A stretch of 64,000 bases of DNA, from assembly GCF_001625365.1 (NCBI RefSeq), contig NZ_LJJF01000001.1, positions 7,241,501 to 7,305,500 of the forward strand, given 5' to 3'. Numbering within the stretch: position 1 is the stretch's first letter; the number at the start of each line of letters is the position of its first letter. The stretch is from Streptomyces sp. MJM8645. Its GTDB lineage: Bacteria; Actinomycetota; Actinomycetes; Streptomycetales; Streptomycetaceae. Positions 1 through 64,000 of the stretch are shown here, piece after piece. Under the pieces are notes generated by a model. It was not told the origin of the DNA. It saw nothing but the letters and a program-made list of their open reading frames with translations, and searched no databases. The translations under genes and the position numbers were made by a program.

Positions 1-1
1 A

Positions 2-406
2 CTCGCCTCCGCCGCACGGCACTACGAGCACGACGGGGCGGACTGGCTGATCGCCCGGGACGCCCGCAACTTCACCCCGGACGGCCGCCGCCACCAGTAC
101 CGGGTGGTGGTGCTCGACGGCCGGGTGGTCCGGGTCGTCGAACACGTGCAGGCGGATCCGGACGCCCCCTGCAACGAGAGCCGCGGCGCCGTCTCCGCCC
201 CGCTCGCCGCCGCCGAACTTCCCCGGGGCCTCGCGGACCTGGCGATCCGCGCGGTCGCCTGCCTCGGCCTGCCGCTGGCCGGTGTCGACCTCGCCGCCGA
301 GAGCGGCGGCGTGGTCTTCGAGGTCAACGTCCACCCGGCGTTCGGCCGCGGCGCCCTGGAGCAGGTCGCCGTGCCGTACGTGGCCGCGCACCTGGAGCCC
401 GTCTGA
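2..406 (+). CDS. ATP-grasp family protein, C-terminal part (5' end outside window)
   Basis: The reading frame is open from the first bases, so only the last 134 residues are seen. The end matches the C-terminal lobe of RimK-like ATP-grasp ligases: a hydrophobic strand, then FEVNVHPAFGRG, which fits the Glu-x-Asn metal-binding motif followed by the H-P-x-F turn of that family. ATP-grasp enzymes join a carboxylate to an amine through an acyl phosphate; the substrate cannot be told from this fragment. The gene is convergent with the FAD oxidoreductase downstream. Family assignment is likely, specific function unknown. Confidence 0.6.
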   Translation, partial: LASAARHYEHDGADWLIARDARNFTPDGRRHQYRVVVLDGRVVRVVEHVQADPDAPCNESRGAVSAPLAAAELPRGLADLAIRAVACLGLPLAGVDLAAESGGVVFEVNVHPAFGRGALEQVAVPYVAAHLEPV

Positions 407-497
407 CGGTTCCGGCCGGGTGCGCGGCGGCCGGGCGCGCCCCGGGCCGGCAGCTGGCGAAGGAGGCCGGTCGGCGGCCGGGCACGTCCCTGGCCGG

Positions 498-1835
498 TCA
501 GCTCCGCAGGATGGCGGCGAGGAGCGACGGGCGGAACAGCAGCGTCGGCGGGGCGACCAGCGACATCACCTCGTGGAAGGCGGCGGTGACCGCCGGGTTG
601 TGGGCGGCGCCGGCCAGCACCTTGTCGAGGAAGCGGTGCTGGAGCGCGAGCAGGGCGCCGGAGGGTCCGCCGGTGGTGGCGGCGAAGCGGACGTCCTCGG
701 TGCAGGACATCACCCACGGGTTCTTGGAGACGGCCGCGATCGCGCGCCGGGCGTCCCGGGCCGTGGCGTGGCCGATGCCGCCGTGGCGCAGGGCGGTGCG
801 GCGCAGCTCCCGGGCGCAGAACAGGGCGACGGTGACGCCCTGCCCGTACACCGGGTTGAAGGTGCTGGCGGCGTCGCCGACCACCACCAGGCCGTCCGGG
901 GCGCTGCGTTCGTAGTGCCGCCGGATGCCGGGGCCGGGGACGAAGCCGCGCACCTCGCCGGCCGGCTCGGCCTGCTGGAGCGCCTCGCGGATGCTCGGGT
1001 CGCGCAGCCGGGCCAGTTGCTTGGTGAACCCGGCTTCGCCGGGCTCGGGTTCGGCGCCGCGCATGCCGGCGACGCTGACGATCCAGCGGTCGCCCTCGAC
1101 CGGCAGCAGCACGCCCAGGTGGGGCGCGTCCGGGGCCTTGGTCTGCACGTAGATCGCCTTGTAGCCGATGTCGACGCCGGCCGGGCGGTGGAACAGCCGG
1201 GAGGAGTACGCGACGCCCGCGTCCACCCGCTCCTCGGGCACCGGCGGGTGGCCCAGCTCCGCCAGCCAGTCCGGCACCGAGGTCGTGCGGCCGGCCGCGT
1301 CCACCACCAACTCGGCAGGTATCTCCCGGACTTCGCTGCGTTCGGGCCCGCGGTCGCGGACCTTGACGCCGGTCACCGTGCGGGCCGACCCGAGCAGGCC
1401 GACCACGTCGGCGCCCTCCAGGAACTCGATCGTGGGCTCGGCGCGGACCCGGTCCAGCACCGCCTTGTCCAGCACCGGCCGGGTGCAGGAGAGGAAGGCG
1501 AGCTGCGCCGGGTACTGCGCCATCCACCCCGCCGAGCTGAGCCACTTCAGATCGCCCGAGACGGCGACCCTCGTCGCGCCCGCCTCCGTGAGCTCCTGGT
1601 TGATGCCGGGCATCATCTCCTCCAGCGCCCGGTGCCCGGCCTCCAGCACCAGGTGCGCGTGCCAGCCCTGCGGCACCCCGGCCCGGAACGTGGGCTCCGC
1701 CGGGTAGCGGTCCCGCTCCACCACCACGATCCGTTCGGCGAACCCGCGCAGGGCCCAGGCCGCCACCGTGCCGGCCAGCCCGCCGCCGATCACCACCGCC
1801 GTGCCCCGCCCGGGGGCCGTTTCCGAAGAAGTCAT
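498..1835 (-). CDS. FAD-dependent oxidoreductase/monooxygenase
   Basis: The product is 445 residues. The start is the ATG giving MTSSETAP, because the dinucleotide-binding motif follows at once: VVIGGGLAG (GxGxxG) near residues 12-20, with the acidic end of the second strand in VVVERD. A second FAD motif, GDAASTFNPVYGQG, lies in the C-terminal third. This pair is typical of group A flavin monooxygenases and geranylgeranyl-reductase-like enzymes. Such proteins bind FAD in the cytoplasm and hydroxylate or reduce hydrophobic small molecules; the substrate is not evident. It is monocistronic, convergent with the upstream ATP-grasp gene and divergent from corA. Confidence 0.75.
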   Translation of the reverse strand: MTSSETAPGRGTAVVIGGGLAGTVAAWALRGFAERIVVVERDRYPAEPTFRAGVPQGWHAHLVLEAGHRALEEMMPGINQELTEAGATRVAVSGDLKWLSSAGWMAQYPAQLAFLSCTRPVLDKAVLDRVRAEPTIEFLEGADVVGLLGSARTVTGVKVRDRGPERSEVREIPAELVVDAAGRTTSVPDWLAELGHPPVPEERVDAGVAYSSRLFHRPAGVDIGYKAIYVQTKAPDAPHLGVLLPVEGDRWIVSVAGMRGAEPEPGEAGFTKQLARLRDPSIREALQQAEPAGEVRGFVPGPGIRRHYERSAPDGLVVVGDAASTFNPVYGQGVTVALFCARELRRTALRHGGIGHATARDARRAIAAVSKNPWVMSCTEDVRFAATTGGPSGALLALQHRFLDKVLAGAAHNPAVTAAFHEVMSLVAPPTLLFRPSLLAAILRS

Positions 1836-2075
1836 GACACGTAGCGTAGTCGGGCAGTGGCGGCCCCGTAATCGCATCGGCGGGATGAACGGGCAGGACA
1901 CGGGCGGCCGTTGGTGCCCGAACGCGCCGGGCGCACGACCGGTCCGGAACACTGTCGCGCGGCGCCCCCGGGGGCGGGCGGTGGGAGGCACCCGGGAGCG
2001 GGTACTACACTCGGCGGGAGTTGTGCAGGCCCCCCTTCCGGTGCGCGGGCGCGCGGAGCCGAGGAGGTGAGAGCC

Positions 2076-2180
2076 GTGGAGTGCAGTAGTCCGGGTCGAA
2101 GTCGGCCCCGCCCCCGGTTGTCCCGCACCATTCGCGGCACCCGGCGTTCCTCCTCCCGTACGGCTCCCGCGCGGCGCTGA
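2076..2180 (+). CDS. possible corA leader peptide (34 aa, Arg/Ser/Pro-rich)
   Basis: A GTG codon lies 6-7 nt after a near-perfect GAGGAGGTG Shine-Dalgarno sequence and opens a 34-codon frame ending about 113 nt before the corA start. The peptide is rich in arginine, serine and proline and contains the run RSRPRPR. In enterobacteria, Pro-rich leader peptides (MgtL) couple ribosome stalling to Mg-transporter expression. The position and composition suggest a similar role here, but this is inference. It could also be a chance ORF with a good ribosome binding site. Confidence 0.35.
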   Translation: MECSSPGRSRPRPRLSRTIRGTRRSSSRTAPARR

Positions 2181-2293
2181 CCTCGTCCTCGACGGGGTGC
2201 CGCCGGTCGCGCCGTGCGCGTGGTGGCCGGCCGGGCGCCTCCGGCCCGCCGTCCCCGGACGGCGACCGGGCACCCACCGTGGAGGTACCCGCC

Positions 2294-3463
2294 ATGTCCG
2301 ACTGGCGTGTGCGCGCCGTGCGCGCGAGCAAGCGTCCGTTCTCCCGCCCCGCCGGGGGCTCCGGACCCGCCGACGCGCAGCCGGCGCCGGAGCACTCGAT
2401 GGATCCGCGGCCCGACCAGCCCGTCGAGCCGGTCACCCTGGAGCGTTCCGTGGTGGACGCGGCGGTCTACCGGGACGGGCGGCGGATCGACACACCGGCG
2501 AACCTCGCCGACATCTACCGCGAACTGCCCGACCGGCCCGGCGCGATGGCCTGGATCGGCCTGTACCGCCCCGCCGAGGCGCAGCTGCTGGAGGCGGCGG
2601 ACCGGTTCAACCTGCACGAACTGGCCGTCGAGGATGCCATCGTCGCCCACCAGCGGCCGAAGCTGGAGCGCTACGGCGACACGCTGTTCGTGGTGCTGCG
2701 CGCCGCGCGCTACCTGGACGAGGCGGAGGAGGTCGACTTCGGCGAGATCCACCTCTTCGTGGGCCCCGACTTCGTGCTCACCGTCCGCCATTCGCAGGCA
2801 CCGGACCTGTCCGCGGTGCGCCGCCGCCTGGAGACGGACCCGGACCTGCTCGCGCTCGGCCCGGAGGCGGTGCTGTACGCGGTGCTGGACGCCGTGGTGG
2901 ACGGGTACGCGCCGGTGATCGCCGGGCTCCAGCACGACATCGACGAGATCGAGACGGAGGTGTTCGGCGGCGACCCGCAGGTCTCCCGGCGCATCTACGA
3001 GCTGTCCCGCGAGGTGATCGAGCTCCAGCGGGCCACCCGGCCGCTGCTGGAGATCATGAAGAGCCTGGAGGCGGGCTTCGGCAAGTACGGCACCGACGAC
3101 GAGCTGCAGCGCTACCTGCGCGACGTCGCCGACCACGCCACCTACGCCGCCGAGCGGGTGGACGGCTTCCGGCAGATGCTGCAGAACATCCTGACCGTGA
3201 ACGCGACGCTGGTCTCGCAGCGGCAGAACGAGGAGATGAAGCAGCTCGCCGAGGCCGGGCACGTGCAGAACGACGAGATCAAGAAGATCTCCTCCTGGGC
3301 GGCGATCCTCTTCGCGCCGACGCTGATCGGCACCGTGTACGGGATGAACTTCGAGATCATGCCGGAGCTCAAGTGGGCGTTCGGCTACCCGTTCGCGGTC
3401 GGGCTGATGGCGCTGGTCTGCACCGGGTTGTACGTGGTCTTCAAGCGCCGCAACTGGCTCTGA
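2294..3463 (+). CDS. corA: CorA-type magnesium/cobalt transporter
   Basis: A 389-residue protein with a long acidic cytoplasmic N-terminal domain and two C-terminal membrane helices. The signature YGMNF, which forms the selectivity loop of CorA channels, follows the first helix (ILFAPTLIGTV). The last helix ends with a basic tail, FKRRNWL. CorA forms a pentameric Mg2+ (also Co2+/Ni2+) channel in the cytoplasmic membrane. I chose the ATG preceded by GGAGGT with a 7-nt gap; an upstream in-frame GTG overlaps that ribosome site and is less likely. A candidate leader peptide lies just upstream. Confidence 0.93.
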   Translation: MSDWRVRAVRASKRPFSRPAGGSGPADAQPAPEHSMDPRPDQPVEPVTLERSVVDAAVYRDGRRIDTPANLADIYRELPDRPGAMAWIGLYRPAEAQLLEAADRFNLHELAVEDAIVAHQRPKLERYGDTLFVVLRAARYLDEAEEVDFGEIHLFVGPDFVLTVRHSQAPDLSAVRRRLETDPDLLALGPEAVLYAVLDAVVDGYAPVIAGLQHDIDEIETEVFGGDPQVSRRIYELSREVIELQRATRPLLEIMKSLEAGFGKYGTDDELQRYLRDVADHATYAAERVDGFRQMLQNILTVNATLVSQRQNEEMKQLAEAGHVQNDEIKKISSWAAILFAPTLIGTVYGMNFEIMPELKWAFGYPFAVGLMALVCTGLYVVFKRRNWL

Positions 3464-3633
3464 CGGCGGGGCGCGGCGGGGCGCGGCGCGGCTGGTGCGG
3501 GGCGCGGCGCGGTCCGGCTCGGGCGCGGTGCTCGCGACCGGCTCCGCCGTGCCGCCGAAATCCGGCGCGGCCCCGCGAAGGCAGCGCTGACCGGCTGCCG
3601 CAACCGGCGCCGACCGTACGGCCGTTCGCCCGG

Positions 3634-3695
3634 CGTCAGGGATTCGTCAGGGCGGCGGCGCGGCGCTTGCCCCGGTCCGCGCCCGCCGGTTGGAT
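3634..3695 (+). promoter_or_regulatory. candidate promoter with upstream CGTCAGG direct repeat
   Basis: CGTCAGG at 3634 and 3645 are exactly 11 bp apart, the spacing used by OmpR-type response regulators. A -35-like TTGCCC (3667-3672) and -10-like TTGGAT (3690-3695) with a 17-nt spacer follow. A similar CGTCARG array stands upstream of the membrane-protein gene near 5.1 kb. Confidence 0.4.
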
Positions 3696-3702
3696 GAGGA
3701 GC

Positions 3703-3789
3703 ATGAACCGCCCGGCACGCCACCACGACCGCCCGCCGCATCCGCGGCCGCCGGTCCGCGTCGCCGCGGCCGCCATCGCCGTGCGCTGA
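3703..3789 (+). CDS. tiny ORF, 28 aa, unknown
   Basis: ATG directly after GAGGAGC starts a 28-residue frame, MNRPARHHDRPPHPRPPVRV then an Ala-rich tail. It lies just downstream of the promoter-like element at 3667-3695, so it would be translated either leaderless or from a ribosome site that overlaps the -10 region. It might be a leader peptide or not be translated at all. No family is recognised. Confidence 0.2.
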   Translation: MNRPARHHDRPPHPRPPVRVAAAAIAVR

Positions 3790-3953
3790 TCCGCGCCTCC
3801 CCGCCGGAGGGCACGGCACGTGCCGCGCCCCGCCCCGTCGCCCGATCGGCGCGGGGTGCGGGCGGGCGCGCGAGTTCCGCATCTCATCAGGTCTTTTGAG
3901 CCCGCACCCCGGCCCGGACAGGGCCGGCGGTGCCCCGCACCCTGGGAACGGTC

Positions 3954-4775
3954 ATGTCCGAATCCGTCCTGTCCGCTCGTACCGCCCTCGTCACCGGCGC
4001 CTCCTCCGGCATCGGCTGGGAGACCGCCCGGCTGCTCGCCGGGCTGGGTGCCACCGTGCTGGTGCACGCCCGGACCACCCCGGAGGCCGAGGCGGCCGTC
4101 GCCAGGCTGGTCGACGCCGGCGCCCGCCGGGACCAACTCGTCGAGCTGGCCGCCGACTTCACCCGCCTCTCGGAGGTCGCGGTGCTGGCCGGCACGGTCG
4201 TCAAGCACTACCCGGCGCTGGACCGGCTGGTCAACAACGCCGCCGCGCTGGCGCCCGAGCGCTGCACGCTGACCGACGACGGCAACGAGGTCTCGCTGCA
4301 GGTCAACTTCCTGGCCGCGCACCTGCTGGCCAGGCTGCTGCGGGCGCCGCTCTCGGCGTCCGGCGACGCCCGGATCGTCAACGTCTCGTCCTCGCTGCAC
4401 CGGACGGCGTCGATGAACTGGTCGGACCCGCACCGGGTGAAGAGGTACTCACGGGTGGCCGCGTACGCGCAGTCGCAGCTCGCGCTCACCATGGCGACCG
4501 CCGACATGGCCCCGGCCGGCTCCGGCATCACCGCCGTCAGCCTCAACCCGGGCCTGTGCGACACGGCGCTGCTGCCGCTGTACGGGCGGGCCGGCGCGCC
4601 GGCGGCGGAGGGTGCGGCGGCCGTCGTCCGGCTCTGCCTGCCGGACGTCGCGGTCGCCAACGGCGCCTACTACGACGGCGGTTCGGTGGCGCCGGTGGCG
4701 CAGGCCGCCCAGGAGGAGCGCTCGCTGAAGCGCCTGGTCAAGCTGGCGGACCAGTTGGTCGGCCAGGCCGCTTGA
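3954..4775 (+). CDS. short-chain dehydrogenase/reductase (SDR)
   Basis: A 273-residue protein with the classical SDR N-terminal cofactor motif TGASSGIG near residues 13-20 and NNAA for the NAG motif. The catalytic region has a Ser-rich strand (VNVSSSLH), but the expected YxxxK is shifted: the segment reads VKRYSRVAAYAQSQLALT, so the Tyr is followed by Gln rather than Lys at the usual place. That suggests an atypical SDR or a light-dependent-reductase-like member. The ATG was chosen because it leads straight into the Rossmann fold; an in-frame GTG eight codons upstream is possible. bL37 follows 29 nt later and may be cotranscribed. Confidence 0.8.
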   Translation: MSESVLSARTALVTGASSGIGWETARLLAGLGATVLVHARTTPEAEAAVARLVDAGARRDQLVELAADFTRLSEVAVLAGTVVKHYPALDRLVNNAAALAPERCTLTDDGNEVSLQVNFLAAHLLARLLRAPLSASGDARIVNVSSSLHRTASMNWSDPHRVKRYSRVAAYAQSQLALTMATADMAPAGSGITAVSLNPGLCDTALLPLYGRAGAPAAEGAAAVVRLCLPDVAVANGAYYDGGSVAPVAQAAQEERSLKRLVKLADQLVGQAA

Positions 4776-4804
4776 AGCCCTTTCCCGGAATCGGAGAGCA
4801 CACG

Positions 4805-4882
4805 ATGTCCAAGCGCGCCCGCAAGAAGAGGGCCCGGCGGAAGAGCACGGCGAACCGCGGCCGCCGGGCCGGGCAGGGCTGA
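4805..4882 (+). CDS. candidate 50S ribosomal protein bL37
   Basis: A 25-residue, strongly basic peptide, MSKRARKKRARRKSTANRGR followed by RAGQG, preceded by GGAGAGC. Actinobacterial ribosomes carry a short extra protein, bL37, of about 24 residues with the pattern M-x-K-R-x-R-K-K-R-x-R-K-x-x-x-A-N-x-G. This peptide fits that pattern in length, charge and spacing. It would bind 23S rRNA. It is probably cotranscribed with the SDR gene just upstream. The main doubt is its small size. Confidence 0.65.
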   Translation: MSKRARKKRARRKSTANRGRRAGQG

Positions 4883-4889
4883 CCCGCCC

Positions 4890-4951
4890 ACCACCGCAGG
4901 CCACCACCGATCACCACCACCCATCACCACCACCCATCACCACTCACCACC
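4890..4951 (+). repeat. short tandem CACCACC/ATCACC repeats
   Basis: The 60 bases after bL37 are an imperfect tandem array of CACCACCCATCACCAC-like units. They look like slipped-strand low-complexity DNA; no function is evident. Confidence 0.5.
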
Positions 4952-5001
4952 GCCGCGAACCGGCGGGCACCGCCGGGCGCCGGGGACGGTCGCTAAGGAT
5001 G

Positions 5002-5075
5002 CGTCAAGAACGGCGCCCGGCGGCGTCAAGGAGCCGTCAGGGGGCGGCTTCCCGCAGGTGGCGCGGCACTAGCGT
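5002..5075 (+). promoter_or_regulatory. candidate promoter with phased CGTCARG array
   Basis: CGTCAAG at 5002, CGTCAAG at 5024 and CGTCAGG at 5035 lie 22 and 11 bp apart, all on one helical face. They sit upstream of a -10-like TAGCGT (5070-5075), about 85 bases before the start of the membrane-protein gene at 5160. This layout suggests binding of an OmpR/PhoP-type activator; the regulator is unknown. Confidence 0.4.
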
Positions 5076-5159
5076 CGCCCGGCGGAGAGAAACGGTTCTG
5101 CTCCGGTTTCAGCAGGAAACCCCGGCGGACCGTGCAACGGGGGAGAGGAACGTGCGGCC

Positions 5160-6743
5160 ATGACCACCTCGGCAGCGGGCACGACGGCCACCACGGGGGA
5201 GACGGCCCCGGGGACGGAACCCGATCCGGCGGGTGAACCGGCCCCAGCCCCAGCCCCGGCCACGGCCCCAGCCCCGGCCACGGCCGCCCCGACCCCCCGC
5301 CCGAGCCCCCTGGCCCGGCTCCGGCACGGCGCGCGGACGGTCGGCGGCCGCGCCTACTGGACCACCCCGCGCCTGGTCCGCGGCCTCACCGCGCTCAGCC
5401 TGGCCGCCCTGATCGGCCTCGGCGCGGCCGCCACCACCGTCCTCGGCGGGGCCCGCGACGGCACCGACACCATCGGCCACCGGGCCGCCCCGCAGGCCAC
5501 CCGCGCCGCCGACCTCTACTTCGCGCTCAGCGACATGGACGCCCAGGCCGCCAACCTGCTGCTGGTCGGCGCCGACCCCGACTACACGACGCTGCGCAAG
5601 CAGACCCTCGACACCTACGAGCAGCGCCGCGCGCAGGCCGACGGCGACCTCCAACAGGCCGCCCAGGCCGCGGCCGCCGACCCGGCCGGCCAGCGCGCCG
5701 TCCAGCAGGTGCTCGGCCGGCTCGGCAGCTACGAGGCCCTGGTGGCCCGCGCCCAGCTGCTGGAGGAGCAGGCCAAGGCCCCGGCCGGCCAGCCCTCGCC
5801 CGCCGCCCTGGACGCCTACCGCCAGGCCACCGACCTGCTGCGCCAGCAACTGCTGCCCGCCGCCGACCAGGTCACCGCCGCCAACGAGGCCACCGTCGAG
5901 CAGGTCTACACCGAGCGCCGCGACGCCCTCGGCAGCGGCTGGTGGTGGCTGCTCGCGGTCGGCCTGCTCGCGCTCGCCGCGCTGCTCGGGCTCCAGCGCG
6001 TCCTGGCGGTGCGCTACCACCGCGTCGTCAACCCGGCGCTGGCCGCAGTCACGCTGCTCACCGCCGTCGTGCTGGCGATCGGCCTGCACCTGGTCAGCCG
6101 CGCCGACGACCACCTGGTGACCGCCAAGAGCAACGCCTACGACTCGGTGATCGCGCTCAGCCGCGCCCGTGCCGTCGCCTTCGACCTGAACGCCGACGAG
6201 AGCCGCTACCTCACCGACCCGTCCCGCGCGGCCGCCTACGAGCAGAGCTTCCTCGACAAGACCCAGGCGATCGCCCGCCTGGACGGCGCCACCCTCGCCG
6301 ACTACAACGCCCAGCTGGCGGCCGCCGCGGCCCGGCACCGCGCCGACCACACGGCCGTCCCCTTCGGCGGCTACCTCGGCACCGAACTGCACAACATCAC
6401 CTTCCCCGGCGAGCAGGACGCCGCCGAGCGGGTGCTCGCCGCCTTCCAGCAGTACCAGCAGGACGACCGGAAGATCCGCGCGCTGCGCGACGAGGGCCGG
6501 CTCAAGGAGGCGGTGACGCTCAACACCGGCCTCTCCCAGGGGCAGTCCAACTACGACTTCGACCAGCTGAGCACGGCCATCGGGGACACCATCGCGGTCA
6601 ACGCCAAGGCGATGGACTCGGCGGTCGCCGCGACCGACGGCGACCTCGACGCCGGCACGGCGGCCCTGGCCGCGGGCGCGCTGGCGGCGGCGCTCGCGCT
6701 CACCGCGCTGGGCGTCCGACCGCGCCTGCGCGAGTACCGGTAG
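5160..6743 (+). CDS. four-helix membrane protein with two extracytoplasmic helical domains
   Basis: A 527-residue protein. Residues 1-65 are a Pro/Ala-rich cytoplasmic tail with repeats of PAPAPA. Hydrophobic helices lie near 75-97, 261-282, 291-313 and 498-518. Between helices 1-2 and 3-4 are Ala/Gln-rich helical segments of about 160 and 185 residues that resemble ligand-binding bundles of chemoreceptor-type sensors. Two sensor domains on four membrane helices recall mycobacterial GlnX, which works with GlnH and PknG, but no such partners are adjacent here, so this is only a suggestion. A phased operator array precedes the gene and a perfect hairpin follows it. Confidence 0.7.
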   Translation: MTTSAAGTTATTGETAPGTEPDPAGEPAPAPAPATAPAPATAAPTPRPSPLARLRHGARTVGGRAYWTTPRLVRGLTALSLAALIGLGAAATTVLGGARDGTDTIGHRAAPQATRAADLYFALSDMDAQAANLLLVGADPDYTTLRKQTLDTYEQRRAQADGDLQQAAQAAAADPAGQRAVQQVLGRLGSYEALVARAQLLEEQAKAPAGQPSPAALDAYRQATDLLRQQLLPAADQVTAANEATVEQVYTERRDALGSGWWWLLAVGLLALAALLGLQRVLAVRYHRVVNPALAAVTLLTAVVLAIGLHLVSRADDHLVTAKSNAYDSVIALSRARAVAFDLNADESRYLTDPSRAAAYEQSFLDKTQAIARLDGATLADYNAQLAAAAARHRADHTAVPFGGYLGTELHNITFPGEQDAAERVLAAFQQYQQDDRKIRALRDEGRLKEAVTLNTGLSQGQSNYDFDQLSTAIGDTIAVNAKAMDSAVAATDGDLDAGTAALAAGALAAALALTALGVRPRLREYR

Positions 6744-6764
6744 CCGCCGGCGCCGACCCGCGGT

Positions 6765-6800
6765 GGGGCCCGGTGGCGGTATGCGTCGCCACCGGGCCCC
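6765..6800 (+). terminator. terminator-like hairpin
   Basis: A perfect 14-bp stem (GGGGCCCGGTGGCG and its complement) with an 8-nt loop lies 22 nt after the stop codon of the four-helix membrane protein. There is no U tract, as usual for Streptomyces terminators. Confidence 0.75.
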
Positions 6801-6885
6801 GCCCCCGGCAGCCGGTTACGCCGCGGACGGGCGTCGGCGAAACCCCCGGCGGGCTCCGGTGCGCCCGGGCTCCGGCGCCCCGGCC

Positions 6886-7242
6886 TCAGTCGGCGGCGAG
6901 CCGGTCGTACTCGGCGTCCGGGTCCAGCTGGCGCCGGTACTCGGCGTGCAGCCGGACGTCGCCGTCCGGGCCGGCCAGGCGGGCGAGCGGGCCCCGGGCG
7001 CCCGGGAGCGGCCGGGCGCACGGCCACTGCTGGGCGAGTACGGCGAGCGGCGCGCCGTCGCCGGTGTGCAGGATCCAGCTGGCGCGGCCGCCGCCGATCA
7101 GGGGCAGGTACGGCCGGGGGAGTCCGAGGGCGGCGAGCGCCTGCGGCAGGTCGAGGTCGTCGGGGAGGGTGAGCGCCGCGGGGTGCGGGGCGCCGGCGTC
7201 GTCGCCGGCCGCGACGCTGTCCCGGGTGAGGTGGATGCGCAT
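6886..7242 (-). CDS. hypothetical protein, 118 aa
   Basis: A 118-residue cytoplasmic protein starting MRIHLTRDSVAAGDDAGAP. It is acidic, with no signal peptide or membrane helix. A Gly-rich loop (LIGGGRASW) is followed by strands resembling a small alpha/beta fold, and the end is a charged helix (HAEYRRQLDPDAEYDRL). I do not recognise the family. It is divergent from the XRE-cupin regulator, with about 95 bases between the starts, so that regulator may act on it. Confidence 0.6.
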   Translation of the reverse strand: MRIHLTRDSVAAGDDAGAPHPAALTLPDDLDLPQALAALGLPRPYLPLIGGGRASWILHTGDGAPLAVLAQQWPCARPLPGARGPLARLAGPDGDVRLHAEYRRQLDPDAEYDRLAAD

Positions 7243-7300
7243 GGCCGGACAGCATAGGGCGCGCGGACGGGCCCGCGCGCCCGTGCACCGGTGTGCCGGT

Positions 7301-7332
7301 TTGACAAACGCCCTTGCCGTCCCGGCGAATGG
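7301..7332 (+). promoter_or_regulatory. candidate promoter for leaderless XRE-cupin mRNA
   Basis: TTGACA at 7301-7306 is a perfect -35 hexamer. A weak -10 (around GAATGG, 7327-7332) would put the transcription start at or next to the ATG at 7338. No ribosome binding site is seen before that ATG, which fits a leaderless message. Confidence 0.4.
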
Positions 7333-7337
7333 CAGGC

Positions 7338-7934
7338 ATGGCCGACGAAGACTTCGAGAACGTCCTCACCACGGTGGGCCCCCGGCTGCGAGCCCTGCGA
7401 CGCGAGCGCGGCACCACCCTCGCCAAACTGGCCGCCGCCACCGGGATCTCGCTCAGCACGCTGTCCCGGCTGGAGTCCGGGCAGCGCAAGCCGACCCTGG
7501 AACTGCTGCTGCCGCTGGCCCGGGAGTACCGGGTGCCGCTGGACGAACTGGTCGGCGCCCCGGCCACCGGAGACCCCCGGGTCCATCCCCGCCCGGTGAC
7601 CAGGAACGGCCAGACCATCATCCCGCTCACCCGCCACCTCGGCGGTCTGCACGCCTTCAAGCAGATCATGCCGCCCGGCCGGGGCACCGAGCCCGAGCTG
7701 GAGCTGAAGGTGCACGAGGGCCACGAGTGGCTGTACGTGCTGTCCGGCCGGCTGCGGCTGGTGCTCGGTTCGCACGACCTGGTGCTGACGGCCGGTGAGG
7801 CCGCCGAGTTCGACACCCGGACCCCGCACGCCTTCGGCAACGCCGGGCCGCAGCCGGTGGAGTTCCTCAGTCTGTTCGGTCCTCAGGGTGAGCGGATCCA
7901 TGTCAGGGCGCGCCCGGGAACCTCCGTTCGGTAG
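7338..7934 (+). CDS. XRE-family regulator with C-terminal cupin domain
   Basis: A 198-residue protein. Residues about 12-66 form a helix-turn-helix of the XRE type (LAKLAAATGISLSTLSRLES). Residues about 95-190 form a cupin barrel with the metal-site pattern HEGHEWLYVLSGRL and a late His (TPHAFGN). XRE-cupin proteins are small-molecule-sensing repressors that usually act on nearby genes. The ATG at 7338 was taken as start; another in-frame ATG lies 9 nt earlier. The likely leaderless promoter and the divergent 118-aa gene suggest local regulation. Confidence 0.85.
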   Translation: MADEDFENVLTTVGPRLRALRRERGTTLAKLAAATGISLSTLSRLESGQRKPTLELLLPLAREYRVPLDELVGAPATGDPRVHPRPVTRNGQTIIPLTRHLGGLHAFKQIMPPGRGTEPELELKVHEGHEWLYVLSGRLRLVLGSHDLVLTAGEAAEFDTRTPHAFGNAGPQPVEFLSLFGPQGERIHVRARPGTSVR

Positions 7935-8002
7935 GTTCGTTCCCTGACAGCGGGGGTTTTCCGTTCCGGTCTCCCGCCAGGCCGTCGGGAGGGGCCGAGA
8001 AG

Positions 8003-9004
8003 ATGAGTGTCCAGCAGAGTACGGAGTCCGGCGAGAGCGGTGGAACCGGGGAGCGCGGCGCGGTGGGTGCGCCCGAAGTCCCGGGCGCGGCGGGGGCCTT
8101 CGAGGCCTCCGGTGGCGGCGCCGGCCGGGCCGGCGGTGGTTCCGGCGGCGACGGGAGCGGCGGCAGCGGTCCGACCGGTGGGGCCGACGGCGCCGGCGGC
8201 GCGGAGCCGGACGCCAAGAGCGGGCGGAAGAAGCGCCCGTTCTGGCAGGAGCTTCCGATTCTGCTGGTGATCGCCCTGCTGCTCTCGCTCGGCATCAAGA
8301 CCTTCTTCGTCCAGGCCTTCTCGATCCCCTCGGGTTCGATGGAGCAGACCCTGGCGATCGGCGACCGGGTGCTGGTCGACAAGTTGACGCCGTGGTTCGG
8401 CGCCGAGCCCGAGCGCGGCGAGGTGGTGGTCTTCCGTGATCCGGGCGGCTGGCTGGAGAGCGCGCCGACGCACGCGGACGGCTCGGTGATGAGCTCGGTC
8501 CAGAAGGTGCTGAGCACCGTCGGCCTGATGCCCTCGGCGGACGAGAAGGACCTGATCAAGCGGGTGATCGCGGTCGGCGGGGACACCGTCGAGTGCAAGG
8601 CGGGCAGCCCGCTGAAGGTGAACGGCGTCGCGCTGGACGAGCCGTACCTGTTCCCCGGTTCGGCGCCCTGCGACCAGGACCCGGTGGGCACCGTCACCGT
8701 CCCCAAGGGCAAGCTCTGGGTGATGGGCGACCACCGCAACAACTCGCGGGACTCGCGCCCGCACCACAACGAGACCGGTGACGGCTTCGTGCCGGTGGGG
8801 AACGTGATCGGCCGGGCCTTCGTCGTCGCGTGGCCGCTCACGGACTGGTCCACCCTGCCCGTCCCGGACACCTTCGGCAAGGTGCCGGCAGGCGCGGCCG
8901 CGCCGGTGGAGGCGCCGTCGGCGCCGGACGCGCTCGGGCTGGCCGCCGTCGTGCCGTTCGCCCTGTGGCGCCGCCGCCGTGGCGCGCGCCGGGGTCGCCG
9001 CTGA
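8003..9004 (+). CDS. lepB: signal peptidase I
   Basis: A 333-residue type I signal peptidase. Residues 1-75 are a Gly/Ala-rich cytoplasmic extension. The membrane anchor is about 84-104, followed by FSIPSGSM with the catalytic Ser112. The catalytic Lys is K186 in LIKRVIAVGGD, and the third conserved box is GDHRNNSRDSR. A second hydrophobic stretch near residue 290 followed by a run of Arg gives the C-terminal anchor typical of Streptomyces Sip proteins. It cleaves Sec and Tat signal peptides on the outer face of the membrane. Streptomyces carry several paralogues, usually clustered elsewhere, so this is probably an extra copy. Confidence 0.92.
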   Translation: MSVQQSTESGESGGTGERGAVGAPEVPGAAGAFEASGGGAGRAGGGSGGDGSGGSGPTGGADGAGGAEPDAKSGRKKRPFWQELPILLVIALLLSLGIKTFFVQAFSIPSGSMEQTLAIGDRVLVDKLTPWFGAEPERGEVVVFRDPGGWLESAPTHADGSVMSSVQKVLSTVGLMPSADEKDLIKRVIAVGGDTVECKAGSPLKVNGVALDEPYLFPGSAPCDQDPVGTVTVPKGKLWVMGDHRNNSRDSRPHHNETGDGFVPVGNVIGRAFVVAWPLTDWSTLPVPDTFGKVPAGAAAPVEAPSAPDALGLAAVVPFALWRRRRGARRGRR

Positions 9005-9041
9005 GCCGGGTGAGGGCTTCGGCGGAACTCCTCCCGCGATT

Positions 9042-9059
9042 CTCTACACGCCTGTAGAG
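9042..9059. promoter_or_regulatory. TACA-N4-TGTA palindromic operator, copy 1
   Basis: A perfect 7-bp inverted repeat, CTCTACA-CGCC-TGTAGAG, lies 84 bases before the 82-aa gene. A near-identical site stands at 12255-12272 between the LCP gene and its divergent neighbour. TACA/TGTA half sites are known for BlaI/MecI/CopY-type repressors, though usually with other spacing. Confidence 0.5.
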
Positions 9060-9142
9060 TTTCCGGGGTGAGCTGCACGCCTGGTCGCGTGGCCGCCCGA
9101 CCGGGGAGGCCGCGCGTCGGGGCCGGGTCGGGAGGCGGAACC

Positions 9143-9391
9143 GTGGTGGAGAGTCGGCGCAGTCCTGTGGCCGTCGGGGAGCCGGCGGACCCGGACGTCC
9201 AGTGGGTGTACCAGCCGGTCGAGGTGGACCTCGGCGGCGGCACCTGGGCGTCCGGGCGGATCAGCGGCTGGTGGCAGGACTCGGCCGGGCAGCGGTGGTG
9301 CCGGTTGCGGGTGAGCCGCAGTGGCCGGCCGGCCGGCTGGGAGCGGTTCGACCCGGCGCGGGTCCTGCTGCTGCCGGTCGCCGGGCTCTGA
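9143..9391 (+). CDS. hypothetical protein, 82 aa
   Basis: Starts at a GTG seven bases after GGAGG; an upstream in-frame GTG at 9068 lacks a usable ribosome site and would begin beside the palindrome. The product is a small, Trp-rich, probably all-beta domain (VYQPVEVDLGGGTWASGRI) with basic surface residues. It has no signal peptide or membrane helix. The family is not recognised. The TACA/TGTA operator upstream suggests co-regulation with the LCP gene. Confidence 0.5.
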   Translation: MVESRRSPVAVGEPADPDVQWVYQPVEVDLGGGTWASGRISGWWQDSAGQRWCRLRVSRSGRPAGWERFDPARVLLLPVAGL

Positions 9392-9402
9392 GGAGGCGTC
9401 GG

Positions 9403-9446
9403 CCGGTTCCGATCGGAACCGGTACCAGCCTGATCGGAACCGGTCC
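9403..9446. repeat. 20-bp perfect palindrome and direct repeat
   Basis: CCGGTTCCGATCGGAACCGG at 9403-9422 is a perfect palindrome, and its right half GATCGGAACCGGT recurs at 9432. It lies just after the stop of the 82-aa gene, so it may act as a terminator or an operator. Confidence 0.45.
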
Positions 9447-9480
9447 GGTGGGTTCGGACGTCCCTCGGTGCGGCGATCAC

Positions 9481-9530
9481 GAGGCGTTGTCCATAGAGGC
9501 GTTGTCCATAAGAGATTCACAAAATATGAC
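9481..9530 (+). promoter_or_regulatory. tandem 15-bp repeat and candidate promoter
   Basis: GAGGCGTTGTCCATA is repeated exactly in tandem (9481-9495, 9496-9510). The second copy supplies a -35-like TTGTCC (9502-9507), 17 nt before TATGAC (9525-9530). The stretch is unusually AT-rich for this window and leads to the zinc-ribbon gene. Confidence 0.4.
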
Positions 9531-9634
9531 GGCATGTGCGATTCTGTGCAGCGCCCCCGTGACCCGCCCCATCCGTGCCGGCACCTTGGGGGGCCCGGGG
9601 CCGCCGACATGCCACTTCATCGACCGGGGACGAC

Positions 9635-10294
9635 GTGAGTTCCGAGATCTACTTCAGCAGCAACTACCGCGACCTGTGCGAGCAGCACGGCACCGGCGCG
9701 GGCTTCCAGTTCGAGTTCTCCTGCTACCGCTGCTCCGACACCTGGCGCTCGTCGTTCGAGGCGTTCACCACCGGCCAGGTGGCGGGCTGGATCGGCAAGG
9801 GCGTCAGCGCCGCCTGGAACCTCATCGGCGGCAACGCCAACACCATCAGCAACGCCGCCGACGGCCTGGCCGGCCACACCTGGGGCAACGCGCGCGACGC
9901 CGCCTTCCAGCGCGCGATCACCAACGCCCAGGTGCACTTCAACCGCTGCGCCCGCTGCACCCACTACGTCTGCGGCCGCTGCTTCGACCCGGGCCAGGGC
10001 CTGTGCCACACCTGCGCCCCGGACACCGCGGCCGAGGCGATGGCGGCGCAGCGGCGCGGCCTCAACGACATGGTGTCCGACCGCTCCTACCAGCAGGGCC
10101 AGCAGTCCGGCGCCGAGTTCGACGTGCGGACGCCGCGCCAGCTCGTCTGCCCGCAGTGCTCGGCGGAGACGCACGGCACGCCGTTCTGCCCGGGCTGCGG
10201 ACACCGGCTCGCCCAGCCGACCCAGTGCGGCCAGTGCCACCAGGACATCCCGGAGGGCGCGGCGTTCTGCCCGGGCTGCGGCACCAGGCGCTGA
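9635..10294 (+). CDS. zinc-ribbon protein, 219 aa
   Basis: The start is a GTG after CGGGGA. The protein has several Cys pairs: CYRC near residue 30, CARC/CGRC in the middle, and two C-terminal zinc ribbons, CPQC..CPGCG and CGQC..CPGCG. A central Ala/Gly segment (VAGWIGKGVSAAWNLIGGNA) may be an amphipathic helix. Proteins of this kind bind Zn2+ and act as adaptors or scaffolds; no catalytic motif is seen. It is convergent with the LCP gene across a strong shared terminator. Confidence 0.7.
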   Translation: MSSEIYFSSNYRDLCEQHGTGAGFQFEFSCYRCSDTWRSSFEAFTTGQVAGWIGKGVSAAWNLIGGNANTISNAADGLAGHTWGNARDAAFQRAITNAQVHFNRCARCTHYVCGRCFDPGQGLCHTCAPDTAAEAMAAQRRGLNDMVSDRSYQQGQQSGAEFDVRTPRQLVCPQCSAETHGTPFCPGCGHRLAQPTQCGQCHQDIPEGAAFCPGCGTRR

Positions 10295-10335
10295 CCCCGC
10301 AGACCCCGCGCACACTGCGCACCCCACGCACCTCG

Positions 10336-10383
10336 CGACGGCGGGGCGCCTGCGGATCAGGATCCGCAGGCGCCCCGCCGTCG
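10336..10383. terminator. bidirectional terminator, 23-bp perfect stem
   Basis: Two perfectly complementary 23-base arms (10336-10358 and 10361-10383) are separated by only 2 bases. The hairpin lies between the convergent zinc-ribbon and LCP genes and can serve both. Confidence 0.85.
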
Positions 10384-10401
10384 TCGTACGTCCCGTCCGG
10401 G

Positions 10402-12159
10402 TCAGCCGTACGACACGTTGGCGCACGGGTCGTCGTCGGCCGACCGGGCGGCGTTGGCGACGCTGCTGGGCACCGGGGCCGGAGCAGCCGGGGCCCCGCC
10501 GGGCGACGTGGAGGCGGCCGGGTCGGCGGCGCCGGCCGGATTGGCGGCGGCGAAGTCGTGGCCGAGCACCACGCTGACGCCCTTGCCGCCGGCCTGGACG
10601 GTGGCGCCCGGGAACAGCTTCGCGACCGCGTCGGCCGCGGCGCGCTCGCCCGCGCCGTACTCGACGACCGTGGTGGCGCGCGGCTTGCCGGTCGCGTTGC
10701 CGACGCTGGTCACGGTGTAGCCGGCACCCTTGACGGCCTCCGCGGCCTTGCCGCCGAGCCCGGTCGCGCCGGTGCCGTTGAGCACGGCGACCTTCACGTC
10801 GGCGGGCTTGGCCTCGCCGCTCTTGGCGTCCGGGACGGGGGTGGTGGCGGTGGGGCTGGGGGTGGCCTCGGCGGCGGGGGTGCCCGGCGCGGCGGAGTCC
10901 GCGGCGGTGGCGCTCGCGTCCTGGCCGTCCAGGGTGCGGTCGGCCTTGAGCGCGGCCCAGAGCTGGTCCGAGTCGGGGTGGAGCAGGGCGACCCGCGGGC
11001 CCTCGTAGCGCCACGGCGCCGTCACGAACTTGACGTCGTGCAGGTTGACGTCCTTGAGCGACATGGCGAAGGAGAGCAGCTTGGCCGCCGAGCCGAGGTC
11101 GGGGTCGACGGTGAGCGACTTGGTCGCGGCGTCGGCGAGCGGCAGCAGGGTGGTCGGGTCCATGCCGCGGGACTTGACCTCCTTGATGAGCGAGGAGAGG
11201 AAGGCCTGCTGACGCTTGGTGCGGCCGATGTCGGAGCCGTCGCCGATGCCGTGCCGCACCCGGACGAAGTCGAGCGCGGACTGGCCCTCCACCTTCTGTT
11301 TGCCCTTGGGGAAGACCAGCTTGCCCTTCTTGCCCAGGTTCGGGTTGAGATCGCCCTCGTGGATGTCGTTCGGCAGACAGACCTCGACGCCGCCGACCGC
11401 CTTGGTCATCGAGGCGAAGCCGTTGAAGTCCACCACGATGGTGTGGTCGACCCGCAGGTTGGTGAGCTTCTCGACGGCGTTCTGGGTGCAGGCCGGGTTG
11501 CCCTGGTCGGTGTCGCCCACCGAGAAGGCGCTGTTGAACATCACATTGGTCTGTTCCTTGGTCCACTTGCCGTTCGGGAGCTTGCACGCCGGGATGGTGA
11601 CCAGGGAGTCGCGGGGGATGGAGATGCCGACGGCGTGCTTGTGGTCGGCGTAGACGTGCAGCAGGATCGCGGTGTCCGAGCGGGCGCCGCCGTCCCCGCC
11701 GCCGCCGAGGTCGCTGTTGCCGTTGCCGCGGCTGTCCGAGCCGATCAGCAGGACGTTGACCGGGCTGCGGCCCTGGGCGTCCGGCGCCGCGGCGGCCGGG
11801 CGGTCCTTGCTGAGGGCGTCGCCGTCGAAGGTGGTGAGGTTGCTGTTCAGGCGGTAGTAGACGGCGCAGCCGCCGAGGACCAGGAGGGCGGTGCAGCCGG
11901 CCGTCGCCCAGAGCACCTTCTCCTTGGTGCTGCGCTTGGCCTTGGGCTTCGCCCGGCTTGTACGGCTGGCCTGACCGGCCCGGCCTGCCTGATCCGGCCG
12001 GCCGGCCTGGCCGCCGTCCGCCGGGCGGCCCTGCGCGGTGCGCTCCTCGGCTGTGCGGCCGTCGGGTATGTCGCCGTCGGGTATGCGGCCCTCCGGCGAG
12101 CCGCCGGCTGCCCGGCGCGGCGATTTTCCGGCTCCGGGGGAACCCCTGCGACCAGACAC
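10402..12159 (-). CDS. LytR-CpsA-Psr (LCP) family protein with LytR_C domain
   Basis: A 585-residue type II membrane protein. The first 75 residues are a basic, Gly/Asp-rich cytoplasmic tail (repeats of PDGD/PDGR). A membrane helix follows (VLWATAGCTALLVLGG). The LCP domain shows IGSDSRG, ISIPRDSLVTIP and VRVRHGIGDGSDIGRTKRQQ, the acidic and arginine motifs that bind polyprenyl pyrophosphate and Mg2+. A Pro/Thr linker leads to a C-terminal LytR_C domain (VKVAVLNGTGATGLGG). LCP enzymes attach glycopolymers to peptidoglycan outside the membrane. The GTG start was chosen from GGAGG eight bases upstream. A TACA/TGTA palindrome lies about 100 bases upstream. Confidence 0.9.
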   Translation of the reverse strand: MSGRRGSPGAGKSPRRAAGGSPEGRIPDGDIPDGRTAEERTAQGRPADGGQAGRPDQAGRAGQASRTSRAKPKAKRSTKEKVLWATAGCTALLVLGGCAVYYRLNSNLTTFDGDALSKDRPAAAAPDAQGRSPVNVLLIGSDSRGNGNSDLGGGGDGGARSDTAILLHVYADHKHAVGISIPRDSLVTIPACKLPNGKWTKEQTNVMFNSAFSVGDTDQGNPACTQNAVEKLTNLRVDHTIVVDFNGFASMTKAVGGVEVCLPNDIHEGDLNPNLGKKGKLVFPKGKQKVEGQSALDFVRVRHGIGDGSDIGRTKRQQAFLSSLIKEVKSRGMDPTTLLPLADAATKSLTVDPDLGSAAKLLSFAMSLKDVNLHDVKFVTAPWRYEGPRVALLHPDSDQLWAALKADRTLDGQDASATAADSAAPGTPAAEATPSPTATTPVPDAKSGEAKPADVKVAVLNGTGATGLGGKAAEAVKGAGYTVTSVGNATGKPRATTVVEYGAGERAAADAVAKLFPGATVQAGGKGVSVVLGHDFAAANPAGAADPAASTSPGGAPAAPAPVPSSVANAARSADDDPCANVSYG

Positions 12160-12254
12160 GTCGTCATCCTCCACAGTTGCCACGAAACCCCCGTCGGACC
12201 GGCGGGCGTGCGTGGCCGGGGCCGGAGCCGATTCGGGCAGGCCCGTCGCTAAAC

Positions 12255-12272
12255 TTTTACACCGCTGTAGAA
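12255..12272. promoter_or_regulatory. TACA-N4-TGTA palindromic operator, copy 2
   Basis: TTTTACA-CCGC-TGTAGAA is a 6/7 inverted repeat sharing its core with the site at 9042-9059. It lies between the divergent LCP gene (minus) and the small membrane protein (plus), roughly 100 bases from each start. Confidence 0.5.
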
Positions 12273-12378
12273 ACTCAGTGGAGCATACTAGGCGCAGATG
12301 AGAAAACCACCTGGTCAGACCAGCGGATCCGGTCGGCCAGGCTCCTCTGTGCTGCTCAGAACCCGTACGAGGAGCACG

Positions 12379-12756
12379 ATGACTCACCGGATCGCACGTT
12401 CGATAGCCGGCGCCCTGGTGGCACTGCTGGCCGCCGTCGGCCTCACCGCCGCGGCGTCGAGCGCGACGGCGACGGCCGCACCCCGGCCCGTCGCGGCCGC
12501 CGCCACCACCGTTTCCGTCACCGGCTCCGGCCCGGCCGCCCCGGCGGCGGGCCCGGCCGTCTCCGTCAGCACCCGGAGCGGTCAGACCGCGCCGGCCGCC
12601 CACCTCGCGGCCAAGGACGAGAAGAAGAAGTCGGGCTTCTTCGCCAAGCTCGGCAAGTTCCTGATCGTCGTGGTCATCCTGATCATCCTGTTCTTCGTGC
12701 TGCTGATCGTCGGCATCGTCTACGCCGCGAAGCGGATCTTCGGCCGCCGCAAGTGA
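12379..12756 (+). CDS. small membrane protein with signal-like N terminus, 125 aa
   Basis: The ATG giving MTHRIARSIAG follows GAGGAG. Residues 5-30 resemble a signal peptide ending in ATATAA. A Pro/Ala/Ser-rich stretch follows, then a Lys cluster (DEKKKSGFFAKLGKF), a strong membrane helix near residues 95-117 and a basic tail. The protein is thus probably exported, with a C-terminal anchor. No family is recognised. Divergent placement from the LCP gene across a shared palindrome suggests a cell-envelope role, which is inference. Confidence 0.6.
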   Translation: MTHRIARSIAGALVALLAAVGLTAAASSATATAAPRPVAAAATTVSVTGSGPAAPAAGPAVSVSTRSGQTAPAAHLAAKDEKKKSGFFAKLGKFLIVVVILIILFFVLLIVGIVYAAKRIFGRRK

Positions 12757-12762
12757 GCCGCG

Positions 12763-12803
12763 GTGGCCCGCCCCGGCGCCGCTGCGGCACCGGGGCGGGC
12801 CAC
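12763..12803 (+). terminator. terminator-like hairpin
   Basis: Perfect 14-bp arms (GTGGCCCGCCCCGG and complement) enclose a 13-nt loop that can itself pair. It starts 6 bases after the stop codon of the small membrane protein. Confidence 0.75.
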
Positions 12804-12847
12804 CCGGGCGCGATTGGCCCTGGGCGCGGCATGCGACCGGCCCGACG

Positions 12848-14155
12848 ATGGGCGGCATGAGCGACTACCTCGGCCACCAGACCCCCGACGGCCACCAGGC
12901 CTCTGGCGGACAGCAGACCCCCGACGGACAGCAGGCCCCCGAGGGCCAACGGACCCCCGACGGACACCGGACCCCCGGCGCGCTGCGCCCCGAGAGCCGG
13001 ATCGTCCACCCGCCCCTCGCGGACACCGCCGGCAGCCGTCCGATGGGCGTGCCGCTGCACCAGAGCCACCTCTTCGCCTTCGACACCAGCGACGCGCTCA
13101 CCCAGGCCTTCAGCGGCCCGGGCGGGGCCTTCTTCTACAACCGCTACGGCAATCCGACCGTCCGCTCGCTGGAGACGGCGGTGGCCGACCTCGAAGGCGG
13201 CGCCGGCGCGATCGCCACCGCCTCCGGCATGGGCGCGATCAACACCGTCCTGCTCGCCCTGCTGCGCTCCGGCGACCACGTGATCGCCCAGCGAAGCCTG
13301 TACGGCGGCACCTTCGCCGTGCTCGCCGACCTCGCCGAGCGCTGGGGGGTGGAGGTCACCCACGTCGGGGGCGACGACCCGGCCGAGGTCGAGGCGGCGC
13401 TGCGGCCCACCACCCGGCTGCTGCACCTGGAGACCATCTCCAACCCCACCACCAGGGTCACCGACCTGCCCGGGCTGATCGGCGTCGCCAAGCGGGCCGG
13501 GGTGGTCAGCGTGGTGGACAACACCTTCGCGACGCCGCTGCTCTGCCGGCCGATCGAGTACGGCGCGGACGTCGTCATCCACTCGGCCACCAAGTACCTC
13601 GGCGGCCACTCGGACGTCCTGGCCGGCGTCGCCGTTCTCGCGGACGCCGAACTGCACCGCAAGGTCTGGCACTACGCCGTCGAACTCGGCGCCGCCGCCG
13701 ACCCGTTCGCCGCCTGGCTGACCCTGCGCGGCCTCCAGACCCTCGCCCTGCGGGTCCGCCGGCACTGCGAGACCGCGCTCGACCTGGCCGGCCGCCTCGC
13801 CGCCCACCCCGCGGTCGGCGCCGTCCACTACCCGGGCCTGCCCGGGCACCCCGACCACGACCTCGCCCGCCGGCTCCTGCCCGACGGCCACGGCGGCGTC
13901 CTGGCCTTCGACCTCGTCGGCGGCCGCGAGGCGGCCCGCACCTTCACCGAGTCCGTCCGCCTGGCCGCCCTCGCCCCCTCCCTCGGCGGCGTGCACACCC
14001 TCGTGCTCCACCCGGCCAGCACCTCCCACCGCCAGCTCGACGACGCCGAGTTGGCCGCCGCCGGGATCGGCCCGGGGACGGTGCGGGTGTCGGTGGGCAT
14101 CGAGCACCCCGAGGACCTGTGGGCGGACATGGAGGGCGCCCTGGCGAAGGTGTGA
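12848..14155 (+). CDS. trans-sulfuration PLP enzyme (cystathionine gamma-lyase/synthase family)
   Basis: A 435-residue protein. Residues 5-45 are a low-complexity tail with repeats of TPDGHQ/TPDGQQ, absent from typical members. The fold starts at IVHPPL and shows YNRYGNPT, TASGMGAI, VVDNTFATP and the Schiff-base lysine motif HSATKYLGGHSDV. The end, ASTSHRQL..RVSVGIEHPEDL, is characteristic of Cys/Met-metabolism PLP enzymes. Members perform gamma-elimination or replacement on cystathionine, homocysteine or methionine; the exact reaction cannot be told from sequence. No clear ribosome site is present; an in-frame ATG nine bases later is an alternative start. Confidence 0.88.
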   Translation: MGGMSDYLGHQTPDGHQASGGQQTPDGQQAPEGQRTPDGHRTPGALRPESRIVHPPLADTAGSRPMGVPLHQSHLFAFDTSDALTQAFSGPGGAFFYNRYGNPTVRSLETAVADLEGGAGAIATASGMGAINTVLLALLRSGDHVIAQRSLYGGTFAVLADLAERWGVEVTHVGGDDPAEVEAALRPTTRLLHLETISNPTTRVTDLPGLIGVAKRAGVVSVVDNTFATPLLCRPIEYGADVVIHSATKYLGGHSDVLAGVAVLADAELHRKVWHYAVELGAAADPFAAWLTLRGLQTLALRVRRHCETALDLAGRLAAHPAVGAVHYPGLPGHPDHDLARRLLPDGHGGVLAFDLVGGREAARTFTESVRLAALAPSLGGVHTLVLHPASTSHRQLDDAELAAAGIGPGTVRVSVGIEHPEDLWADMEGALAKV

Positions 14156-14186
14156 CGGCAGCCCGCCCGGCGCCGACGGGCTGCCG
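14156..14186 (+). terminator. terminator-like hairpin
   Basis: Perfect 10-bp arms CGGCAGCCCG/CGGGCTGCCG with an 11-nt loop begin at the stop codon of the trans-sulfuration gene. Confidence 0.7.
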
Positions 14187-14193
14187 ATCGCGT

Positions 14194-14236
14194 TTGCGTG
14201 CGCGTGCACCTAAATATAGAGTGCGTGCACACGCAC
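14194..14236 (+). promoter_or_regulatory. promoter with overlapping dyad before SDR gene
   Basis: TTGCGT (14194-14199), a 17-nt spacer and TAGAGT (14217-14222) fit a vegetative promoter. GTGCGT..ACGCAC arms (14221-14236) lie at the transcription start and GCGTGCAC recurs upstream of the -10. The AT-rich TAAATATAG between them stands out. This looks like a repressor-controlled promoter. Confidence 0.5.
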
Positions 14237-14282
14237 ACACTCTGCCCCGGAGAAGTCCGGGGAGACCCGAGGAGAGACCTCC

Positions 14283-15134
14283 ATGGACACCGACGCCGCC
14301 CCGATCGTCCTCATCACCGGCACCTCCTCCGGGATCGGCCTCGCCACCGCCGTGGCCGCCGCCCGCGCCGGGTACGGCGTCGTCGCCACCATGCGCGACA
14401 CCGGACGGGCCGAAGCCCTGCGGCGCGCCGCCGCCGAGGCGGGCGTCGACGGGCGGATCGAGGTCGAGCAGCTGGACGTCACCGACCCGGCCTCCGTCAC
14501 CGCCTGCCTGGAGACCGTCCTCGCCCGGCACGGCCGGCTCGACGCGGTGGTCAACAACGCGGGCGCCGGCCACGTCGGCACGATCGAGCAGGACGGGACG
14601 GCGCCGGTGCGGGCCGCCATGGAGGTGAACTTCTTCGGCGTGGTCGAGGTCACCCGGGCCGCACTGCCGCACCTGCGGGCCTCCGGCGGCCGGGTGGTCA
14701 CCGTGACCAGCGTCGGCGGCGTGGTCGGACAGCCCTTCAACGAGGCGTACTGCGCCGCCAAGTTCGCCGTCGAGGGCTTCATGGAGTCGCTGGCGCCGGT
14801 CGCCGCCACCGTCGGCGTGCACGTCACCGTCGTCGAACCGGGCGCCGTCGCCAGCGAGTTCATCGGCAACCAGGCCATCGACCTGCCCGCGCTGACCGCC
14901 GCGGCCGGCCCGTACGCCCCCGCCCTGCGGGCCTACGTCGACCGCACGCTGAAGGCCTTCGCCCAGGCCCAGACCCCGGAGCAGGCGGCCGCCCCGATCG
15001 TCGCGGCCCTCACCGCCGAGCGGCCGCCGCTGCGGGTGCAGACCTCCGAGGCGGCCCGGGCCTTCGCCGGCACCAAGCTGGCCGACCTGGACGGCTCGGT
15101 GGTGCGGCGGATGACGGGCGGCTGGGTGGCCTGA
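14283..15134 (+). CDS. short-chain dehydrogenase/reductase (SDR)
   Basis: A 283-residue classical SDR. The NAD(P) motif TGTSSGIG is at residues 13-20, DVTDP and NNAGAG follow, and the catalytic pair is in a Ser strand (VTSVGGVVG) and YCAAK. It is a complete oxidoreductase of unknown substrate. A ribosome site GGAGAG stands 8 bases before ATG. The gene is alone, with its own dyad-containing promoter, between a terminator and the ROK regulator gene. Confidence 0.88.
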   Translation: MDTDAAPIVLITGTSSGIGLATAVAAARAGYGVVATMRDTGRAEALRRAAAEAGVDGRIEVEQLDVTDPASVTACLETVLARHGRLDAVVNNAGAGHVGTIEQDGTAPVRAAMEVNFFGVVEVTRAALPHLRASGGRVVTVTSVGGVVGQPFNEAYCAAKFAVEGFMESLAPVAATVGVHVTVVEPGAVASEFIGNQAIDLPALTAAAGPYAPALRAYVDRTLKAFAQAQTPEQAAAPIVAALTAERPPLRVQTSEAARAFAGTKLADLDGSVVRRMTGGWVA

Positions 15135-15200
15135 GGGATCCGACCCGGGGTCTGACGCGGCTGACAGGTCCGACGGGCTTGACGGGCCCGATGGTCCCGC

Positions 15201-15260
15201 TCGGGGCGGCTCGGGGCTGCTCAGGGCGGTACGGGGCTGCTCGGGACGGTACAGGGCCGG
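15201..15260 (+). repeat. 20-bp tandem repeat
   Basis: Units of the form CGGGGCTGCTC-GGGCGGTA repeat with a 20-bp period two to three times downstream of the SDR gene. Low-complexity intergenic DNA; no function is seen. Confidence 0.45.
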
Positions 15261-15392
15261 CGGCCGGGGTGGGAACGGAATGATCGCCGGTCATACTTGG
15301 GCGGCGGCGCCCGACACCGGACGCCGCGGGCCGTGCCGGCACCGCCCGGCGCAGCCCGCCCGCCAGCCGTCCCGCCCAGACCGGAGGAACCG

Positions 15393-16601
15393 ATGAGCAG
15401 CCACCTGCCGACCCACCGCCCGGCGGCCGGGGCCCCGGCAGTGCCGTGGAACCGGCAGCGGCTGCGCAGCAACAACGAGTGGCTGCTGCTCGAACTGCTG
15501 CGCACCGGCGGCGGCTCCTCGCGCGCCCAACTCGCCCGGGACACCGGCCTGTCCAAGCCCACCGTCTCCGCCGCCCTGGCCGCCCTGGAGCAGGCCGGGC
15601 TGGTCCGCGAGGCCGGCCGGCTGGCCCCCGAGCGCGGCCGCACCGCGGTGCTGTACGAGGTCGACCCGGCCGCCGGGCACGTGCTCGGCGTGGACATCGG
15701 GCGGGCCAGGCTGCGGGTCGCCGTCGCGGACCTCGCCGGGACGGTCGTCGCCCGCCGCGACGTGGCCAACCGGGGCCGCTCGGCGAACGCCGTCGCCGAC
15801 GCCGTGGTCGCCGCCGCCCACGAGGCCATCGCCGAGGCGGGCCTGGCCGCCGACGACATCGTGCACGCGGTGATCGGCACCCCGGGCGTGTGGGACGAGC
15901 AGCGGCGCGGCGTGCGCTACGCCACCAGCCTGCCCGGCTGGGGCCGGCCCGGCCTGTTCGACCGGATCGGGGAGGGCCTGGGGGTGGCCGTCACCGTGGC
16001 CAACGACGCCAACCTGGCCGCGCTCGGCGAGTACACCCTCGGTGCCGGCCGGGGCAGTCGGATGTTCGCCTACCTGCTGGTCGGCACCGGCCTGGGCGTC
16101 GGCGTGGTCAAGGACGGCGAACTGCTGCTCGGCGCGCACGGCGCGCTGGGCGAGATCGGCCTGGTGCCGCTGCCCGCCCGCGCCGGTGAGCCTCCGGCGA
16201 CCATCGAGCAGGAGGCCGCCGCGGACGCCGTGGTGCGCACCGCCCAGGACCTCGGGCTGGGCGGCGCGCCCACGGCCAAGCAGGTATTCGAACGGGCCCG
16301 GGCCGGCGACCCGGCGGCGGTCCGGGCCGTCGACCGTGAAGCCGGCCAACTCGCCTACGCCGTCGCCGTGTTGTCCGCCGTACTGGATCCGGACCTGGTG
16401 GTCCTCGGCGGCGGCATCGGCAACAGCGCGGACCTGCTCCTGGAGCCGCTGGAGCAGGCCCTGCACCGGATCGCCCCGATGCGTCCGACGCTTGCGCCGA
16501 GCCTGCTGGGGGAGGAGGCGGTCCTCCTCGGCGCGGTCGCCACCGCCCTGGAGACCGCGCGCCCGGAGGTGTTCGAGCGCCGGACGGCGGGGCTGCCCTA
16601 A
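15393..16601 (+). CDS. ROK-family transcriptional regulator
   Basis: A 402-residue protein starting at the ATG after GGAGG. Residues about 22-85 are a winged helix (LLRTGGGSSRAQLARDTGLS) and the rest is a sugar-kinase-like ROK fold with GVDIGRARLRVAV, NDANLAALGEY and VGTGLGVGVV. The zinc-binding CxCGxxGC motif usual in ROK proteins is missing; the corresponding stretch reads GALGEIGLVPLPARAGEP. It probably represses sugar-utilisation genes and senses a sugar or sugar phosphate; targets are not evident nearby. Confidence 0.87.
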   Translation: MSSHLPTHRPAAGAPAVPWNRQRLRSNNEWLLLELLRTGGGSSRAQLARDTGLSKPTVSAALAALEQAGLVREAGRLAPERGRTAVLYEVDPAAGHVLGVDIGRARLRVAVADLAGTVVARRDVANRGRSANAVADAVVAAAHEAIAEAGLAADDIVHAVIGTPGVWDEQRRGVRYATSLPGWGRPGLFDRIGEGLGVAVTVANDANLAALGEYTLGAGRGSRMFAYLLVGTGLGVGVVKDGELLLGAHGALGEIGLVPLPARAGEPPATIEQEAAADAVVRTAQDLGLGGAPTAKQVFERARAGDPAAVRAVDREAGQLAYAVAVLSAVLDPDLVVLGGGIGNSADLLLEPLEQALHRIAPMRPTLAPSLLGEEAVLLGAVATALETARPEVFERRTAGLP

Positions 16602-16941
16602 CGGCGGCCTGTGGCTCGGCCGACGGCTCGACCAGCCGCTCGGCCGCTCAGCCGGTGGCCAGGGTGAGGCCGTAGACGCTCAGGATCGGGTAGACGGGCT
16701 GGAAGCAGGGCCGGCAATGCCAGGAACACGCCGGATTTCCCTGCGCTCCGGCGCTATACGCCTGTTGGGGCGGTAAGCGGCTCGGCGGTTCGGCGCAGCG
16801 TGACGGCGGACCGGAGGGCGGCGACGCTCGGTGGCCGGCAGATCTCGATCTGCCAACGAGTGGGAGATCCGTGCACAGATCGTGTGCGGGCTCTGCTTGA
16901 ATCGCACACCTCATCCAAACGGAACGGAGCGTTCTCCACCC
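16602..16941. other. intergenic region with short inverted repeats
   Basis: About 340 bases between the ROK gene and a lipoprotein gene. It holds GGCAGAT-CTCG-ATCTGCC (16837-16854) and a GTGTGCG/CGCACAC pair (16882-16909), which may be operators near the lipoprotein promoter. I see no convincing gene: the short minus-strand frames here lack coding bias and ribosome sites. Confidence 0.4.
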
Positions 16942-17463
16942 ATGCCTTCACGCATACGCGGGCGTCGGCGCGCCGGCCTGGCCGGCTTCGCCGGACTCGT
17001 CCTCACCGTCGGTCTGGCGCTGACCGGTTGCGACCCGTCGGCCGCCGACGGCGGAGCCAAGGCCTCGCCCCCGGTGACCGCCCCGGCGGCCGCCACCACC
17101 CAGTCGACCCCGCCGGCCGCACCGCCCGCCGTGCCCCCGGCCAGCACGCCGCCGCCCGCGTCCGACCCCGCGCCGAGCACACCGGCCGCCCCCGCGCCGG
17201 CGGCCCCCAGCACCCACGCGCCGTCGCCCACCCCGAAGGCGCCGCAGCCGAAGACCACCACGGCCCAGCCGCCGACCGCCCCGGAGCCGCAGCACACCGC
17301 GGCGGCCGGCGGCGCGGAGTGCGAGCTCCGCTCGAACGCGGGGAACTGCTATGCGGCCGGGCAGTTCTGCCGCAACGCCGATCTCGGCAAGAGCACCCAT
17401 GACGCCAACGGGGGGATGATCTACTGCCGGATGGTCAGCGGCAAGCCGCACTGGCAGGCCTGA
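16942..17463 (+). CDS. lipoprotein with Pro-rich linker and Cys-rich C-terminal domain
   Basis: A 173-residue protein. The N terminus is a basic signal peptide ending in the lipobox LTGC, so Cys30 would be lipidated. A long Pro/Ala/Thr linker (about residues 35-125) crosses the cell wall. The C-terminal 45 residues hold four Cys (CELRSNAGNCYAAGQFCRN..YCRM) and probably form a small disulfide-linked domain. It is exported and anchored outside the membrane. Function unknown. Confidence 0.75.
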   Translation: MPSRIRGRRRAGLAGFAGLVLTVGLALTGCDPSAADGGAKASPPVTAPAAATTQSTPPAAPPAVPPASTPPPASDPAPSTPAAPAPAAPSTHAPSPTPKAPQPKTTTAQPPTAPEPQHTAAAGGAECELRSNAGNCYAAGQFCRNADLGKSTHDANGGMIYCRMVSGKPHWQA

Positions 17464-17494
17464 GCGAGGCCGACCGGGTGCGGGGGGCGAGCCG

Positions 17495-18196
17495 TCAGTT
17501 CCCGTGCCCGGTCGGCCCGTTCCCGCGGCCCGGGGGATCCTGGTCGAGCTGTCCGAGGGTGTCCCAGAACAGGTGCTCGTACGCCTGGAGCAGTCGGCCG
17601 TACTCGCGGGCCGCGGCCAGGGTCGGCTCGTCCAGCGGGTCCGGCCCGAGGGCGTCGGCGGCCTGCTGTTCGAGCGCGGTGGCGGGCTGGGCGAAGAAGT
17701 CGAAGAACGCGCAGGCCTGGTCGGGGAAGCCGTAGCGGTCGCGCAGGGCCTGCGCGATGGTGGAGCAGTAGCCGCCCCAGGCAGCGAAGTTGGTGACCAG
17801 GGCGACGGCTGCGGCGGTGGGCCCGCCGTTCAGCGCGAGCCAGGCGAGGTAGGCCGGGTAGGCCTGGCAGCCGGGCAGCGGTGGCCGGGCGGCGAGTTCG
17901 TCCGGGCCGAGGCCGCAGGCGGCGGCGAGGCCGGGCAGGGTGCGCAGCGCGGCGCTTTCGCCCTCGGCGAGGGTGGCGAACCAGGCGCTCACCGGACGGT
18001 CGGCGCTGCGGGTGGCGAGCAGCAGCAGGCTGCGCCGGTCGGAGGCGATGATCCGGTGCTGCTGGGCGGCGAGTTCGGCCAGGGTCGAGCGGGGCGCTGT
18101 GCCGTCGGCGAGCGCCGTGACGAGTGCCGGGGCGGCGTCGCCGGGCGCCAACTCGGCGCGCAGGTCGCGGATCTGGTCGAGGATCGGGTGGTTCAC
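17495..18196 (-). CDS. TenA/heme-oxygenase-like helical protein
   Basis: The GTG start follows GGAGG by six bases; a longer frame begins 36 bases upstream. The 233-residue all-helical product shows HRIIASDRRSLLLLATRSAD, a central YPAYLAWLALN and AWGGYCSTIAQALRDRYG, and ends in YEHLFWDTLGQL, the layout of TenA (thiaminase II) and related proteins. The catalytic Cys of TenA is not clearly placed, so it may be a non-thiaminase relative. It is cytoplasmic, and possibly involved in thiamine salvage or a haem-oxygenase-fold reaction. Confidence 0.6.
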   Translation of the reverse strand: MNHPILDQIRDLRAELAPGDAAPALVTALADGTAPRSTLAELAAQQHRIIASDRRSLLLLATRSADRPVSAWFATLAEGESAALRTLPGLAAACGLGPDELAARPPLPGCQAYPAYLAWLALNGGPTAAAVALVTNFAAWGGYCSTIAQALRDRYGFPDQACAFFDFFAQPATALEQQAADALGPDPLDEPTLAAAREYGRLLQAYEHLFWDTLGQLDQDPPGRGNGPTGHGN

Positions 18197-18287
18197 CGGT
18201 GCCTCCGTGGTGCGGTTCGGTCCCGGTGCCATTCCTACCGCCTGGCGGGGCCCGGTCGGCGGCGACAGGCCGGGGCGGGCCCGGGTT

Positions 18288-18319
18288 GCTCCCGGCCCCG
18301 CGGGTGCGGGGCCGGGAGC
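18288..18319 (-). terminator. terminator-like hairpin
   Basis: A perfect 14-bp stem (GCTCCCGGCCCCGC and complement) with a GGGT loop lies about 20 bases beyond the stop codon of the minus-strand lipoprotein gene. Confidence 0.8.
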
Positions 18320-18338
18320 GGGCGGTGCGGTAGGTGGC

Positions 18339-18740
18339 TCAGGACCCGGCGCAGGCGCTGGTCACGTCGCCGGCGGCGTCGGTGATCGCCCCGATGTCGG
18401 GCATCTTGCCCTTGGAGACGTTGTCCTGGGCGCTGGAGACGGCCTTGTTCAGCTTGTCGGTGGCCTTGTCGAGCTTGTCCCCGCTGTTGTGGTCGCGGAG
18501 CTTCTTGATGTCGTCGCCGACCTTCTTCAGGGCGTCGGCGGTGTGCTTGCGGCGCTCCTGGTCGGTGAGTTGGCCGACGTTGATGGCCGATGAGGCGAGG
18601 TCCTGGATGTCGCCGGTGATGCTGACGGCCTGTTTGCCGCAGTCGAGTGCCTGGTCGACGTCCTTGCATGCGCTGAGTAGTGGAGCGGTGGCGAGCAGCG
18701 CGAGTGCGGCGGCGGCCAGTCGGTACGGTTTCCTTGTCAT
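18339..18740 (-). CDS. helical lipoprotein, 133 aa
   Basis: The signal peptide MTRKPYRLAAAALALLATAP ends in the lipobox LLSAC, so Cys25 is the lipidation site. The mature part is charged and helical (LKKVGDDIKKLRDHNSGDKL) with two further Cys, near CGKQAV and at the end in SACAGS, which could form a disulfide. It is likely a small surface lipoprotein of unknown role. A strong hairpin follows the gene. Confidence 0.75.
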   Translation of the reverse strand: MTRKPYRLAAAALALLATAPLLSACKDVDQALDCGKQAVSITGDIQDLASSAINVGQLTDQERRKHTADALKKVGDDIKKLRDHNSGDKLDKATDKLNKAVSSAQDNVSKGKMPDIGAITDAAGDVTSACAGS

Positions 18741-18945
18741 GTCTGTATCCCTCCCGCCGGCAACAACGCCTGATCGCCCACTCGTGGTTCCGCCCGATCG
18801 GGTGAATCATGGGTGAACCTTTACTGTCGGCCAGGAACGGGAGTTGATGGAACATCAGATTCCGGGCTCGAATTCGCCGAATTCACCGATGTCACCGACT
18901 TCACGTCAGGGGCCCTGCCCCATGACGTGAAGTCGGCTGCGGGTA

Positions 18946-19845
18946 CTACCGGTTGGCCGGTTCGGACAGGTCGCGCACCAGTCCGGCGAGGGTCGGGGTG
19001 TCGACCCCGTGCGCGGCGGCGGCCCGCAGGACGGCGCCGCCGATGGCGTCCAGTTCGATCGGACGGCCGGCCTCCACGTCGCGCTGCATCGAGGACTTCA
19101 TCGACCCGGGCACCCGGTCGAAGGCGGTGAGCAGTGCCTGTGCGTCCGCCGGGGCGCCCGCCGCGCCGGAGACGGCCGCGATCTCGTCGAGGACGGTGAG
19201 CAGTTCGGACCGGTGCTCGGTGCGCACGACGCCGACCTCGCTGCGGTGGCGGGTGGTGAGCAGCGCGAACGGGGCGAGGAAGGAGAGCTTGCTCCAGAGC
19301 ATCGCGGTCTCGTCCTCGCGCAGCGTGACATCGAGGCCGGCGCGCCGCAGCCGATCGGCCAAGTCCGCTACCGGTCCGGCCAGTTCGAGCACCGCGAAGG
19401 GGCTGGTGTGCTCGATCCGCCCGGGCGCGGTCCGAGTGGCCTCGACCCGGATCGTGCCGGCCGCGACCTGCCCGGCCGGGTAGCGCTCGCGCAGCGCCGC
19501 GACGTGGTCGATTCCGTTGAGCAGCGGTACCACGACGGCGGAGCCGAGGGCCTGCGGCGGCATCCGGTCGAGCGCGTCGGCCAGCGCCGTCGCCTTGACG
19601 GTCACGAACGCGGCGTCGACCGGCTCGCGCAGTTCGGTGGAGGCCTCGACCCGGGCGGTGAAATCGCCGAACTGCCCACTGCGGACGTGCAGTCCGTCCC
19701 GGTTGAGGACGGCGGCGGTCTCCTCGCCGGCCAGGCAGATCACCCGGTGCCCGGCGCGCGCGAGCAGGCCGCCGATCAGGCCGCCGACGCCGCCAGGTCC
19801 GAGGACGGCGATGGTCGAGGGAGTGGTCGCGGGGGTGGTGGTCAT
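18946..19845 (-). CDS. panE: ketopantoate reductase family (ApbA/PanE)
   Basis: A 299-residue protein whose ATG follows CAGGAG by five bases. The N-terminal Rossmann motif is VLGPGGVGGLIGG. VTVKATAL carries the conserved Lys, NGIDHV follows, and the C-terminal helical domain has LWSKLSFLAPFALLT and the conserved SMKSSMQRDVEAGRPIELD. The family reduces 2-dehydropantoate to pantoate with NADPH for CoA synthesis, although many actinobacterial paralogues have other substrates. Confidence 0.85.
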   Translation of the reverse strand: MTTTPATTPSTIAVLGPGGVGGLIGGLLARAGHRVICLAGEETAAVLNRDGLHVRSGQFGDFTARVEASTELREPVDAAFVTVKATALADALDRMPPQALGSAVVVPLLNGIDHVAALRERYPAGQVAAGTIRVEATRTAPGRIEHTSPFAVLELAGPVADLADRLRRAGLDVTLREDETAMLWSKLSFLAPFALLTTRHRSEVGVVRTEHRSELLTVLDEIAAVSGAAGAPADAQALLTAFDRVPGSMKSSMQRDVEAGRPIELDAIGGAVLRAAAAHGVDTPTLAGLVRDLSEPANR

Positions 19846-19900
19846 GTCGACTCCTGGTGAGGGGGTGAGGGGTGGTGGGTTTCCGAGGAACGGCCCGACG

Positions 19901-19950
19901 AACCGGCCCCGAGGAACCGGCCCCGAGGAACCGGCCCCGAGGAACCGGCC
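19901..19950. repeat. 14-bp tandem repeat (3.5 copies)
   Basis: AACCGGCCCCGAGG repeats exactly at 19901, 19915 and 19929, with a partial copy at 19943. It lies between the panE-type gene and the next minus-strand gene, within the region upstream of panE. Confidence 0.7.
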
Positions 19951-19977
19951 GGTGGGTGCCACGGCCCGGCGGCCCGG

Positions 19978-20517
19978 TCATGGCGCCGCCTCGTCCGGGG
20001 CGGCGGGGGCCGCGGAGGAGAGGGAGACGAGGCCGAAGGTGAACGGCGGTTCGTGGCGCGGCTTCCGCCCGCCGGCCGGGGTCCAGCGCACGGGGTTGTT
20101 TCGGCTGAGGCGCAGCGTGTCGTACCGGACGTTGCCGTGGACGGGGTCGGGGACGGGCAGGCCTTCGGCGCGCAGCGCCTCGACCACCTCGTGGGCCGGC
20201 CAGCCGAAGACGTCGATGCCGTGGAGGCCGACCGGGCAGGCGGCCGCACCCTCCACCGGCTCCACCGGGCAGCGCGACAGGAAGACGGCCCGGAGGTGCT
20301 CGCCCGGGCCCGAGCAGAGGGTGACGCCGACCCCGGGCAGGGTGAAGTGCAGCGCCCAGTTGGAGCCGCAGACGAAGGTGGGGTGCACACCGCCCGGGAG
20401 CGCCTCGCGGTGCGGGGCCAGCAGGCGGCGGACCGTCGCCTCGGTGAGGCCGAAGCGCAGTTCGGGCAGCGGCGCGGGCAGGCGGACGCCGTGGCCGGGC
20501 AGCAGGTCGATGGTCAC
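19978..20517 (-). CDS. hypothetical protein, 179 aa
   Basis: The likely start is a GTG giving MTIDLLPGHGVRLPAPLPEL. The protein looks like a compact alpha/beta domain with no signal peptide. It contains FGLTEATVRRLLAPHREA, a central FVCGSNWALHFTLPGVGVTL and FGWPAHEVVEALRAEG, suggesting two similar halves that each join a strand to an amphipathic helix. Family not recognised. The same-strand kinase gene upstream ends about 180 bases before it. Confidence 0.6.
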   Translation of the reverse strand: MTIDLLPGHGVRLPAPLPELRFGLTEATVRRLLAPHREALPGGVHPTFVCGSNWALHFTLPGVGVTLCSGPGEHLRAVFLSRCPVEPVEGAAACPVGLHGIDVFGWPAHEVVEALRAEGLPVPDPVHGNVRYDTLRLSRNNPVRWTPAGGRKPRHEPPFTFGLVSLSSAAPAAPDEAAP

Positions 20518-20696
20518 CCGTTCATGATCCCTCGTCGGATGGGCGGCGCGGGGCCCGGGGCGGGTGAGGCTCGGCTCGCGGGCGTACCGCGGCGGTGGCC
20601 CGAGCCGCGTCCTGCCGTCGGGCGTCGCGGCCGGTGAGCGGCGGCACCGACTCGCCGGGCGGGAGGCCGGCGGGCCCACCGCCCACCGTTGCCGGG

Positions 20697-22871
20697 TCAG
20701 CCGGCCGTCAGGCCGTTCAGCGCGTCGGTGACCTGACGGGCGAGGGCGGGCGGCAGCGCGGCGTAGCCCGACTGCGTCGCGGCCGGCTGGCCGGCGGCGC
20801 TCACCGCGTGGGAGAGCAGGCCTGTCAGTGCCCGGGTCGGGTGGTTGTCGCGGTTGTCCGGTGCGTCGGTGCCGCAGAACACCGCGTAGCCGACCTGGAC
20901 GAGCGGGTACGCGCCGGAGCCGGGGTTCGCGTAGTCGACGTCGACTGTCAGGTCGGTGCCCGTGCCGGTGACCTTGGCGCCGACCAGGGCAGCGGTGGCG
21001 GCCTCGGTGGTGGCGGCCACCGGGCCGGAGCCGGCGGACAGTTTGGCGGTCCGCAACCCGCCGGCGTCCTTGAGCGGGAGGAAGGCGATCGCGCCGGACT
21101 TGCCGGCCACCGTCGAGTGGACGGCGCCGAGGTCGCCGACCGTCAGACCGCCCATCGCCTGAGCGGGCCAGGAGTGGGCGACCGTCGGGTACGGCCAGGC
21201 GGCGGGCGCGGCCTTGGCGAGGTAGCGGGTGAAGCCGAGCGTGATCGGCGACACGCCCGACGGGTGGACCGCGGTGATGGCCGTGTCGGGCAGCACCCGG
21301 CCGGGGTTGAGCGTGGCGATCGCAGGGTCCCGCCAGCTGGTGATCTGGCTGTTGAAGATCCGGGCCACCGTCGGGGCGTCCAGCACCAGCGAGTCGAGCC
21401 CGGGGACGTTGTAGACGACCGCGATCGGCAGGGCGGCGAGCGGGAGTTGGGCGGGCCGGGCGGCCGTGCACCGCTTGCCGAGGCCGGCGGCCTCGTCGCC
21501 GAGGGGTGCGTCGTCGAGGGTGACGGCGTCGACCTGGCCGGCGACGAACTGTTGGCCGGCGGTGCCGCTCACGTCGGTGGCGGTCACGTTCGCGGTGGGG
21601 CACGCCTGGTGGTAGTCGGCCGTCCAACGGCTCATGACGGTCTCCAACGGGCCGTCTCCGCCCACGACAGCGCGGGCCGAGGGGCAGTCGGGCGGGCCGG
21701 ACTGGCCTGAGTGGCCTGACTGGCCGGGAGTGGACGGCGCCGAGGCGGCCGGGGGCAGGGCACCGGCACCGCCGTTGTCCTTCTCCTTCTGCCGCAGCAG
21801 GACGGCCGTGCCGCCGGCCGCGGCCAACGCGACGGCGACCGCGACGACGAGCGCGGCCGTCCGGCGGCGTGGCCGGGGGACGGCGGGGCCGGTCGGTGCC
21901 GGTATGACGGGGGGCCCGGCGGGCGGGGGGAAGGCGGGCGCGAGGGGTGCCGAGCGGACGTCCGGCTCGGGCGGAACGGGCGGAACGGGCGGCACGGCGG
22001 GCCGCTCCCACACGGTCGCGGGCCGGGTGTCGGGCGCGGCCGGGGGAGGCTCCACGCCCGCGACGGACCACGTCAGCAACGTCTCCAGGGTAGGCCGTCG
22101 GGTCGGCTCCTTGGCGAGGCAGGCCGCGACCATCAGGAGCAGCTCCGCCGCCAGCCCGGCGAGGTCCGGCTCCTCGTAGACGACCCGGAAGCCCACCGCG
22201 TGCGAGGAGTCCGCGCCGAACGGACCGCGCCCGGTGCCCGCGAAGGCCAGTACCGAACCGAGCGCGAACACGTCGGTGGCCGGGCTGGTGTCGCCGTGCC
22301 GGAACTGCTCCGGCGCCATGAACGGCGGTGTGCCGACGGCGACTCCGGTGCTGGTGAGCTGGGTGCCGTCCAGGGCGCGGGCGATGCCGAAGTCGATCAC
22401 GCGGGGGCCGTCCTCGGCAAGCAGGACGTTGCCGGGCTTGAGGTCCCGGTGCACCAGCCCGGCGCGATGGATGTCCCGCAGCGCCTCCGCGAGGCCCGTC
22501 GCCAGCCGCCGTACCTCCGGCGGGCTCAACGGGCCCTGCCGGGCGATCCGTTCGGCCAGCGAAGGGCCCGGGACGTACAGGGTGGCCAGCCAGGGCGACG
22601 GGGCGTCGGGGTCCGCGTCGACGACGGGCGCGGTGAACGCCCCGCTCACCCGGCGGGCGGCCTCGACCTCGTGCCGGAACCGGGCCCGGAACTCTTCGTC
22701 CCCGGCGAGCTCGGGGCGGATCACCTTGAGTGCCACCTGCCGCCCGGACAGTGACCGCGCGCGGTACACGACGCCCATGCCGCCCGCACCGATCCGGCCC
22801 TCCAGCCGGTACCCGCCGATCTCGCGCGGATCGTTCTCCAGCAAGGTCACGTGACCCCCGTCCTCAGACAT
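20697..22871 (-). CDS. Ser/Thr protein kinase fused to extracellular PstS-like binding domain
   Basis: A 724-residue receptor kinase. Residues 21-270 are a Hanks-type kinase: GAGGMGVV loop, Lys49, HRDLKPGN with catalytic Asp143, DFG at 160-162 and MAPEQF. A Pro-rich linker (285-342) leads to a membrane helix near 348-369. Residues about 400-720 are outside the cell and resemble phosphate-type periplasmic binding proteins (VVGGDGPLETVMSRWTADYH, SGTAGQQF, IFNSQITSWRDP, PLKDAGGL). Mycobacterial PknD-type kinases use beta-propellers; a PstS-like sensor is unusual. It may link external phosphate or another ligand to Ser/Thr phosphorylation. Ligand unknown. Confidence 0.85.
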   Translation of the reverse strand: MSEDGGHVTLLENDPREIGGYRLEGRIGAGGMGVVYRARSLSGRQVALKVIRPELAGDEEFRARFRHEVEAARRVSGAFTAPVVDADPDAPSPWLATLYVPGPSLAERIARQGPLSPPEVRRLATGLAEALRDIHRAGLVHRDLKPGNVLLAEDGPRVIDFGIARALDGTQLTSTGVAVGTPPFMAPEQFRHGDTSPATDVFALGSVLAFAGTGRGPFGADSSHAVGFRVVYEEPDLAGLAAELLLMVAACLAKEPTRRPTLETLLTWSVAGVEPPPAAPDTRPATVWERPAVPPVPPVPPEPDVRSAPLAPAFPPPAGPPVIPAPTGPAVPRPRRRTAALVVAVAVALAAAGGTAVLLRQKEKDNGGAGALPPAASAPSTPGQSGHSGQSGPPDCPSARAVVGGDGPLETVMSRWTADYHQACPTANVTATDVSGTAGQQFVAGQVDAVTLDDAPLGDEAAGLGKRCTAARPAQLPLAALPIAVVYNVPGLDSLVLDAPTVARIFNSQITSWRDPAIATLNPGRVLPDTAITAVHPSGVSPITLGFTRYLAKAAPAAWPYPTVAHSWPAQAMGGLTVGDLGAVHSTVAGKSGAIAFLPLKDAGGLRTAKLSAGSGPVAATTEAATAALVGAKVTGTGTDLTVDVDYANPGSGAYPLVQVGYAVFCGTDAPDNRDNHPTRALTGLLSHAVSAAGQPAATQSGYAALPPALARQVTDALNGLTAG

Positions 22872-23041
22872 CCGTCCCCCGTCCCCCGGTCAAACGGGAG
22901 CCAGCCTAGTACCGCACCGGCGGGCGCCGTGACGGTGGCTCGGGTCGGTCGACCTCGACCTCGACGGTGCCGGGGTGGGAGGGGACCGGGACGGCCTCGA
23001 CCCGACGTACGCGTCCTGGGTCCGGAGGTAGGACCACCTGC

Positions 23042-23063
23042 GGGGTTCGGTTTTCCGAACCCC
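23042..23063. promoter_or_regulatory. inverted repeat upstream of ABC transporter
   Basis: GGGGTTCGG-TTTT-CCGAACCCC is a perfect 9-bp stem, followed by a second smaller dyad (ATTGGG/CCCAAT). It lies between the kinase start and the ABC genes and could be an operator or a leader hairpin. Confidence 0.5.
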
Positions 23064-23128
23064 GAATTGGGGGGCCAGCCCAATCGATTGTGCGGCCGTT
23101 CATGTCCAGGATGGAGGGCATGAACGGG

Positions 23129-23899
23129 ATGACGACAGCCGCCGTGGCGGCGAGCGGTGAGGTGGCGGGCGCGGCCCTGACCGGGGACGGGCTGCACCGG
23201 GAGTACGGGCGGGGCGCGGCCGCCGTCCGGGCGCTGCGGGGGGTGTCCGTGGCCTTCGCGCCGGGGACGTTCACGGCGGTGATGGGGCCCTCGGGTTCCG
23301 GCAAGACGACGCTGCTGCACTGCCTCGCGGGGATGGACCGCCCCACCCGGGGCATCGTCCGCTGGGGTGGGACGGAGGTGTCCCGGCTGCCCGAGCGGCG
23401 GCTCGCGCAGCTGCGCCGCACCAGGGTGGGGTTCGTGTTCCAGGCGTTCAACCTGATGCCCGCGATGACCGTCGCGCAGAACGTCGAACTTCCCGGGCGG
23501 CTCGCGGGGGCGCGGCCGGACCGGGCGCAGGTGCGGGAGGCGCTCGCCAGGGTCGGCCTGTCCGGGCGGGAGCGGCACCGGCCCGGGCAGCTGTCCGGCG
23601 GCCAGCAGCAGCGGGTGGCGATCGCCCGGGCGCTGGTCGCGCGGCCGGCCGTGCTGTTCGCGGACGAGCCGACCGGCGCGCTCGACCGGGCGACCGGGCA
23701 CGACGTCCTCGACCTGCTGCGTTCCGGTGTGGACCTGGACGGGCGGACGTGTGTGATGGTCACCCACGATCCGGTGGCCGCCGGCTACGCGGACCGCGTG
23801 CTGCTGCTGGCCGACGGGCTGCTGGTGGACGAGCTCGACCGGCCGACCGCCGCACAGGTCGGCGAGCGGCTGAGCCGGCTGGGCGGGGGAGCACGATGA
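23129..23899 (+). CDS. ABC transporter ATP-binding protein (MacB/LolD type)
   Basis: A 256-residue ATPase with Walker A GPSGSGKTT, Q-loop FVFQAFNLMP, signature LSGGQQQRVAIARAL, Walker B VLFADEPTGALD and switch His in VTHDP. The Q-loop and GALD wording place it with FtsX-coupled exporters. Of four in-frame ATGs I chose the last (MTTAAVAASG), ten bases after GGAGGG. It overlaps the permease gene by four bases (ATGA), so the two are translationally coupled. Confidence 0.9.
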   Translation: MTTAAVAASGEVAGAALTGDGLHREYGRGAAAVRALRGVSVAFAPGTFTAVMGPSGSGKTTLLHCLAGMDRPTRGIVRWGGTEVSRLPERRLAQLRRTRVGFVFQAFNLMPAMTVAQNVELPGRLAGARPDRAQVREALARVGLSGRERHRPGQLSGGQQQRVAIARALVARPAVLFADEPTGALDRATGHDVLDLLRSGVDLDGRTCVMVTHDPVAAGYADRVLLLADGLLVDELDRPTAAQVGERLSRLGGGAR

Positions 23900-25284
23900 G
23901 CCCCGTCCTCTCCCTGGCGGCCGGCCAGCTCCGGCGCCGACCGGCCTCCTTCGCCGGGCTGGCGGTGGCGCTGTTCCTGGCGGTGGCGACGGTGACGCTG
24001 TTCGGCTCGCTGGTCGCCGCCCAGGCCACGGCCCCCGTCGCGGTGGCCCGCCGGGCGGTGGCCGGGCCGGGCCTGTTGCTGATCGCGGGGGCGTTCGGTG
24101 AGATCGCCGTCCTGGTCGCGCTGTTCGTGGTGGTCAATGCGCTCGGCTTCACCCTCCGCCAGCAGCACCGCGACCTCGCCCTGCTGCGGACGGTCGCCGC
24201 GACACCCCGTCAGGTGCGTCGGCTGGTGCGGGCCCAGGTCGCGGCGACCATCCTGCTGATAGCCGTGCCCGGCGGCGCGGCGGGCACCCTCGCCGCCCGG
24301 GGCTTCCTCGCCGCGCTCCAACGGCGCGGGCTGGCCGCACCTGGCCTGCGGATCCCCGGAACGCCGGTGCCGATGCTGGTCGCACTGGCGGTGGCGCTGC
24401 TGGTCGGCCTGGCCGCCACCGCCCTCGCCGCCCGACGGATCACCCGGCTCACCCCGGCCGCCGCGCTGACCGCGGACACCTCGGGCCAGCGGCGGGCGGG
24501 CGTGCTGCGGGTGCTGGCCGGGCTGGCCGTCCTGGCGGGCGGGGTGCTGCTGCTGCGGCTCGCCGCCACCAGAGGGGCCGGCGAACTGGACAAGGCGGGG
24601 CAGGCGACGATGCTCGGCTCGCTGGTGCTGCTGATCGCCCTCGCGCTGCTCGGGCCACTCGCCGCACGGGCCGTGGCCGCCGTGCTCGGCGCGCCGGTAC
24701 GGGTGCTGGCCCCCGGGGCGGGCTGGCTCGCCGACGCCAACCTGCGCGGCTACGCGGCCCGGCTCTCCTCGGCCGTGGTGCCGGTCGCGCTCCTGGTCGG
24801 GCTGTCGGGCACCATGTTGATCATGACGAGCACCGCCGAGCACGTGGTCCGTACGACCGGCGCCACGACCAGCGTCACCAAGGCGACGGACGTCTGGCTG
24901 CGCGAGGCGGAACTGGGGATGCTGGTCTGCTTCGCAGCCGTCTCCACCGTCAACACGCTGGTCGCCCTGACGGCCGATCGGTGGCGCGAGTTCGCGCTAC
25001 TGCGCCTGGTCGGCGCGACGAGGCGGCAACTGCTGCGGATGCTGTCCGTCGAGGCGGCCCTCACCACGGCGGTCGGCGTGCTGCTGGGTGCGGCGGTGGC
25101 GGCCGTCGCCACGGGGGCGTTCGCCCGGGCGGTGACGGGGTCGGTGCTGCCGGTGGTACCCGGCGCTGCGTGCGGCTGGGTGGTGGCGGGCGCGGCGGCG
25201 CTGACGGTACCGGGGATCCTGGGCACCGGCCTGCGGGCGATCCGGGGGCGCGCGGTCGAGGCGGTCGGGGGTGAGCGGGGGTGA
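23896..25284 (+). CDS. FtsX-like ABC transporter permease
   Basis: A 462-residue membrane protein with one N-terminal helix and two FtsX-type blocks, each with the hallmark cytoplasmic segment LALLRTVAATPRQVRRLV and FALLRLVGATRRQLLRML. It pairs with the upstream ATPase to make an exporter or mechanotransmission complex, as in resistance to membrane-active compounds. A NarL-type histidine kinase follows about 100 bases later, which suggests the transporter is controlled by that system. Confidence 0.88.
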   Translation: MSPVLSLAAGQLRRRPASFAGLAVALFLAVATVTLFGSLVAAQATAPVAVARRAVAGPGLLLIAGAFGEIAVLVALFVVVNALGFTLRQQHRDLALLRTVAATPRQVRRLVRAQVAATILLIAVPGGAAGTLAARGFLAALQRRGLAAPGLRIPGTPVPMLVALAVALLVGLAATALAARRITRLTPAAALTADTSGQRRAGVLRVLAGLAVLAGGVLLLRLAATRGAGELDKAGQATMLGSLVLLIALALLGPLAARAVAAVLGAPVRVLAPGAGWLADANLRGYAARLSSAVVPVALLVGLSGTMLIMTSTAEHVVRTTGATTSVTKATDVWLREAELGMLVCFAAVSTVNTLVALTADRWREFALLRLVGATRRQLLRMLSVEAALTTAVGVLLGAAVAAVATGAFARAVTGSVLPVVPGAACGWVVAGAAALTVPGILGTGLRAIRGRAVEAVGGERG

Positions 25285-25390
25285 CCGGGGGTGAGCGGGC
25301 CCTTCGCCAGGTGCGGCGGGGTCGGGTCGAAGCCGCCTGGGTGTGTTGTCGAGGCGGTGAGTGCGGTGAGTGGGAGTGGTGAGGTGGACG

Positions 25391-26701
25391 GTGGCTGAGC
25401 GTCGGCGGTATCTGTCGGTGTGCGGTGGCGAATTGGCCTTCGCGCTGCTCGGGCTGCCCATCGGCGTGCTCGGCGGGGTCTACGCCGTGGCCGTGCTCTA
25501 TGCCGGGGCGTTGCTCTCGCTCACCGTGCTCGGGCTGCCGTTCGTGGTGGCCGCCCTGGCCGGGGCGCGCGGGCTGGGCGGGCTGCACCGGCGACTGGTC
25601 GGGCGGCTGCTCGGCGAGCCGGTGCCGGCCCCGGGGGCGCTGCCCCGGCCGTCCGGGGCGATCGCCCGGGGTCGGGCGGTGCTGACCGACCCGGTGGCCT
25701 GGCGGGCACTGCTCTACCTGCTGCTGCGGCTGCCATTGGGGGTGCTCGGCTTCCTGGTCGCGGTCGGATTGCCGCTCAGCTGCGTCTGGTTGGTCGGCTT
25801 CCCGCTGTGGGTGCGCCTGCTGGAGTCCGGGCCAAGGCCGGTCGGCTGGCCGGACGTGGCCGGGGCCCCGGTCGGGCTCGCCGTACTGGCGGTGGTGCCG
25901 GCGGCGCTGCGGGCGGTGAGCGCGGCCAATCGGGGCCTCGCCCGGTTGCTGCTCGGCCCGGTGCGGTCGCAGGAGCGGGTGCGTGAGTTGGAGACCGCCC
26001 GGGCCACCCTGCTCGCCGAGAACACCGACCGGTTGCGCCGTCTCGAACGCGATCTGCACGACGGGACGCAGGCGCAACTGGTCGCGCTCGCCATCACGCT
26101 CTCGCTGGCCGACGACGCCCTCAGCGAGGTCACCGGCGAGGCCGTTGGCGTCGCCCAGCCCGAGCCGACCGGGCCGACCGGCCCGCCCGGCACTCCGGAG
26201 GCCGAGCGCCTGCGCACCCTGGTCGACCGGGCTCGCCGGCAGACCGACGACACCATCGCGGAACTGCGCCGGCTCACCCGGGGCATCCACCCGGTGGCGC
26301 TGGACGGCGGCCTCGCCCAGGCGCTGCCCGGGCTCACCGCCACCGCGCCGGTGCCGGTCACGGTCCGGCTGGATCTGAGGGAGCGGCCGGACGCGGCGAT
26401 CGAGCAGGCCGTCTACTTCTGCGCGGCAGAGTTGCTGACCAACGTCGCCAAGCACAGCGGCGCGGCGGCGGCGGAGCTCACGGCCAGCGCAGCCGACGGG
26501 CGGGTGCGGCTGACGGTGCGCGACGACGGCCGCGGGGGCGCCGCTCCGGGCGGGGGCTCCGGCAGAGGCTCCGGTTCGGGCTCCGGTTCGGGCCTGGCGG
26601 GCCTGGCCGCGCGGCTCGCGGCGGTGGACGGGGTGCTGCGGGTGGACAGCCCGCCGGGCGGGCCGACGACTGTCACCGCCGAACTGCCGAGCAGCCTGTG
26701 A
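25391..26701 (+). CDS. NarL-family sensor histidine kinase
   Basis: A 436-residue protein. The N-terminal half has several membrane helices, paired as in Streptomyces kinases with a short sensor. The phosphorylation site is in LRRLERDLHDGTQAQL (HisKA_3 type). The ATPase domain has a degenerate N box (CAAELLTNVAKHS) and a Gly-rich region lengthened by GSGSGSG. I chose the GTG after GAGGTGG; earlier in-frame GTGs exist. It is convergent with its likely partner regulator. Confidence 0.85.
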   Translation: MAERRRYLSVCGGELAFALLGLPIGVLGGVYAVAVLYAGALLSLTVLGLPFVVAALAGARGLGGLHRRLVGRLLGEPVPAPGALPRPSGAIARGRAVLTDPVAWRALLYLLLRLPLGVLGFLVAVGLPLSCVWLVGFPLWVRLLESGPRPVGWPDVAGAPVGLAVLAVVPAALRAVSAANRGLARLLLGPVRSQERVRELETARATLLAENTDRLRRLERDLHDGTQAQLVALAITLSLADDALSEVTGEAVGVAQPEPTGPTGPPGTPEAERLRTLVDRARRQTDDTIAELRRLTRGIHPVALDGGLAQALPGLTATAPVPVTVRLDLRERPDAAIEQAVYFCAAELLTNVAKHSGAAAAELTASAADGRVRLTVRDDGRGGAAPGGGSGRGSGSGSGSGLAGLAARLAAVDGVLRVDSPPGGPTTVTAELPSSL

Positions 26702-26745
26702 CGGGTGCCCGCGGCGGGGCCGTCCACGGAACCGCTGCTCCCGGC

Positions 26746-27411
26746 TCAGCCGCCGTTCTCGGAGAGGTAGGTGAGGACGGCTTTCACCCGCCGGTTGTCG
26801 GCTTCGGTCGCCGGCAGGTCGAACTTGGCGAAGACGGCGGCGACGTGCTTCTCCACCGCCCGCTCCGAGACCACGAGCAGCCCGGCGATCGAGCGGTTGG
26901 AGTGACCCTGCGCCATCAGCTCCAGCACCTCCCGTTCGCGCGGGGTGAGCGCGTCGACGCGGCTGCGCCGCCCGCCGTGCATCAGGCCGTTGACGATCTC
27001 CGGGTCGAGCGCCGTGCCGCCGGCCGCGACCCGCTGCAGCGCGTCCACGAACTCCGAGGTGCGGGCCACGCGTTCCTTGAGCAGATAGCCGACGCCGGCG
27101 GCGCCACCTGCGAGCAGCCGGGCCGCCCAGGCGGTCTCGACGTGCTGGGAGAAGACCAGGATGCCGACCCCGGGCGAGGTGGAGCGGAGCTCGACGGCGG
27201 CGCGGATGCCCTCGTCGGTGTGGCTGGGCGGCATCCGGATGTCGACCACGGCCACATCGGGCCGGTGCTCGGCGACGGCGGCGACGAGTTCGGGGGCCGT
27301 TCCGGCGGTGGCGACCACGGCGCACCCGCGCGCGGTGAGGAGTTCGACCATGCCGTCCCGGAGGATCACCGAGTCCTCGGCGAGGACGACGCGGAGCTGC
27401 TTCTCGATCAT
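26746..27411 (-). CDS. NarL/LuxR-type response regulator
   Basis: A 221-residue regulator. The receiver domain (1-125) has the acidic pair AEDS, phospho-acceptor Asp in VVDIRMPP and Lys in LLKERV. The C-terminal LuxR helix-turn-helix is LTPREREVLELMAQGHSNRSI followed by SERAVEKHVAAVFAKF. It lies tail to tail with the histidine kinase, which is unusual for a cognate pair but still the best pairing. Its likely target is the adjacent ABC exporter. Confidence 0.9.
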   Translation of the reverse strand: MIEKQLRVVLAEDSVILRDGMVELLTARGCAVVATAGTAPELVAAVAEHRPDVAVVDIRMPPSHTDEGIRAAVELRSTSPGVGILVFSQHVETAWAARLLAGGAAGVGYLLKERVARTSEFVDALQRVAAGGTALDPEIVNGLMHGGRRSRVDALTPREREVLELMAQGHSNRSIAGLLVVSERAVEKHVAAVFAKFDLPATEADNRRVKAVLTYLSENGG

Positions 27412-27576
27412 GTCGCCATTATCGGTGGCGGCCGGGTCACCGCCACCGCCACCGCCACACCACCGTCATCGTCACCGGACCGGTCATACTGCCGCTCGCC
27501 CTGCCCTGCCCCGCCCTGCCCGGCCGCTCGCTGCGCCGGGCGTCGGCCCTGTCATCAAAAGGATTCTGACAATCCG

Positions 27577-28107
27577 TCAGTTGCCCTTCCCCTGCTGCCC
27601 ACGCCAGGCGTGGATGCCGGGGGCGACCTCGACCACCTCGAACGGGTAGGCGTCCCGGACGAGTTTGAGCAGGGCGCGCTGCTCGTCCAGCCAGCCGGGG
27701 GCGGGGGACAGGACGACCCGGAGGGTGACTCCGGAGTCCTCGGCGTCGGAGACGGTCACCCAGAGGCCGCCGGGCCGCCCCGGCTCGATCCGCAGCTCCG
27801 GGCCGTGCTCCTCGTCCAGCCAGCGCACTGCCTCGCGCCGCGCCAACCGTTCCAGGGCGGTTTCCCACTGCTGGAGCTGACGCTCCGTCACCAGCGTGAC
27901 GAACTGCCCGCGGGCCGAGTCGGCGGTGACGGTGATCTCGCAGTCCAGCCAGTCGTGGCCGAGCAGGGAGCCCGGTGCGTGTCGCCCCAGCACCCGCACC
28001 CGTACGCTCCGGCCACCGGTGCGCCCCTCGTGCCCGGTGGCGTCGTCGGTGCCGGGGCGGTCCGTCAGTCTGATCAACTCGTTCTGGTGCGAAGCGACTT
28101 CACGCAC
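27577..28107 (-). CDS. hypothetical protein, 176 aa (possibly DUF5959)
   Basis: A 176-residue cytoplasmic protein with strands LLGHDWLDCEITVTADSARG and LWVTVSDAEDSGVTLRVVLS and a Trp-rich middle (LQQWETALERL..AVRWLDEE). Its layout resembles small Streptomyces proteins catalogued as DUF5959, but this is from memory and weak. No motif gives a function. It lies between the response regulator and the butyrolactone synthase gene on the same strand, separated from the latter by a terminator hairpin. Confidence 0.55.
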   Translation of the reverse strand: MREVASHQNELIRLTDRPGTDDATGHEGRTGGRSVRVRVLGRHAPGSLLGHDWLDCEITVTADSARGQFVTLVTERQLQQWETALERLARREAVRWLDEEHGPELRIEPGRPGGLWVTVSDAEDSGVTLRVVLSPAPGWLDEQRALLKLVRDAYPFEVVEVAPGIHAWRGQQGKGN

Positions 28108-28205
28108 GGTGTACTCCCGGTCACTGCGAATCCAAGGGCTGACATCCTCGCGCAGGTGTTCGTCCGGTGCCAGTCCGTGGGAGGGGTTCGTCTCCGACGT
28201 GCCGA

Positions 28206-28238
28206 CGGCCCGCCCGACCGTGGAGGTCGGGCGGGCCG
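28206..28238 (-). terminator. terminator-like hairpin after afsA-like gene
   Basis: Perfect 14-bp arms (CGGCCCGCCCGACC and complement) enclose a 5-nt loop about 135 bases beyond the afsA-like stop. The bases between carry imperfect repeats of CTGGTC and CCGGTCAGCGCC (28260-28385). Confidence 0.65.
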
Positions 28239-28372
28239 GGTGGGGCGGTGGGCGGCCGGCGGTCCGTGCTGGTCAGGGCTGGTCCGCGCTGGTCGGAACT
28301 GGTCGGGGCCGGCGCGGGTCGACGGGGGCCCGTGAGTGCCGGTCAGCGCCCGTCAGCGCCCGGCAGTGCCGG

Positions 28373-29377
28373 TCACCGCTGGTCGGCGTGGCCGGTCAGG
28401 ACGGTGGTGAAGATCGGCTCGCCGTTCTGGTGGCCGGTGACGGTGGTGGTGAGGGCGTCCGGGTCGTCACCGGGGGTGTGCCGGGCGGTGATCGTGGTGG
28501 CGGCGTCGTGCTCGGCGTACCGGTGGTAGGTGGTCGAGGCGGAGGCGGGGATGACGGTGGCCGGTGAGACGAGCGCGTTGGTGGCCTGGCGGGCGGCCTC
28601 CAGCAGGACCATGCCGGGGACGTGGTCGTTGGCGTGGTCGAAGAGGATCGGGTGCCAGGGATCGGGGGTGAGGTGCCAGGTCCCGGGTGCGTCGGCCGGG
28701 GTCAGGACGACGTCGCAGGGGCGGATCCGGCCCACTCGGCCCGGGGCCAGCGGCTCGCCGGAGACGGCGGGCGCCGGGTCGGCCTCGCGGCGGGCCCCGC
28801 GTAGCCGCCGGTAGGTGGAGTCCGGCACGGTGGTGAACCGGGTGTGTCCGGTGGCGGTGAGGTGGGCGCCGCGTCGGATGACGGCGCTGAGGGTGAAGTC
28901 GATGGTGGTGCCGCTCCGGCGCGGCTGCGGGACGAGTCTGGCCTCGATGCTGAGGTCGGTGGGCGCCGCGCCGATGAGCAGTTGGCGGGGGCGGGTGGTG
29001 TAGTCGAGGTTCCACATCATGAACTTGTGGTCGAGCGGGACGCCGAACCGGGTGTGCGCGAGGTAGAGCCCGGCTTGGCGGATCGTTTCAGCGGTCTGGA
29101 TCGGGTCGTGCCGGGTTCCGTCGGGGGTGGTGAAGAAGGTGTGGGCGCGCGGCCACTGCGCGGTGACGGCGAAGGTCGTCTCGTTCAGCTGCTCGCTGCC
29201 GGTGAGGAAGACCTCGGCGTGGCAGGCCCGGTGGACGTACTCCTTGGCAACGGTGCTGGTCAGGCGCGGTGCCGGTCCGGTCGGCACGGACGGCCCGGCG
29301 GTGCGGCCGGGGGTGGTGCCGTGGTTCGCGCCGGCGGCGCGGGAGATGGCGGGGGCGCGGTAGGCAAGCAGGGTCAT
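28373..29377 (-). CDS. AfsA/ScbA-family gamma-butyrolactone biosynthesis protein
   Basis: A 334-residue protein, the usual AfsA size, starting at an ATG seven bases after GGAG. It has two hot-dog-like AfsA repeats. The residues shown to be essential in ScbA fall at E97 (QTAETIRQAG), E260 and R263 (GMVLLEAARQA). AfsA joins a beta-keto acyl-ACP to dihydroxyacetone phosphate, the first step to A-factor-type hormones. Its receptor gene is divergent, the standard arrangement, and an autoregulatory-element-like site lies 52 bases before the start, so feedback control by the receptor is expected. Confidence 0.92.
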   Translation of the reverse strand: MTLLAYRAPAISRAAGANHGTTPGRTAGPSVPTGPAPRLTSTVAKEYVHRACHAEVFLTGSEQLNETTFAVTAQWPRAHTFFTTPDGTRHDPIQTAETIRQAGLYLAHTRFGVPLDHKFMMWNLDYTTRPRQLLIGAAPTDLSIEARLVPQPRRSGTTIDFTLSAVIRRGAHLTATGHTRFTTVPDSTYRRLRGARREADPAPAVSGEPLAPGRVGRIRPCDVVLTPADAPGTWHLTPDPWHPILFDHANDHVPGMVLLEAARQATNALVSPATVIPASASTTYHRYAEHDAATTITARHTPGDDPDALTTTVTGHQNGEPIFTTVLTGHADQR

Positions 29378-29428
29378 GGGAGCGCTCCGGAAGGCCGTGG
29401 CGGGCGGGGTGGGCTGCTCAGGGCTCGT

Positions 29429-29455
29429 AAGATACGTACCTTCCGGTTTGGTTTT
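29429..29455. promoter_or_regulatory. ARE-like site A (before afsA-like gene)
   Basis: The sequence contains AGATACGTACC, two bases, then CCGGTTTGGTTTT. It matches the autoregulatory element of butyrolactone receptors, such as the BarA site AGATACATACC-AA-CCGGTT, at nearly every fixed position. Confidence 0.75.
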
Positions 29456-29784
29456 CAAGGAGCCCGAACGAAGGTTCGTTGGCGGCCGAGCGTGGTCGGG
29501 TGGTCGCTCCAGGTGCCGTGTGATGGCCGTCCGGGTGGACCGAGCCTGGGGTGGATGCCGCCTGGCCTGCAAAGGAATCCCCAAAAGTGGGATGACAGGT
29601 GCATTATCACAGCGGGCCGTTTTCGGTGGGATGCGGCCAGAAGTGGGGAGCCGGATTCCGGCTCTGTCGGCTGGGGGAGGGGTGGCGGTCGCTTTCCCGC
29701 CCTGTGCCGTCCACGCGGTTTTCCTTCGCTCGAAGGCGGGTGCATGCGACCTGGGGAGGAGGGATCGCCGGTTGACCGGCGGGT

Positions 29785-29810
29785 AAGATACAGGGTGTTT
29801 GGTTTTGTTT
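29785..29810. promoter_or_regulatory. ARE-like site B (before receptor gene)
   Basis: AAGATAC then GTTTGGTTTTGTTTG, spaced by five bases, resembles site A in the same orientation but lacks the central CCGG. TAAGAT (29784-29789) may be the -10 of the receptor promoter, so a bound receptor would block transcription. Confidence 0.55.
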
Positions 29811-29838
29811 GCCGAGCGGTTCAGGCGGGGTGGTTGCG

Positions 29839-30492
29839 GTGGTGCGGCAGGAGCGGGCGATCCGGACGCGTCGGCTGATCCTGGAGGCGGCGGCCTCGGT
29901 CTTCGACGAGCACGGGTACGAGGGGGCGACGATCGGCGAGGTGGTCGCCCGCGCGGGTGTGACCCGGGGCGCGGTGTACTTCCACTTCGCGTCGAAGCGG
30001 GAGCTCGCGCAGGGCGTCGTGGAGGAGCAGTTCGGTCGGGACGAGATCCCCGAACGGCATTGCAAGCTCCAGGAGTTCGTCGACCTGGGGATGGTCGTCG
30101 CGCATCTCATGCCGCGTGACCCGCTGCTGAGCGCGGGCGCGCGGCTCTCGCTCGGCCAGGACGTGTTCGGCGACCTCGGCGGCGGCGCGATCCCCGGTTG
30201 GATCGCCCGGCTGGAGGCGGTGCTGACGGCGGCCGGCGAGCGGGGCGAGCTGCTGCCGCACGTGCTGCCGGCCGAGACGGCGTGGCTGGTGACGGGTGCC
30301 TGGACGGGCGTGCAGATCCAGTCCCAGAAGATGTCCGGCCGGGCGGATCTGGAGCGCCGGGTGGCCGTGCTGTACCGGCACGTGATGCCGAGCATCACCG
30401 TCCCCGGGGTGCTGGCCACGCTGGACCTGGGCTCGGACCGTGGTGAGCGGGTGGTGGCCGAGCTGGCGGCGGCCCGTGCGGGCGGGGTCTGA
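29839..30492 (+). CDS. ScbR/ArpA-like gamma-butyrolactone receptor (TetR family)
   Basis: A 217-residue TetR-type repressor. The N terminus RQERAIRTRRLILEAA aligns with ScbR/ArpA, and the recognition helix region IGEVVARAGVTRGAVYFHF is close to that of butyrolactone receptors. The C-terminal domain has the conserved Trp in AETAWLVTGAWTGVQ, used for ligand binding. Without hormone it would repress ARE-bearing promoters. The GTG at 29839 is eight bases after AGGCGGGG; the GTG at 29842 is equally possible. Confidence 0.9.
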   Translation: MVRQERAIRTRRLILEAAASVFDEHGYEGATIGEVVARAGVTRGAVYFHFASKRELAQGVVEEQFGRDEIPERHCKLQEFVDLGMVVAHLMPRDPLLSAGARLSLGQDVFGDLGGGAIPGWIARLEAVLTAAGERGELLPHVLPAETAWLVTGAWTGVQIQSQKMSGRADLERRVAVLYRHVMPSITVPGVLATLDLGSDRGERVVAELAAARAGGV

Positions 30493-30579
30493 GAGTGTGC
30501 GTCCGGGGTTGACGCGGCGGCGCTCGCGGCGGCGGTCATTCCGGTTGGTCGAAGCAGTCCGGAGCTCGATTGTCCGTTC

Positions 30580-30606
30580 AAAAACAAACAGCTCGTTCGG
30601 TTTTGT
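30580..30606. promoter_or_regulatory. ARE-like site C (before SARP gene)
   Basis: AAAAACAAACAG followed by CTCGTTCGGTTTTGT gives the outer A/T-rich and CGGTTT features of an ARE. It ends one base before the -35 of the SARP promoter. Confidence 0.6.
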
Positions 30607-30607
30607 A

Positions 30608-30636
30608 TTGACAAACCGTCCGTCCTGTTTTTGGAT
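30608..30636 (+). promoter_or_regulatory. promoter of SARP gene
   Basis: TTGACA (30608-30613), a 17-nt spacer and TTGGAT (30631-30636) make one of the best vegetative promoters in the window. The start point would be near 30643, leaving an 85-nt leader. Confidence 0.65.
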
Positions 30637-30727
30637 GAGCACCCGGTGCTCGGCTGTGCGGTAGCCGTAGCACCGGCCGGCCGGTGGCCGTCGGGGTCGC
30701 CGATCCGTCTGGATTGGGGTGGACGTC

Positions 30728-31609
30728 ATGGAGATCCGGGTGTTAGGGGCCTTGGGGGTCCAGGTGTGCGGGGTGTCGGTGGTGCCCTCGGCGCCGAAAC
30801 CACGGCAAGTGCTCGCCCTGCTGGCCCTGCGCGCCGACCAGGTCATCTCGGCGGGCGTCCTCGCCGAGGAACTGTGGTCCGGCCATCCGCCGCACAGCGC
30901 GCGCACCACCGTCCAGACCTACGTCCTCCAACTGCGCGACCTCATCGACCGGGCGCTCGCCCACCGCGATGACGCCGGGGGAGCGTGCGGAGCCAAGGAC
31001 GTCCTGGTGACCTCGCCCGGCGGCTACCGGCTCGACAGCGGCGGCGGACTGGTCGACCTCCAGGAGTTCGACCGCCTCGCGGGCCTCGGCTACCGGGCCA
31101 TGGACGGCGGCGACTTCCCGCTCGCCGCCCGCCAGTTGGGCGAGGCGCTCGGCCTGTGGCGCGGTCCGGCCTTCGCCGACATCCCGCTCGGCGGTCAACT
31201 CGCCGTCGAGGCCAAGCGGTTGGAGGAGACCCGGCTCTGCGCCCTGGACCAGCGGATCGAGGCCGACCTGCGGCTGGGCCGCCACCGCGTCCTGCTCGCC
31301 GAACTCACCGTCCTGGTCGACCGCTACCGCACCCACGAGAGCCTGCACGGCCAGTACATGATCGCCCTGCACCGCTCCGGCCGACGGGGCGAGGCCCTGG
31401 AGGCCTACCAGCGCCTGCGCAACACCCTGGTACGGGAGTTGGGCATGGAACCCTCGGCCGGACTGCGACGGCTCCAGCGCTCCATCCTGCTCGCCGACCC
31501 CGATCGCCCCGAGCCCGACCGCGCCGCCGGCCCCGCCACCCCCGCCGGCCCCGCCACCCCCGCCGACCGGACCCCGCCCCGCACCACCCGGCTCACCCGG
31601 GTCGGCTGA
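30728..31609 (+). CDS. SARP-family transcriptional activator
   Basis: A 293-residue regulator starting MEIRVLGALGVQV after GGGGTGG. Residues 1-95 are the OmpR-like DNA-binding domain (LALRADQVISAGVLAEELW, TVQTYVLQLRDL). Residues 105-260 are the bacterial transcriptional activation domain (LQEFDRLAG, GQYMIALHRSGRRGEALEAYQRLR). A tail with PATPAGPATPAD repeats ends the protein. SARPs bind heptamer repeats near -35 and switch on antibiotic clusters. With a butyrolactone receptor site at its promoter, it is the likely link from hormone to the NRPS genes; that target is inferred. Confidence 0.93.
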   Translation: MEIRVLGALGVQVCGVSVVPSAPKPRQVLALLALRADQVISAGVLAEELWSGHPPHSARTTVQTYVLQLRDLIDRALAHRDDAGGACGAKDVLVTSPGGYRLDSGGGLVDLQEFDRLAGLGYRAMDGGDFPLAARQLGEALGLWRGPAFADIPLGGQLAVEAKRLEETRLCALDQRIEADLRLGRHRVLLAELTVLVDRYRTHESLHGQYMIALHRSGRRGEALEAYQRLRNTLVRELGMEPSAGLRRLQRSILLADPDRPEPDRAAGPATPAGPATPADRTPPRTTRLTRVG

Positions 31610-31647
31610 GCCCACGGCGGCGGCCCGCCGCATCGCTGACGAAGACC

Positions 31648-31845
31648 CTAGGGCGTGTTTCATCATTCGCGTCGGATCAGCGCGCGGCGGTGGGCGCCCG
31701 GCTGGGCGTGCCGGCGAAGCGTCCTCGTACTGGGTGTACTTGGACGTTTCGCCGGTGCGGTCAGGCGGGATGCCTGGGGGCACCTCCCAGCCGCCAGGCT
31801 GGGGGAGCGTCGCGCGCCCGGCGGGAATGATGAAACACGCCCTAG
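31648..31845. mobile_element. MITE-like element, 198 bp with 21-bp terminal inverted repeats
   Basis: The ends are perfect inverted repeats: CTAGGGCGTGTTTC.. at 31648 and its complement ending ..GAAACACGCCCTAG at 31845, 21 bases each including CTAG. CTAG target duplication is typical of some IS5-group elements. The interior has no transposase but can fold strongly (GGCGAAGCGTCC/GGACGTTTCGCC and CCTCCCAGC/GCTGGGGGAG). It lies between the SARP and MerR genes. The duplicated CTAG at its right end supplies the TAG stop of the MerR gene. Confidence 0.8.
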
Positions 31846-32600
31846 ATCTGCTCCGGCCGGGGGCGGCCGGTCAGGCCGAGGTAGTGGCCGAGCCGGGCGG
31901 CCGCGTCGAGCATGGCCAGGCCCTGGGCGGTGAGCCTGCGCTGCCAGCCGTCGAGGGCGTCGGCCAGGGAGGCCGTGCCGCCGGCCGTCCGCACCTGTCG
32001 GAGCACGGTGGCGATGTGGTCCAGCGGGTAGCCGCCGCGCCGGAGCAGGTGGGCGAGTTCGGCGTCGCGGATGTCGTCGGCGCGGAAGACGCGGTGTCCG
32101 GTGGCCTGGTCCCGGGCGGGGGCGAGGATGCCCGCGCCCTCCCAGTTGCGCACGGTCGCCGGGGTGACGCCGAGCCGGTGGGCGAGTTCGCCGATGCTCA
32201 GGACGGCACCGTCCACCGCGGGCTCCGCCGACGGGCCCGCCGCAAGATCCGCTGCAATGTCCCGCGCCGCGTCGGGCCGCGCCGCAAGGTGGTGCACGGC
32301 CTTCCGCACCGCGTCCAGGGTGTCCCGGTCGCGGAGCAGTTGGCCGTGCCCGCGGTCGATGGCCGTCAGGGCGTCGTCGAGCCCGCCCCGGTGGAGCGCG
32401 GTCATGATCCGGCCGCCGGTCGCGTGGCCGTACGCCGCGACGAGGGAGCGGTAGGCGTCGAGCGCGGCCGCGTGCACCTCGGTGTAGATCCGGTAGCCGC
32501 TGGCGGTGCGTTCGGCGGGCGGGAGGAAGCCGTCCCGTTCGTAGTTGCGTACGGCCTGGGCCGAGAGGCCGTGCCCGCGGGCGAGGTCGGAGGGGCGCAT
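31842..32600 (-). CDS. MerR-family regulator with two MerR-type HTH domains
   Basis: A 252-residue protein. Residues 1-70 are a MerR helix-turn-helix (RPSDLARGHGLSAQAVRNYE, then DGFLPPAERTASGYRIY). After a helical linker a second MerR domain begins near residue 135 (LSIGELAHRLGVTPATVRNWE, then GAGILAPARDQATGHRVF), followed by a short helical tail. Doubling of the domain is rare. Its TAG stop lies in the terminal repeat of the MITE. It is divergent from the erythromycin-esterase homologue, which it probably controls. The ATG was preferred over a GTG three codons upstream. Confidence 0.85.
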   Translation of the reverse strand: MRPSDLARGHGLSAQAVRNYERDGFLPPAERTASGYRIYTEVHAAALDAYRSLVAAYGHATGGRIMTALHRGGLDDALTAIDRGHGQLLRDRDTLDAVRKAVHHLAARPDAARDIAADLAAGPSAEPAVDGAVLSIGELAHRLGVTPATVRNWEGAGILAPARDQATGHRVFRADDIRDAELAHLLRRGGYPLDHIATVLRQVRTAGGTASLADALDGWQRRLTAQGLAMLDAAARLGHYLGLTGRPRPEQI

Positions 32601-32610
32601 GGTGGTCACC

Positions 32611-32687
32611 GGTTTGAGGCTTCAGCGGAGGATCGGGCGGTCGGAGCAGGAAAAGTCTCAACCGTTCTTTCAAGGATACGCTTGAGG
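32611..32687. promoter_or_regulatory. candidate MerR operator/promoter
   Basis: GGTTTGAG and CTCAACC pair across 32611-32661, and CTCAA/TTGAG arms flank TTTCAAGGATACG just before the esterase start. Such dyads between long-spaced promoter elements are typical of MerR-controlled promoters. Confidence 0.35.
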
Positions 32688-32690
32688 ACC

Positions 32691-33833
32691 ATGAGTCAGG
32701 ACTTGCGAGACCTCGTCCCTTCGTCGTGCGCACTGCTGGCGCTCGGTGAACCCACCCACCGGGAACCGGCCTTCGCGCGGATCCGCAACGAGCTGTTCGC
32801 CCAGCTGGTCGACCGGGGATTCCGGTCGATCGCCCTCGAAACCGACCGGGTGGCCGCGCTCGCCGTGAACGACTTCGTCCAGGAGGGGGTGGGCACCCTC
32901 GACTCGGTGATGGGCGAGGGCTTCTCCCACGGCTTCGGAGAGCTGGACGGCAACCGGCGGCTGGTCGCCTGGATGCGCGAGTACAACCGGAGCCGGCCGC
33001 CGGCGGACCGTCTGGCCTTCCACGGCTTCGACGCGCAGACGGAGAACACCAGCGCACCCAGCCCGCGGCGCTACCTCGAACACGCCCGCGACTACCTCGG
33101 GCTCGACCTCGACCTCGCCGGCCTGGTCGGCGACGACCAGCGCTGGAGCCGCCCCGAGGCGGTCCTGGACCCGGAGATGTCGCCCGGCGCCTCCGCCGAG
33201 GCGGAGAAGCTGCGGACGATCGCCGACGACCTGCTCACCCTGCTGTACGCGCGGGCCCCGGAACTGGTCGCGGCGACCTCGCGCGCCGAGTGGCGCAGGG
33301 CCAGGACGCACCTCACCGCCGGCCTCGGCCTGCTCCGCTACCACCGGCAGTCGGCCGAGCGCCTGGAGCCGGGCGCCCGGCTGTCCGGCCTCCTCGGCAC
33401 CCGGGACGTGCTCATGGCCCAGAACCTCCTCGACATCCGCGGCGGCGAGGCCCGCCGAGGGGGAACCCTCGTCTTCGCCCACAACCTCCACCTGCAACGG
33501 CAGCCGAGCACCATGCGGCTGGCGGATCTGAACCTGGCCTGGAGCGGCGCCGGCGCCATCCTGGACTCCCTGGACGAGCCGTACACCTTCGTCCCCGGCA
33601 GCCTGGGGCGCAGCGCGGCCGTCGGGCTCCAGGAGCCCGAGCCGGACACCCACGAGGGTGCGCTCCAGCGCGGGGCCGCCACCTGGGGACTGGTCGATCC
33701 CGGTGCGGCCGCCGGCGGCCGGACGCGCACCGACACCACGCCTGAGCAGGGCTACTTCCCGCTCGACCGGGCTGTCCTCGATGGGGCCGACGCGATCCTG
33801 CACATCGGCGACGGCACCGCCGCCGCGTCCTGA
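32691..33833 (+). CDS. erythromycin esterase family protein
   Basis: A 380-residue protein. LGEPTHREPAF matches the G-E-x-x-H motif of the Ere family, whose His is the proposed general base; IALETDR and FHGFDAQTENT follow, and FAHNLHLQR carries another conserved His. Ere enzymes open macrolide lactones by hydrolysis, but many homologues in actinomycetes have other substrates. It is divergent from the double-HTH MerR gene, which suggests drug- or stress-induced expression. Confidence 0.85.
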   Translation: MSQDLRDLVPSSCALLALGEPTHREPAFARIRNELFAQLVDRGFRSIALETDRVAALAVNDFVQEGVGTLDSVMGEGFSHGFGELDGNRRLVAWMREYNRSRPPADRLAFHGFDAQTENTSAPSPRRYLEHARDYLGLDLDLAGLVGDDQRWSRPEAVLDPEMSPGASAEAEKLRTIADDLLTLLYARAPELVAATSRAEWRRARTHLTAGLGLLRYHRQSAERLEPGARLSGLLGTRDVLMAQNLLDIRGGEARRGGTLVFAHNLHLQRQPSTMRLADLNLAWSGAGAILDSLDEPYTFVPGSLGRSAAVGLQEPEPDTHEGALQRGAATWGLVDPGAAAGGRTRTDTTPEQGYFPLDRAVLDGADAILHIGDGTAAAS

Positions 33834-33869
33834 CGGGGCACCGCCGCCGCGCTCTGACGTGGCGTCACT

Positions 33870-33894
33870 GCCGCCGTCGCGCTGACACGGCGGC
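33870..33894. terminator. possible bidirectional terminator
   Basis: GCCGCCGT and ACGGCGGC form a perfect 8-bp stem with a 9-nt loop between the convergent esterase and LysR genes. Confidence 0.45.
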
Positions 33895-33920
33895 CTGCGG
33901 AGGACGGACCCCCGGTAGCG

Positions 33921-34883
33921 TCAGGTACGGGCCCCCGGGCCCGGATAGGACGTCCGCAAGTGGCCCAGGAGCGCGGCCGTGGGCGGCGCGATGGGGCGGC
34001 CGGTCGGCCAGGCCAGCGCGATCCGCACCAGCGGGACGGGATCGGTGAGCGGCCGGATCCGCAGCCCGGCGGCGGGCGGCGGATCCGGCAGCACGGCCAC
34101 GCCCAGCCCGTGCGCGGCGAGTTCGGCCAGCTGTGGTGGGGCGGCCGCCTCGACCGCGACCGTGGGGCGCGCCCCGGCCGCGGCCAGGGCCTGCTCCAGC
34201 GCCGTCCGCAGGCCGGTGCCGCGCGGGGTGCTCACCAGGGCGTGCCCGGCCAGCGCGGCGACCGGCAGAGGGCCGTCCGGTCCGCCGGCCAGCGGGTGGT
34301 GCCCGGTGAAGGCGGCGACCAGCGGGGCTTCCAACACGGTGTGCAGGGCGAGCCCGGCCAGCGTCCGCCAGCCGTCGTCGTCGTCCCGTCCGCTGGCGGC
34401 GGTGGGCAGGCCGATCACGGCGAGGTCCAACCGCCCCTCGCGCAGCGCGCCGAGCATCCGCGCGGTACCGTCCTCGGCCAGCGAGAGGTCGATGCCCGGG
34501 TGGTCGCGGCGGAACGCGGCGAGTGTGGTGGCGAGTCCGGGGAGGTCGTCCGCCCCGGCCGGCGGGACAGGGCCCAGGGCTGCCCCGGAGACCAGCCCGA
34601 GCCGGACGTGTCCGCGCCGCAACCCACCGAAGTCCTGCGCCGTCTGCCGCGCCGCCGCGGCGGAGGCGAGCGCCGCCCGCGCGTGCGGGAGCACCGCCTC
34701 GCCGACCGGGGTGAGCCGGACGCCGCGCCCGCTGCGGTCCAGCAGCCGGTGGCCCAACTCCTTCTCCAGCTGCCGGATCTGGGCGCTCACCCCGGGCTGG
34801 GTGAGGTGCAGCAGCTCGGCGGCGCGGGTGAAACTGCCCTGCTGGGCCACGGTGACGAAGTACTGGAGCTGCCGGAGTTCCAT
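33921..34883 (-). CDS. LysR-family transcriptional regulator
   Basis: A 320-residue regulator with the standard N-terminal helix-turn-helix (MELRQLQYFVTVAQQGSFTR, then AAELLHLTQPGVSAQIRQLE) and a substrate-binding domain (GHVRLGLVSG). It is divergent from the mycothiol-dependent-isomerase-type gene and very probably regulates it. The dyad in the gap covers its own start codon, consistent with autoregulation. Confidence 0.92.
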   Translation of the reverse strand: MELRQLQYFVTVAQQGSFTRAAELLHLTQPGVSAQIRQLEKELGHRLLDRSGRGVRLTPVGEAVLPHARAALASAAAARQTAQDFGGLRRGHVRLGLVSGAALGPVPPAGADDLPGLATTLAAFRRDHPGIDLSLAEDGTARMLGALREGRLDLAVIGLPTAASGRDDDDGWRTLAGLALHTVLEAPLVAAFTGHHPLAGGPDGPLPVAALAGHALVSTPRGTGLRTALEQALAAAGARPTVAVEAAAPPQLAELAAHGLGVAVLPDPPPAAGLRIRPLTDPVPLVRIALAWPTGRPIAPPTAALLGHLRTSYPGPGART

Positions 34884-34910
34884 AACTTCTGATGATAGGT
34901 GGAAGAACTC
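34875..34910. promoter_or_regulatory. LysR-type operator dyad
   Basis: GAGTTC (34875-34880) pairs with GAACTC (34905-34910), and TTCCA with TGGAA just inside, around an AT-rich centre containing ATAACTTCTGATGAT. It overlaps the LysR start codon and lies about 45 bases before the divergent gene. Confidence 0.5.
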
Positions 34911-34954
34911 CCCGGTCTTGGACGTACGGAGGGCCCCGGCCGCAGGCTGGAGGC

Positions 34955-35608
34955 ATGGAAACCGTGCAGCACGACCAGGGCGTCGACTGGGTCCGCGAAC
35001 AGATCGCGGCCGAACGCCGGGAACTCGCCGAGGTGTTCACCACCTTCACCCGGGACCAGTGGAACTCCCCGTCGCTGTGCGCCGGTTGGCGCGTCCGCGA
35101 GGTCGCCGCCCACATGAGCACCGGCTTTCGCTACTCCACGGCCCGCAACCTCGCGGACCTCATGCGGGCCGGCGGCTCCCTCCACCGGATGACCGACCGG
35201 GTGGCCCGCCGCGACGCCGCCGCCCTCACCGACCGCCAACTCGCCGCCGCCCTCGCCGACCACGCCGAACACCCCTGGCGCCCCCCGGTCGGCGGCCGGA
35301 TCGCCGCCCTCGGCCACGACGTCGTCCACGGCCTCGACATCACGACCGCGCTCGGCCTGCCCTCGCGCCTCCCGCTGCCTCGGGTCACCGCCCTGCTCGC
35401 CACCGTCTCCCGCCGCAGCCTGCGCTTCTTCGGTGCCCGACTCGACGGCGTCCACCTGCGGGCCACGGACACCGGCTGGGCGTACGGCGAGGGCCCGGTC
35501 GTGGTGGAGGGCCGGGCCGAACACCTCCTGCTGCTCGCCTACGGGCGCCGCCTGCCGCCCGGCCTGGTCACCGGCCCGGGCGCGGGGCGGTTCACCCTGG
35601 ACGGGTAG
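34955..35608 (+). CDS. maleylpyruvate-isomerase-family protein (MDMPI/DinB fold)
   Basis: A 217-residue helical protein with the opening VREQIAAERRELAEVFTTF, the SLCAGWRVREVAAHM motif whose His binds metal, and HDVVHGLDITTALG with the second metal-binding His pair. These are the marks of mycothiol-dependent isomerase-like proteins, which use the thiol cofactor of actinobacteria for isomerisation or detoxification. GGAGG stands only one base before the ATG, so translation may begin at a GTG three codons later. It is divergent from LysR. Confidence 0.8.
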   Translation: METVQHDQGVDWVREQIAAERRELAEVFTTFTRDQWNSPSLCAGWRVREVAAHMSTGFRYSTARNLADLMRAGGSLHRMTDRVARRDAAALTDRQLAAALADHAEHPWRPPVGGRIAALGHDVVHGLDITTALGLPSRLPLPRVTALLATVSRRSLRFFGARLDGVHLRATDTGWAYGEGPVVVEGRAEHLLLLAYGRRLPPGLVTGPGAGRFTLDG

Positions 35609-35618
35609 CGGGCGCGGC

Positions 35619-35650
35619 CGCTCTCGGGTGTCCGGCCGTCGGCGAGAGCG
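35619..35650 (+). terminator. possible terminator hairpin
   Basis: CGCTCTCG and CGAGAGCG form an 8-bp stem with a 16-nt loop, ten bases after the MDMPI-type stop codon. Confidence 0.4.
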
Positions 35651-35838
35651 CCGTGCAGGCACCGAAGCAGGTCACCAGGCTGGCCCACGGCCCCCGACCC
35701 CGGCTCCCGACCCCGCGAGGCGCCGCCGCGCGCTTGGCTCCCCGCGGCGCAGCCGGGGGCGCGCGGGGGTGAGCAGGGGTGGCTAGGATCGGAATCGCAT
35801 ATTCCGGATAGGCGGTGAGACGGGAAGCAAGGTCTCCG

Positions 35839-36927
35839 ATGGCCCCGAGGTCCGAGCAGTGGCCGCCGTACGTGCGGTTCGCGCCGTGGTTGCTGATCGT
35901 CGGCGGGCTCGTCTGGAACTCCCTGGATCCCACCGACTACTGGGGCGACCCGCTCCTGGCGGCCGCCGCCGTCCTGACCGGCGCGCTGCTGACCTTGCGG
36001 GACACCCTCGCGGTGGGCGTCGCCAATGTGACCGGCATCCTCGTGCTGGCCGTGCGGGACGGCTCGATCGGCACCCAGGACGGCTACCTGGAGCTGGTGA
36101 ACACGGCCTTCGCCGCGCTGCTCGGCGTCTGGGTCAACCGCGTCGTCGCCCGGCACGGGGAGCGGCTGGCGCAGGTGCGGTCGGTGGCCGAGGCCGCCCA
36201 GCGGGCGGTGCTGCCCGAGCCGCCCGCGCGGGTGGGCCGGCTGTCGGTCGCCGCCTGCTACCGGGCGGCGCAGACCGAGGCACTGATCGGCGGCGACGCG
36301 TACGCGCTGCAGGCGACCCCGTACGGCGTACGGGTGCTGATCGCGGACGTCCGGGGCAAGGGGCTGCAGGCGGTCGGCGCGGTGTCGGTGCTGCTCGGCG
36401 CGTTCCGGGAGGACGCCCACCGCGCGCCGGACCTCGCGGCGCTGGCCGACGGGTTGGAGCGGGCGCTCGCCCGGGAGAGCGCGCTGCTGGCCGAGGAGGT
36501 GCGGCTGGAGGGGTTCATCACGGCACTGCTGGTCGAGTTCCCGCCGGGTGAGGACGTCGTGCGCACGCTCGACTGCGGGCACCCGGGGCCGTACCTGCTG
36601 GGCGGCCCGGACGCGGTGCGCCGGCTGGACGCCGCCGACCCGGGGCTGCCGCTCGGGATGGGCTCGCTGGGTGTGGCCCGGCCGGTGCCGCAGACCCGGC
36701 CGTTCCCGCCGGGGTGCACGCTGCTGCTGGTGACCGACGGGGTGACGGAGGCCCGGGACGCGGCCGGGGAGTTCTACGATCCGCTGCTCGCTCTGGGCCC
36801 GCTCGGCCCGTTCGACGGCCCCCAGGAGGCCGTCGACGCGCTGGTGGCGGACGTGGAGCGGTGGACGGGCGGGCCTCGGGACGACGACATGGCGGTGCTG
36901 GCGGTGACCTGCCGGGAGGCGGACTGA
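35839..36927 (+). CDS. PP2C-type (SpoIIE-like) membrane protein phosphatase
   Basis: A 362-residue protein. Residues 10-105 hold several membrane helices (WLLIVGGLVW, LLAAAAVLTGALL). The rest is a PP2C domain of the RsbU/SpoIIE type with GGDAYALQ, VLIADVRGKGLQAV, LDCGHPGPYLL and VTDGVTEARD; the final DDDMAVLAV completes the metal site. Such phosphatases act on anti-anti-sigma factors. The target is unknown; no anti-sigma gene is adjacent. An in-frame GTG eight codons upstream is an alternative start. Confidence 0.87.
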   Translation: MAPRSEQWPPYVRFAPWLLIVGGLVWNSLDPTDYWGDPLLAAAAVLTGALLTLRDTLAVGVANVTGILVLAVRDGSIGTQDGYLELVNTAFAALLGVWVNRVVARHGERLAQVRSVAEAAQRAVLPEPPARVGRLSVAACYRAAQTEALIGGDAYALQATPYGVRVLIADVRGKGLQAVGAVSVLLGAFREDAHRAPDLAALADGLERALARESALLAEEVRLEGFITALLVEFPPGEDVVRTLDCGHPGPYLLGGPDAVRRLDAADPGLPLGMGSLGVARPVPQTRPFPPGCTLLLVTDGVTEARDAAGEFYDPLLALGPLGPFDGPQEAVDALVADVERWTGGPRDDDMAVLAVTCREAD

Positions 36928-37316
36928 GCGGCGGGGCCCGGTCCGGCCCGTCCGGCGGCGCGGGTGCTTCTTCCCACGGCCTCCCGCGGCGCGGCTGATA
37001 TCACGATCAGGTGACGGACAGTCAGTGTTTCGCATGATCCAGCCAAGTTGAGTGACGGCGTCCGGTGGCCGGAATGCGAATGCCCGCATAGCGGACGGCG
37101 AATTGGACGTGCGGGGCCCGTGGTGTGCCGGGTGGCCGCGCGAGTGGTCCGCCCCTGGTCGGCGGCCTGCGCGGACGTCCCGGCGGGAGCGTGTTCGGCC
37201 GTATGGGGGCCGTAAGGGCGGGCCGCGGGAGTGGCGCGATCAGGCCGACCCGTGGTTCGTCCGGAAACGGACGCGATGCTTGCCCAGTAGCGAAGTGGTG
37301 ACCGAAAGTCGCACTG
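36928..37316. other. intergenic region before NRPS operon
   Basis: About 390 bases, lower in GC than its flanks in the middle. A CTGAT/ATCAG dyad lies at 36995-37010. I could not find a clear promoter or SARP heptamer repeats by eye, and no gene is supported. This is the expected control region of the NRPS operon. Confidence 0.4.
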
Positions 37317-38609
37317 ATGAACGAGACGCCAAGCCCCCGCCGCGACCGACTGCTCGGCCACCGCGACTTCCGACTCCTGCTCACCGGAGCTGCGACGGCC
37401 CAGACGGGCAGCCAGGTGACCCTGGTCGCGCTCCCGTTGGTGGCGGTGGTGGTGCTCGATGCCACACCCTTCGAGGTCGGCCTGCTGACCGCCGCCGAGA
37501 CCGCCGCGTTCCTGCTGGTCGGCCTGCCGGCCGGCGCCTGGCTGGACCGGATGCGCAAGCTCCCGGTGCTGATCCGCGCCGACGTGGTGCGCTGCCTCGC
37601 CGTCGGGTCGATCCCGCCGGCCGCCGCGCTCGGCGTGCTGACCATGGCCCAGCTCTACCTGGTGGCGCTGGTCACCGGGGTGGCGACGGTCTTCTTCGAC
37701 GTCGCCCACCAGTCCTTCCTGCCGTCCGTCCTGCCGCGCGAGCAACTGGTCGGGGGCAACGGCGCGATCGAGACGGTCCGTTCCTCGGCGCAGATCGTCG
37801 GGCCCGGGCTCGGCGGCGGCCTGGTCCAGCTGCTCGGTGCGTCGCTCGCCATCGTGGCCGACGCCGTCGGCTACCTCGCCTCCGCCCTGCTGCTCGCCCG
37901 GATCCGGGTCGAGGAGCCCCAACCGGAGCCGGCGACCGGACGGTCGCTGCGCGCCGAGGTCGCCGAGGGCGTGCGCTTCGTGCTCGGGCACCCGCTGCTG
38001 CGGGCGATCGCCACCGCGACCGCCGTGTCCAACCTGTTCGCCGCCGTGCTGGCGGCCGTGCAGACGGTGTTCTGGGTGCGGGTGCTCGACCTGTCGCCGG
38101 GCGCTATCGGCCTGCTGCTGTCGGCCTCCGCCGTCGGCGGCCTGGCCGGGGCGCTGTGCGCGGGGCGGCTGGCGGCGTGGCTCGGCCAGGCCCGGTTGAT
38201 CTGGCTCGCCACCGTGGTGACGGCGCCGTTCGCGCTGCTGTGGCCGCTGTCCGGCCGGGGTGCGGGCGTGGTGCTGTTCGGGATCGCCTCGGCGGTGGTG
38301 CTGTTCGGCGCGGTGGCCTACAACGTCGCCCAGGTGAGCTTCCGGCAGGGCCTGTGCCCGCCGGAGCTGCTCGGCCGGATGAACGCCACCATGCGCTTCC
38401 TGGTCTGGGGCACGCTGCCGATCGGCGCGCTTATCGGCGGCACCGTCGCCGACGCGGCCGGACCGCGCGCCGCGCTGTGGCTGTGCGCGGCGGGCTTCCT
38501 GCTCGTCCCGGTGCCGCTGCTGCTGTCGCCGCTGCGCCGGCTGCGGGACCTCCCGGCCGACACCGCCGCCACGGCCGGGGAGGAGCCCGTCGCGAGCCCC
38601 GCCGCCTGA
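37317..38609 (+). CDS. MFS transporter (EntS-like exporter)
   Basis: A 430-residue protein with 10-12 membrane helices. It starts with a short cytoplasmic tail and RDFRLLLTGAATAQTGSQVT, has the MFS loop motif AGAWLDRMRKLPVLI between helices 2 and 3, and resembles enterobactin-type exporters. It is the first gene of the NRPS operon, 74 bases before the free-standing C gene, so export of the peptide product or self-protection is the likely role. Substrate inferred from context only. Confidence 0.88.
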   Translation: MNETPSPRRDRLLGHRDFRLLLTGAATAQTGSQVTLVALPLVAVVVLDATPFEVGLLTAAETAAFLLVGLPAGAWLDRMRKLPVLIRADVVRCLAVGSIPPAAALGVLTMAQLYLVALVTGVATVFFDVAHQSFLPSVLPREQLVGGNGAIETVRSSAQIVGPGLGGGLVQLLGASLAIVADAVGYLASALLLARIRVEEPQPEPATGRSLRAEVAEGVRFVLGHPLLRAIATATAVSNLFAAVLAAVQTVFWVRVLDLSPGAIGLLLSASAVGGLAGALCAGRLAAWLGQARLIWLATVVTAPFALLWPLSGRGAGVVLFGIASAVVLFGAVAYNVAQVSFRQGLCPPELLGRMNATMRFLVWGTLPIGALIGGTVADAAGPRAALWLCAAGFLLVPVPLLLSPLRRLRDLPADTAATAGEEPVASPAA

Positions 38610-38683
38610 CGCACCCGGCCGCCCGACGAGCCCCGCCGCCTGACGTCCGAACCGAACCGAGACCGGAAACCGGAGACCGTTCC

Positions 38684-39958
38684 GTGCACGCCAGCATCAC
38701 CGCCGCCTACCTCGCCCGGTACCGTTCCGCCGCCGCCGACTCCCCGACGGACCTGCTCCCGCTCACCGGCGCCCAGCGGCGCTTCCTGATCACCCGCAGG
38801 CTCGCGCCGCAGGGCCGGCCCGAGGTCGTCCCGCTGTTCCACGCCTACCCGGGCGGCACCCTCGACCTGCCCCGGCTGGCCCGCGCCGCCACCACCACCG
38901 CCGCCCGGCACCCGGCGCTGTGCGGCGGCTTCGGGACGGTGCGCGGCACGCCCGTCCTGCGGGTCGGCGCTCCCTCGGCCGAAGCCGCCCGGATCGCCGT
39001 CCCGCCCGGCGGCACCGCCGGGTCCGCCCTGCGCGAGGCCCTGCTGGACTGGCCCGCCGACGGGCCCGCGCTGCGCCTGCTGGTGGCCCGGGAGCCGGAC
39101 GGCGAGGAGGAACTGCTCGCCCTCGCGGTGGACCACGCGGCCTGCGACGAGCAGTCGCTCGGCATCCTGACCGCCGACCTCACCGACGCCTACGCCCGGG
39201 ACGACCACGCCCAGGAGGCCGTCGCCGCCCCCGACCAGGACGCCCTGGCGGCATACCGGGAGGCCGTCGAACGGCAACTGGCCGCCGAGGACGCCGCCGG
39301 CGGACCCGCCGCACAGGCCCACTGGGGCCGCCGGCTCGGCGGCGTCACCGGGACGGGCGGGGGAGCGGCCGGCTCCACCGGCATGCTCAGCCACCGGCTG
39401 CCCGCCGCCGAGGGGGCCGCCCGCACCGCCTTCTTCCCCGCACTGCTGGACGCCACCGCGGCCGCCGCCCACCGGCTGCACCGGACCGACGGGCAGCTCG
39501 CCCTCGGCTACCCGTGGGGCGGCCGCCCGCCCGGCGCGCCCGCCGCGCTCGGCTGCTTCCTCAACACCCTGGTGCACCCCGCCGCACCCGGCGCGGCCAC
39601 CGCCCTGGAGGACCTCGCCGACGCCTGGTGGGACGACCTCGACCACGCCGACACCCCGTTCGACGAGGTGGTCCGGGCCGCCCGCACCGCCGGCGCCCCG
39701 TGGACGGGCGCCCTGGACGGCATGCTCACCCTGGAGGACCTGCACCGCCGCCCGCCGCTGGTGCTCGGCGGCGTGCCCGGCCGGGAGGTCCACCTGGCCG
39801 GGCGGCCGCTCGCCGCGCCGTTCGCGGTCGCCGCCTCGCAGGGCGACGACCTGCTGGTGCGCCTCGCCTGGGACCGCGAACGGTTCCCCGAGGACGTCGC
39901 CACCGCCGCCTTCGACGACCTGCTCGCCACGCTGCGCCGCCACCTGCGGACGGCCTGA
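38684..39958 (+). CDS. free-standing NRPS condensation-domain-like protein
   Basis: A 424-residue protein starting at GTG, eight bases after GGAG. LPLTGAQRRFLITRRL resembles the first C-domain motif. The catalytic HHxxxDG motif is altered to D150-H-A-A-C-D-E156: the second His and the Asp remain, the first His and the Gly are changed. LGYPWGGRPPGAPAALGCFLNTLV and the ADTPFDEVV segment match the later C motifs. It may be an acyltransferase joining an unusual donor, or a structural C domain. It sits between exporter and C-A-T genes. Confidence 0.75.
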   Translation: MHASITAAYLARYRSAAADSPTDLLPLTGAQRRFLITRRLAPQGRPEVVPLFHAYPGGTLDLPRLARAATTTAARHPALCGGFGTVRGTPVLRVGAPSAEAARIAVPPGGTAGSALREALLDWPADGPALRLLVAREPDGEEELLALAVDHAACDEQSLGILTADLTDAYARDDHAQEAVAAPDQDALAAYREAVERQLAAEDAAGGPAAQAHWGRRLGGVTGTGGGAAGSTGMLSHRLPAAEGAARTAFFPALLDATAAAAHRLHRTDGQLALGYPWGGRPPGAPAALGCFLNTLVHPAAPGAATALEDLADAWWDDLDHADTPFDEVVRAARTAGAPWTGALDGMLTLEDLHRRPPLVLGGVPGREVHLAGRPLAAPFAVAASQGDDLLVRLAWDRERFPEDVATAAFDDLLATLRRHLRTA

Positions 39959-40259
39959 CCCGCCCGGCCCGACCCCGCGTCGGACACCTGATCCGGACGC
40001 CCGCTCCGGACGCCTGATCCGGACCCGACCCGAAGCCGCCCCGGACCCGACCCGAAGCCGTACCGGACCCGCACCGGACGTCCGCATCAGGACGCCCGCC
40101 CCGGACGCCTGACCCGCCCCGGACCGAAGCCGCCACCGAATCCCCACACCGACCGCCGGGCCGTGCCACCACCCCGGCGCGCCCGGAACCAGGGCCGGGC
40201 CATCCACGCCCGCCCCGTCACCGCAGGGCCAACACGCCCACCACACAAGGGAGTCACCG
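39959..40259. repeat. intergenic repeats between C-like and C-A-T genes
   Basis: About 300 bases, Pro/Arg-codon-like low-complexity DNA. A 22-bp unit (CCGGACCCGACCCGAAGCCG plus two bases) repeats at 40019 and 40041 with a partial third copy at 40063; CCGGACGCCTGATCC and CAGGACGCCCGCC also recur. No gene is supported. GGGAG precedes the C-A-T start. Confidence 0.55.
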
Positions 40260-43200
40260 ATGTTTGCGCTCTCCTCCTCGCAGGAGATCGTCTGGCTGCA
40301 CGAGCAGATGCTGCCCGGCAGTCGTGCGTACAACTTCACCGCCGTGCTCGACCTCTGGGGCACCCTCGACGAGGACGCGCTGCACGCCGGACTGGCCGCC
40401 GTCCTCGCCCACCACCCGGGCCTGCGCCTGGAACTGGTCCCCCGCCCGGAGGGCCTGCCGGGCCAGCGGGTCGCCGAGCACTGCGAACCGACGCTGCGCC
40501 GCAGCGACTTCGCCGCCGAGGCCGACCCGGACGCCGCCTTCCGCGAGCTGCTGGCCGCCGAGGCCGAGGAGCCGGTGGACACCGAGCAGGCGCCGGTGCT
40601 GCGCTGGCACCTGGTGCGCCTCGGCACGGACCACCACCGGCTGATCCATGTCGAGCACCACCTCGTCCACGACGGCCACTCCTTCGCGATCCTGCTGCGC
40701 GACCTGTTCACCGTCTACCGCGCCCACGTCCTCGGCGAGCCCTACCAGCTGCCCGAGGCGCCCTCGTACGAGCAGCACGCCCGTACGGCCGTCGACCCGG
40801 ACGCCCGCGAGCGCGCGCTCGCCTTCTGGCTGCGGGAGCTGACCGACGCCCCGCGCGAGGTCACCCTGCCCGGGCTGGCCAACCCCGCCGCGGTGCGCCG
40901 CCACCGCGGCGGCCAGATGCGCCAGGCGATCGGAGCCGACCTGGCCGAGCGGCTGCGCACCCGCAGCAAGGAGGACGGGCACACCCCGTTCAGCACCCTG
41001 CTCACGCTCTTCGCCGAACTGCTGCGCCGGCACTCCGGGCACCGCGAACTCGTCGTCGGCACCGCCGTCGGCAACCGCCCTGAGGGCTTCGAGGGCACCG
41101 TCGGCATGTTCGTGAACACCGTGCCGCTGCACCTGCGACTGGACCCGTCCGCCCCCGGCACCGAGGCCGTCGACGAGGTGACCGACGTCCTGCTGCGCGC
41201 GCTGCCCTACCAGGACCTGCCGGTCCAGGAGCTGACCCGCCGGCTCGGCCTGCACACCGGCGGCGCCGACAACCCGCTGTTCAACGTGATGTTCAGCGCG
41301 CACGACGCCGCGCTGCCGGACGTCCAGGCGCCCGGTCTCGAAGTCTCGCTGTACGAGGGCTTCAACACCGGCACCACCCGCTTCGACCTCGACCTGGTGC
41401 TGCTGCCCGACGACCGCCGGGTGGTCGGCGAGAAGCACGGCGGCGCCGGGATGACCCTGGTCTGGGACTACGACGCCGACCTGTTCGGCGAGGCCGAGGC
41501 CACCTTGCTGGCCGACCGCCTGCTCCAGCTGCTGCGCTGCTACCTCGACCGGCCCGAGGCCACGCTGGCCGCGCTCGACCCCGCCCCGGCCGCCGAACCC
41601 GCCACCGCCGTCGCCCGGGCCGGTCTCGACCCGGCCGCCGCCCACGACCCCACGGCGATCGCGATGATCGCCGGCACCGAGCGCCTCAGCTACGGCGAGC
41701 TCGACCGCCGTGTCACCCAGCTGGCCGAACGCCTGCGCGCCGCCGGTGTCACCCCCGGCCAGCCGGTCGCCGCCGTGCTGCCGCGCGGCGTGGACAGCGT
41801 CGTCGCCCTGCTCGCCTGCCTGCGGTACGGCGCCGTGTACGCGCCGCTGTCCGCCGAGGACCCGGCCGCCCGGCTCGGCCTGCTGCTGGACCGGCTGGCC
41901 CCGGCCCTGGTGCTGGCCACCCGGCAGAGTGCGCTCGCCCTGCCCGCCGACGGCGTCACCCCCGCGCTGCTGGACGGCCCGGCCTTCCCCAAGGCCGAGC
42001 CCGCCGCAGTGGTGGAGGGCGCCGCCTACCTGATCCACACCTCCGGCTCCACCGGCGTGCCCAAGCCCGTCCTGGTCGGCCGCGACGCGCTCGCCGGGTA
42101 CGTCGCCGCGATCGCCGCCCGCTACGAACTGACCCCCGCCGACCGGGTGCTGCTGTTCGCCCGCCCGTCCTTCGACGTGGCGCTGGAGGAGGTGCTGCCC
42201 GCGCTCGCCGCCGGCGCCGCCCTGGTCGTGCCGCAGCGCGAGGTGCCCACCGGGCCCGAGCTCGTCGCCGTGCTCGCCGCCCGTGGCGTCACCGTCGCCA
42301 ACCTGCCGACCAGCTACCTGCTCGCCGTCCGCGAGGACCTGCGCGAGGCGCTGCGCGACGGCCGCTGGGCGCCCCGGCTGCTCGTCCTCGGCGGCGAGCG
42401 CCTGCCCGCCCGTGCGCTGACCGGCCTGATCGAGGCCACCACCGTGCTGAACGCCTACGGCGTCACCGAGGCCACCGTCACCTCCACCGTGTACGAGGTC
42501 ACCGCCGCCGACGTGGCCGAGGACGGCGAGATCCCGCTCGGCGCCGAACTGGACGGCGTGCGCCTGCACGTCCTGGACGAGGCGCTGCGCCCGCTCCCGG
42601 CCGGCTGCGTCGGCGAACTCGCCGTCAGCGGAGCCCTGCTGGCCGACGGCTACCTCGGCCTGCCGGAGCCGACCGCGGCCCGCTTCGTCACCGTGCCCGC
42701 CCTCGGCGGCGAGCGCGTCTACCGCACCGGCGACCGCGGCTACCGCGACCTGCGCGGCCGGCTGTGCTTCCTCGGCCGCGCCGACAACCAGGTCAAGCTC
42801 CGCGGCCACCGGATCGAACTGGAGGAGATCGAGGCCGCCGCCTCCGCCGAACTCGGCGGCCGCTCCTGCGCGGTGGTGCTGCACACCGACCCGCAGGCCG
42901 GCCCGCGCCTGATCGGCTTCCTGGAGGGCGCCGACCGCCCCGACCAGGCCGCCCTGCACGCCGCGCTCGCCCAGCGGCTGCCCGGCGGGCTCGTCCCCGC
43001 CACCTGGACGGCCGTCGAGACGATGCCCACCCTGCCCGGCGGCAAGCCCGACCGCGCCGCCCTCGCCCGGCTCGCCGACGAGGCCCCCGCCCAGGAGGCC
43101 GCCCCGGCCGCCGAGAGCGCCTTCGCCGACCCCGGCCAGGAACTGATCGCCGCCGCCTGGCGCGAGGTGCTCGGCCACGACCGCTTCACCGCCGAGTCCC

Positions 43201-43370
43201 ACTTCTTCGAGGTCGGCGGCCACTCGCTGCTCGCCGCCCAGCTCGCCGCCTGGCTGGAGCCGCACCTCGGCAGCCGCCCGCCGCTGCGCACCCTGTTCCG
43301 CCACGCCGTCCTGGCCGACCAGGCCAGCGCCCTCACCGGCCAGCACCCCGGAAAGGCAGACCGCGCATGA
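40260..43370 (+). CDS. NRPS module C-A-T
   Basis: A 1036-residue single module. The C domain (1-440) has intact HHLVHDG at 133-139. The A domain (450-950) has TSGSTG near 594, NAYGVTEATV, YRTGD, GRADNQVKLRGHRIELEE and the catalytic Lys929 in GGKPDR. The T domain has FFEVGGHSLLAAQL with phosphopantetheine Ser989. Hand alignment to GrsA gives the pocket code D-V-E-N-V-G-A-V-T-K. The D-x-E-N opening is like ornithine/hydroxyornithine codes, so a basic residue is predicted with caution. No epimerase or TE domain. The stop overlaps the next gene's ATG. Confidence 0.93.
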   Translation: MFALSSSQEIVWLHEQMLPGSRAYNFTAVLDLWGTLDEDALHAGLAAVLAHHPGLRLELVPRPEGLPGQRVAEHCEPTLRRSDFAAEADPDAAFRELLAAEAEEPVDTEQAPVLRWHLVRLGTDHHRLIHVEHHLVHDGHSFAILLRDLFTVYRAHVLGEPYQLPEAPSYEQHARTAVDPDARERALAFWLRELTDAPREVTLPGLANPAAVRRHRGGQMRQAIGADLAERLRTRSKEDGHTPFSTLLTLFAELLRRHSGHRELVVGTAVGNRPEGFEGTVGMFVNTVPLHLRLDPSAPGTEAVDEVTDVLLRALPYQDLPVQELTRRLGLHTGGADNPLFNVMFSAHDAALPDVQAPGLEVSLYEGFNTGTTRFDLDLVLLPDDRRVVGEKHGGAGMTLVWDYDADLFGEAEATLLADRLLQLLRCYLDRPEATLAALDPAPAAEPATAVARAGLDPAAAHDPTAIAMIAGTERLSYGELDRRVTQLAERLRAAGVTPGQPVAAVLPRGVDSVVALLACLRYGAVYAPLSAEDPAARLGLLLDRLAPALVLATRQSALALPADGVTPALLDGPAFPKAEPAAVVEGAAYLIHTSGSTGVPKPVLVGRDALAGYVAAIAARYELTPADRVLLFARPSFDVALEEVLPALAAGAALVVPQREVPTGPELVAVLAARGVTVANLPTSYLLAVREDLREALRDGRWAPRLLVLGGERLPARALTGLIEATTVLNAYGVTEATVTSTVYEVTAADVAEDGEIPLGAELDGVRLHVLDEALRPLPAGCVGELAVSGALLADGYLGLPEPTAARFVTVPALGGERVYRTGDRGYRDLRGRLCFLGRADNQVKLRGHRIELEEIEAAASAELGGRSCAVVLHTDPQAGPRLIGFLEGADRPDQAALHAALAQRLPGGLVPATWTAVETMPTLPGGKPDRAALARLADEAPAQEAAPAAESAFADPGQELIAAAWREVLGHDRFTAESHFFEVGGHSLLAAQLAAWLEPHLGSRPPLRTLFRHAVLADQASALTGQHPGKADRA

Positions 43371-44542
43371 GCGCCCCCTCCGCCGTCCTCGAAGACGCCC
43401 ACCGCGAACTCGTCGACGCCTTCGAGAGCTTCGTCCGCCGCGAGCTCGTCCCGCTGGCCGCCGAACTGCCCGAGACCGCCGACGAGGTGCCCGCCGAACT
43501 GCGCGCCTACGTCCGCAAGCGCTCCGCCGCGCTCGGCTTCTACGCCGGCGACTACCCCGAGGAACTCGGCGGCGCCGACATGCCGTTCACCGCCGTCGTC
43601 CTGCTGCACCACGCCGCCGGGCGCAGCGGCTGCCCGCTCGCGCCGTACGCCCTGGCCGGCTCCGACGGCCCCAGCCCGCTGCTGCGGCACGGCACCCCCG
43701 AGCAGATCGAGCGCCACCTCGTGCCGCTGGTGCGCGGCGAGCAGACCCGCTGCCTCGCCCTCACCGAGCCGCACGCCGGCTCCGACGCGTTCCGCCTCAC
43801 CACCACCGCCGTGCGCACCGCCGACGGCTGGGTGCTGAACGGCCGCAAGACCTTCGTCAGCAACGCCGACCGGGCCGGCCTGGTGCTCGTCGTCACCGCC
43901 ACCGACCTCGGCGAGGGGGCCGGGCCCACCGCCGGCGCCACCGCCTTCGTCCTCCCGATCGACCAGCCCGGCCTGCGGATCGGCCAGCGCTACGAGGGCA
44001 TGTCCGGCGAACCGCTGTTCGAGCTGCTGCTCGACCAGGTCACCGTCTCCACCGACGCCGTGATCGGCGGCGAGGAGGGCGTCGGCGCGGCCACCGCCCT
44101 CGCCATGGACAGCCTTTCCCGGGGCCGCCTGGTCGTCGCCGCGATGTGCAACGGCATCGCCGAGTACGCGCTGCGGATGGGCGTCGAGTACGCCCGCGAG
44201 CGGCGCGCCTTCGGCAAGGTGATCGGCGAGTACCAGCACATCCAGGAACACCTGGTGGCCACCCGGGCCGAGGTGGAGTGCTCCAAGCTGCTCACCCTCG
44301 CCTGCGCCCGGCTGGTCGACGACGGCACCGAGGCGCCGGAGAACGCGGCGCTCGCCAAGCTCACCGCCTCCGAGACCGCCGTGCGCGCGGTGGACCGCTC
44401 GCTCCAGGTGCACGGCGCCACCGGCTGGGTGCGCGGCCACCCGCTGGAGTTCCTGTACCGCTACGTGCGGATGACCACGATCATCGAGGGGACCTCCGAG
44501 GTCCAGAAGGTGATCATCGCCCGCTCCATGGGCCTGAACTGA
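43367..44542 (+). CDS. acyl-CoA dehydrogenase in NRPS operon
   Basis: A 391-residue flavoprotein of normal family length. FAD-binding segments are CLALTEPHAGSDAFRL and GRKTFVSNADRAG, later RRAFGKVIGEYQHIQ and QVHGATGWVRGHPLEFLYR; the catalytic Glu is in IIEGTSEVQ. Overlap by ATGA with the C-A-T gene implies translational coupling. In similar clusters such enzymes desaturate an aminoacyl or acyl group held on a carrier protein (for example prolyl-PCP), so an alpha,beta-dehydro residue in the product is a reasonable inference. Confidence 0.92.
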   Translation: MSAPSAVLEDAHRELVDAFESFVRRELVPLAAELPETADEVPAELRAYVRKRSAALGFYAGDYPEELGGADMPFTAVVLLHHAAGRSGCPLAPYALAGSDGPSPLLRHGTPEQIERHLVPLVRGEQTRCLALTEPHAGSDAFRLTTTAVRTADGWVLNGRKTFVSNADRAGLVLVVTATDLGEGAGPTAGATAFVLPIDQPGLRIGQRYEGMSGEPLFELLLDQVTVSTDAVIGGEEGVGAATALAMDSLSRGRLVVAAMCNGIAEYALRMGVEYARERRAFGKVIGEYQHIQEHLVATRAEVECSKLLTLACARLVDDGTEAPENAALAKLTASETAVRAVDRSLQVHGATGWVRGHPLEFLYRYVRMTTIIEGTSEVQKVIIARSMGLN

Positions 44543-44600
44543 CAGTCCGTCAACGATCTGTCAACAGCCTGTCAACGGCCTGAACCACCTGGAGACAATG

Positions 44601-46394
44601 ATGGAAACCCTGAGCATCGAATACGGCCGCCCGCACCAGGACGGCGCGGTCCTCGACCTGTTCGCCACCTGGGTGCACCGGACCCCGGACGCGCCCGCCC
44701 TGATCGACGGCGCCCGCACCTACAGCTACGCCGAACTCGACCGCCTCGCCGACACCATGGCCGCGGCGCTGCGCGACCGGATCCGCCCCGGCGACCTGGT
44801 CGGCGTCTGCCTCGGCCACTCCGCCGCCCTGGCCGCCGTCACCCTCGCCACCGCCAAGCTCGGCGCCGTCCACCTGCCGCTCGGCCCGCGTCCCGGCGAG
44901 CGCCGGCTCCAGGCCGTCGCCGAGCAGCTGCGGCCCGCCTGCCTGGTCGGCGACCCGGCCCGGCTTCCCCAGGGCGGCGAGCAGCTGGCGCTCGACCTGG
45001 ACCCGACCACCGACGTGGTCGCCGCGTTCGTCCCCGGCGAGCAGGTCCAGGTGCCCGCCGGCACCCACTACGCGGTGCTCACCTCCGGCTCGACCGGCAC
45101 CCCCAAGGCCGTCGCCGTCGGCGAGCCCGCCCTCGGCGCGCTGCTCCACTGGTACCGCGAGCTGACCGGCCTCGGCCCCGGCGAGCGGCACAGCCTGCTG
45201 ATCGGCGTGTCCTTCGACCCGCACGTCCTGGAGCTGTGGGCCACCCTCACCTCCGGCGCCGCGCTCACCCTCGCCCCCGAGGCGGTCCGCTGGGACCCGG
45301 GCGCGCTCACCGACTGGTGGCGCGAGGCCGGCGTCACCGTCAGCATCCTGCCCACCCCGCTCGCCGAGCCGATCCTGGCGCGCGCGTGGCCGGACGGGCT
45401 GGCACTGCGCCACCTCACCATCGGCGGCGACCGGCTGCGCCGCGCCCCCGGCCCGGACGTCACCGCGGCCGTCCACAACGCCTACGGCCCCGCCGAGGCC
45501 ACCGTCACCACCACCGTGCATACCATGGCGCCCGGCCTCGACCACGGCGCCGGCGCACCGCCGATCGGGCTGCCCGTCCCGGGCGCGGTCGTCCTGGTCA
45601 CCGACGAGGACGGCCGGCCGGTGCCGCGCGGCCAGGCCGGCGAACTGCGCATCGGCGGCCGGGGCCTGGCCGCCGGCTACCTCGACCCCGAGCTGACCGC
45701 CCGGCGCTTCGTCGGCGTGCCGCCCGGCGTGGACGGCATCGACCGGGTCTACCGCAGCGGCGACCGGGTGGTGATGGGCGCCGACGGCGTGCTGGAGTTC
45801 CACGGCCGGCTCGACGACCAGGTCAAGGTCAGTGGCGTCCGGGTCGAACCCGCCGAGGTCGAGGCCGCGTTCGAGCGCGACCCGCGGGTGCGCCGGGCCG
45901 TGGTGGCCGCGGCCCCGGCGCCGACCGGCGGCGTCCGGCTGCTCGCCTTCGTCCAGACCGTCGAGGGGCCCTCGGCGGTCGGCGCCGACGAACTGCTGGC
46001 GGCGGTCCGGCCGTGGCTGCCCGAGCAGGCCGTCCCGTCGGCCGTCCGCCTGGTCGACACCTTCCCGCTGGACGCCAACGGCAAGGTCGACCGCGCCGCC
46101 CTGCTGCTCGCCCCGGCCGCGGACGAGCCGGTCGCGGCGGAGGAGGGCGCCACGCCCACCGAGCGCACCGTGCTGCGCCTGTGCCGCGACCTGCTCGGCC
46201 GCGCCGACCTCGGGCCCGGCGACAACTTCCTCGCCTCGGGCGGCAACTCGCTCGCCGCCGCACGGCTGCTGGAGGCCCTGGAGGAGGAGTGCGGGGTGCG
46301 GTTGCGCGCGCCCCTGGTGCTGCGCCAGCCCGACCTGCGGGCCGTCGCCCGGCTGGTGGCGGAGCGGCAGCCGACCGCCGCCGCCGCCGTCTGA
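44601..46394 (+). CDS. NRPS A-T didomain protein
   Basis: A 597-residue adenylation-carrier protein. Motifs: YAVLTSGSTGTPKA, HNAYGPAEATVTTTV, YRSGDR, GRLDDQVKVSGVRVEPAEVE, and the Lys in DANGKVDRAAL. The T domain has NFLASGGNSLAAARL, with Asn in place of the usual His before the Ser. The pocket code by hand alignment is D-P-L-I-T-G-A-V-T-K; I do not recognise it. It lies directly after the dehydrogenase gene, so it may be the enzyme that presents the desaturation substrate. ATG 44598 is an alternative start. Confidence 0.9.
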   Translation: METLSIEYGRPHQDGAVLDLFATWVHRTPDAPALIDGARTYSYAELDRLADTMAAALRDRIRPGDLVGVCLGHSAALAAVTLATAKLGAVHLPLGPRPGERRLQAVAEQLRPACLVGDPARLPQGGEQLALDLDPTTDVVAAFVPGEQVQVPAGTHYAVLTSGSTGTPKAVAVGEPALGALLHWYRELTGLGPGERHSLLIGVSFDPHVLELWATLTSGAALTLAPEAVRWDPGALTDWWREAGVTVSILPTPLAEPILARAWPDGLALRHLTIGGDRLRRAPGPDVTAAVHNAYGPAEATVTTTVHTMAPGLDHGAGAPPIGLPVPGAVVLVTDEDGRPVPRGQAGELRIGGRGLAAGYLDPELTARRFVGVPPGVDGIDRVYRSGDRVVMGADGVLEFHGRLDDQVKVSGVRVEPAEVEAAFERDPRVRRAVVAAAPAPTGGVRLLAFVQTVEGPSAVGADELLAAVRPWLPEQAVPSAVRLVDTFPLDANGKVDRAALLLAPAADEPVAAEEGATPTERTVLRLCRDLLGRADLGPGDNFLASGGNSLAAARLLEALEEECGVRLRAPLVLRQPDLRAVARLVAERQPTAAAAV

Positions 46395-46422
46395 CCGCCC
46401 GCCCGCCCGTACGACCTGCGCA

Positions 46423-46454
46423 GGGCGCCCCGGCCGTTCGCGGCCGGGGCGCCC
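46423..46454 (+). terminator. hairpin inside NRPS operon
   Basis: A perfect 13-bp stem (GGGCGCCCCGGCC and complement) with a 6-nt loop lies between the two A-T genes, directly before the ribosome site of the second. It may be a partial terminator or processing site that lowers downstream expression. Confidence 0.6.
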
Positions 46455-46468
46455 GGAAGGGAACCATC

Positions 46469-48282
<1,814 letters not shown>

Positions 48283-48286
<4 letters not shown>

Positions 48287-51168
48287 CCGCCGAGCACCCG
48301 GCCGTCGACCAGACCGCCGACCAGGCCGACCTGCTGCGCCGCGCCCGCCGCAACCGCCCCGCCGCGGGCGGGCGCCCGGCGGCCCCGCAGAGCGTGCCGG
48401 CCGGCCAGGGCGACGGCCCGGCCGGCCCCGCCCCGCTCTCGCACGCCCAGCAGCGGATGTGGCTGATGGACCACCTCGGCCAGGGCGGCGCCCTCTACAA
48501 CGTCCCGCTCGCCACCCGCCTGCGCGGACCGCTCGACCCCGCCGCCCTCGCCACCGCCCTCACCGGCCTCACCGAGCGCCACGCCGTCCTGCGCACCCGC
48601 TACGGCCGCCAGGGCGACCAGCCGCACCAGCAGACCGACCCGGTCACCCCGGTGCCGCTGCGCACGGTGGACGCCACCTGGGAGAACGGCGCCGGGAACA
48701 ACGCCCCCGCCCTGCTCGCCGCCGAGGCCGCCCGCCCCTTCGACCTCGCCACCGGCCCGGTCCTGCGCGCCCTGCTGCTGCGACACGACCCGCAGGACCA
48801 CACCCTGCTCCTGAACATCCACCACATCGCCGTCGACGGCGGCTCGCTGCCCGTCCTCGCCGCCGACCTGGCCGCCCTCTACGTCGCCGCCCGCGACGGC
48901 GTGGCGCCCCAACTCCCGCCGCCCGGACCGTCGTACGCCGAGTACGCCCGTGAGGAGCGCACCCGCGACGCCGAACTCACCAGCGCCGCCGACGCCCGCG
49001 CCCGACACCTGGCCGGCGCCCGCCCGCTGCCGCTGCTGCGGCCCACCCCGCCCGGGGCGCGCGAGCGCCGGGCCACCCTGCACACCGCCCCGCTCGCCCC
49101 CGCCACCGTCGAGGGCCTGCGCCGGCTCGGCGCCCGGCACGGCGCCACCCTGTTCGCCGTCGTCCTGGCCGCCGCCTTCGCCACCCTGCGCACCGCCGCC
49201 GACCAGGCCGACCTCACCCTCGGCTGCGCCAGCGGCCAGCGCCTGCGGCCCGAACTGCGCCGCACCGTCGGCCTCGGCGTCAACACCCTCGCGGTGCGCG
49301 CCGACCTGGCCGGCGATCCCACCTTCACCGAGGTGCTCGGACGGGCCCGGACCGCGCTGCTCGACGCGCAGCAGCACCACGAGATCCCGTTCGACCTGAT
49401 CGTCGAGCGGCTCGGCTCGGCGGCCCGCGGCGCCGACGGCACCCCGCTGCTCTCCGTCAGCTGCGACCTCGTCCACCCCGCCGAGCCGCTCACACTGCCC
49501 GGCCTCACCGCCGAGGACGTCGAACTCGACCTGGGCCTGGCCAAGTTCGGCCTCGCCCTGCTGGTCGAGGACGGCCCGCAGCCGCGCTGCCTGGTCCAGC
49601 ACGACCGGGACGCCCTCGACGAGACCACCGCCGAGCACCTGCTCACCGCCTTCGCGGACCTGCTCGCCGCCGTCGCCACCGACCCCGACCAGCCCCTCTC
49701 CGCACTCCCCGGCACCCGCCTGGCCACCGCCCAACACCCGGCCCTCGCCGCACTGTCGGCCGACCCCCGGGTGGTCGAGGCGGCCGTCGTCGAGACCGCC
49801 GACGGCCCGCCGCTCGCCTACGCCGTGGTGCGCGGCCCGGTCGCCCCGACCGGCGTCGAACTGCGCGCCGCAATGCGCCGCCACGTCGACCCCGCCCACC
49901 TGCCGGCCGCCGTCACCCTGCTGGACCGGCTGCCCCGGCACGCCGACGGGACCCCGGACCGCGGCCGGCTGCCCGGCGCGGCCCCGACCGCCCCCGAGCG
50001 GTCCGGCCCGCTCGACACCGTCCGGACGGCCTTCGGCGAACTGCTCGGCACCACCCCGCCCGCCGACGGCGACTTCTTCGCCCTCGGCGGCCACTCCCTG
50101 GTCGCCGTCCAGCTCGCCGAACGCCTGCGCACCCGCACCGGCCTGCCGCTCACCGGCCTGGACGTGCTGGAACAGCGCACCCCGCGCGCCCTCGCCGCCC
50201 TGCTCGCCACCCGCGAGGACGAGCGCCGCGCCGCCCCCGCCCGCACCGGCTCCCGCCCGGGCACCCGCACCCGCGCGGGCACCGTGCTGCTCACCGGCGC
50301 CACCGGCGGAGTCGGCGCGGCCGTCCTCCAGGAACTGATGGCCCAGGGCCGCCCGGTCCGGGCCCTGGTCCGGCCCGAGTCCGCCCACCTGCCCGCCCTG
50401 CACGGCGCCGAACTGGCCGAGGGCGACCTCGCCGACCTCGACAGCCTGCGCCGCGCGGTCGAGGGCGTCGACGCCGTCATCCACGCCGCCTGCACCTTCA
50501 CCGAGCACGCCGTCGACCTCGCCGCGATGCGCGCCCTGGTCGAGGGCTGGCGCGGCGGCCCGTTCGTCTTCGTCAGCAGCATCGACGCCTACGGCCGCCC
50601 GTCCGGCACCGACGTCCCCGAAGGCGGCCCGACCGGCGAACCGGTCAGCCCCTACGGGCAGGCCAAGCTGGACTGCGAGCGCATCCTGTTCGAGGCGGCC
50701 GCCACCGGCCGGGGCCCGGCCACCGTGGTCCGCGCCCCGATCGTCTGGGGCCCGCACCAGCGCCTGCGCGACCAGCTCCGCTGGGGCTCCACCGGCGACC
50801 TCTACCAGGCCGCCCTGGCCGGCCGCCCGATCGCCCTGCCCGCCCCCGCCCCCGGCGACCGCCCCACCTGGTACGGCGCCGCCTGGGTGCACTCCGCCGC
50901 CCTGGCCCGCGCGCTCGCCGCCTGCGTCGCCGACGGCAACCCGGCGGCCGGCCGGATCGTCAACGCCGTCAACGGGCACGTCTCCTGGGCGGACTTCACC
51001 GGTGAGCTCGTGCGCCTGCTCGACTCCGGCAGCCCGCTGGACCTGCGCCCCGACGCCGATCCCGAACTCCGCCGTCCCTGGCACTACCGCGCGGAGACCC
51101 TCGCCGCCCCGCTGAGCCCCGAGCCGGGCGAGGACTGGCGCACCGTTCTGGCGGCGATGGTCGGCTGA
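48283..51168 (+). CDS. NRPS C-(A relic)-T-reductase protein
   Basis: A 961-residue protein. The C domain has HHIAVDG at 180-186. Residues about 490-565 resemble only the C-terminal subdomain of an A domain (VVEAAVVETADG..LAYAVVRG..LPRHADGTPDRGRL); the catalytic Lys is replaced by Thr557 and the A core is absent. The T domain follows, with DFFALGGHSLVAVQL, Ser605. Residues 665-961 are an extended SDR: LLTGATGGVGAAVL near 669 and Y791-GQA-K795. By position it should release the peptide reductively as aldehyde or alcohol, though the fold is closer to NAD-dependent epimerases than to classical R domains. Loading of its T domain must come in trans. Confidence 0.88.
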
Positions 51169-51186
51169 CCTGCACCGCTCCGCGTC

Positions 51187-51215
51187 GCGGCGGCCGGCCC
51201 GAGGCCGGCCGCCGC
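51187..51215 (+). terminator. terminator of NRPS operon
   Basis: A perfect 13-bp stem (GCGGCGGCCGGCC and complement) with a 3-nt loop lies 18 bases after the stop codon of the last NRPS gene. Confidence 0.8.
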
Positions 51216-51289
51216 GGCCGTTCGGGGGGCCGCCGCGGCTATATGATCACGCGGCCGAGATCACGTCACGGGGGAGCACGAGAACAGCG

Positions 51290-52177
51290 ATGGCCGGGCA
51301 GGCAGTACTCGCACCGCCGAGGGAACTCCGCACCTGGTTCGGCCGGCGCTCGGTGCGGATGACCGGATCCGCGCTGGTGTGGCAGGAGGAACCGGAGGCC
51401 TTCCACATCCCCTACGGCCGGATCCACCGGGTGCACGCCGTCCCCGGCCGGGGCGTGCTCTGGGACCTGTGCGTCGAGGTCGACCCGCCGGGGCGCGGCG
51501 AGCGCTCCGAGTTCCGCCTGGGCACGACCGACGCCAAGGCCCAGGCGTTCGCCGACGCCATCAACGCGCAACGGCTGAAACGGCTCGCCGAGGCTCCGGC
51601 CGACCCGACGCGGATCCGCGTCGAACCGTTCCGGCGGCCCCGGCCGCTGCGGCCCGCCGGCTGGCAGCTCGGCCTCCTCGCCCTGTTCGCCGGCTGCCTC
51701 ACCGAGTCCGTCGCCCTGGCCCTGCTCGGCCACCCCGTGCGGGCCGGGTTCGTCTGGGCCGGCTTCACCGCCTGGTGGGTGAGCGCCGCCTGGGCGGCGA
51801 ACCTGCCCTGGCAGCTCCGCTACTGGCGCCAGCAGCAGGCACTGGGCGAGCTCCGCCCGGCGGAGTTCACCGGCTCCTACCTCGGGGAGTACCGGGTGCA
51901 CGACGTCCGCGGCCACTCCCGCAGCACCCGGCGCACACTCCGGTACACCTACCGGGTGACCGACCAGCTCGGCACGGCGCAGCGGCACGAGTGCAGCGCC
52001 GCCGACGTGCAGGACGTGACGCGGCCCCGCACGGTCCTGGTGGTGCCCGGCCGCCTGTCGGCGGACACGCCGGGCGGGCTCGCCGGCCACCTGGTGTGGA
52101 TGGGCGTCACCGGCCTGCCGACCCTGGTCGCGGGCCTGGTCGGCCTGGTCCTCGTCCCGGGCCTGCTGCTGCCCTGA
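51290..52177 (+). CDS. membrane protein, 295 aa, unknown
   Basis: Residues 1-115 are cytoplasmic and PH-domain-like in pattern (MTGSALVWQEEPEAFHIPYG, then RIHRVHAVPGRG). Two membrane helices lie near 125-145 and 148-170. A second soluble part (170-265) holds YTYRVTDQLGTAQRHECS, and a last helix (272-293) ends the protein. GGGGGAG stands well upstream of the ATG. It may be a stand-alone DUF3592-like protein, but that is uncertain. It follows the NRPS terminator and is probably not part of the cluster. Confidence 0.65.
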   Translation: MAGQAVLAPPRELRTWFGRRSVRMTGSALVWQEEPEAFHIPYGRIHRVHAVPGRGVLWDLCVEVDPPGRGERSEFRLGTTDAKAQAFADAINAQRLKRLAEAPADPTRIRVEPFRRPRPLRPAGWQLGLLALFAGCLTESVALALLGHPVRAGFVWAGFTAWWVSAAWAANLPWQLRYWRQQQALGELRPAEFTGSYLGEYRVHDVRGHSRSTRRTLRYTYRVTDQLGTAQRHECSAADVQDVTRPRTVLVVPGRLSADTPGGLAGHLVWMGVTGLPTLVAGLVGLVLVPGLLLP

Positions 52178-52364
52178 ACCGCCGCCGGCTCACCCGGTGC
52201 CGACCACCCCCGCCCACCCGGGTGGCGCTTCCAGCCTGGACTCCGGGTCCGTCTCCCGCCCCACCCGACACGCGCCCTTCCGTTTGCGGCGGCCCGGGCC
52301 GGGGTGTGGGGGCGCTGTGCGGGCGCTGGAGATCCACTGGAGACCGCCTCAAGGAGGGTGGTTC

Positions 52365-52484
52365 GTGGCGGGTTGGGTGTGTTCTGGTGGATGGCGAAGC
52401 AGACCCGCCCCAGGTCCTGTCCGGCCGGACAGGACCTGGTTCGGGGCACGCCGGGGGACGGTAGACGCTCGCGCATGGATGTGA
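52365..52484 (+). CDS. possible 39-aa leader ORF
   Basis: A GTG six bases after AAGGAGGG opens a frame beginning MAGWVCSGGWRSRPAPGPVR and ending 48 bases before the NmrA-like start. It contains four Trp and covers a perfect palindrome, the layout of an attenuator. Whether it is translated is not known; no homologue is recognised. Confidence 0.3.
   Translation: MAGWVCSGGWRSRPAPGPVRPDRTWFGARRGTVDARAWM
52410..52439. promoter_or_regulatory. 30-bp perfect palindrome
   Basis: CCAGGTCCTGTCCGG is followed at once by its exact reverse complement. Without a loop it can be an operator in DNA or a strong hairpin in RNA. It lies about 95 bases before the NmrA-like gene. Confidence 0.7.
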
Positions 52485-52532
52485 GTGTGGAGGCTATGGT
52501 TCGCCGGCCCGGAGTGGATTTGACTGGTGGAC

Positions 52533-53456
52533 ATGAGGACGGACGCGCAGGGTTCGCAGAACCGGCCGGGTCCGCTGGTTTCGTCGACTTCTTCTCCGAA
52601 TGGGGTGGCTGCTGTGGTTGCCAAGGGTGTTGTGGATCTTCCGGTCGGCGCTGGTGTGGTGCTGGTGGTGGGTGGGACGGGTAAGACCGGTCGGCGGGTG
52701 GCGGAGCGGTTGGCGGGGTTGGGGTACGGGGTGCGGGTGGGGTCGCGGTCGGGGGCGGTGGCGTTCGACTGGCATGACGAGGGGACGTGGGAGGCGGCGC
52801 TGGAGGGGGTGAGTGCGGCGTATCTGACGTACTACCCGGATCTGGCGTTTCCCGGGGCGGTGGAGGCGGTGGGGGCGTTCGCGCGGCTGGCGGCGCGGCG
52901 TGGTGTGGGGCGGCTGGTGCTGCTGTCGGGGCGTGGTGAGGAGGCGGCGGAGGCGGGGGAGAAGGCGGTGATGGAGTCGGGGGCCGCGTGGACGGTGGTG
53001 CGGTGTGCGTGGTTCAACCAGAACTTCAGTGAGAGTTTCTTCCTGGATCCGGTGCTGGCGGGGGAGTTGGCGTTGCCGGTGGGGGGTGCGGTGGAGCCGT
53101 TCGTGGATGCGGAGGACATCGCGGAGGTGGCGGTGGCGGCGTTGACGCGGGCGGGGCATGCGGGGGAGGTGTACGAGTTGACGGGGCCGCGGTTGCTGTC
53201 GTTCGCGGAGGTGGCGGTGGAGTTGTCGCGGGCGACGGGTCGTGGGGTGCGGTTCGAGGCGGTGTCGGAGGCGGCGTACCGGGGGGTGTTGGAGGAGGCG
53301 GGGCTGCCGGGGGACTTCGCGGAGCTGTTCTCGGTGATCCTGGACGGTCGTAACGCCTCGTTGGGGGACGGGGTGCGGCGGGCGTTGGGGCGTGAGCCGC
53401 GGGACTTCGCCGACTTCGCCCGCGAGGCCGCCGCGTCCGGGGTCTGGGACGTGTGA
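52533..53456 (+). CDS. NmrA-like NAD(P)-binding reductase
   Basis: A 307-residue protein. After a 40-residue Ser/Gly-rich tail comes a Rossmann motif, VLVVGGTGKTGRRVAERLAG, with Arg after the second strand (VRVGSRSG) suggesting NADPH. RLVLLSGRGEE and WTVVRCAWFNQNF match the NmrA/QOR2-like branch of atypical SDRs without a YxxxK pair. Codons end in G far more often than in neighbours, where C dominates. This hints at transfer or a different strand history. Start: ATG after GGTGG; a GTG lies two codons earlier. Confidence 0.82.
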   Translation: MRTDAQGSQNRPGPLVSSTSSPNGVAAVVAKGVVDLPVGAGVVLVVGGTGKTGRRVAERLAGLGYGVRVGSRSGAVAFDWHDEGTWEAALEGVSAAYLTYYPDLAFPGAVEAVGAFARLAARRGVGRLVLLSGRGEEAAEAGEKAVMESGAAWTVVRCAWFNQNFSESFFLDPVLAGELALPVGGAVEPFVDAEDIAEVAVAALTRAGHAGEVYELTGPRLLSFAEVAVELSRATGRGVRFEAVSEAAYRGVLEEAGLPGDFAELFSVILDGRNASLGDGVRRALGREPRDFADFAREAAASGVWDV

Positions 53457-53640
53457 GCCGCCCACCGCGCCGCACAGGACCTAGCAGGCCAGTCAGTTCC
53501 GTTGATCGTCGGTGCCGGGCCTCGCCGGCCTCCTGACCGTCCATCCGGGTCGAACCCGGGAGCGGTACGGAAGCCGGTGCCCGGGCACCGTGGTGGCCCC
53601 CGCGCTGGGCGGGGGCCGGGGAGAAATCGAAGGATTACCG

Positions 53641-54234
53641 ATGCGCTCGAACCAGACCGCGACTCCAGCTTCCTACTCCGCTCCATCCTCCTTCGGCGGC
53701 CTCGCGCCGGGCGCCTCGGCGGCCCCCGCCGCACGGAGCAAGGCCGCCGGGCCCGTCCTGGCGGGCGCCACCATCGCGATGGGCCTGATGGCGGGCCTGT
53801 TCTTCGCCTTCGACGTGTCCGTGATGCCGGGCCTCGCGGCGGGCGACGACCGGACGTACGTGACGGCGATGCAGCACATCAACAAGTCGATCGAGAACGG
53901 GATGTTCGGCCTGGTCTTCGTCGGCGCCTTCGTGGCGACGGGCGTGGCGGCCTGGCTCCAGCACAAGGCCGGGCGACGGCAGGCGGCGCTGTGGGCCGCC
54001 GGGGCGACGGTGCTGTACGTGGTGGCCCTGATGGTCACCATGGGCGTCAACATCCCGCTCAACAACCAGCTGGCGCAGGCCGGTGACCCGTCCCAGATCA
54101 CCGACTTCGCGGGCGTGCGCGCCAAGTTCGAGGGCACCTGGGTGGCCACCAACATGCTCCGCACGCTGCTCTGCACGGGGGGCCTGGCGGCCCTGACCCG
54201 GGCGCTGGTCCTGCACGGCCGCGCCTCGCGCTGA
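53641..54234 (+). CDS. DUF1772/anthrone-oxygenase-like membrane protein
   Basis: A 197-residue protein with an Ala/Ser-rich N-terminal tail and four membrane helices. The conserved pattern GLMAGLFFAFDVSVMPGL, MQHINKSIENGMF, VNIPLNNQL and FEGTWVATNMLRTLLC is that of the DUF1772 family, which includes anthrone oxygenases of aromatic polyketide pathways; most bacterial members have no known role. AAGGA stands before the ATG. A paralogue lies 1 kb downstream on the other strand. Confidence 0.85.
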   Translation: MRSNQTATPASYSAPSSFGGLAPGASAAPAARSKAAGPVLAGATIAMGLMAGLFFAFDVSVMPGLAAGDDRTYVTAMQHINKSIENGMFGLVFVGAFVATGVAAWLQHKAGRRQAALWAAGATVLYVVALMVTMGVNIPLNNQLAQAGDPSQITDFAGVRAKFEGTWVATNMLRTLLCTGGLAALTRALVLHGRASR

Positions 54235-54451
54235 ACGGCCCGGCCCCGCAACGGGGTTGCCGCCCCTGGTGGATCCCCGCCGGGGGCGGTCGCCGTGCCC
54301 GGTGCCGTGCCCGGCCAGTTCCCGCCGCTCGCCGCTGGTCAACCCGCCGAGCAGCTGGCCGAATTCACCCCCGGCCGGTCGCGGCGGCGGCGCCCTTCGG
54401 CGCAGACTGGTCGGTACAGGGCGGTTCCGGCACCAGGGGCAGGGGGCAGGC

Positions 54452-55156
54452 ATGGCCGTACATTCCGGCAGGCGCAGGGTGGTTGGGCGGATTCGGACCG
54501 CGATCGGCGCACTCGCCGTCGCCCTGGTGGCGGGAGCGGCGGTCGCGGTGCCGGCCGCACCCGCCGAGGCGGCGGGCGCCAAGGCCGACCAGGGCGGGAA
54601 GGTCGTCTACCTCACCTTCGACGACGGCCCCAGCCCCACCTACACGCCGAGGATCCTCGGGATCCTCGCCCGCTACGGTGTGCGCGCGACGTTCTTCGAG
54701 ATCGGGCAGAACGTCGCCGCCCATCCGGCGCTCACCGGGCAGGTCGCCCGGGCGGGCCACAGCGTGCAGAACCACTCCTGGTCGCACCCTGACCTGCGCC
54801 GGCTCTCGGCCTCCGCCGTCAACGCCCAGGTGGCGAACACGGACAAGGCGATCCGCGCCCAGACCGGCCGCACCCCGAGCTGCCTGCGCCCGCCCTACGG
54901 TGCGGTCAACGGCGCGGTGCGTTCGCGCGCGGCGGCGCTCGGCAAGCAGGTCGTGCTGTGGTCGGTGGACCCGACCGACTGGTCCCGGCCGGGAACGGCG
55001 GCCATCCAGTCCCGGGTGCTGAAGAACGTCCGCCCGGGCTCGGTGATCCTGCTGCACGACGGCGGCGGAGACCGCGGCCAGACGGCCGCCGCACTTCCGA
55101 CGATCCTCTCCACCCTCAAGGCGCGCGGGTACACCTTCGGGACCCTCTGCAGCTAG
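54452..55156 (+). CDS. secreted polysaccharide deacetylase (CE4)
   Basis: A 234-residue protein with a signal peptide (MAVHSGRRRVVGRIRTAIGA, hydrophobic core, cleavage near AEAAG). The NodB domain has all five CE4 motifs: TFDDGP with catalytic and metal Asp, HSWSHPDL with the two metal His, RPPYGA, W-S-V-D-P-T-D, and LLHDGGGDR. It removes N-acetyl groups from chitin oligomers or peptidoglycan outside the cell. It is flanked by two DUF1772 genes, and a long bidirectional terminator follows it. Confidence 0.93.
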   Translation: MAVHSGRRRVVGRIRTAIGALAVALVAGAAVAVPAAPAEAAGAKADQGGKVVYLTFDDGPSPTYTPRILGILARYGVRATFFEIGQNVAAHPALTGQVARAGHSVQNHSWSHPDLRRLSASAVNAQVANTDKAIRAQTGRTPSCLRPPYGAVNGAVRSRAAALGKQVVLWSVDPTDWSRPGTAAIQSRVLKNVRPGSVILLHDGGGDRGQTAAALPTILSTLKARGYTFGTLCS

Positions 55157-55193
55157 GTCCGGCCCTAGGGCAAGATCCGCCGGACAGGCAGAG

Positions 55194-55254
55194 CCCCCGG
55201 ATACGCCTTCGAACTCCCACGAAGCAAGCGGGAGTTCGAAGGCGTATCCGGGGG
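55194..55254. terminator. bidirectional terminator, 25-bp perfect stem
   Basis: Two perfectly complementary 25-base arms (55194-55218 and 55230-55254) with an 11-nt loop lie between the convergent deacetylase and DUF1772 genes. The core TTCGAAC/GTTCGAA and the C5/G5 ends are exact. Confidence 0.9.
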
Positions 55255-55271
55255 TCCGACCGGGCGCGGGG

Positions 55272-55766
55272 TCAGGCCTGGCCGTGCAGGATCAGCGCCC
55301 AGGCGAGGCAGGCGACGGCGGCGGTGCAGAGCAGGGCGCGCAGCACGTTGAAGCGGACCCAGCGGGCTTCGAAGCGCCCCCGGACGGCGGCCGGGTCGGT
55401 GATGCGCCGGGGCTCGCCGCCGGCGGCGAGTTCGTCGTTGAGCGGGATGTTGACGGAGCGGGTGACGCCGATCGCGGCGATGTAGAGCACCAGGGCGGCC
55501 ACGGTGGCGGGTAGCGCGTGGTGGCCGTCGGAGGGCAGGTGGAGGGCGACGGCGGCGCCGGTGGTGAGGAGCGCGCCGACGAAGCCGAGGACGAACCAGC
55601 CGTTCAGGATGGCCACGTTGATGCGCTGCATGACCTCGATGAAGGTGCGGTCCTCGACCCGCGCGAGCGCGGGCATGACCGAGCACGCGAAGGCGTAGAA
55701 CAACCCGGCGGTCAGTCCACAGGTGACGGTGGCCGCCACCAGTGCGAGTGTGCGTGCCAGTTCCAT
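55272..55766 (-). CDS. DUF1772/anthrone-oxygenase-like membrane protein
   Basis: A 164-residue, four-helix membrane protein closely resembling the gene at 53641: AGLFYAFACSVMPALARVED, MQRINVAILNGWFVLGFVGA, VNIPLNDEL and FEARWVRFNVLRALLC. It lacks the N-terminal tail of its paralogue. It is divergent from an AraC-type regulator with about 150 bases between, so that regulator probably controls it. Substrate unknown. Confidence 0.85.
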   Translation of the reverse strand: MELARTLALVAATVTCGLTAGLFYAFACSVMPALARVEDRTFIEVMQRINVAILNGWFVLGFVGALLTTGAAVALHLPSDGHHALPATVAALVLYIAAIGVTRSVNIPLNDELAAGGEPRRITDPAAVRGRFEARWVRFNVLRALLCTAAVACLAWALILHGQA

Positions 55767-55872
55767 CTTCGTAGCCCCTCACTGTCTCTGCGTATCGGTT
55801 CGTCCCCCGTGCGCCGATCATCCGGCATCCGGGCCGCCCGGGCCACCTCGATCACTCAAGACCCTCTCAAAT

Positions 55873-55908
55873 GACGAACCGTCAAATGATGTCTTGCCGT
55901 CTACACTT
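55873..55908 (+). promoter_or_regulatory. promoter/operator of AraC-type gene
   Basis: TGACG-AAC-CGTCA (55873-55885) is a perfect dyad placed where a -35 would be. TACACT (55903-55908) is a good -10 whose start point falls on the ATG, so the message would be leaderless. Confidence 0.5.
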
Positions 55909-55914
55909 GGGGCC

Positions 55915-56922
55915 ATGGACACTCTGACGGGACTCCTCGACGGCCCCAAGGCCCGCGGTGCGTTCCTGCTGCGCTCGATCCTCACCCCGCCGTGGTCGCT
56001 GCGGATCGAGGACCGGGCCCCGCTGTCGGTGGTGACGATGGTCCGCGGCGAGGCCTGGATCCTGCCCGAGCGCGGTACGCCGTTGCTGCTGCACCCCGGC
56101 GACGTGGCGATCGTCCGCGGCCCGGAGCCGTACACGGTGGCGGACGACCCCGACACCCCCGTGGACGTGATCGTCGGCCCCGGGCAGGTCTGCACGCGCG
56201 GCGGGGTGGACGTCTCCGAGGTGATGTCGCTCGGCGTCCGGACCTGGGGGCAGGGCCGGGAGGGGGACCAGGCGTCCTCGGTGGTCCTGTCCGGCACCTA
56301 CCAGGCCGAGCACGAGATCGGCCAGCGCCTGCTCGGCTGCCTGCCCGGCCTGCTGGTCCGCCCGGCCGGCACCGGCGCCGACGACACCCTGGTGCACCTG
56401 CTGGCCGCCGAGATAGGGCGCAACGAGCCCGGTCAGGAGCTGGTCCTGGACCGCATCCTGGACCTGCTGGTCGTCTCCGTGCTGCGCTCCTGGCTCGCCG
56501 CCCCCGACTCCGGCGCCCCGGCCTGGTACCGCGCCCAGCACGACGCCGTCGTCGGGCCGGTGCTGCGGCTGATGCACGACGACCCGGCCACCGCCTGGAC
56601 GGTCGCCGACCTCGCCCAGCGGGTCGGGGTGTCGCGGGCGGGCCTGGCCCGCCGTTTCACCGGCCTGGTCGGCGAACCGCCGATGGCCTATCTGGCGGGC
56701 TGGCGGCTGGCCGTCGCCGCCGACCTGCTGCGCGAACCCGAGTGCACCGTCGCCTTCGCGGCCCGCAAGGTCGGCTACAGCAACGCCTTCGCCCTCTCGG
56801 CGGCCTTCAAGCGCGTCCGCGGTGTCAGTCCGCAGGAGCACCGCCGCCTCGCCGCGACCGGCGCCCCGGCCCAGCAGGCCGGCTTCTCCGGCCCGGCGGA
56901 GACGGTCATCCTGGCGGGCTGA
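55915..56922 (+). CDS. AraC-family transcriptional regulator
   Basis: A 335-residue regulator. The N-terminal half is an AraC-type cupin (MVRGEAWILPERGTPLLLHP, then GDVAIVRGPEPYTV). The C-terminal domain has both helix-turn-helix units: WTVADLAQRVGVSRAGLARRF and VAFAARKVGYSNAFALSAAF. This layout is typical of regulators paired with small redox or efflux genes. It is divergent from a DUF1772 gene, its likely target. Confidence 0.92.
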   Translation: MDTLTGLLDGPKARGAFLLRSILTPPWSLRIEDRAPLSVVTMVRGEAWILPERGTPLLLHPGDVAIVRGPEPYTVADDPDTPVDVIVGPGQVCTRGGVDVSEVMSLGVRTWGQGREGDQASSVVLSGTYQAEHEIGQRLLGCLPGLLVRPAGTGADDTLVHLLAAEIGRNEPGQELVLDRILDLLVVSVLRSWLAAPDSGAPAWYRAQHDAVVGPVLRLMHDDPATAWTVADLAQRVGVSRAGLARRFTGLVGEPPMAYLAGWRLAVAADLLREPECTVAFAARKVGYSNAFALSAAFKRVRGVSPQEHRRLAATGAPAQQAGFSGPAETVILAG

Positions 56923-56996
56923 CGCCGCAGCCGCAGCCGCCGCCGACAGCCAAGGCCTGGGAATCCAAGACCAGGAATCCAAGGCTGCAATCCCAT

Positions 56997-57017
56997 TTGC
57001 CTAAACTCATTAGGTAA
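56997..57017. promoter_or_regulatory. operator-like inverted repeat before SGNH gene
   Basis: TTGCCTAA and TTAGGTAA are arms of a near-perfect dyad (7 of 8) around ACTCA. It lies in the only AT-rich patch of this gap, with CATACT and GGATATAG close by as possible -10 elements. The arms point opposite to the DmdR/IdeR iron box, so iron control is not implied. Confidence 0.5.
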
Positions 57018-57093
57018 TCCCATACTGGATATAGCCGGATGGCAGAAGGTGCACGGCACGGGCAGGACCCGCACAGAACGCGATGGAACAGCG

Positions 57094-58254
57094 ATGAACA
57101 CCTCTTTCACCACCCCCGTCACCGAGGCCCTGCTGCACGGCCACCTCGACGTCGAGCACACCGGGCGCGGCCTGCTGCCGCACCGCCTGCCCGCCCGGGC
57201 CCGCCGGCAGCTCCCCGACGAACAGCTCGCGATCGCCGAGTCCCAGCCCAGCGGCGTCCGGCTGGCCTTCCGCACCCGCGCCACCGCGATCGACCTGCAC
57301 ACCGTCCCGACCAAGCGGGCCTACGTGGGCGTGCCCACCCCGCCCGACGGGGTGTACGACCTCCTCGTCGACGGGCGGCTGACGGCGCAGACCACGGTGT
57401 CCGGCGGCAACCTGCGCACCATCGACCTGGCCACCGGCCGCGTCGAGCTGACCCAGGGCCCGCCCGCCACCGCCCGGTTCACCGGTCTGCCCGCACGGGA
57501 CAAGACCGTCGAGATCTGGCTCCCGCACACCGAGACCACCGAACTCCTCGCCCTCGACACCGACGCCCCCGTCACCCCGGCCCCGGACGGCACCCGCCGG
57601 CGCTGGCTGCACCACGGCAGCTCGATCAGCCACGGCTCCAATGCCACCCACCCGACCGGCACCTGGCCCGCCCTGACGGCGGCCGCGACCGGTGTCGACC
57701 TGGTCAACCTGGGCTTCGGCGGCAGCGCCCTGCTCGACCCGTTCACCGCCCGCGCCATCCGCGACACCCCCGCCGACCTGATCAGCCTGAAGATCGGCAT
57801 CAACCTCGTCAACGCCGACGCGATGCGCCTGCGCGCCTTCGTCCCGGCGGTGCACGGCTTCCTCGACACCGTCCGCGAAGGACACCCGGCCACACCGCTG
57901 CTCGTCGTCTCCTCGATCCTCTGCCCGATCCAGGAGGACACCCCGGGGCCCCTCGCCGCCGACTTCAGCACCGGGGCACTGCGCTTCCGGGCCACCGGCG
58001 ACCCGGCCGAGACCGCGGCGGGCCGCCTCACCCTCACCGTCATCCGGACCGAACTCGCCCGCATCGTCGCCGCCCGCGTCGCCGACGGCGACCTCAACCT
58101 GCACTACCTGGACGGCCGTTCGCTCTACGGCCAGACCGACCACGACGACCACCCGCTCCCCGACGACCTGCACCCGGACCAGGCCGGCCACCACCGCATC
58201 GCCGAGCACTTCACCCGCCTCGCCTTCGGAGACACCGGCCCGTTCGCGGACTGA
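57094..58254 (+). CDS. SGNH/GDSL-type hydrolase with N-terminal beta domain
   Basis: A 386-residue protein without a signal peptide. Residues 1-160 look like the beta-sandwich of two-domain SGNH esterases (CE2-like). The hydrolase part has HHGSSISHGSNA (nucleophile Ser in GSSIS), LGFGGSALLDP (block II Gly), LKIGINLVN for the block III Asn and DDLHPDQAGHH with the catalytic Asp and His. It should cleave acetyl or short acyl esters, perhaps on sugars; the lack of a signal suggests cytoplasmic action. A dyad operator lies upstream. Confidence 0.87.
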   Translation: MNTSFTTPVTEALLHGHLDVEHTGRGLLPHRLPARARRQLPDEQLAIAESQPSGVRLAFRTRATAIDLHTVPTKRAYVGVPTPPDGVYDLLVDGRLTAQTTVSGGNLRTIDLATGRVELTQGPPATARFTGLPARDKTVEIWLPHTETTELLALDTDAPVTPAPDGTRRRWLHHGSSISHGSNATHPTGTWPALTAAATGVDLVNLGFGGSALLDPFTARAIRDTPADLISLKIGINLVNADAMRLRAFVPAVHGFLDTVREGHPATPLLVVSSILCPIQEDTPGPLAADFSTGALRFRATGDPAETAAGRLTLTVIRTELARIVAARVADGDLNLHYLDGRSLYGQTDHDDHPLPDDLHPDQAGHHRIAEHFTRLAFGDTGPFAD

Positions 58255-58324
58255 CCCGCCCGCCGCCGCCCTCGTGCGCGACAATGATGCGATCAAGGGT
58301 CAATGGCCAAGGGGGAGAAGGTCG

Positions 58325-58957
58325 ATGAAGCGCGCGAGGACCGTGATGGCCACAGGCCTGGCCGCGGCCGGGGCAGCCGTGGCACTGGCCGGTTGCGGAT
58401 CGGTGAGCGCACCGGGCAGCGCGACCGGCGGCACACCGGTCGGCAGCGCCCCCAACACCGCGACCACCCCGGCCCGAGAACCCGGTCAGGCCGGGGCCGA
58501 GGCCCTGGCCCGCCACGACCGGCTCTTCCCCCAGGTCGCGGCGAAATGCGCGGGCGTCGCCGCCACACCGCCGTCCGCCCCGGCCGCCGCCCCCACGGGC
58601 GACGGCGGTACCTGGGCCGACAAGTACGCGGAGAACCACGCCTACAAACAGACCGTCAGGCTCCTCGCCGACGCCCAATGCCGCGGCGCGGCCCACGCGG
58701 CACGGATCGCGGACGCCCTGCGGCCCGCCGGTGCGTCGGCCGTCCTCGACGAAGCCGGCCTCCGCGCGGCCCTCCAACGCCTCGGCTACCCGGCCGAGCT
58801 GGTCAACGTCCGCACCTCCGCCGGCGCCCCCGGCTTCGACCTCGAAATCCCCGAAGCCGTCCTCTGCGTCAGCGGCCTGCTGACCGCCCGGCCCGACATC
58901 CACCCGCACGGCATGTACCTGGACGGCGGCTGCACCGAGCCCAAGGGCGGCCACTGA
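58325..58957 (+). CDS. lipoprotein, 210 aa
   Basis: The ATG follows GGGGGAGAAGG. The signal peptide MKRARTVMATGLAAAGAAVA ends in lipobox LAGC, so Cys24 is lipidated. The mature protein begins with a Ser/Gly/Thr-rich stretch, then a helical region with DKYAENHAYKQTVRLLADAQC, and a C-terminal part holding two Cys (AVLCVSG, GGCTEPK). No family is recognised. It is an exported, membrane-anchored protein of unknown function. Confidence 0.78.
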   Translation: MKRARTVMATGLAAAGAAVALAGCGSVSAPGSATGGTPVGSAPNTATTPAREPGQAGAEALARHDRLFPQVAAKCAGVAATPPSAPAAAPTGDGGTWADKYAENHAYKQTVRLLADAQCRGAAHAARIADALRPAGASAVLDEAGLRAALQRLGYPAELVNVRTSAGAPGFDLEIPEAVLCVSGLLTARPDIHPHGMYLDGGCTEPKGGH

Positions 58958-59098
58958 CCCTGTGGGCGTGTTCCACGGAGGTGGCCGACGGGGGACGTTC
59001 CCCGGGCGTTCACCGTGCGGAGGCCGGCCGTCCGGTCAGCGGTCCGCGTCGTGCCCCTAGCGTCGCGATCACCGTGTACGGCCCGAGGAGCTGCCCCG

Positions 59099-61081
59099 AT
59101 GAACCACCATCAGAACGACCTTCCCCACGATGACCACGGGTCGAGCTGCCCGCGGACCGTCGGGTTCGACTCCGACGCGCCGGCGGCGGCCGGACGCCGC
59201 GCCTTCCTGCGCGCGACGGGGCTGGTCGGCGCCGGGCTGGCGGTCCTCGGGGCGGGCTCCACAACGACGGCGACGGCGGCAGCGGCGGACGGGCCCACCG
59301 ACGCGACGGCCGACGCCTTCGGCGCGCCCGCCGCCGCGGACGACGGCCGGGGCGCCTGGGATCCGGACCCGGACGGCCCCCGCTTCTCCCTGGCGGTGAT
59401 GCCCGACACCCAGTACCTCTTCGACGACGACCGGATCCACCCCGCCCCGCTGGAGGCCTCGCTGCGCCACGTGCTGGACGGCAGCGACGAGAACTTCGTC
59501 TTCCTCGCGCACCTGGGCGACGTCACCCAGAACGGCAAGGCCGAGGAGTTCGCCGCCGCGGGCAAGGCCTTCACCCTCCTCGACCGCCACGGCGCGGCCT
59601 ACAGCGTCCTGGCCGGCAACCACGACGTCGGATCGGGCGGCGACGACCAGCGGGGCCGGACGGCGTACCTGGACACCTTCAACCCGGCCCGGTTCGCCCG
59701 CTCTGCGACTTTCAAGGGCGCGAGCCCGGACGGCTACAACACCTACCACCTGTTCCGGGGAGCCGGCCGGGACTGGATGGTGCTCTCGCTGGACTGGCGG
59801 CTGTCCGACCGCGGCTTCGCCTGGGCGAACTCGGTGATCGCCCAGCACCCGACCGTGCCGGTCATCCTCACCACCCACGACCTCGCCTACGCCGACGACG
59901 GCGGCGCCGCCCAGCTGTCCGACCACGGGCACGCCCTCTGGGACAGGCTGATCAGCGGCAACGACCAGATCTTCCTCACCCTGAACGGCCACTACTGGCC
60001 GCCCGGCAGCACCACGCTGACCAACAAGGCCGGCCACGACGTCCACGTCCACATCACCAACTACCAGAACCGGTACTACGGCGGCGCGGCGATGATCCGC
60101 GCCTACCGATTCGACCTGGACCGCAACACCATCGACGTGCGGACGTACTCGCCCTGGATCCAGCAGCTGGCGGCCGAGAAGGTCAACCGCCTCGCCAGCG
60201 AGGAGATCGAGCTGACCGGCCCGGTGGACAGCTTCTCGGTGCAGGTGGACTTCGCGCGGCGGTTCGCCGGCTTCGCCCCGGTCCCGGCCCGCCCGGCCCG
60301 CCCCGCGCGGCAGCTGACGATCCCGGGCACGGTCGCCTACTGGCGCTTCGACGGCGGACGGCCGGACGGCAGCGCCGTCGCCGACTCCCAGGTCGTCAAG
60401 GACCTGAGCGGCCACGGCAACGACCTCGTGAAGCAGACCGCCCCGGGCAGCCCGGCCGGGACGCTCACCTGGTCCGCCGAGTCCCACCCCGACCAGCCCG
60501 GCCGCGGCAGCCTCTACTTCGCGGGCCGGGGCAAGCCGGTCCAGGGCGCGTACCTGCAGACCGTCGCCAAGGCCCCGATGAACGCCGACACCTTCCAGCA
60601 GGGCTACACCTTCGAGGCGTTCTTCAAGCTGCCGGCCGACTGGGACGCCGGCCGCAACGCCTGGACGGCGCTGCTCAGCCGCTGGGGCACCAGCGGGGAG
60701 GCGGGGAAGAGCGGCCCCGACACCGACCCGCAGGAGCCGGTCGCCACGCTCAGCCTGTCCGGCGGGCGGGAACTGCAGTGGTGCGTCTACCCGACCAACC
60801 TGAGCGGCCCCGTCACCAACTGGGGCCACGAACTCCCGCTCGGCGCCTGGTGGCACGTCGCGGTCGTCAACAACAAGCGGCTCACCCGGATGTACGTGAA
60901 CGGCTGCGAGGTCGTCCGCAACCCCTCGACACCGTCCGAGGGCCTCAGCACCCTCGGCCACCCCTGGCTGCTCGGCGGCTACGAGTACGGCGGCGCGCTC
61001 AACCAGGTGTTCCACGGCTGGATCGGCGACGTCCGCGTGGTCAACCGCCCCCTGCCGGTCCGGGACTTCATGATCTCCTGA
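59099..61081 (+). CDS. Tat-exported metallophosphoesterase with LamG-like domain
   Basis: A 660-residue protein with a twin-arginine signal (GRRAFLRATGLVGAGLAVLG) near residues 32-52. The calcineurin-like domain (about 95-390) has MPDTQY, HLGDVTQNG, LAGNHDVG, TTHDLAY and NGHYW, all metal and phosphate ligands. A concanavalin/LamG-like domain (about 425-655) follows with VAYWRFDGG..DLSGHGNDL and WWHVAVVNNKRLTRMYVNG. Export of a folded, metal-loaded phosphatase by Tat is expected. It may act on phosphate esters bound to polysaccharide or cell wall. GAGGAG lies seven bases before the ATG. Confidence 0.9.
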   Translation: MNHHQNDLPHDDHGSSCPRTVGFDSDAPAAAGRRAFLRATGLVGAGLAVLGAGSTTTATAAAADGPTDATADAFGAPAAADDGRGAWDPDPDGPRFSLAVMPDTQYLFDDDRIHPAPLEASLRHVLDGSDENFVFLAHLGDVTQNGKAEEFAAAGKAFTLLDRHGAAYSVLAGNHDVGSGGDDQRGRTAYLDTFNPARFARSATFKGASPDGYNTYHLFRGAGRDWMVLSLDWRLSDRGFAWANSVIAQHPTVPVILTTHDLAYADDGGAAQLSDHGHALWDRLISGNDQIFLTLNGHYWPPGSTTLTNKAGHDVHVHITNYQNRYYGGAAMIRAYRFDLDRNTIDVRTYSPWIQQLAAEKVNRLASEEIELTGPVDSFSVQVDFARRFAGFAPVPARPARPARQLTIPGTVAYWRFDGGRPDGSAVADSQVVKDLSGHGNDLVKQTAPGSPAGTLTWSAESHPDQPGRGSLYFAGRGKPVQGAYLQTVAKAPMNADTFQQGYTFEAFFKLPADWDAGRNAWTALLSRWGTSGEAGKSGPDTDPQEPVATLSLSGGRELQWCVYPTNLSGPVTNWGHELPLGAWWHVAVVNNKRLTRMYVNGCEVVRNPSTPSEGLSTLGHPWLLGGYEYGGALNQVFHGWIGDVRVVNRPLPVRDFMIS

Positions 61082-61103
61082 CACCCCGCGCCACCGACGT
61101 CCC

Positions 61104-61137
61104 CGCGCCACCGCGCCCGCCCGGGCACGGTGGCGCG
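61104..61137 (+). terminator. terminator with U-rich tail
   Basis: CGCGCCACCG and CGGTGGCGCG form a perfect 10-bp stem, followed by GCGCTTTTC. It is one of the few hairpins here with a T run and lies just after the phosphoesterase stop. Confidence 0.75.
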
Positions 61138-61309
61138 GCGCTTTTCGGTGGCTCGCCGAGCCCGTCCGACGGCCACCCGGACGGGTGCGCCGGCTTGCGT
61201 CCCTTCGAGCGACCTGTCCGGCTCTCTGGACCGGCGGCCGGACTGAACTGCTGCTATGAATTTTTTGAGCCTATCTGTCCGGCTCCCGTTTTTTTGAGGA
61301 GGCATCCTC

Positions 61310-62365
61310 ATGGGTGCGGTTGCAACAACTTCAGCCGACGCCGCCGTGGTGCACATTCTCTGGATCAATGCGGGTCTGAGCTGCGACGGGGACTCGGTCT
61401 CCCTGACCGCGGCGATGCAGCCCAGCATCGAGGAGATCGTCACCGGCGCACTCCCCGGCCTGCCGAAGGTCGCCGTCCACTGGCCGCTGATCGACTTCGA
61501 GTGCGGTCCGGTCCAGGGCGCGGACAACTTCGTGGAGTGGTTCTTCAAGGCGGACCGCGGCGAGCTCGACCCCTTCGTCCTGGTCGTCGAGGGTTCCATC
61601 CCGAACGAGACGATCAAGGAGGAGGGCTACTGGTGCGGTTTCGGCGACGACCCGGACACCGGCCAGCCGATCACCACCAGTGAGTGGCTGGACCGCCTCA
61701 CCCCCAAGGCCACCGCGGTGGTCGCCATCGGCACCTGTGCCACCTACGGCGGCATCCACGCGATGGCCGGCAACCCGACCGGTGCCATGGGCGTGCCCGA
61801 CTACCTGGGCTGGGACTGGAAGTCCAAGGCGGGCCTGCCGATCGTCTGCGTGCCGGGCTGCCCGATCCAGCCCGACAACTTCGCCGAGACGCTGACCTAC
61901 CTGCTGTACCAGCTGGCCGGTTCCGCGCCGATGATCCCGTTGGACGACAAGCTGCGTCCGGCCTGGCTGTTTGGCGCGACCGTGCACGAGGGCTGCGACC
62001 GCGGCGGGTACTACGAACAGGGCCAGTTCGCCACCGACTACGGCACGCCCGAGTGCCTGGTGCGCCTCGGCTGCTGGGGCCCGGTCGTCAAGTGCAACGT
62101 CGCCAAACGCGGCTGGATCAACGGCATCGGCGGCTGCCCCAACGTCGGCGGCATCTGCATCGCCTGCACCATGCCGGGCTTCCCCGACAAGTTCATGCCG
62201 TTCATGGACCCGCCGCCCGGCTCCCGGGTCTCCACGGGCGCCAGCTCGGCGTACGGGGCGGTGATCCGCCGCCTGCGCACGATCACGGCCCGGACGGTCG
62301 ACCAGGAGCCCAAGTGGCGGCACACCGGGCGCCGCCTGACCACCGGTTACCGCCCGCCGTGGTGA
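61310..62365 (+). CDS. hhyS: [NiFe] hydrogenase small subunit, group 1h (actinobacterial) type
   Basis: A 351-residue small subunit starting eight bases after GAGGAGG. The proximal-cluster region reads GLSCDGDSVSLTAA, with Asp residues where other groups have Cys, the mark of oxygen-tolerant group 1h (formerly group 5) enzymes. GTCATYGG, VPGCPIQP, HEGCDRGG and GGCPNVGGICIACTMPGFPD give the other Fe-S ligands. There is no Tat signal, so the enzyme stays on the cytoplasmic side. These enzymes oxidise trace atmospheric H2 in spores and starving cells. An AT-rich patch (61258-61300) upstream may hold the promoter. Confidence 0.93.
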   Translation: MGAVATTSADAAVVHILWINAGLSCDGDSVSLTAAMQPSIEEIVTGALPGLPKVAVHWPLIDFECGPVQGADNFVEWFFKADRGELDPFVLVVEGSIPNETIKEEGYWCGFGDDPDTGQPITTSEWLDRLTPKATAVVAIGTCATYGGIHAMAGNPTGAMGVPDYLGWDWKSKAGLPIVCVPGCPIQPDNFAETLTYLLYQLAGSAPMIPLDDKLRPAWLFGATVHEGCDRGGYYEQGQFATDYGTPECLVRLGCWGPVVKCNVAKRGWINGIGGCPNVGGICIACTMPGFPDKFMPFMDPPPGSRVSTGASSAYGAVIRRLRTITARTVDQEPKWRHTGRRLTTGYRPPW

Positions 62366-62379
62366 CCCCTTTCCCCCTT

Positions 62380-62413
62380 CGGCCCGCCCGCCCCGCCCGG
62401 GGCGGGCGGGCCG
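62380..62413 (+). promoter_or_regulatory. intercistronic hairpin between hydrogenase subunit genes
   Basis: Perfect 16-bp arms (CGGCCCGCCCGCCCCG and complement) are separated by two bases in the 89-bp gap between small and large subunit genes. It may protect or attenuate the message and so set subunit ratio. Confidence 0.6.
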
Positions 62414-62454
62414 TTGCAGAGCCTCCTCCCGCTGACAGAAGGGCATGACAGACG

Positions 62455-64000
62455 ATGGCACCGACGACCAGGACGGCCGGCGACGGCAACGGTCTGGTGG
62501 AGATGTCCTGGGACCCGATCACCCGGATCGTGGGCAGCCTGGGCATCCACACGAAGATCGACTTCAAGCAGAAGAAGGTCGCGGAGTGCTACAGCACCTC
62601 CTCGGTCTTCCGCGGCTACAGCGTCTTCATGCGCGGCAAGGATCCGCGCGACGCGCACTTCATCACCAGCCGGATCTGCGGCATCTGCGGCGACAACCAC
62701 GCCACCTGTTCGGTCTACGCGCAGAACATGGCCTACGGGGTCAAGCCCCCGCACCTCGGCGAGTGGATCATCAACCTCGGCGAGGCCGCCGAGTACATGT
62801 TCGACCACAACATCTTCCAGGAGAACCTGGTCGGGGTCGACTACTGCGAGAAGATGGTCCGCGAGACCAACCCCGGCGTCCTGGAACTGGCCGAACGCAC
62901 CGAGGCACCCCACGCCGGCGACCACGGGTACCGCACCATCGCCGACATCATGCGCTCACTGAACCCCATCGAGGGCGAGTTCTACCGCGAGGCGCTCCAG
63001 GTCAGCCGCTACACCCGGGAGATGTTCTGCCTGATGGAGGGCCGCCACGTGCACCCCTCCACCCTCTACCCCGGCGGCGTCGGTACGGTGGCCACCGTCC
63101 AGCTGTTCACCGACTACCTGACCCGGCTGATGCGCTACGTGGAGTTCATGAAGAAGGTCGTGCCGCTGCACGACGACCTCTTCGACTTCTTCTACGAGGC
63201 CCTGCCCGGCTACGAGGAGGTCGGCCGGCGCCGCGTCATGCTCGGCTGCTGGGGCAGCCTCAACGACCCGGACCACTGCGACTTCACCTACCGCAACATG
63301 ACGGACTGGGGCCGGCGGATGTTCGTCACCCCGGGCATCGTGGTGGACGGCAAGCTCGTCACCAACGACCTCACCGAGATCAACCTCGGCATCCGCATCC
63401 TGCTCGGCAGCTCCTACTACGAGGACTGGCAGGGCAAGGAGCTCTTCGTCACCCACGACCCGCTGGGCAACCCCGTCGACCCCCGCCACCCCTGGAACCA
63501 GCACACCATCCCCGCCCCGCAGAAACGCGACTTCGACGACAAGTACAGCTGGGTGATGTCCCCCCGCTGGTTCGACGGCAAGGACTACCTCGCCCTCGAC
63601 ACCGGCGGCGGTCCGATCGCCCGCCTGTGGTCCACCGCGCTGTCGGGACTGGTCGACATCGGCTACATCAAGGCCACCGGACACAGCGTGCAGATCAACC
63701 TGCCGCGCTCCATGACCAAGCCGGAGACCACCTTCGAGTGGAAGATCCCGCAGTGGAGCAACGCCATCGAACGCAACCGCGCCCGCACCTACTTCCAGGC
63801 CTACGCGGCCGCCGCGGCCCTGCACTTCGCCGAGAAGGCGCTCGACGAGGTCCGCGCCGGGCGCAGCCAGACCTGGGAGCGCTTCGAGGTGCCGGACGAG
63901 TCGATCGGCTGCGGCTTCACCGAGGCCGTACGCGGCGTGCTGTCCCACCACATGGTGATCCGGGACGGCAAGATCGCCAACTACCACCCCTACCCGCCGA
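62455..64000 (+). CDS. hhyL: [NiFe] hydrogenase large subunit, group 1h type (3' end outside window)
   Basis: The first 515 residues are present. It starts at the ATG giving MAPTTRTAGDGNG; another ATG ten bases earlier is out of frame. MSWDPITRIVGSLGIH is the family N terminus, and RICGICGDNHATC carries the first pair of NiFe-ligand Cys (the L1 motif). LNPIEGEFYREALQVSRYTR and VHPSTLYPGGVGT follow the expected order. The second Cys pair and the maturation tail are beyond the window. It forms the H2-oxidising heterodimer with hhyS; accessory hyp/hhy genes probably follow. Confidence 0.93.
   Translation, partial: MAPTTRTAGDGNGLVEMSWDPITRIVGSLGIHTKIDFKQKKVAECYSTSSVFRGYSVFMRGKDPRDAHFITSRICGICGDNHATCSVYAQNMAYGVKPPHLGEWIINLGEAAEYMFDHNIFQENLVGVDYCEKMVRETNPGVLELAERTEAPHAGDHGYRTIADIMRSLNPIEGEFYREALQVSRYTREMFCLMEGRHVHPSTLYPGGVGTVATVQLFTDYLTRLMRYVEFMKKVVPLHDDLFDFFYEALPGYEEVGRRRVMLGCWGSLNDPDHCDFTYRNMTDWGRRMFVTPGIVVDGKLVTNDLTEINLGIRILLGSSYYEDWQGKELFVTHDPLGNPVDPRHPWNQHTIPAPQKRDFDDKYSWVMSPRWFDGKDYLALDTGGGPIARLWSTALSGLVDIGYIKATGHSVQINLPRSMTKPETTFEWKIPQWSNAIERNRARTYFQAYAAAAALHFAEKALDEVRAGRSQTWERFEVPDESIGCGFTEAVRGVLSHHMVIRDGKIANYHPYPP

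Follow-up and report, generated by a model that had tools for sequence, protein, structure and literature searches.

Which signals are sensed by the Ser/Thr receptor kinases of bacteria is presented as an open question in PMC6069109, and the described systems that lie closest to the one reported here place a binding protein and a kinase in various arrangements. In the GlnH–GlnX–PknG system, as outlined in two articles (PMC6069109; PMC9769921), a binding protein outside the cell likewise controls a Ser/Thr kinase inside it, but the function is divided among three separate proteins, the ligands are amino acids, and the kinase is soluble. With regard to single-chain arrangements, Krupa and Srinivasan (2005; PMC1262709) list a Streptomyces coelicolor kinase carrying a bacterial extracellular solute-binding protein and a Nostoc kinase carrying an ANF-receptor domain, neither of which is described there as PstS. 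The former (gi|21223285) resembles the protein reported here in that a Ser/Thr kinase and a periplasmic-binding-protein domain are joined in a single polypeptide of a related actinomycete, but the description given there, of a domain of Glu/Gln solute-binding type, sets it apart. The same source attributes PQQ repeats to AfsK of Streptomyces (PMC1262709), the nearest curated kinase model to our kinase, whereas the protein reported here has none. Finally, WP_112443064.1 of Streptomyces cadmiisoli, which NCBI names "bifunctional serine/threonine-protein kinase/ABC transporter substrate-binding protein", also starts with an AfsK-like kinase (57% identity, residues 3–254) followed by a binding-protein domain, but its ectodomain is a Peripla_BP_6 and not a PBP_like_2. 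We found no paper on a PstS–kinase fusion, in literature that did not include most subscription papers; this argues only weakly that none exists. The sensing design, which the first-pass annotation had deemed different from that of PASTA or beta-propeller kinases, is thus novel in part: the fusion of a kinase to a binding protein is a known design, already realized with other classes of binding proteins, and what is new here is the PstS-type class.

The gene lies in the window, by which we mean the whole stretch of 64,000 nucleotides of Streptomyces sp. MJM8645 DNA that was analyzed, and its features are collected in table 1. The 724-aa frame runs uninterrupted from an ATG at 22871 to a stop at 20697, with a start position that is uncertain by 7 residues: the region common to the other fusions starts only at residue 8, which is encoded by GTG, and the equivalent residue is a Met in two of them (L062 and L075). 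The kinase half conforms to a Hanks-type Ser/Thr kinase: its Pkinase match reaches 132.9 bits against a cut-off of 31.7 (Pfam), and the P-loop (GAGGMGVVY, 28), the catalytic Lys (VALK, 46), the HRD (HRDLKPGN, 141), DFG (160), and APE motifs (MAPE, 180, within GTPPFMAPEQ) are all found, which bears out the intactness claimed in the first-pass annotation; the kinase is accordingly described here as complete in its motifs and predicted to be active. The single membrane helix announced by the same annotation agrees with the strongest hydrophobic stretch of a Kyte–Doolittle scan, right behind RPRRR, a second and weaker hydrophobic window being located at residues 235–237, within the kinase domain; a stretch like that of the window protein was judged by eye to be present in 8 other fusions. 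The linker from kinase to helix is Pro-rich, and the third-position GC of the three parts (0.93 in the kinase, 0.90 in the linker, and 0.95 in the ectodomain) is consistent with one coding frame. Past the helix, PBP_like_2 matches residues 401–669 with 80.3 bits for a cut-off of 27 (Pfam). Hydropathy, Pfam, and fold thus place a membrane helix between a kinase and a binding-protein domain of PstS fold within a single chain, as had been proposed, and the kinase is predicted to reside in the cytoplasm with the binding-protein half outside.

Table 1. Coordinates, within the window, of the receptor kinase gene and of the features of its product
Feature	Coordinates	Strand	Basis or remark
Whole gene, receptor Ser/Thr kinase	20697..22871	(-)	724 aa; GTG at residue 8 is a possible start
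Hanks kinase domain, residues 21-266	22074..22811	(-)	Pfam Pkinase, motifs, NCBIfam AfsK best model
Predicted membrane helix, about residues 338-359	21795..21860	(-)	Kyte-Doolittle scan; RPRRR just before
PstS-fold ectodomain, residues 396-724	20700..21686	(-)	PBP_like_2, predicted model, PDB 4lvq match, Cys columns
Asp453-Asp454, one of them corresponding to Asp56 of E. coli PstS	21510..21515	(-)	MAFFT: Asp453; phmmer: Asp454
Remodelled phosphate loop HPSGVSPIT, residues 536-544	21240..21266	(-)	Stand-alone PstS: HRSDxSGTT or near

Among NCBIfam models, AfsK (NF053615) fits best, albeit with 307.5 bits for a cut-off of 1300 and over residues 10–267 only. No PQQ family was found among the Pfam matches of the C-terminal half, where PBP_like_2 stands instead, and PASTA repeats gave no Pfam match, the PknB_PASTA_kin model scoring 191.4 against 450 bits. 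Related kinases with other C-terminal parts were found in 20 relatives (56–65% identity), these parts being judged by eye only, except in L154, where Pfam identifies a PQQ propeller, and in L148 (1438-3696, +), where an AfsK-like kinase of the order-level relative G019 is followed by an SBP_bac_6 ectodomain (Pfam) in an independent binding-protein fusion. Besides, a plasmid of S. cadmiisoli encodes two adjacent kinase/substrate-binding-protein fusions (L165:3022-5244 and 5244-6768, +), the first of which has Peripla_BP_6. Taken together, the PstS-type, L148, and S. cadmiisoli fusions indicate that at least three classes of binding proteins have been acquired by this kinase type. Near the two plasmid-borne fusions lie a lactococcin 972 family bacteriocin gene and a TfuA-like gene.

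The PstS fold of the ectodomain was confirmed by the structure prediction that the first-pass annotation had recommended. The AlphaFold2 model, for which 36 sequences of ectodomains and PstS proteins were aligned, reached a pLDDT of 93.1 and a pTM of 0.91, and its top Foldseek match was Mycobacterium tuberculosis PstS3 (4lvq, TM 0.80), onto which it aligns with a Z of 34.7 and an rmsd of 3.2 over 312 residues, at 28–29% identity. The true PstS rows of the alignment may bias the model toward PstS, but the match of the window protein's sequence alone to PDB 4lvq (E 1.5e-34) is independent of these rows, and the likeness of the ectodomain to PstS3, by sequence and by fold, is far beyond chance. 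If the fold is shared, the window protein nonetheless differs from PstS3 in being fused to a kinase, anchored by a membrane helix, and stripped of phosphate-site residues; as a PstS, it scores 149.2 bits, below the curated TIGR00975 cut-off of 205. Its Cys396, Cys424, Cys468, and Cys666 are common to stand-alone PstS, which fits a domain located outside the cell, and these four Cys, along with Trp513, Asn522, Pro528, Tyr655, and Pro656, are fold landmarks present in 11/11 fusions.

The phosphate site tells a different story from the fold. We took the phosphate contacts of Escherichia coli PstS to be Thr10, Ser38, Asp56, Arg135, Ser139, Gly140, and Thr141, and mapped positions 56 and 135–141 by alignment with the E. 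coli chain; Thr10, which falls outside this alignment, was mapped by hand from Trp19, and the Ser38 column shifts by one between aligners. At positions 10/38/56/135/139/140/141, the window protein has Gly/Ser/Asp/Pro/Ser/Pro/Ile, meaning that Ser38, Asp56, and Ser139 are kept when positions 10, 135, 140, and 141 are changed. By comparison, in a set of 56 stand-alone PstS (after removal of identical or contained sequences), a non-random sample of high-scoring matches of which most belong to the window's family, Ser38, Asp56, Arg135, Ser139, Gly140, and Thr141 are each found in 56/56, and all 56 have Ser or Thr at position 10. In the fusions, Asp56 is kept in 11/11, Ser139 in 9/11, Ser38 in 7/11, Thr141 in 5/11 (with Ser in 4 more), Arg135 in 2/11 (Pro in 7/11 and Gln in 2/11), and Gly140 in 0/11, position 10 being Gly in 5/11. 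Several more columns that are invariant in the 56 stand-alone PstS are also altered in the fusions, and no new residue signature common to the 11 fusions was found at the eight site positions counted.

The near-disappearance of Arg135 and the disappearance of Gly140 from the fusions, when both are universal in the stand-alone set, make direct phosphate sensing by the ectodomain unlikely and favor a different ligand or a protein partner. For the window protein itself, phosphate sensing through the classic site is rejected on the site residues, and its ectodomain is predicted not to bind phosphate. The first-pass annotation proposed direct control of Ser/Thr phosphorylation by an external solute; that this solute is phosphate is not supported, in view of the replacements Arg135->Pro, Gly140->Pro, Thr141->Ile, and Thr10->Gly and of the stand-alone PstS of the same genome (L166), whose loop is intact (HRSDDSGTSY); an intact-loop stand-alone PstS is also present in the 4 other fusion-carrying genomes compared (G004, G008, G023, and G075). 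That the ectodomain senses a solute of any kind is something we infer. On the other side of the family, Arg135 is retained by L036 and L088, the latter being changed solely at Gly140 and Thr141 among the eight positions counted, and some fusion members may still bind phosphate. In this regard, E. coli PstS Asp137 mutants were crystallized with phosphate, according to the titles of structure entries, so that binding can survive a change at one site residue.

The survey of the fusion's spread, also advised in the first-pass annotation, returned a sparse distribution. In the genus of the window, 5/70 genomes match the window ectodomain at E 1e-52 or better, and a sixth carrier (G023) was added by profile search (6/70). 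At the level of the family (394 genomes), a profile of nine fusion ectodomains yielded ten matches of 439–533 bits among the best matches listed, all ten being kinase fusions; the next listed match stands at 361 bits, and a further fusion, L088 in G180, was recovered at 354 bits. Overall, the fusion is present in at least 11 of the 394 sampled genomes of the family, a count to be read as a lower bound since it was obtained with ectodomain profiles (A1 and A3) of fusions already found and is biased to similar ones. The carriers include Kitasatospora xanthocidica (L053, which is the G008 ORF) and Streptomyces sp. NRRL F-6131 (L054, which is the G044 ORF), and the frame is open in 11/11 fusions. 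In a class-wide search (394 genomes), 21 passed E 1e-101, a threshold that would overlook more distant fusions; all came from the window's family, with fusion-level scores in G000 and G179 only. No plasmid record covers 80% of the window protein, and the long frames found upstream of PstS in G009, G226, G189, G158, G223, G135, G249, G141, G222, G386, G316, and G376 gave no in-frame kinase match. Elsewhere in the window's genome, a PBP_like_2 match (G000:C1:3674785-3675786) lies within a 1055-aa open frame, perhaps another fusion involving such a fold.

To look at the origin of the fusion, both halves were placed in trees. The fusion kinases stand on one side of a branch opposed to 21 other kinases (support 98/98), and the fusion ectodomains on one side opposed to 18 stand-alone PstS (100/100), a quick ectodomain tree with 29 stand-alone PstS giving a support of 100 as well; with long branches flagged in both the kinase and the ectodomain trees, the fusion probably arose once. 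L036 and L088, which both have Arg135, pair in both trees and, in that of the ectodomains, adjoin the stand-alone PstS, suggesting a fusion that preceded a stepwise loss of the phosphate site. A single fusion event with fully concordant halves is, for its part, partly rejected. Indeed, the kinase tree groups L030 with L002 (98/89) when the ectodomain tree groups L002, L003, and L021 without L030 (100/100), and the pS of the L002–L021 pair (G004–G075) is 0.226 in the kinase half versus 0.07 in the ectodomain half, so that recombination between the halves of the fusion gene is likely.

The two halves also differ in how fast they change. Identity is 93% in the kinase versus 43% in the ectodomain between L002 and L030, and 83% versus 42% between the window protein and L002, with closer values for L029–L075 (96% and 86%) and L002–L021 (95% and 96%). 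We computed pN/pS from nine codon-aligned pairs, which share genomes and are thus not independent, and used the stand-alone PstS encoded by these genomes as a control. For G004–G023, the kinase (91% identity) gives 0.19 (bootstrap 0.12–0.28), the ectodomain (44% identity) 1.25 (1.04–1.52), and the stand-alone PstS (96% identity) 0.36 (0.14–1.03). Over the nine pairs, the kinase ranges from 0.12 to 0.31 and the stand-alone PstS, of which some pairs may not be orthologues (72–76% identity with G008), from 0.33 to 0.73. The ectodomain ratio amounts to 1.06–1.35 in the 6/9 pairs joining different ectodomain types, the lower bootstrap bound being at least 1.00 in 3 of these 6, and to 0.33, 0.71, and 0.82 in the three pairs with like ectodomains. 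Nei–Gojobori counts are rough at 44% identity and under strong codon bias, and ectodomain values above 1 are a lead, not proof; diversifying or strongly relaxed selection would explain the fast ectodomain change. For G216–G357, dN/dS is 0.14 in the kinase, 0.555 in the ectodomain, and 0.242 in the stand-alone PstS, and other stand-alone PstS pairs go up to 0.69, hence rapid change also occurs outside the fusions. Between G004 and G023, the difference at four-fold sites of conserved residues is 0.32 for the ectodomain and 0.28 for the kinase, both under the saturation level of about 0.5, so that the ectodomain does not seem to be the older half. A swap of the L030 ectodomain for an old foreign one is not favored, the four-fold differences being as large as in the kinase.

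The domain order, the fold, the kinase motifs, the loss of site residues, the single clade of at least 11 fusions, and the fast ectodomain change can all be read from sequence and model. As for what the protein does, we consider it reasonably probable that it is a receptor-type AfsK-like kinase continued by a helix and an outer PstS-derived domain with a remodeled phosphate site, which most likely serves to bind a protein partner or a small molecule other than phosphate. A cytoplasmic AfsK-like kinase would be linked through one membrane helix to a PstS-derived binding-protein domain outside; the other small molecule or the protein partner would bind the remodeled ectodomain and alter its opening, closing, or pairing; and this change would pass via the helix, switching the kinase on or off. 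Both the existence of a ligand and the switching through the helix are steps that we infer, and how likely a new ligand is relative to a protein partner or to residual binding of phosphate is a matter of judgment. It is distinctly unlikely that the protein is a phosphate receptor after all, in which a rearranged pocket would bind phosphate, a phosphate ester, or a phosphonate and report it to the kinase: such a receptor would agree with the retained PstS fold, with Asp56 in 11/11 and Ser139 in 9/11 fusions, and with the Arg135 of two members, but it has to face the three loop replacements of the window protein (Arg135->Pro, Gly140->Pro, Thr141->Ile), the loss of Gly140 in 11/11, and the several further altered columns that are invariant in the 56 stand-alone PstS.

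The variation of the site residues among members, with no new common signature, together with fold landmarks kept in 11/11, would also suit an ectodomain devoid of any small-molecule ligand, serving as a fixed scaffold that would mediate pairing or dock a protein that is extracellular or bound to the wall; we regard this as rather unlikely, given that the predicted fold spans the whole PstS length and that Asp56 is invariant in the fusions. That the ectodomain is simply decaying under relaxed selection, with a kinase running without its input, is very improbable: ectodomain pN/pS is near 1 in the six pairs of different ectodomain types, but the frame is open in 11/11, the fold landmarks are kept, the ratios fall to 0.33, 0.71, and 0.82 between close relatives, and the confidence of the model is high. 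Conceivable, although doubtful, is a captured PstS turned variable recognition receptor, where positive selection would act on the ectodomain next to a conserved kinase and where strains would read different molecules (from competitors, kin, phages, or hosts); if the fast ectodomain change is positive selection, the kinase would be a recognition receptor and not a nutrient sensor. With the preferred reading of a receptor kinase for another ligand or partner, a kinase would have gained PstS, a well-understood binding protein, whose pocket was modified afterward. The members have reached different stages of this change, L088 and L036 being nearest PstS and L030 and the window protein far from it. 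This series of fusions offers a way to test whether a transport protein can become a receptor for a new ligand.

To compare the genomic context, 17 neighboring genes of the window were matched against the regions around 10 other fusion loci. Two of these loci gave a match to an ABC ATPase and three gave one to a LysR regulator, at 31–40% identity, and beyond the kinase gene and these two weak matches nothing was seen at the 10 loci, hence no conserved neighborhood. Among the matches listed, similarity extends far past the kinase gene for L133 versus L137 only, and a scan of 20300-23200 for promoters and terminators found none. Within the window, an ABC ATPase, an FtsX-like permease, a histidine kinase (Sensor domain), and a response regulator are encoded at 22967-27411, on the opposite strand and 96 bases from the kinase gene. 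A gene with an AfsA domain (A-factor type signal synthesis, 141.5 bits) is located about 5.5 kb from the kinase gene (28373-29584, -), and farther on, a single protein harbors two MerR-type DNA-binding stretches (31842-32609, -).
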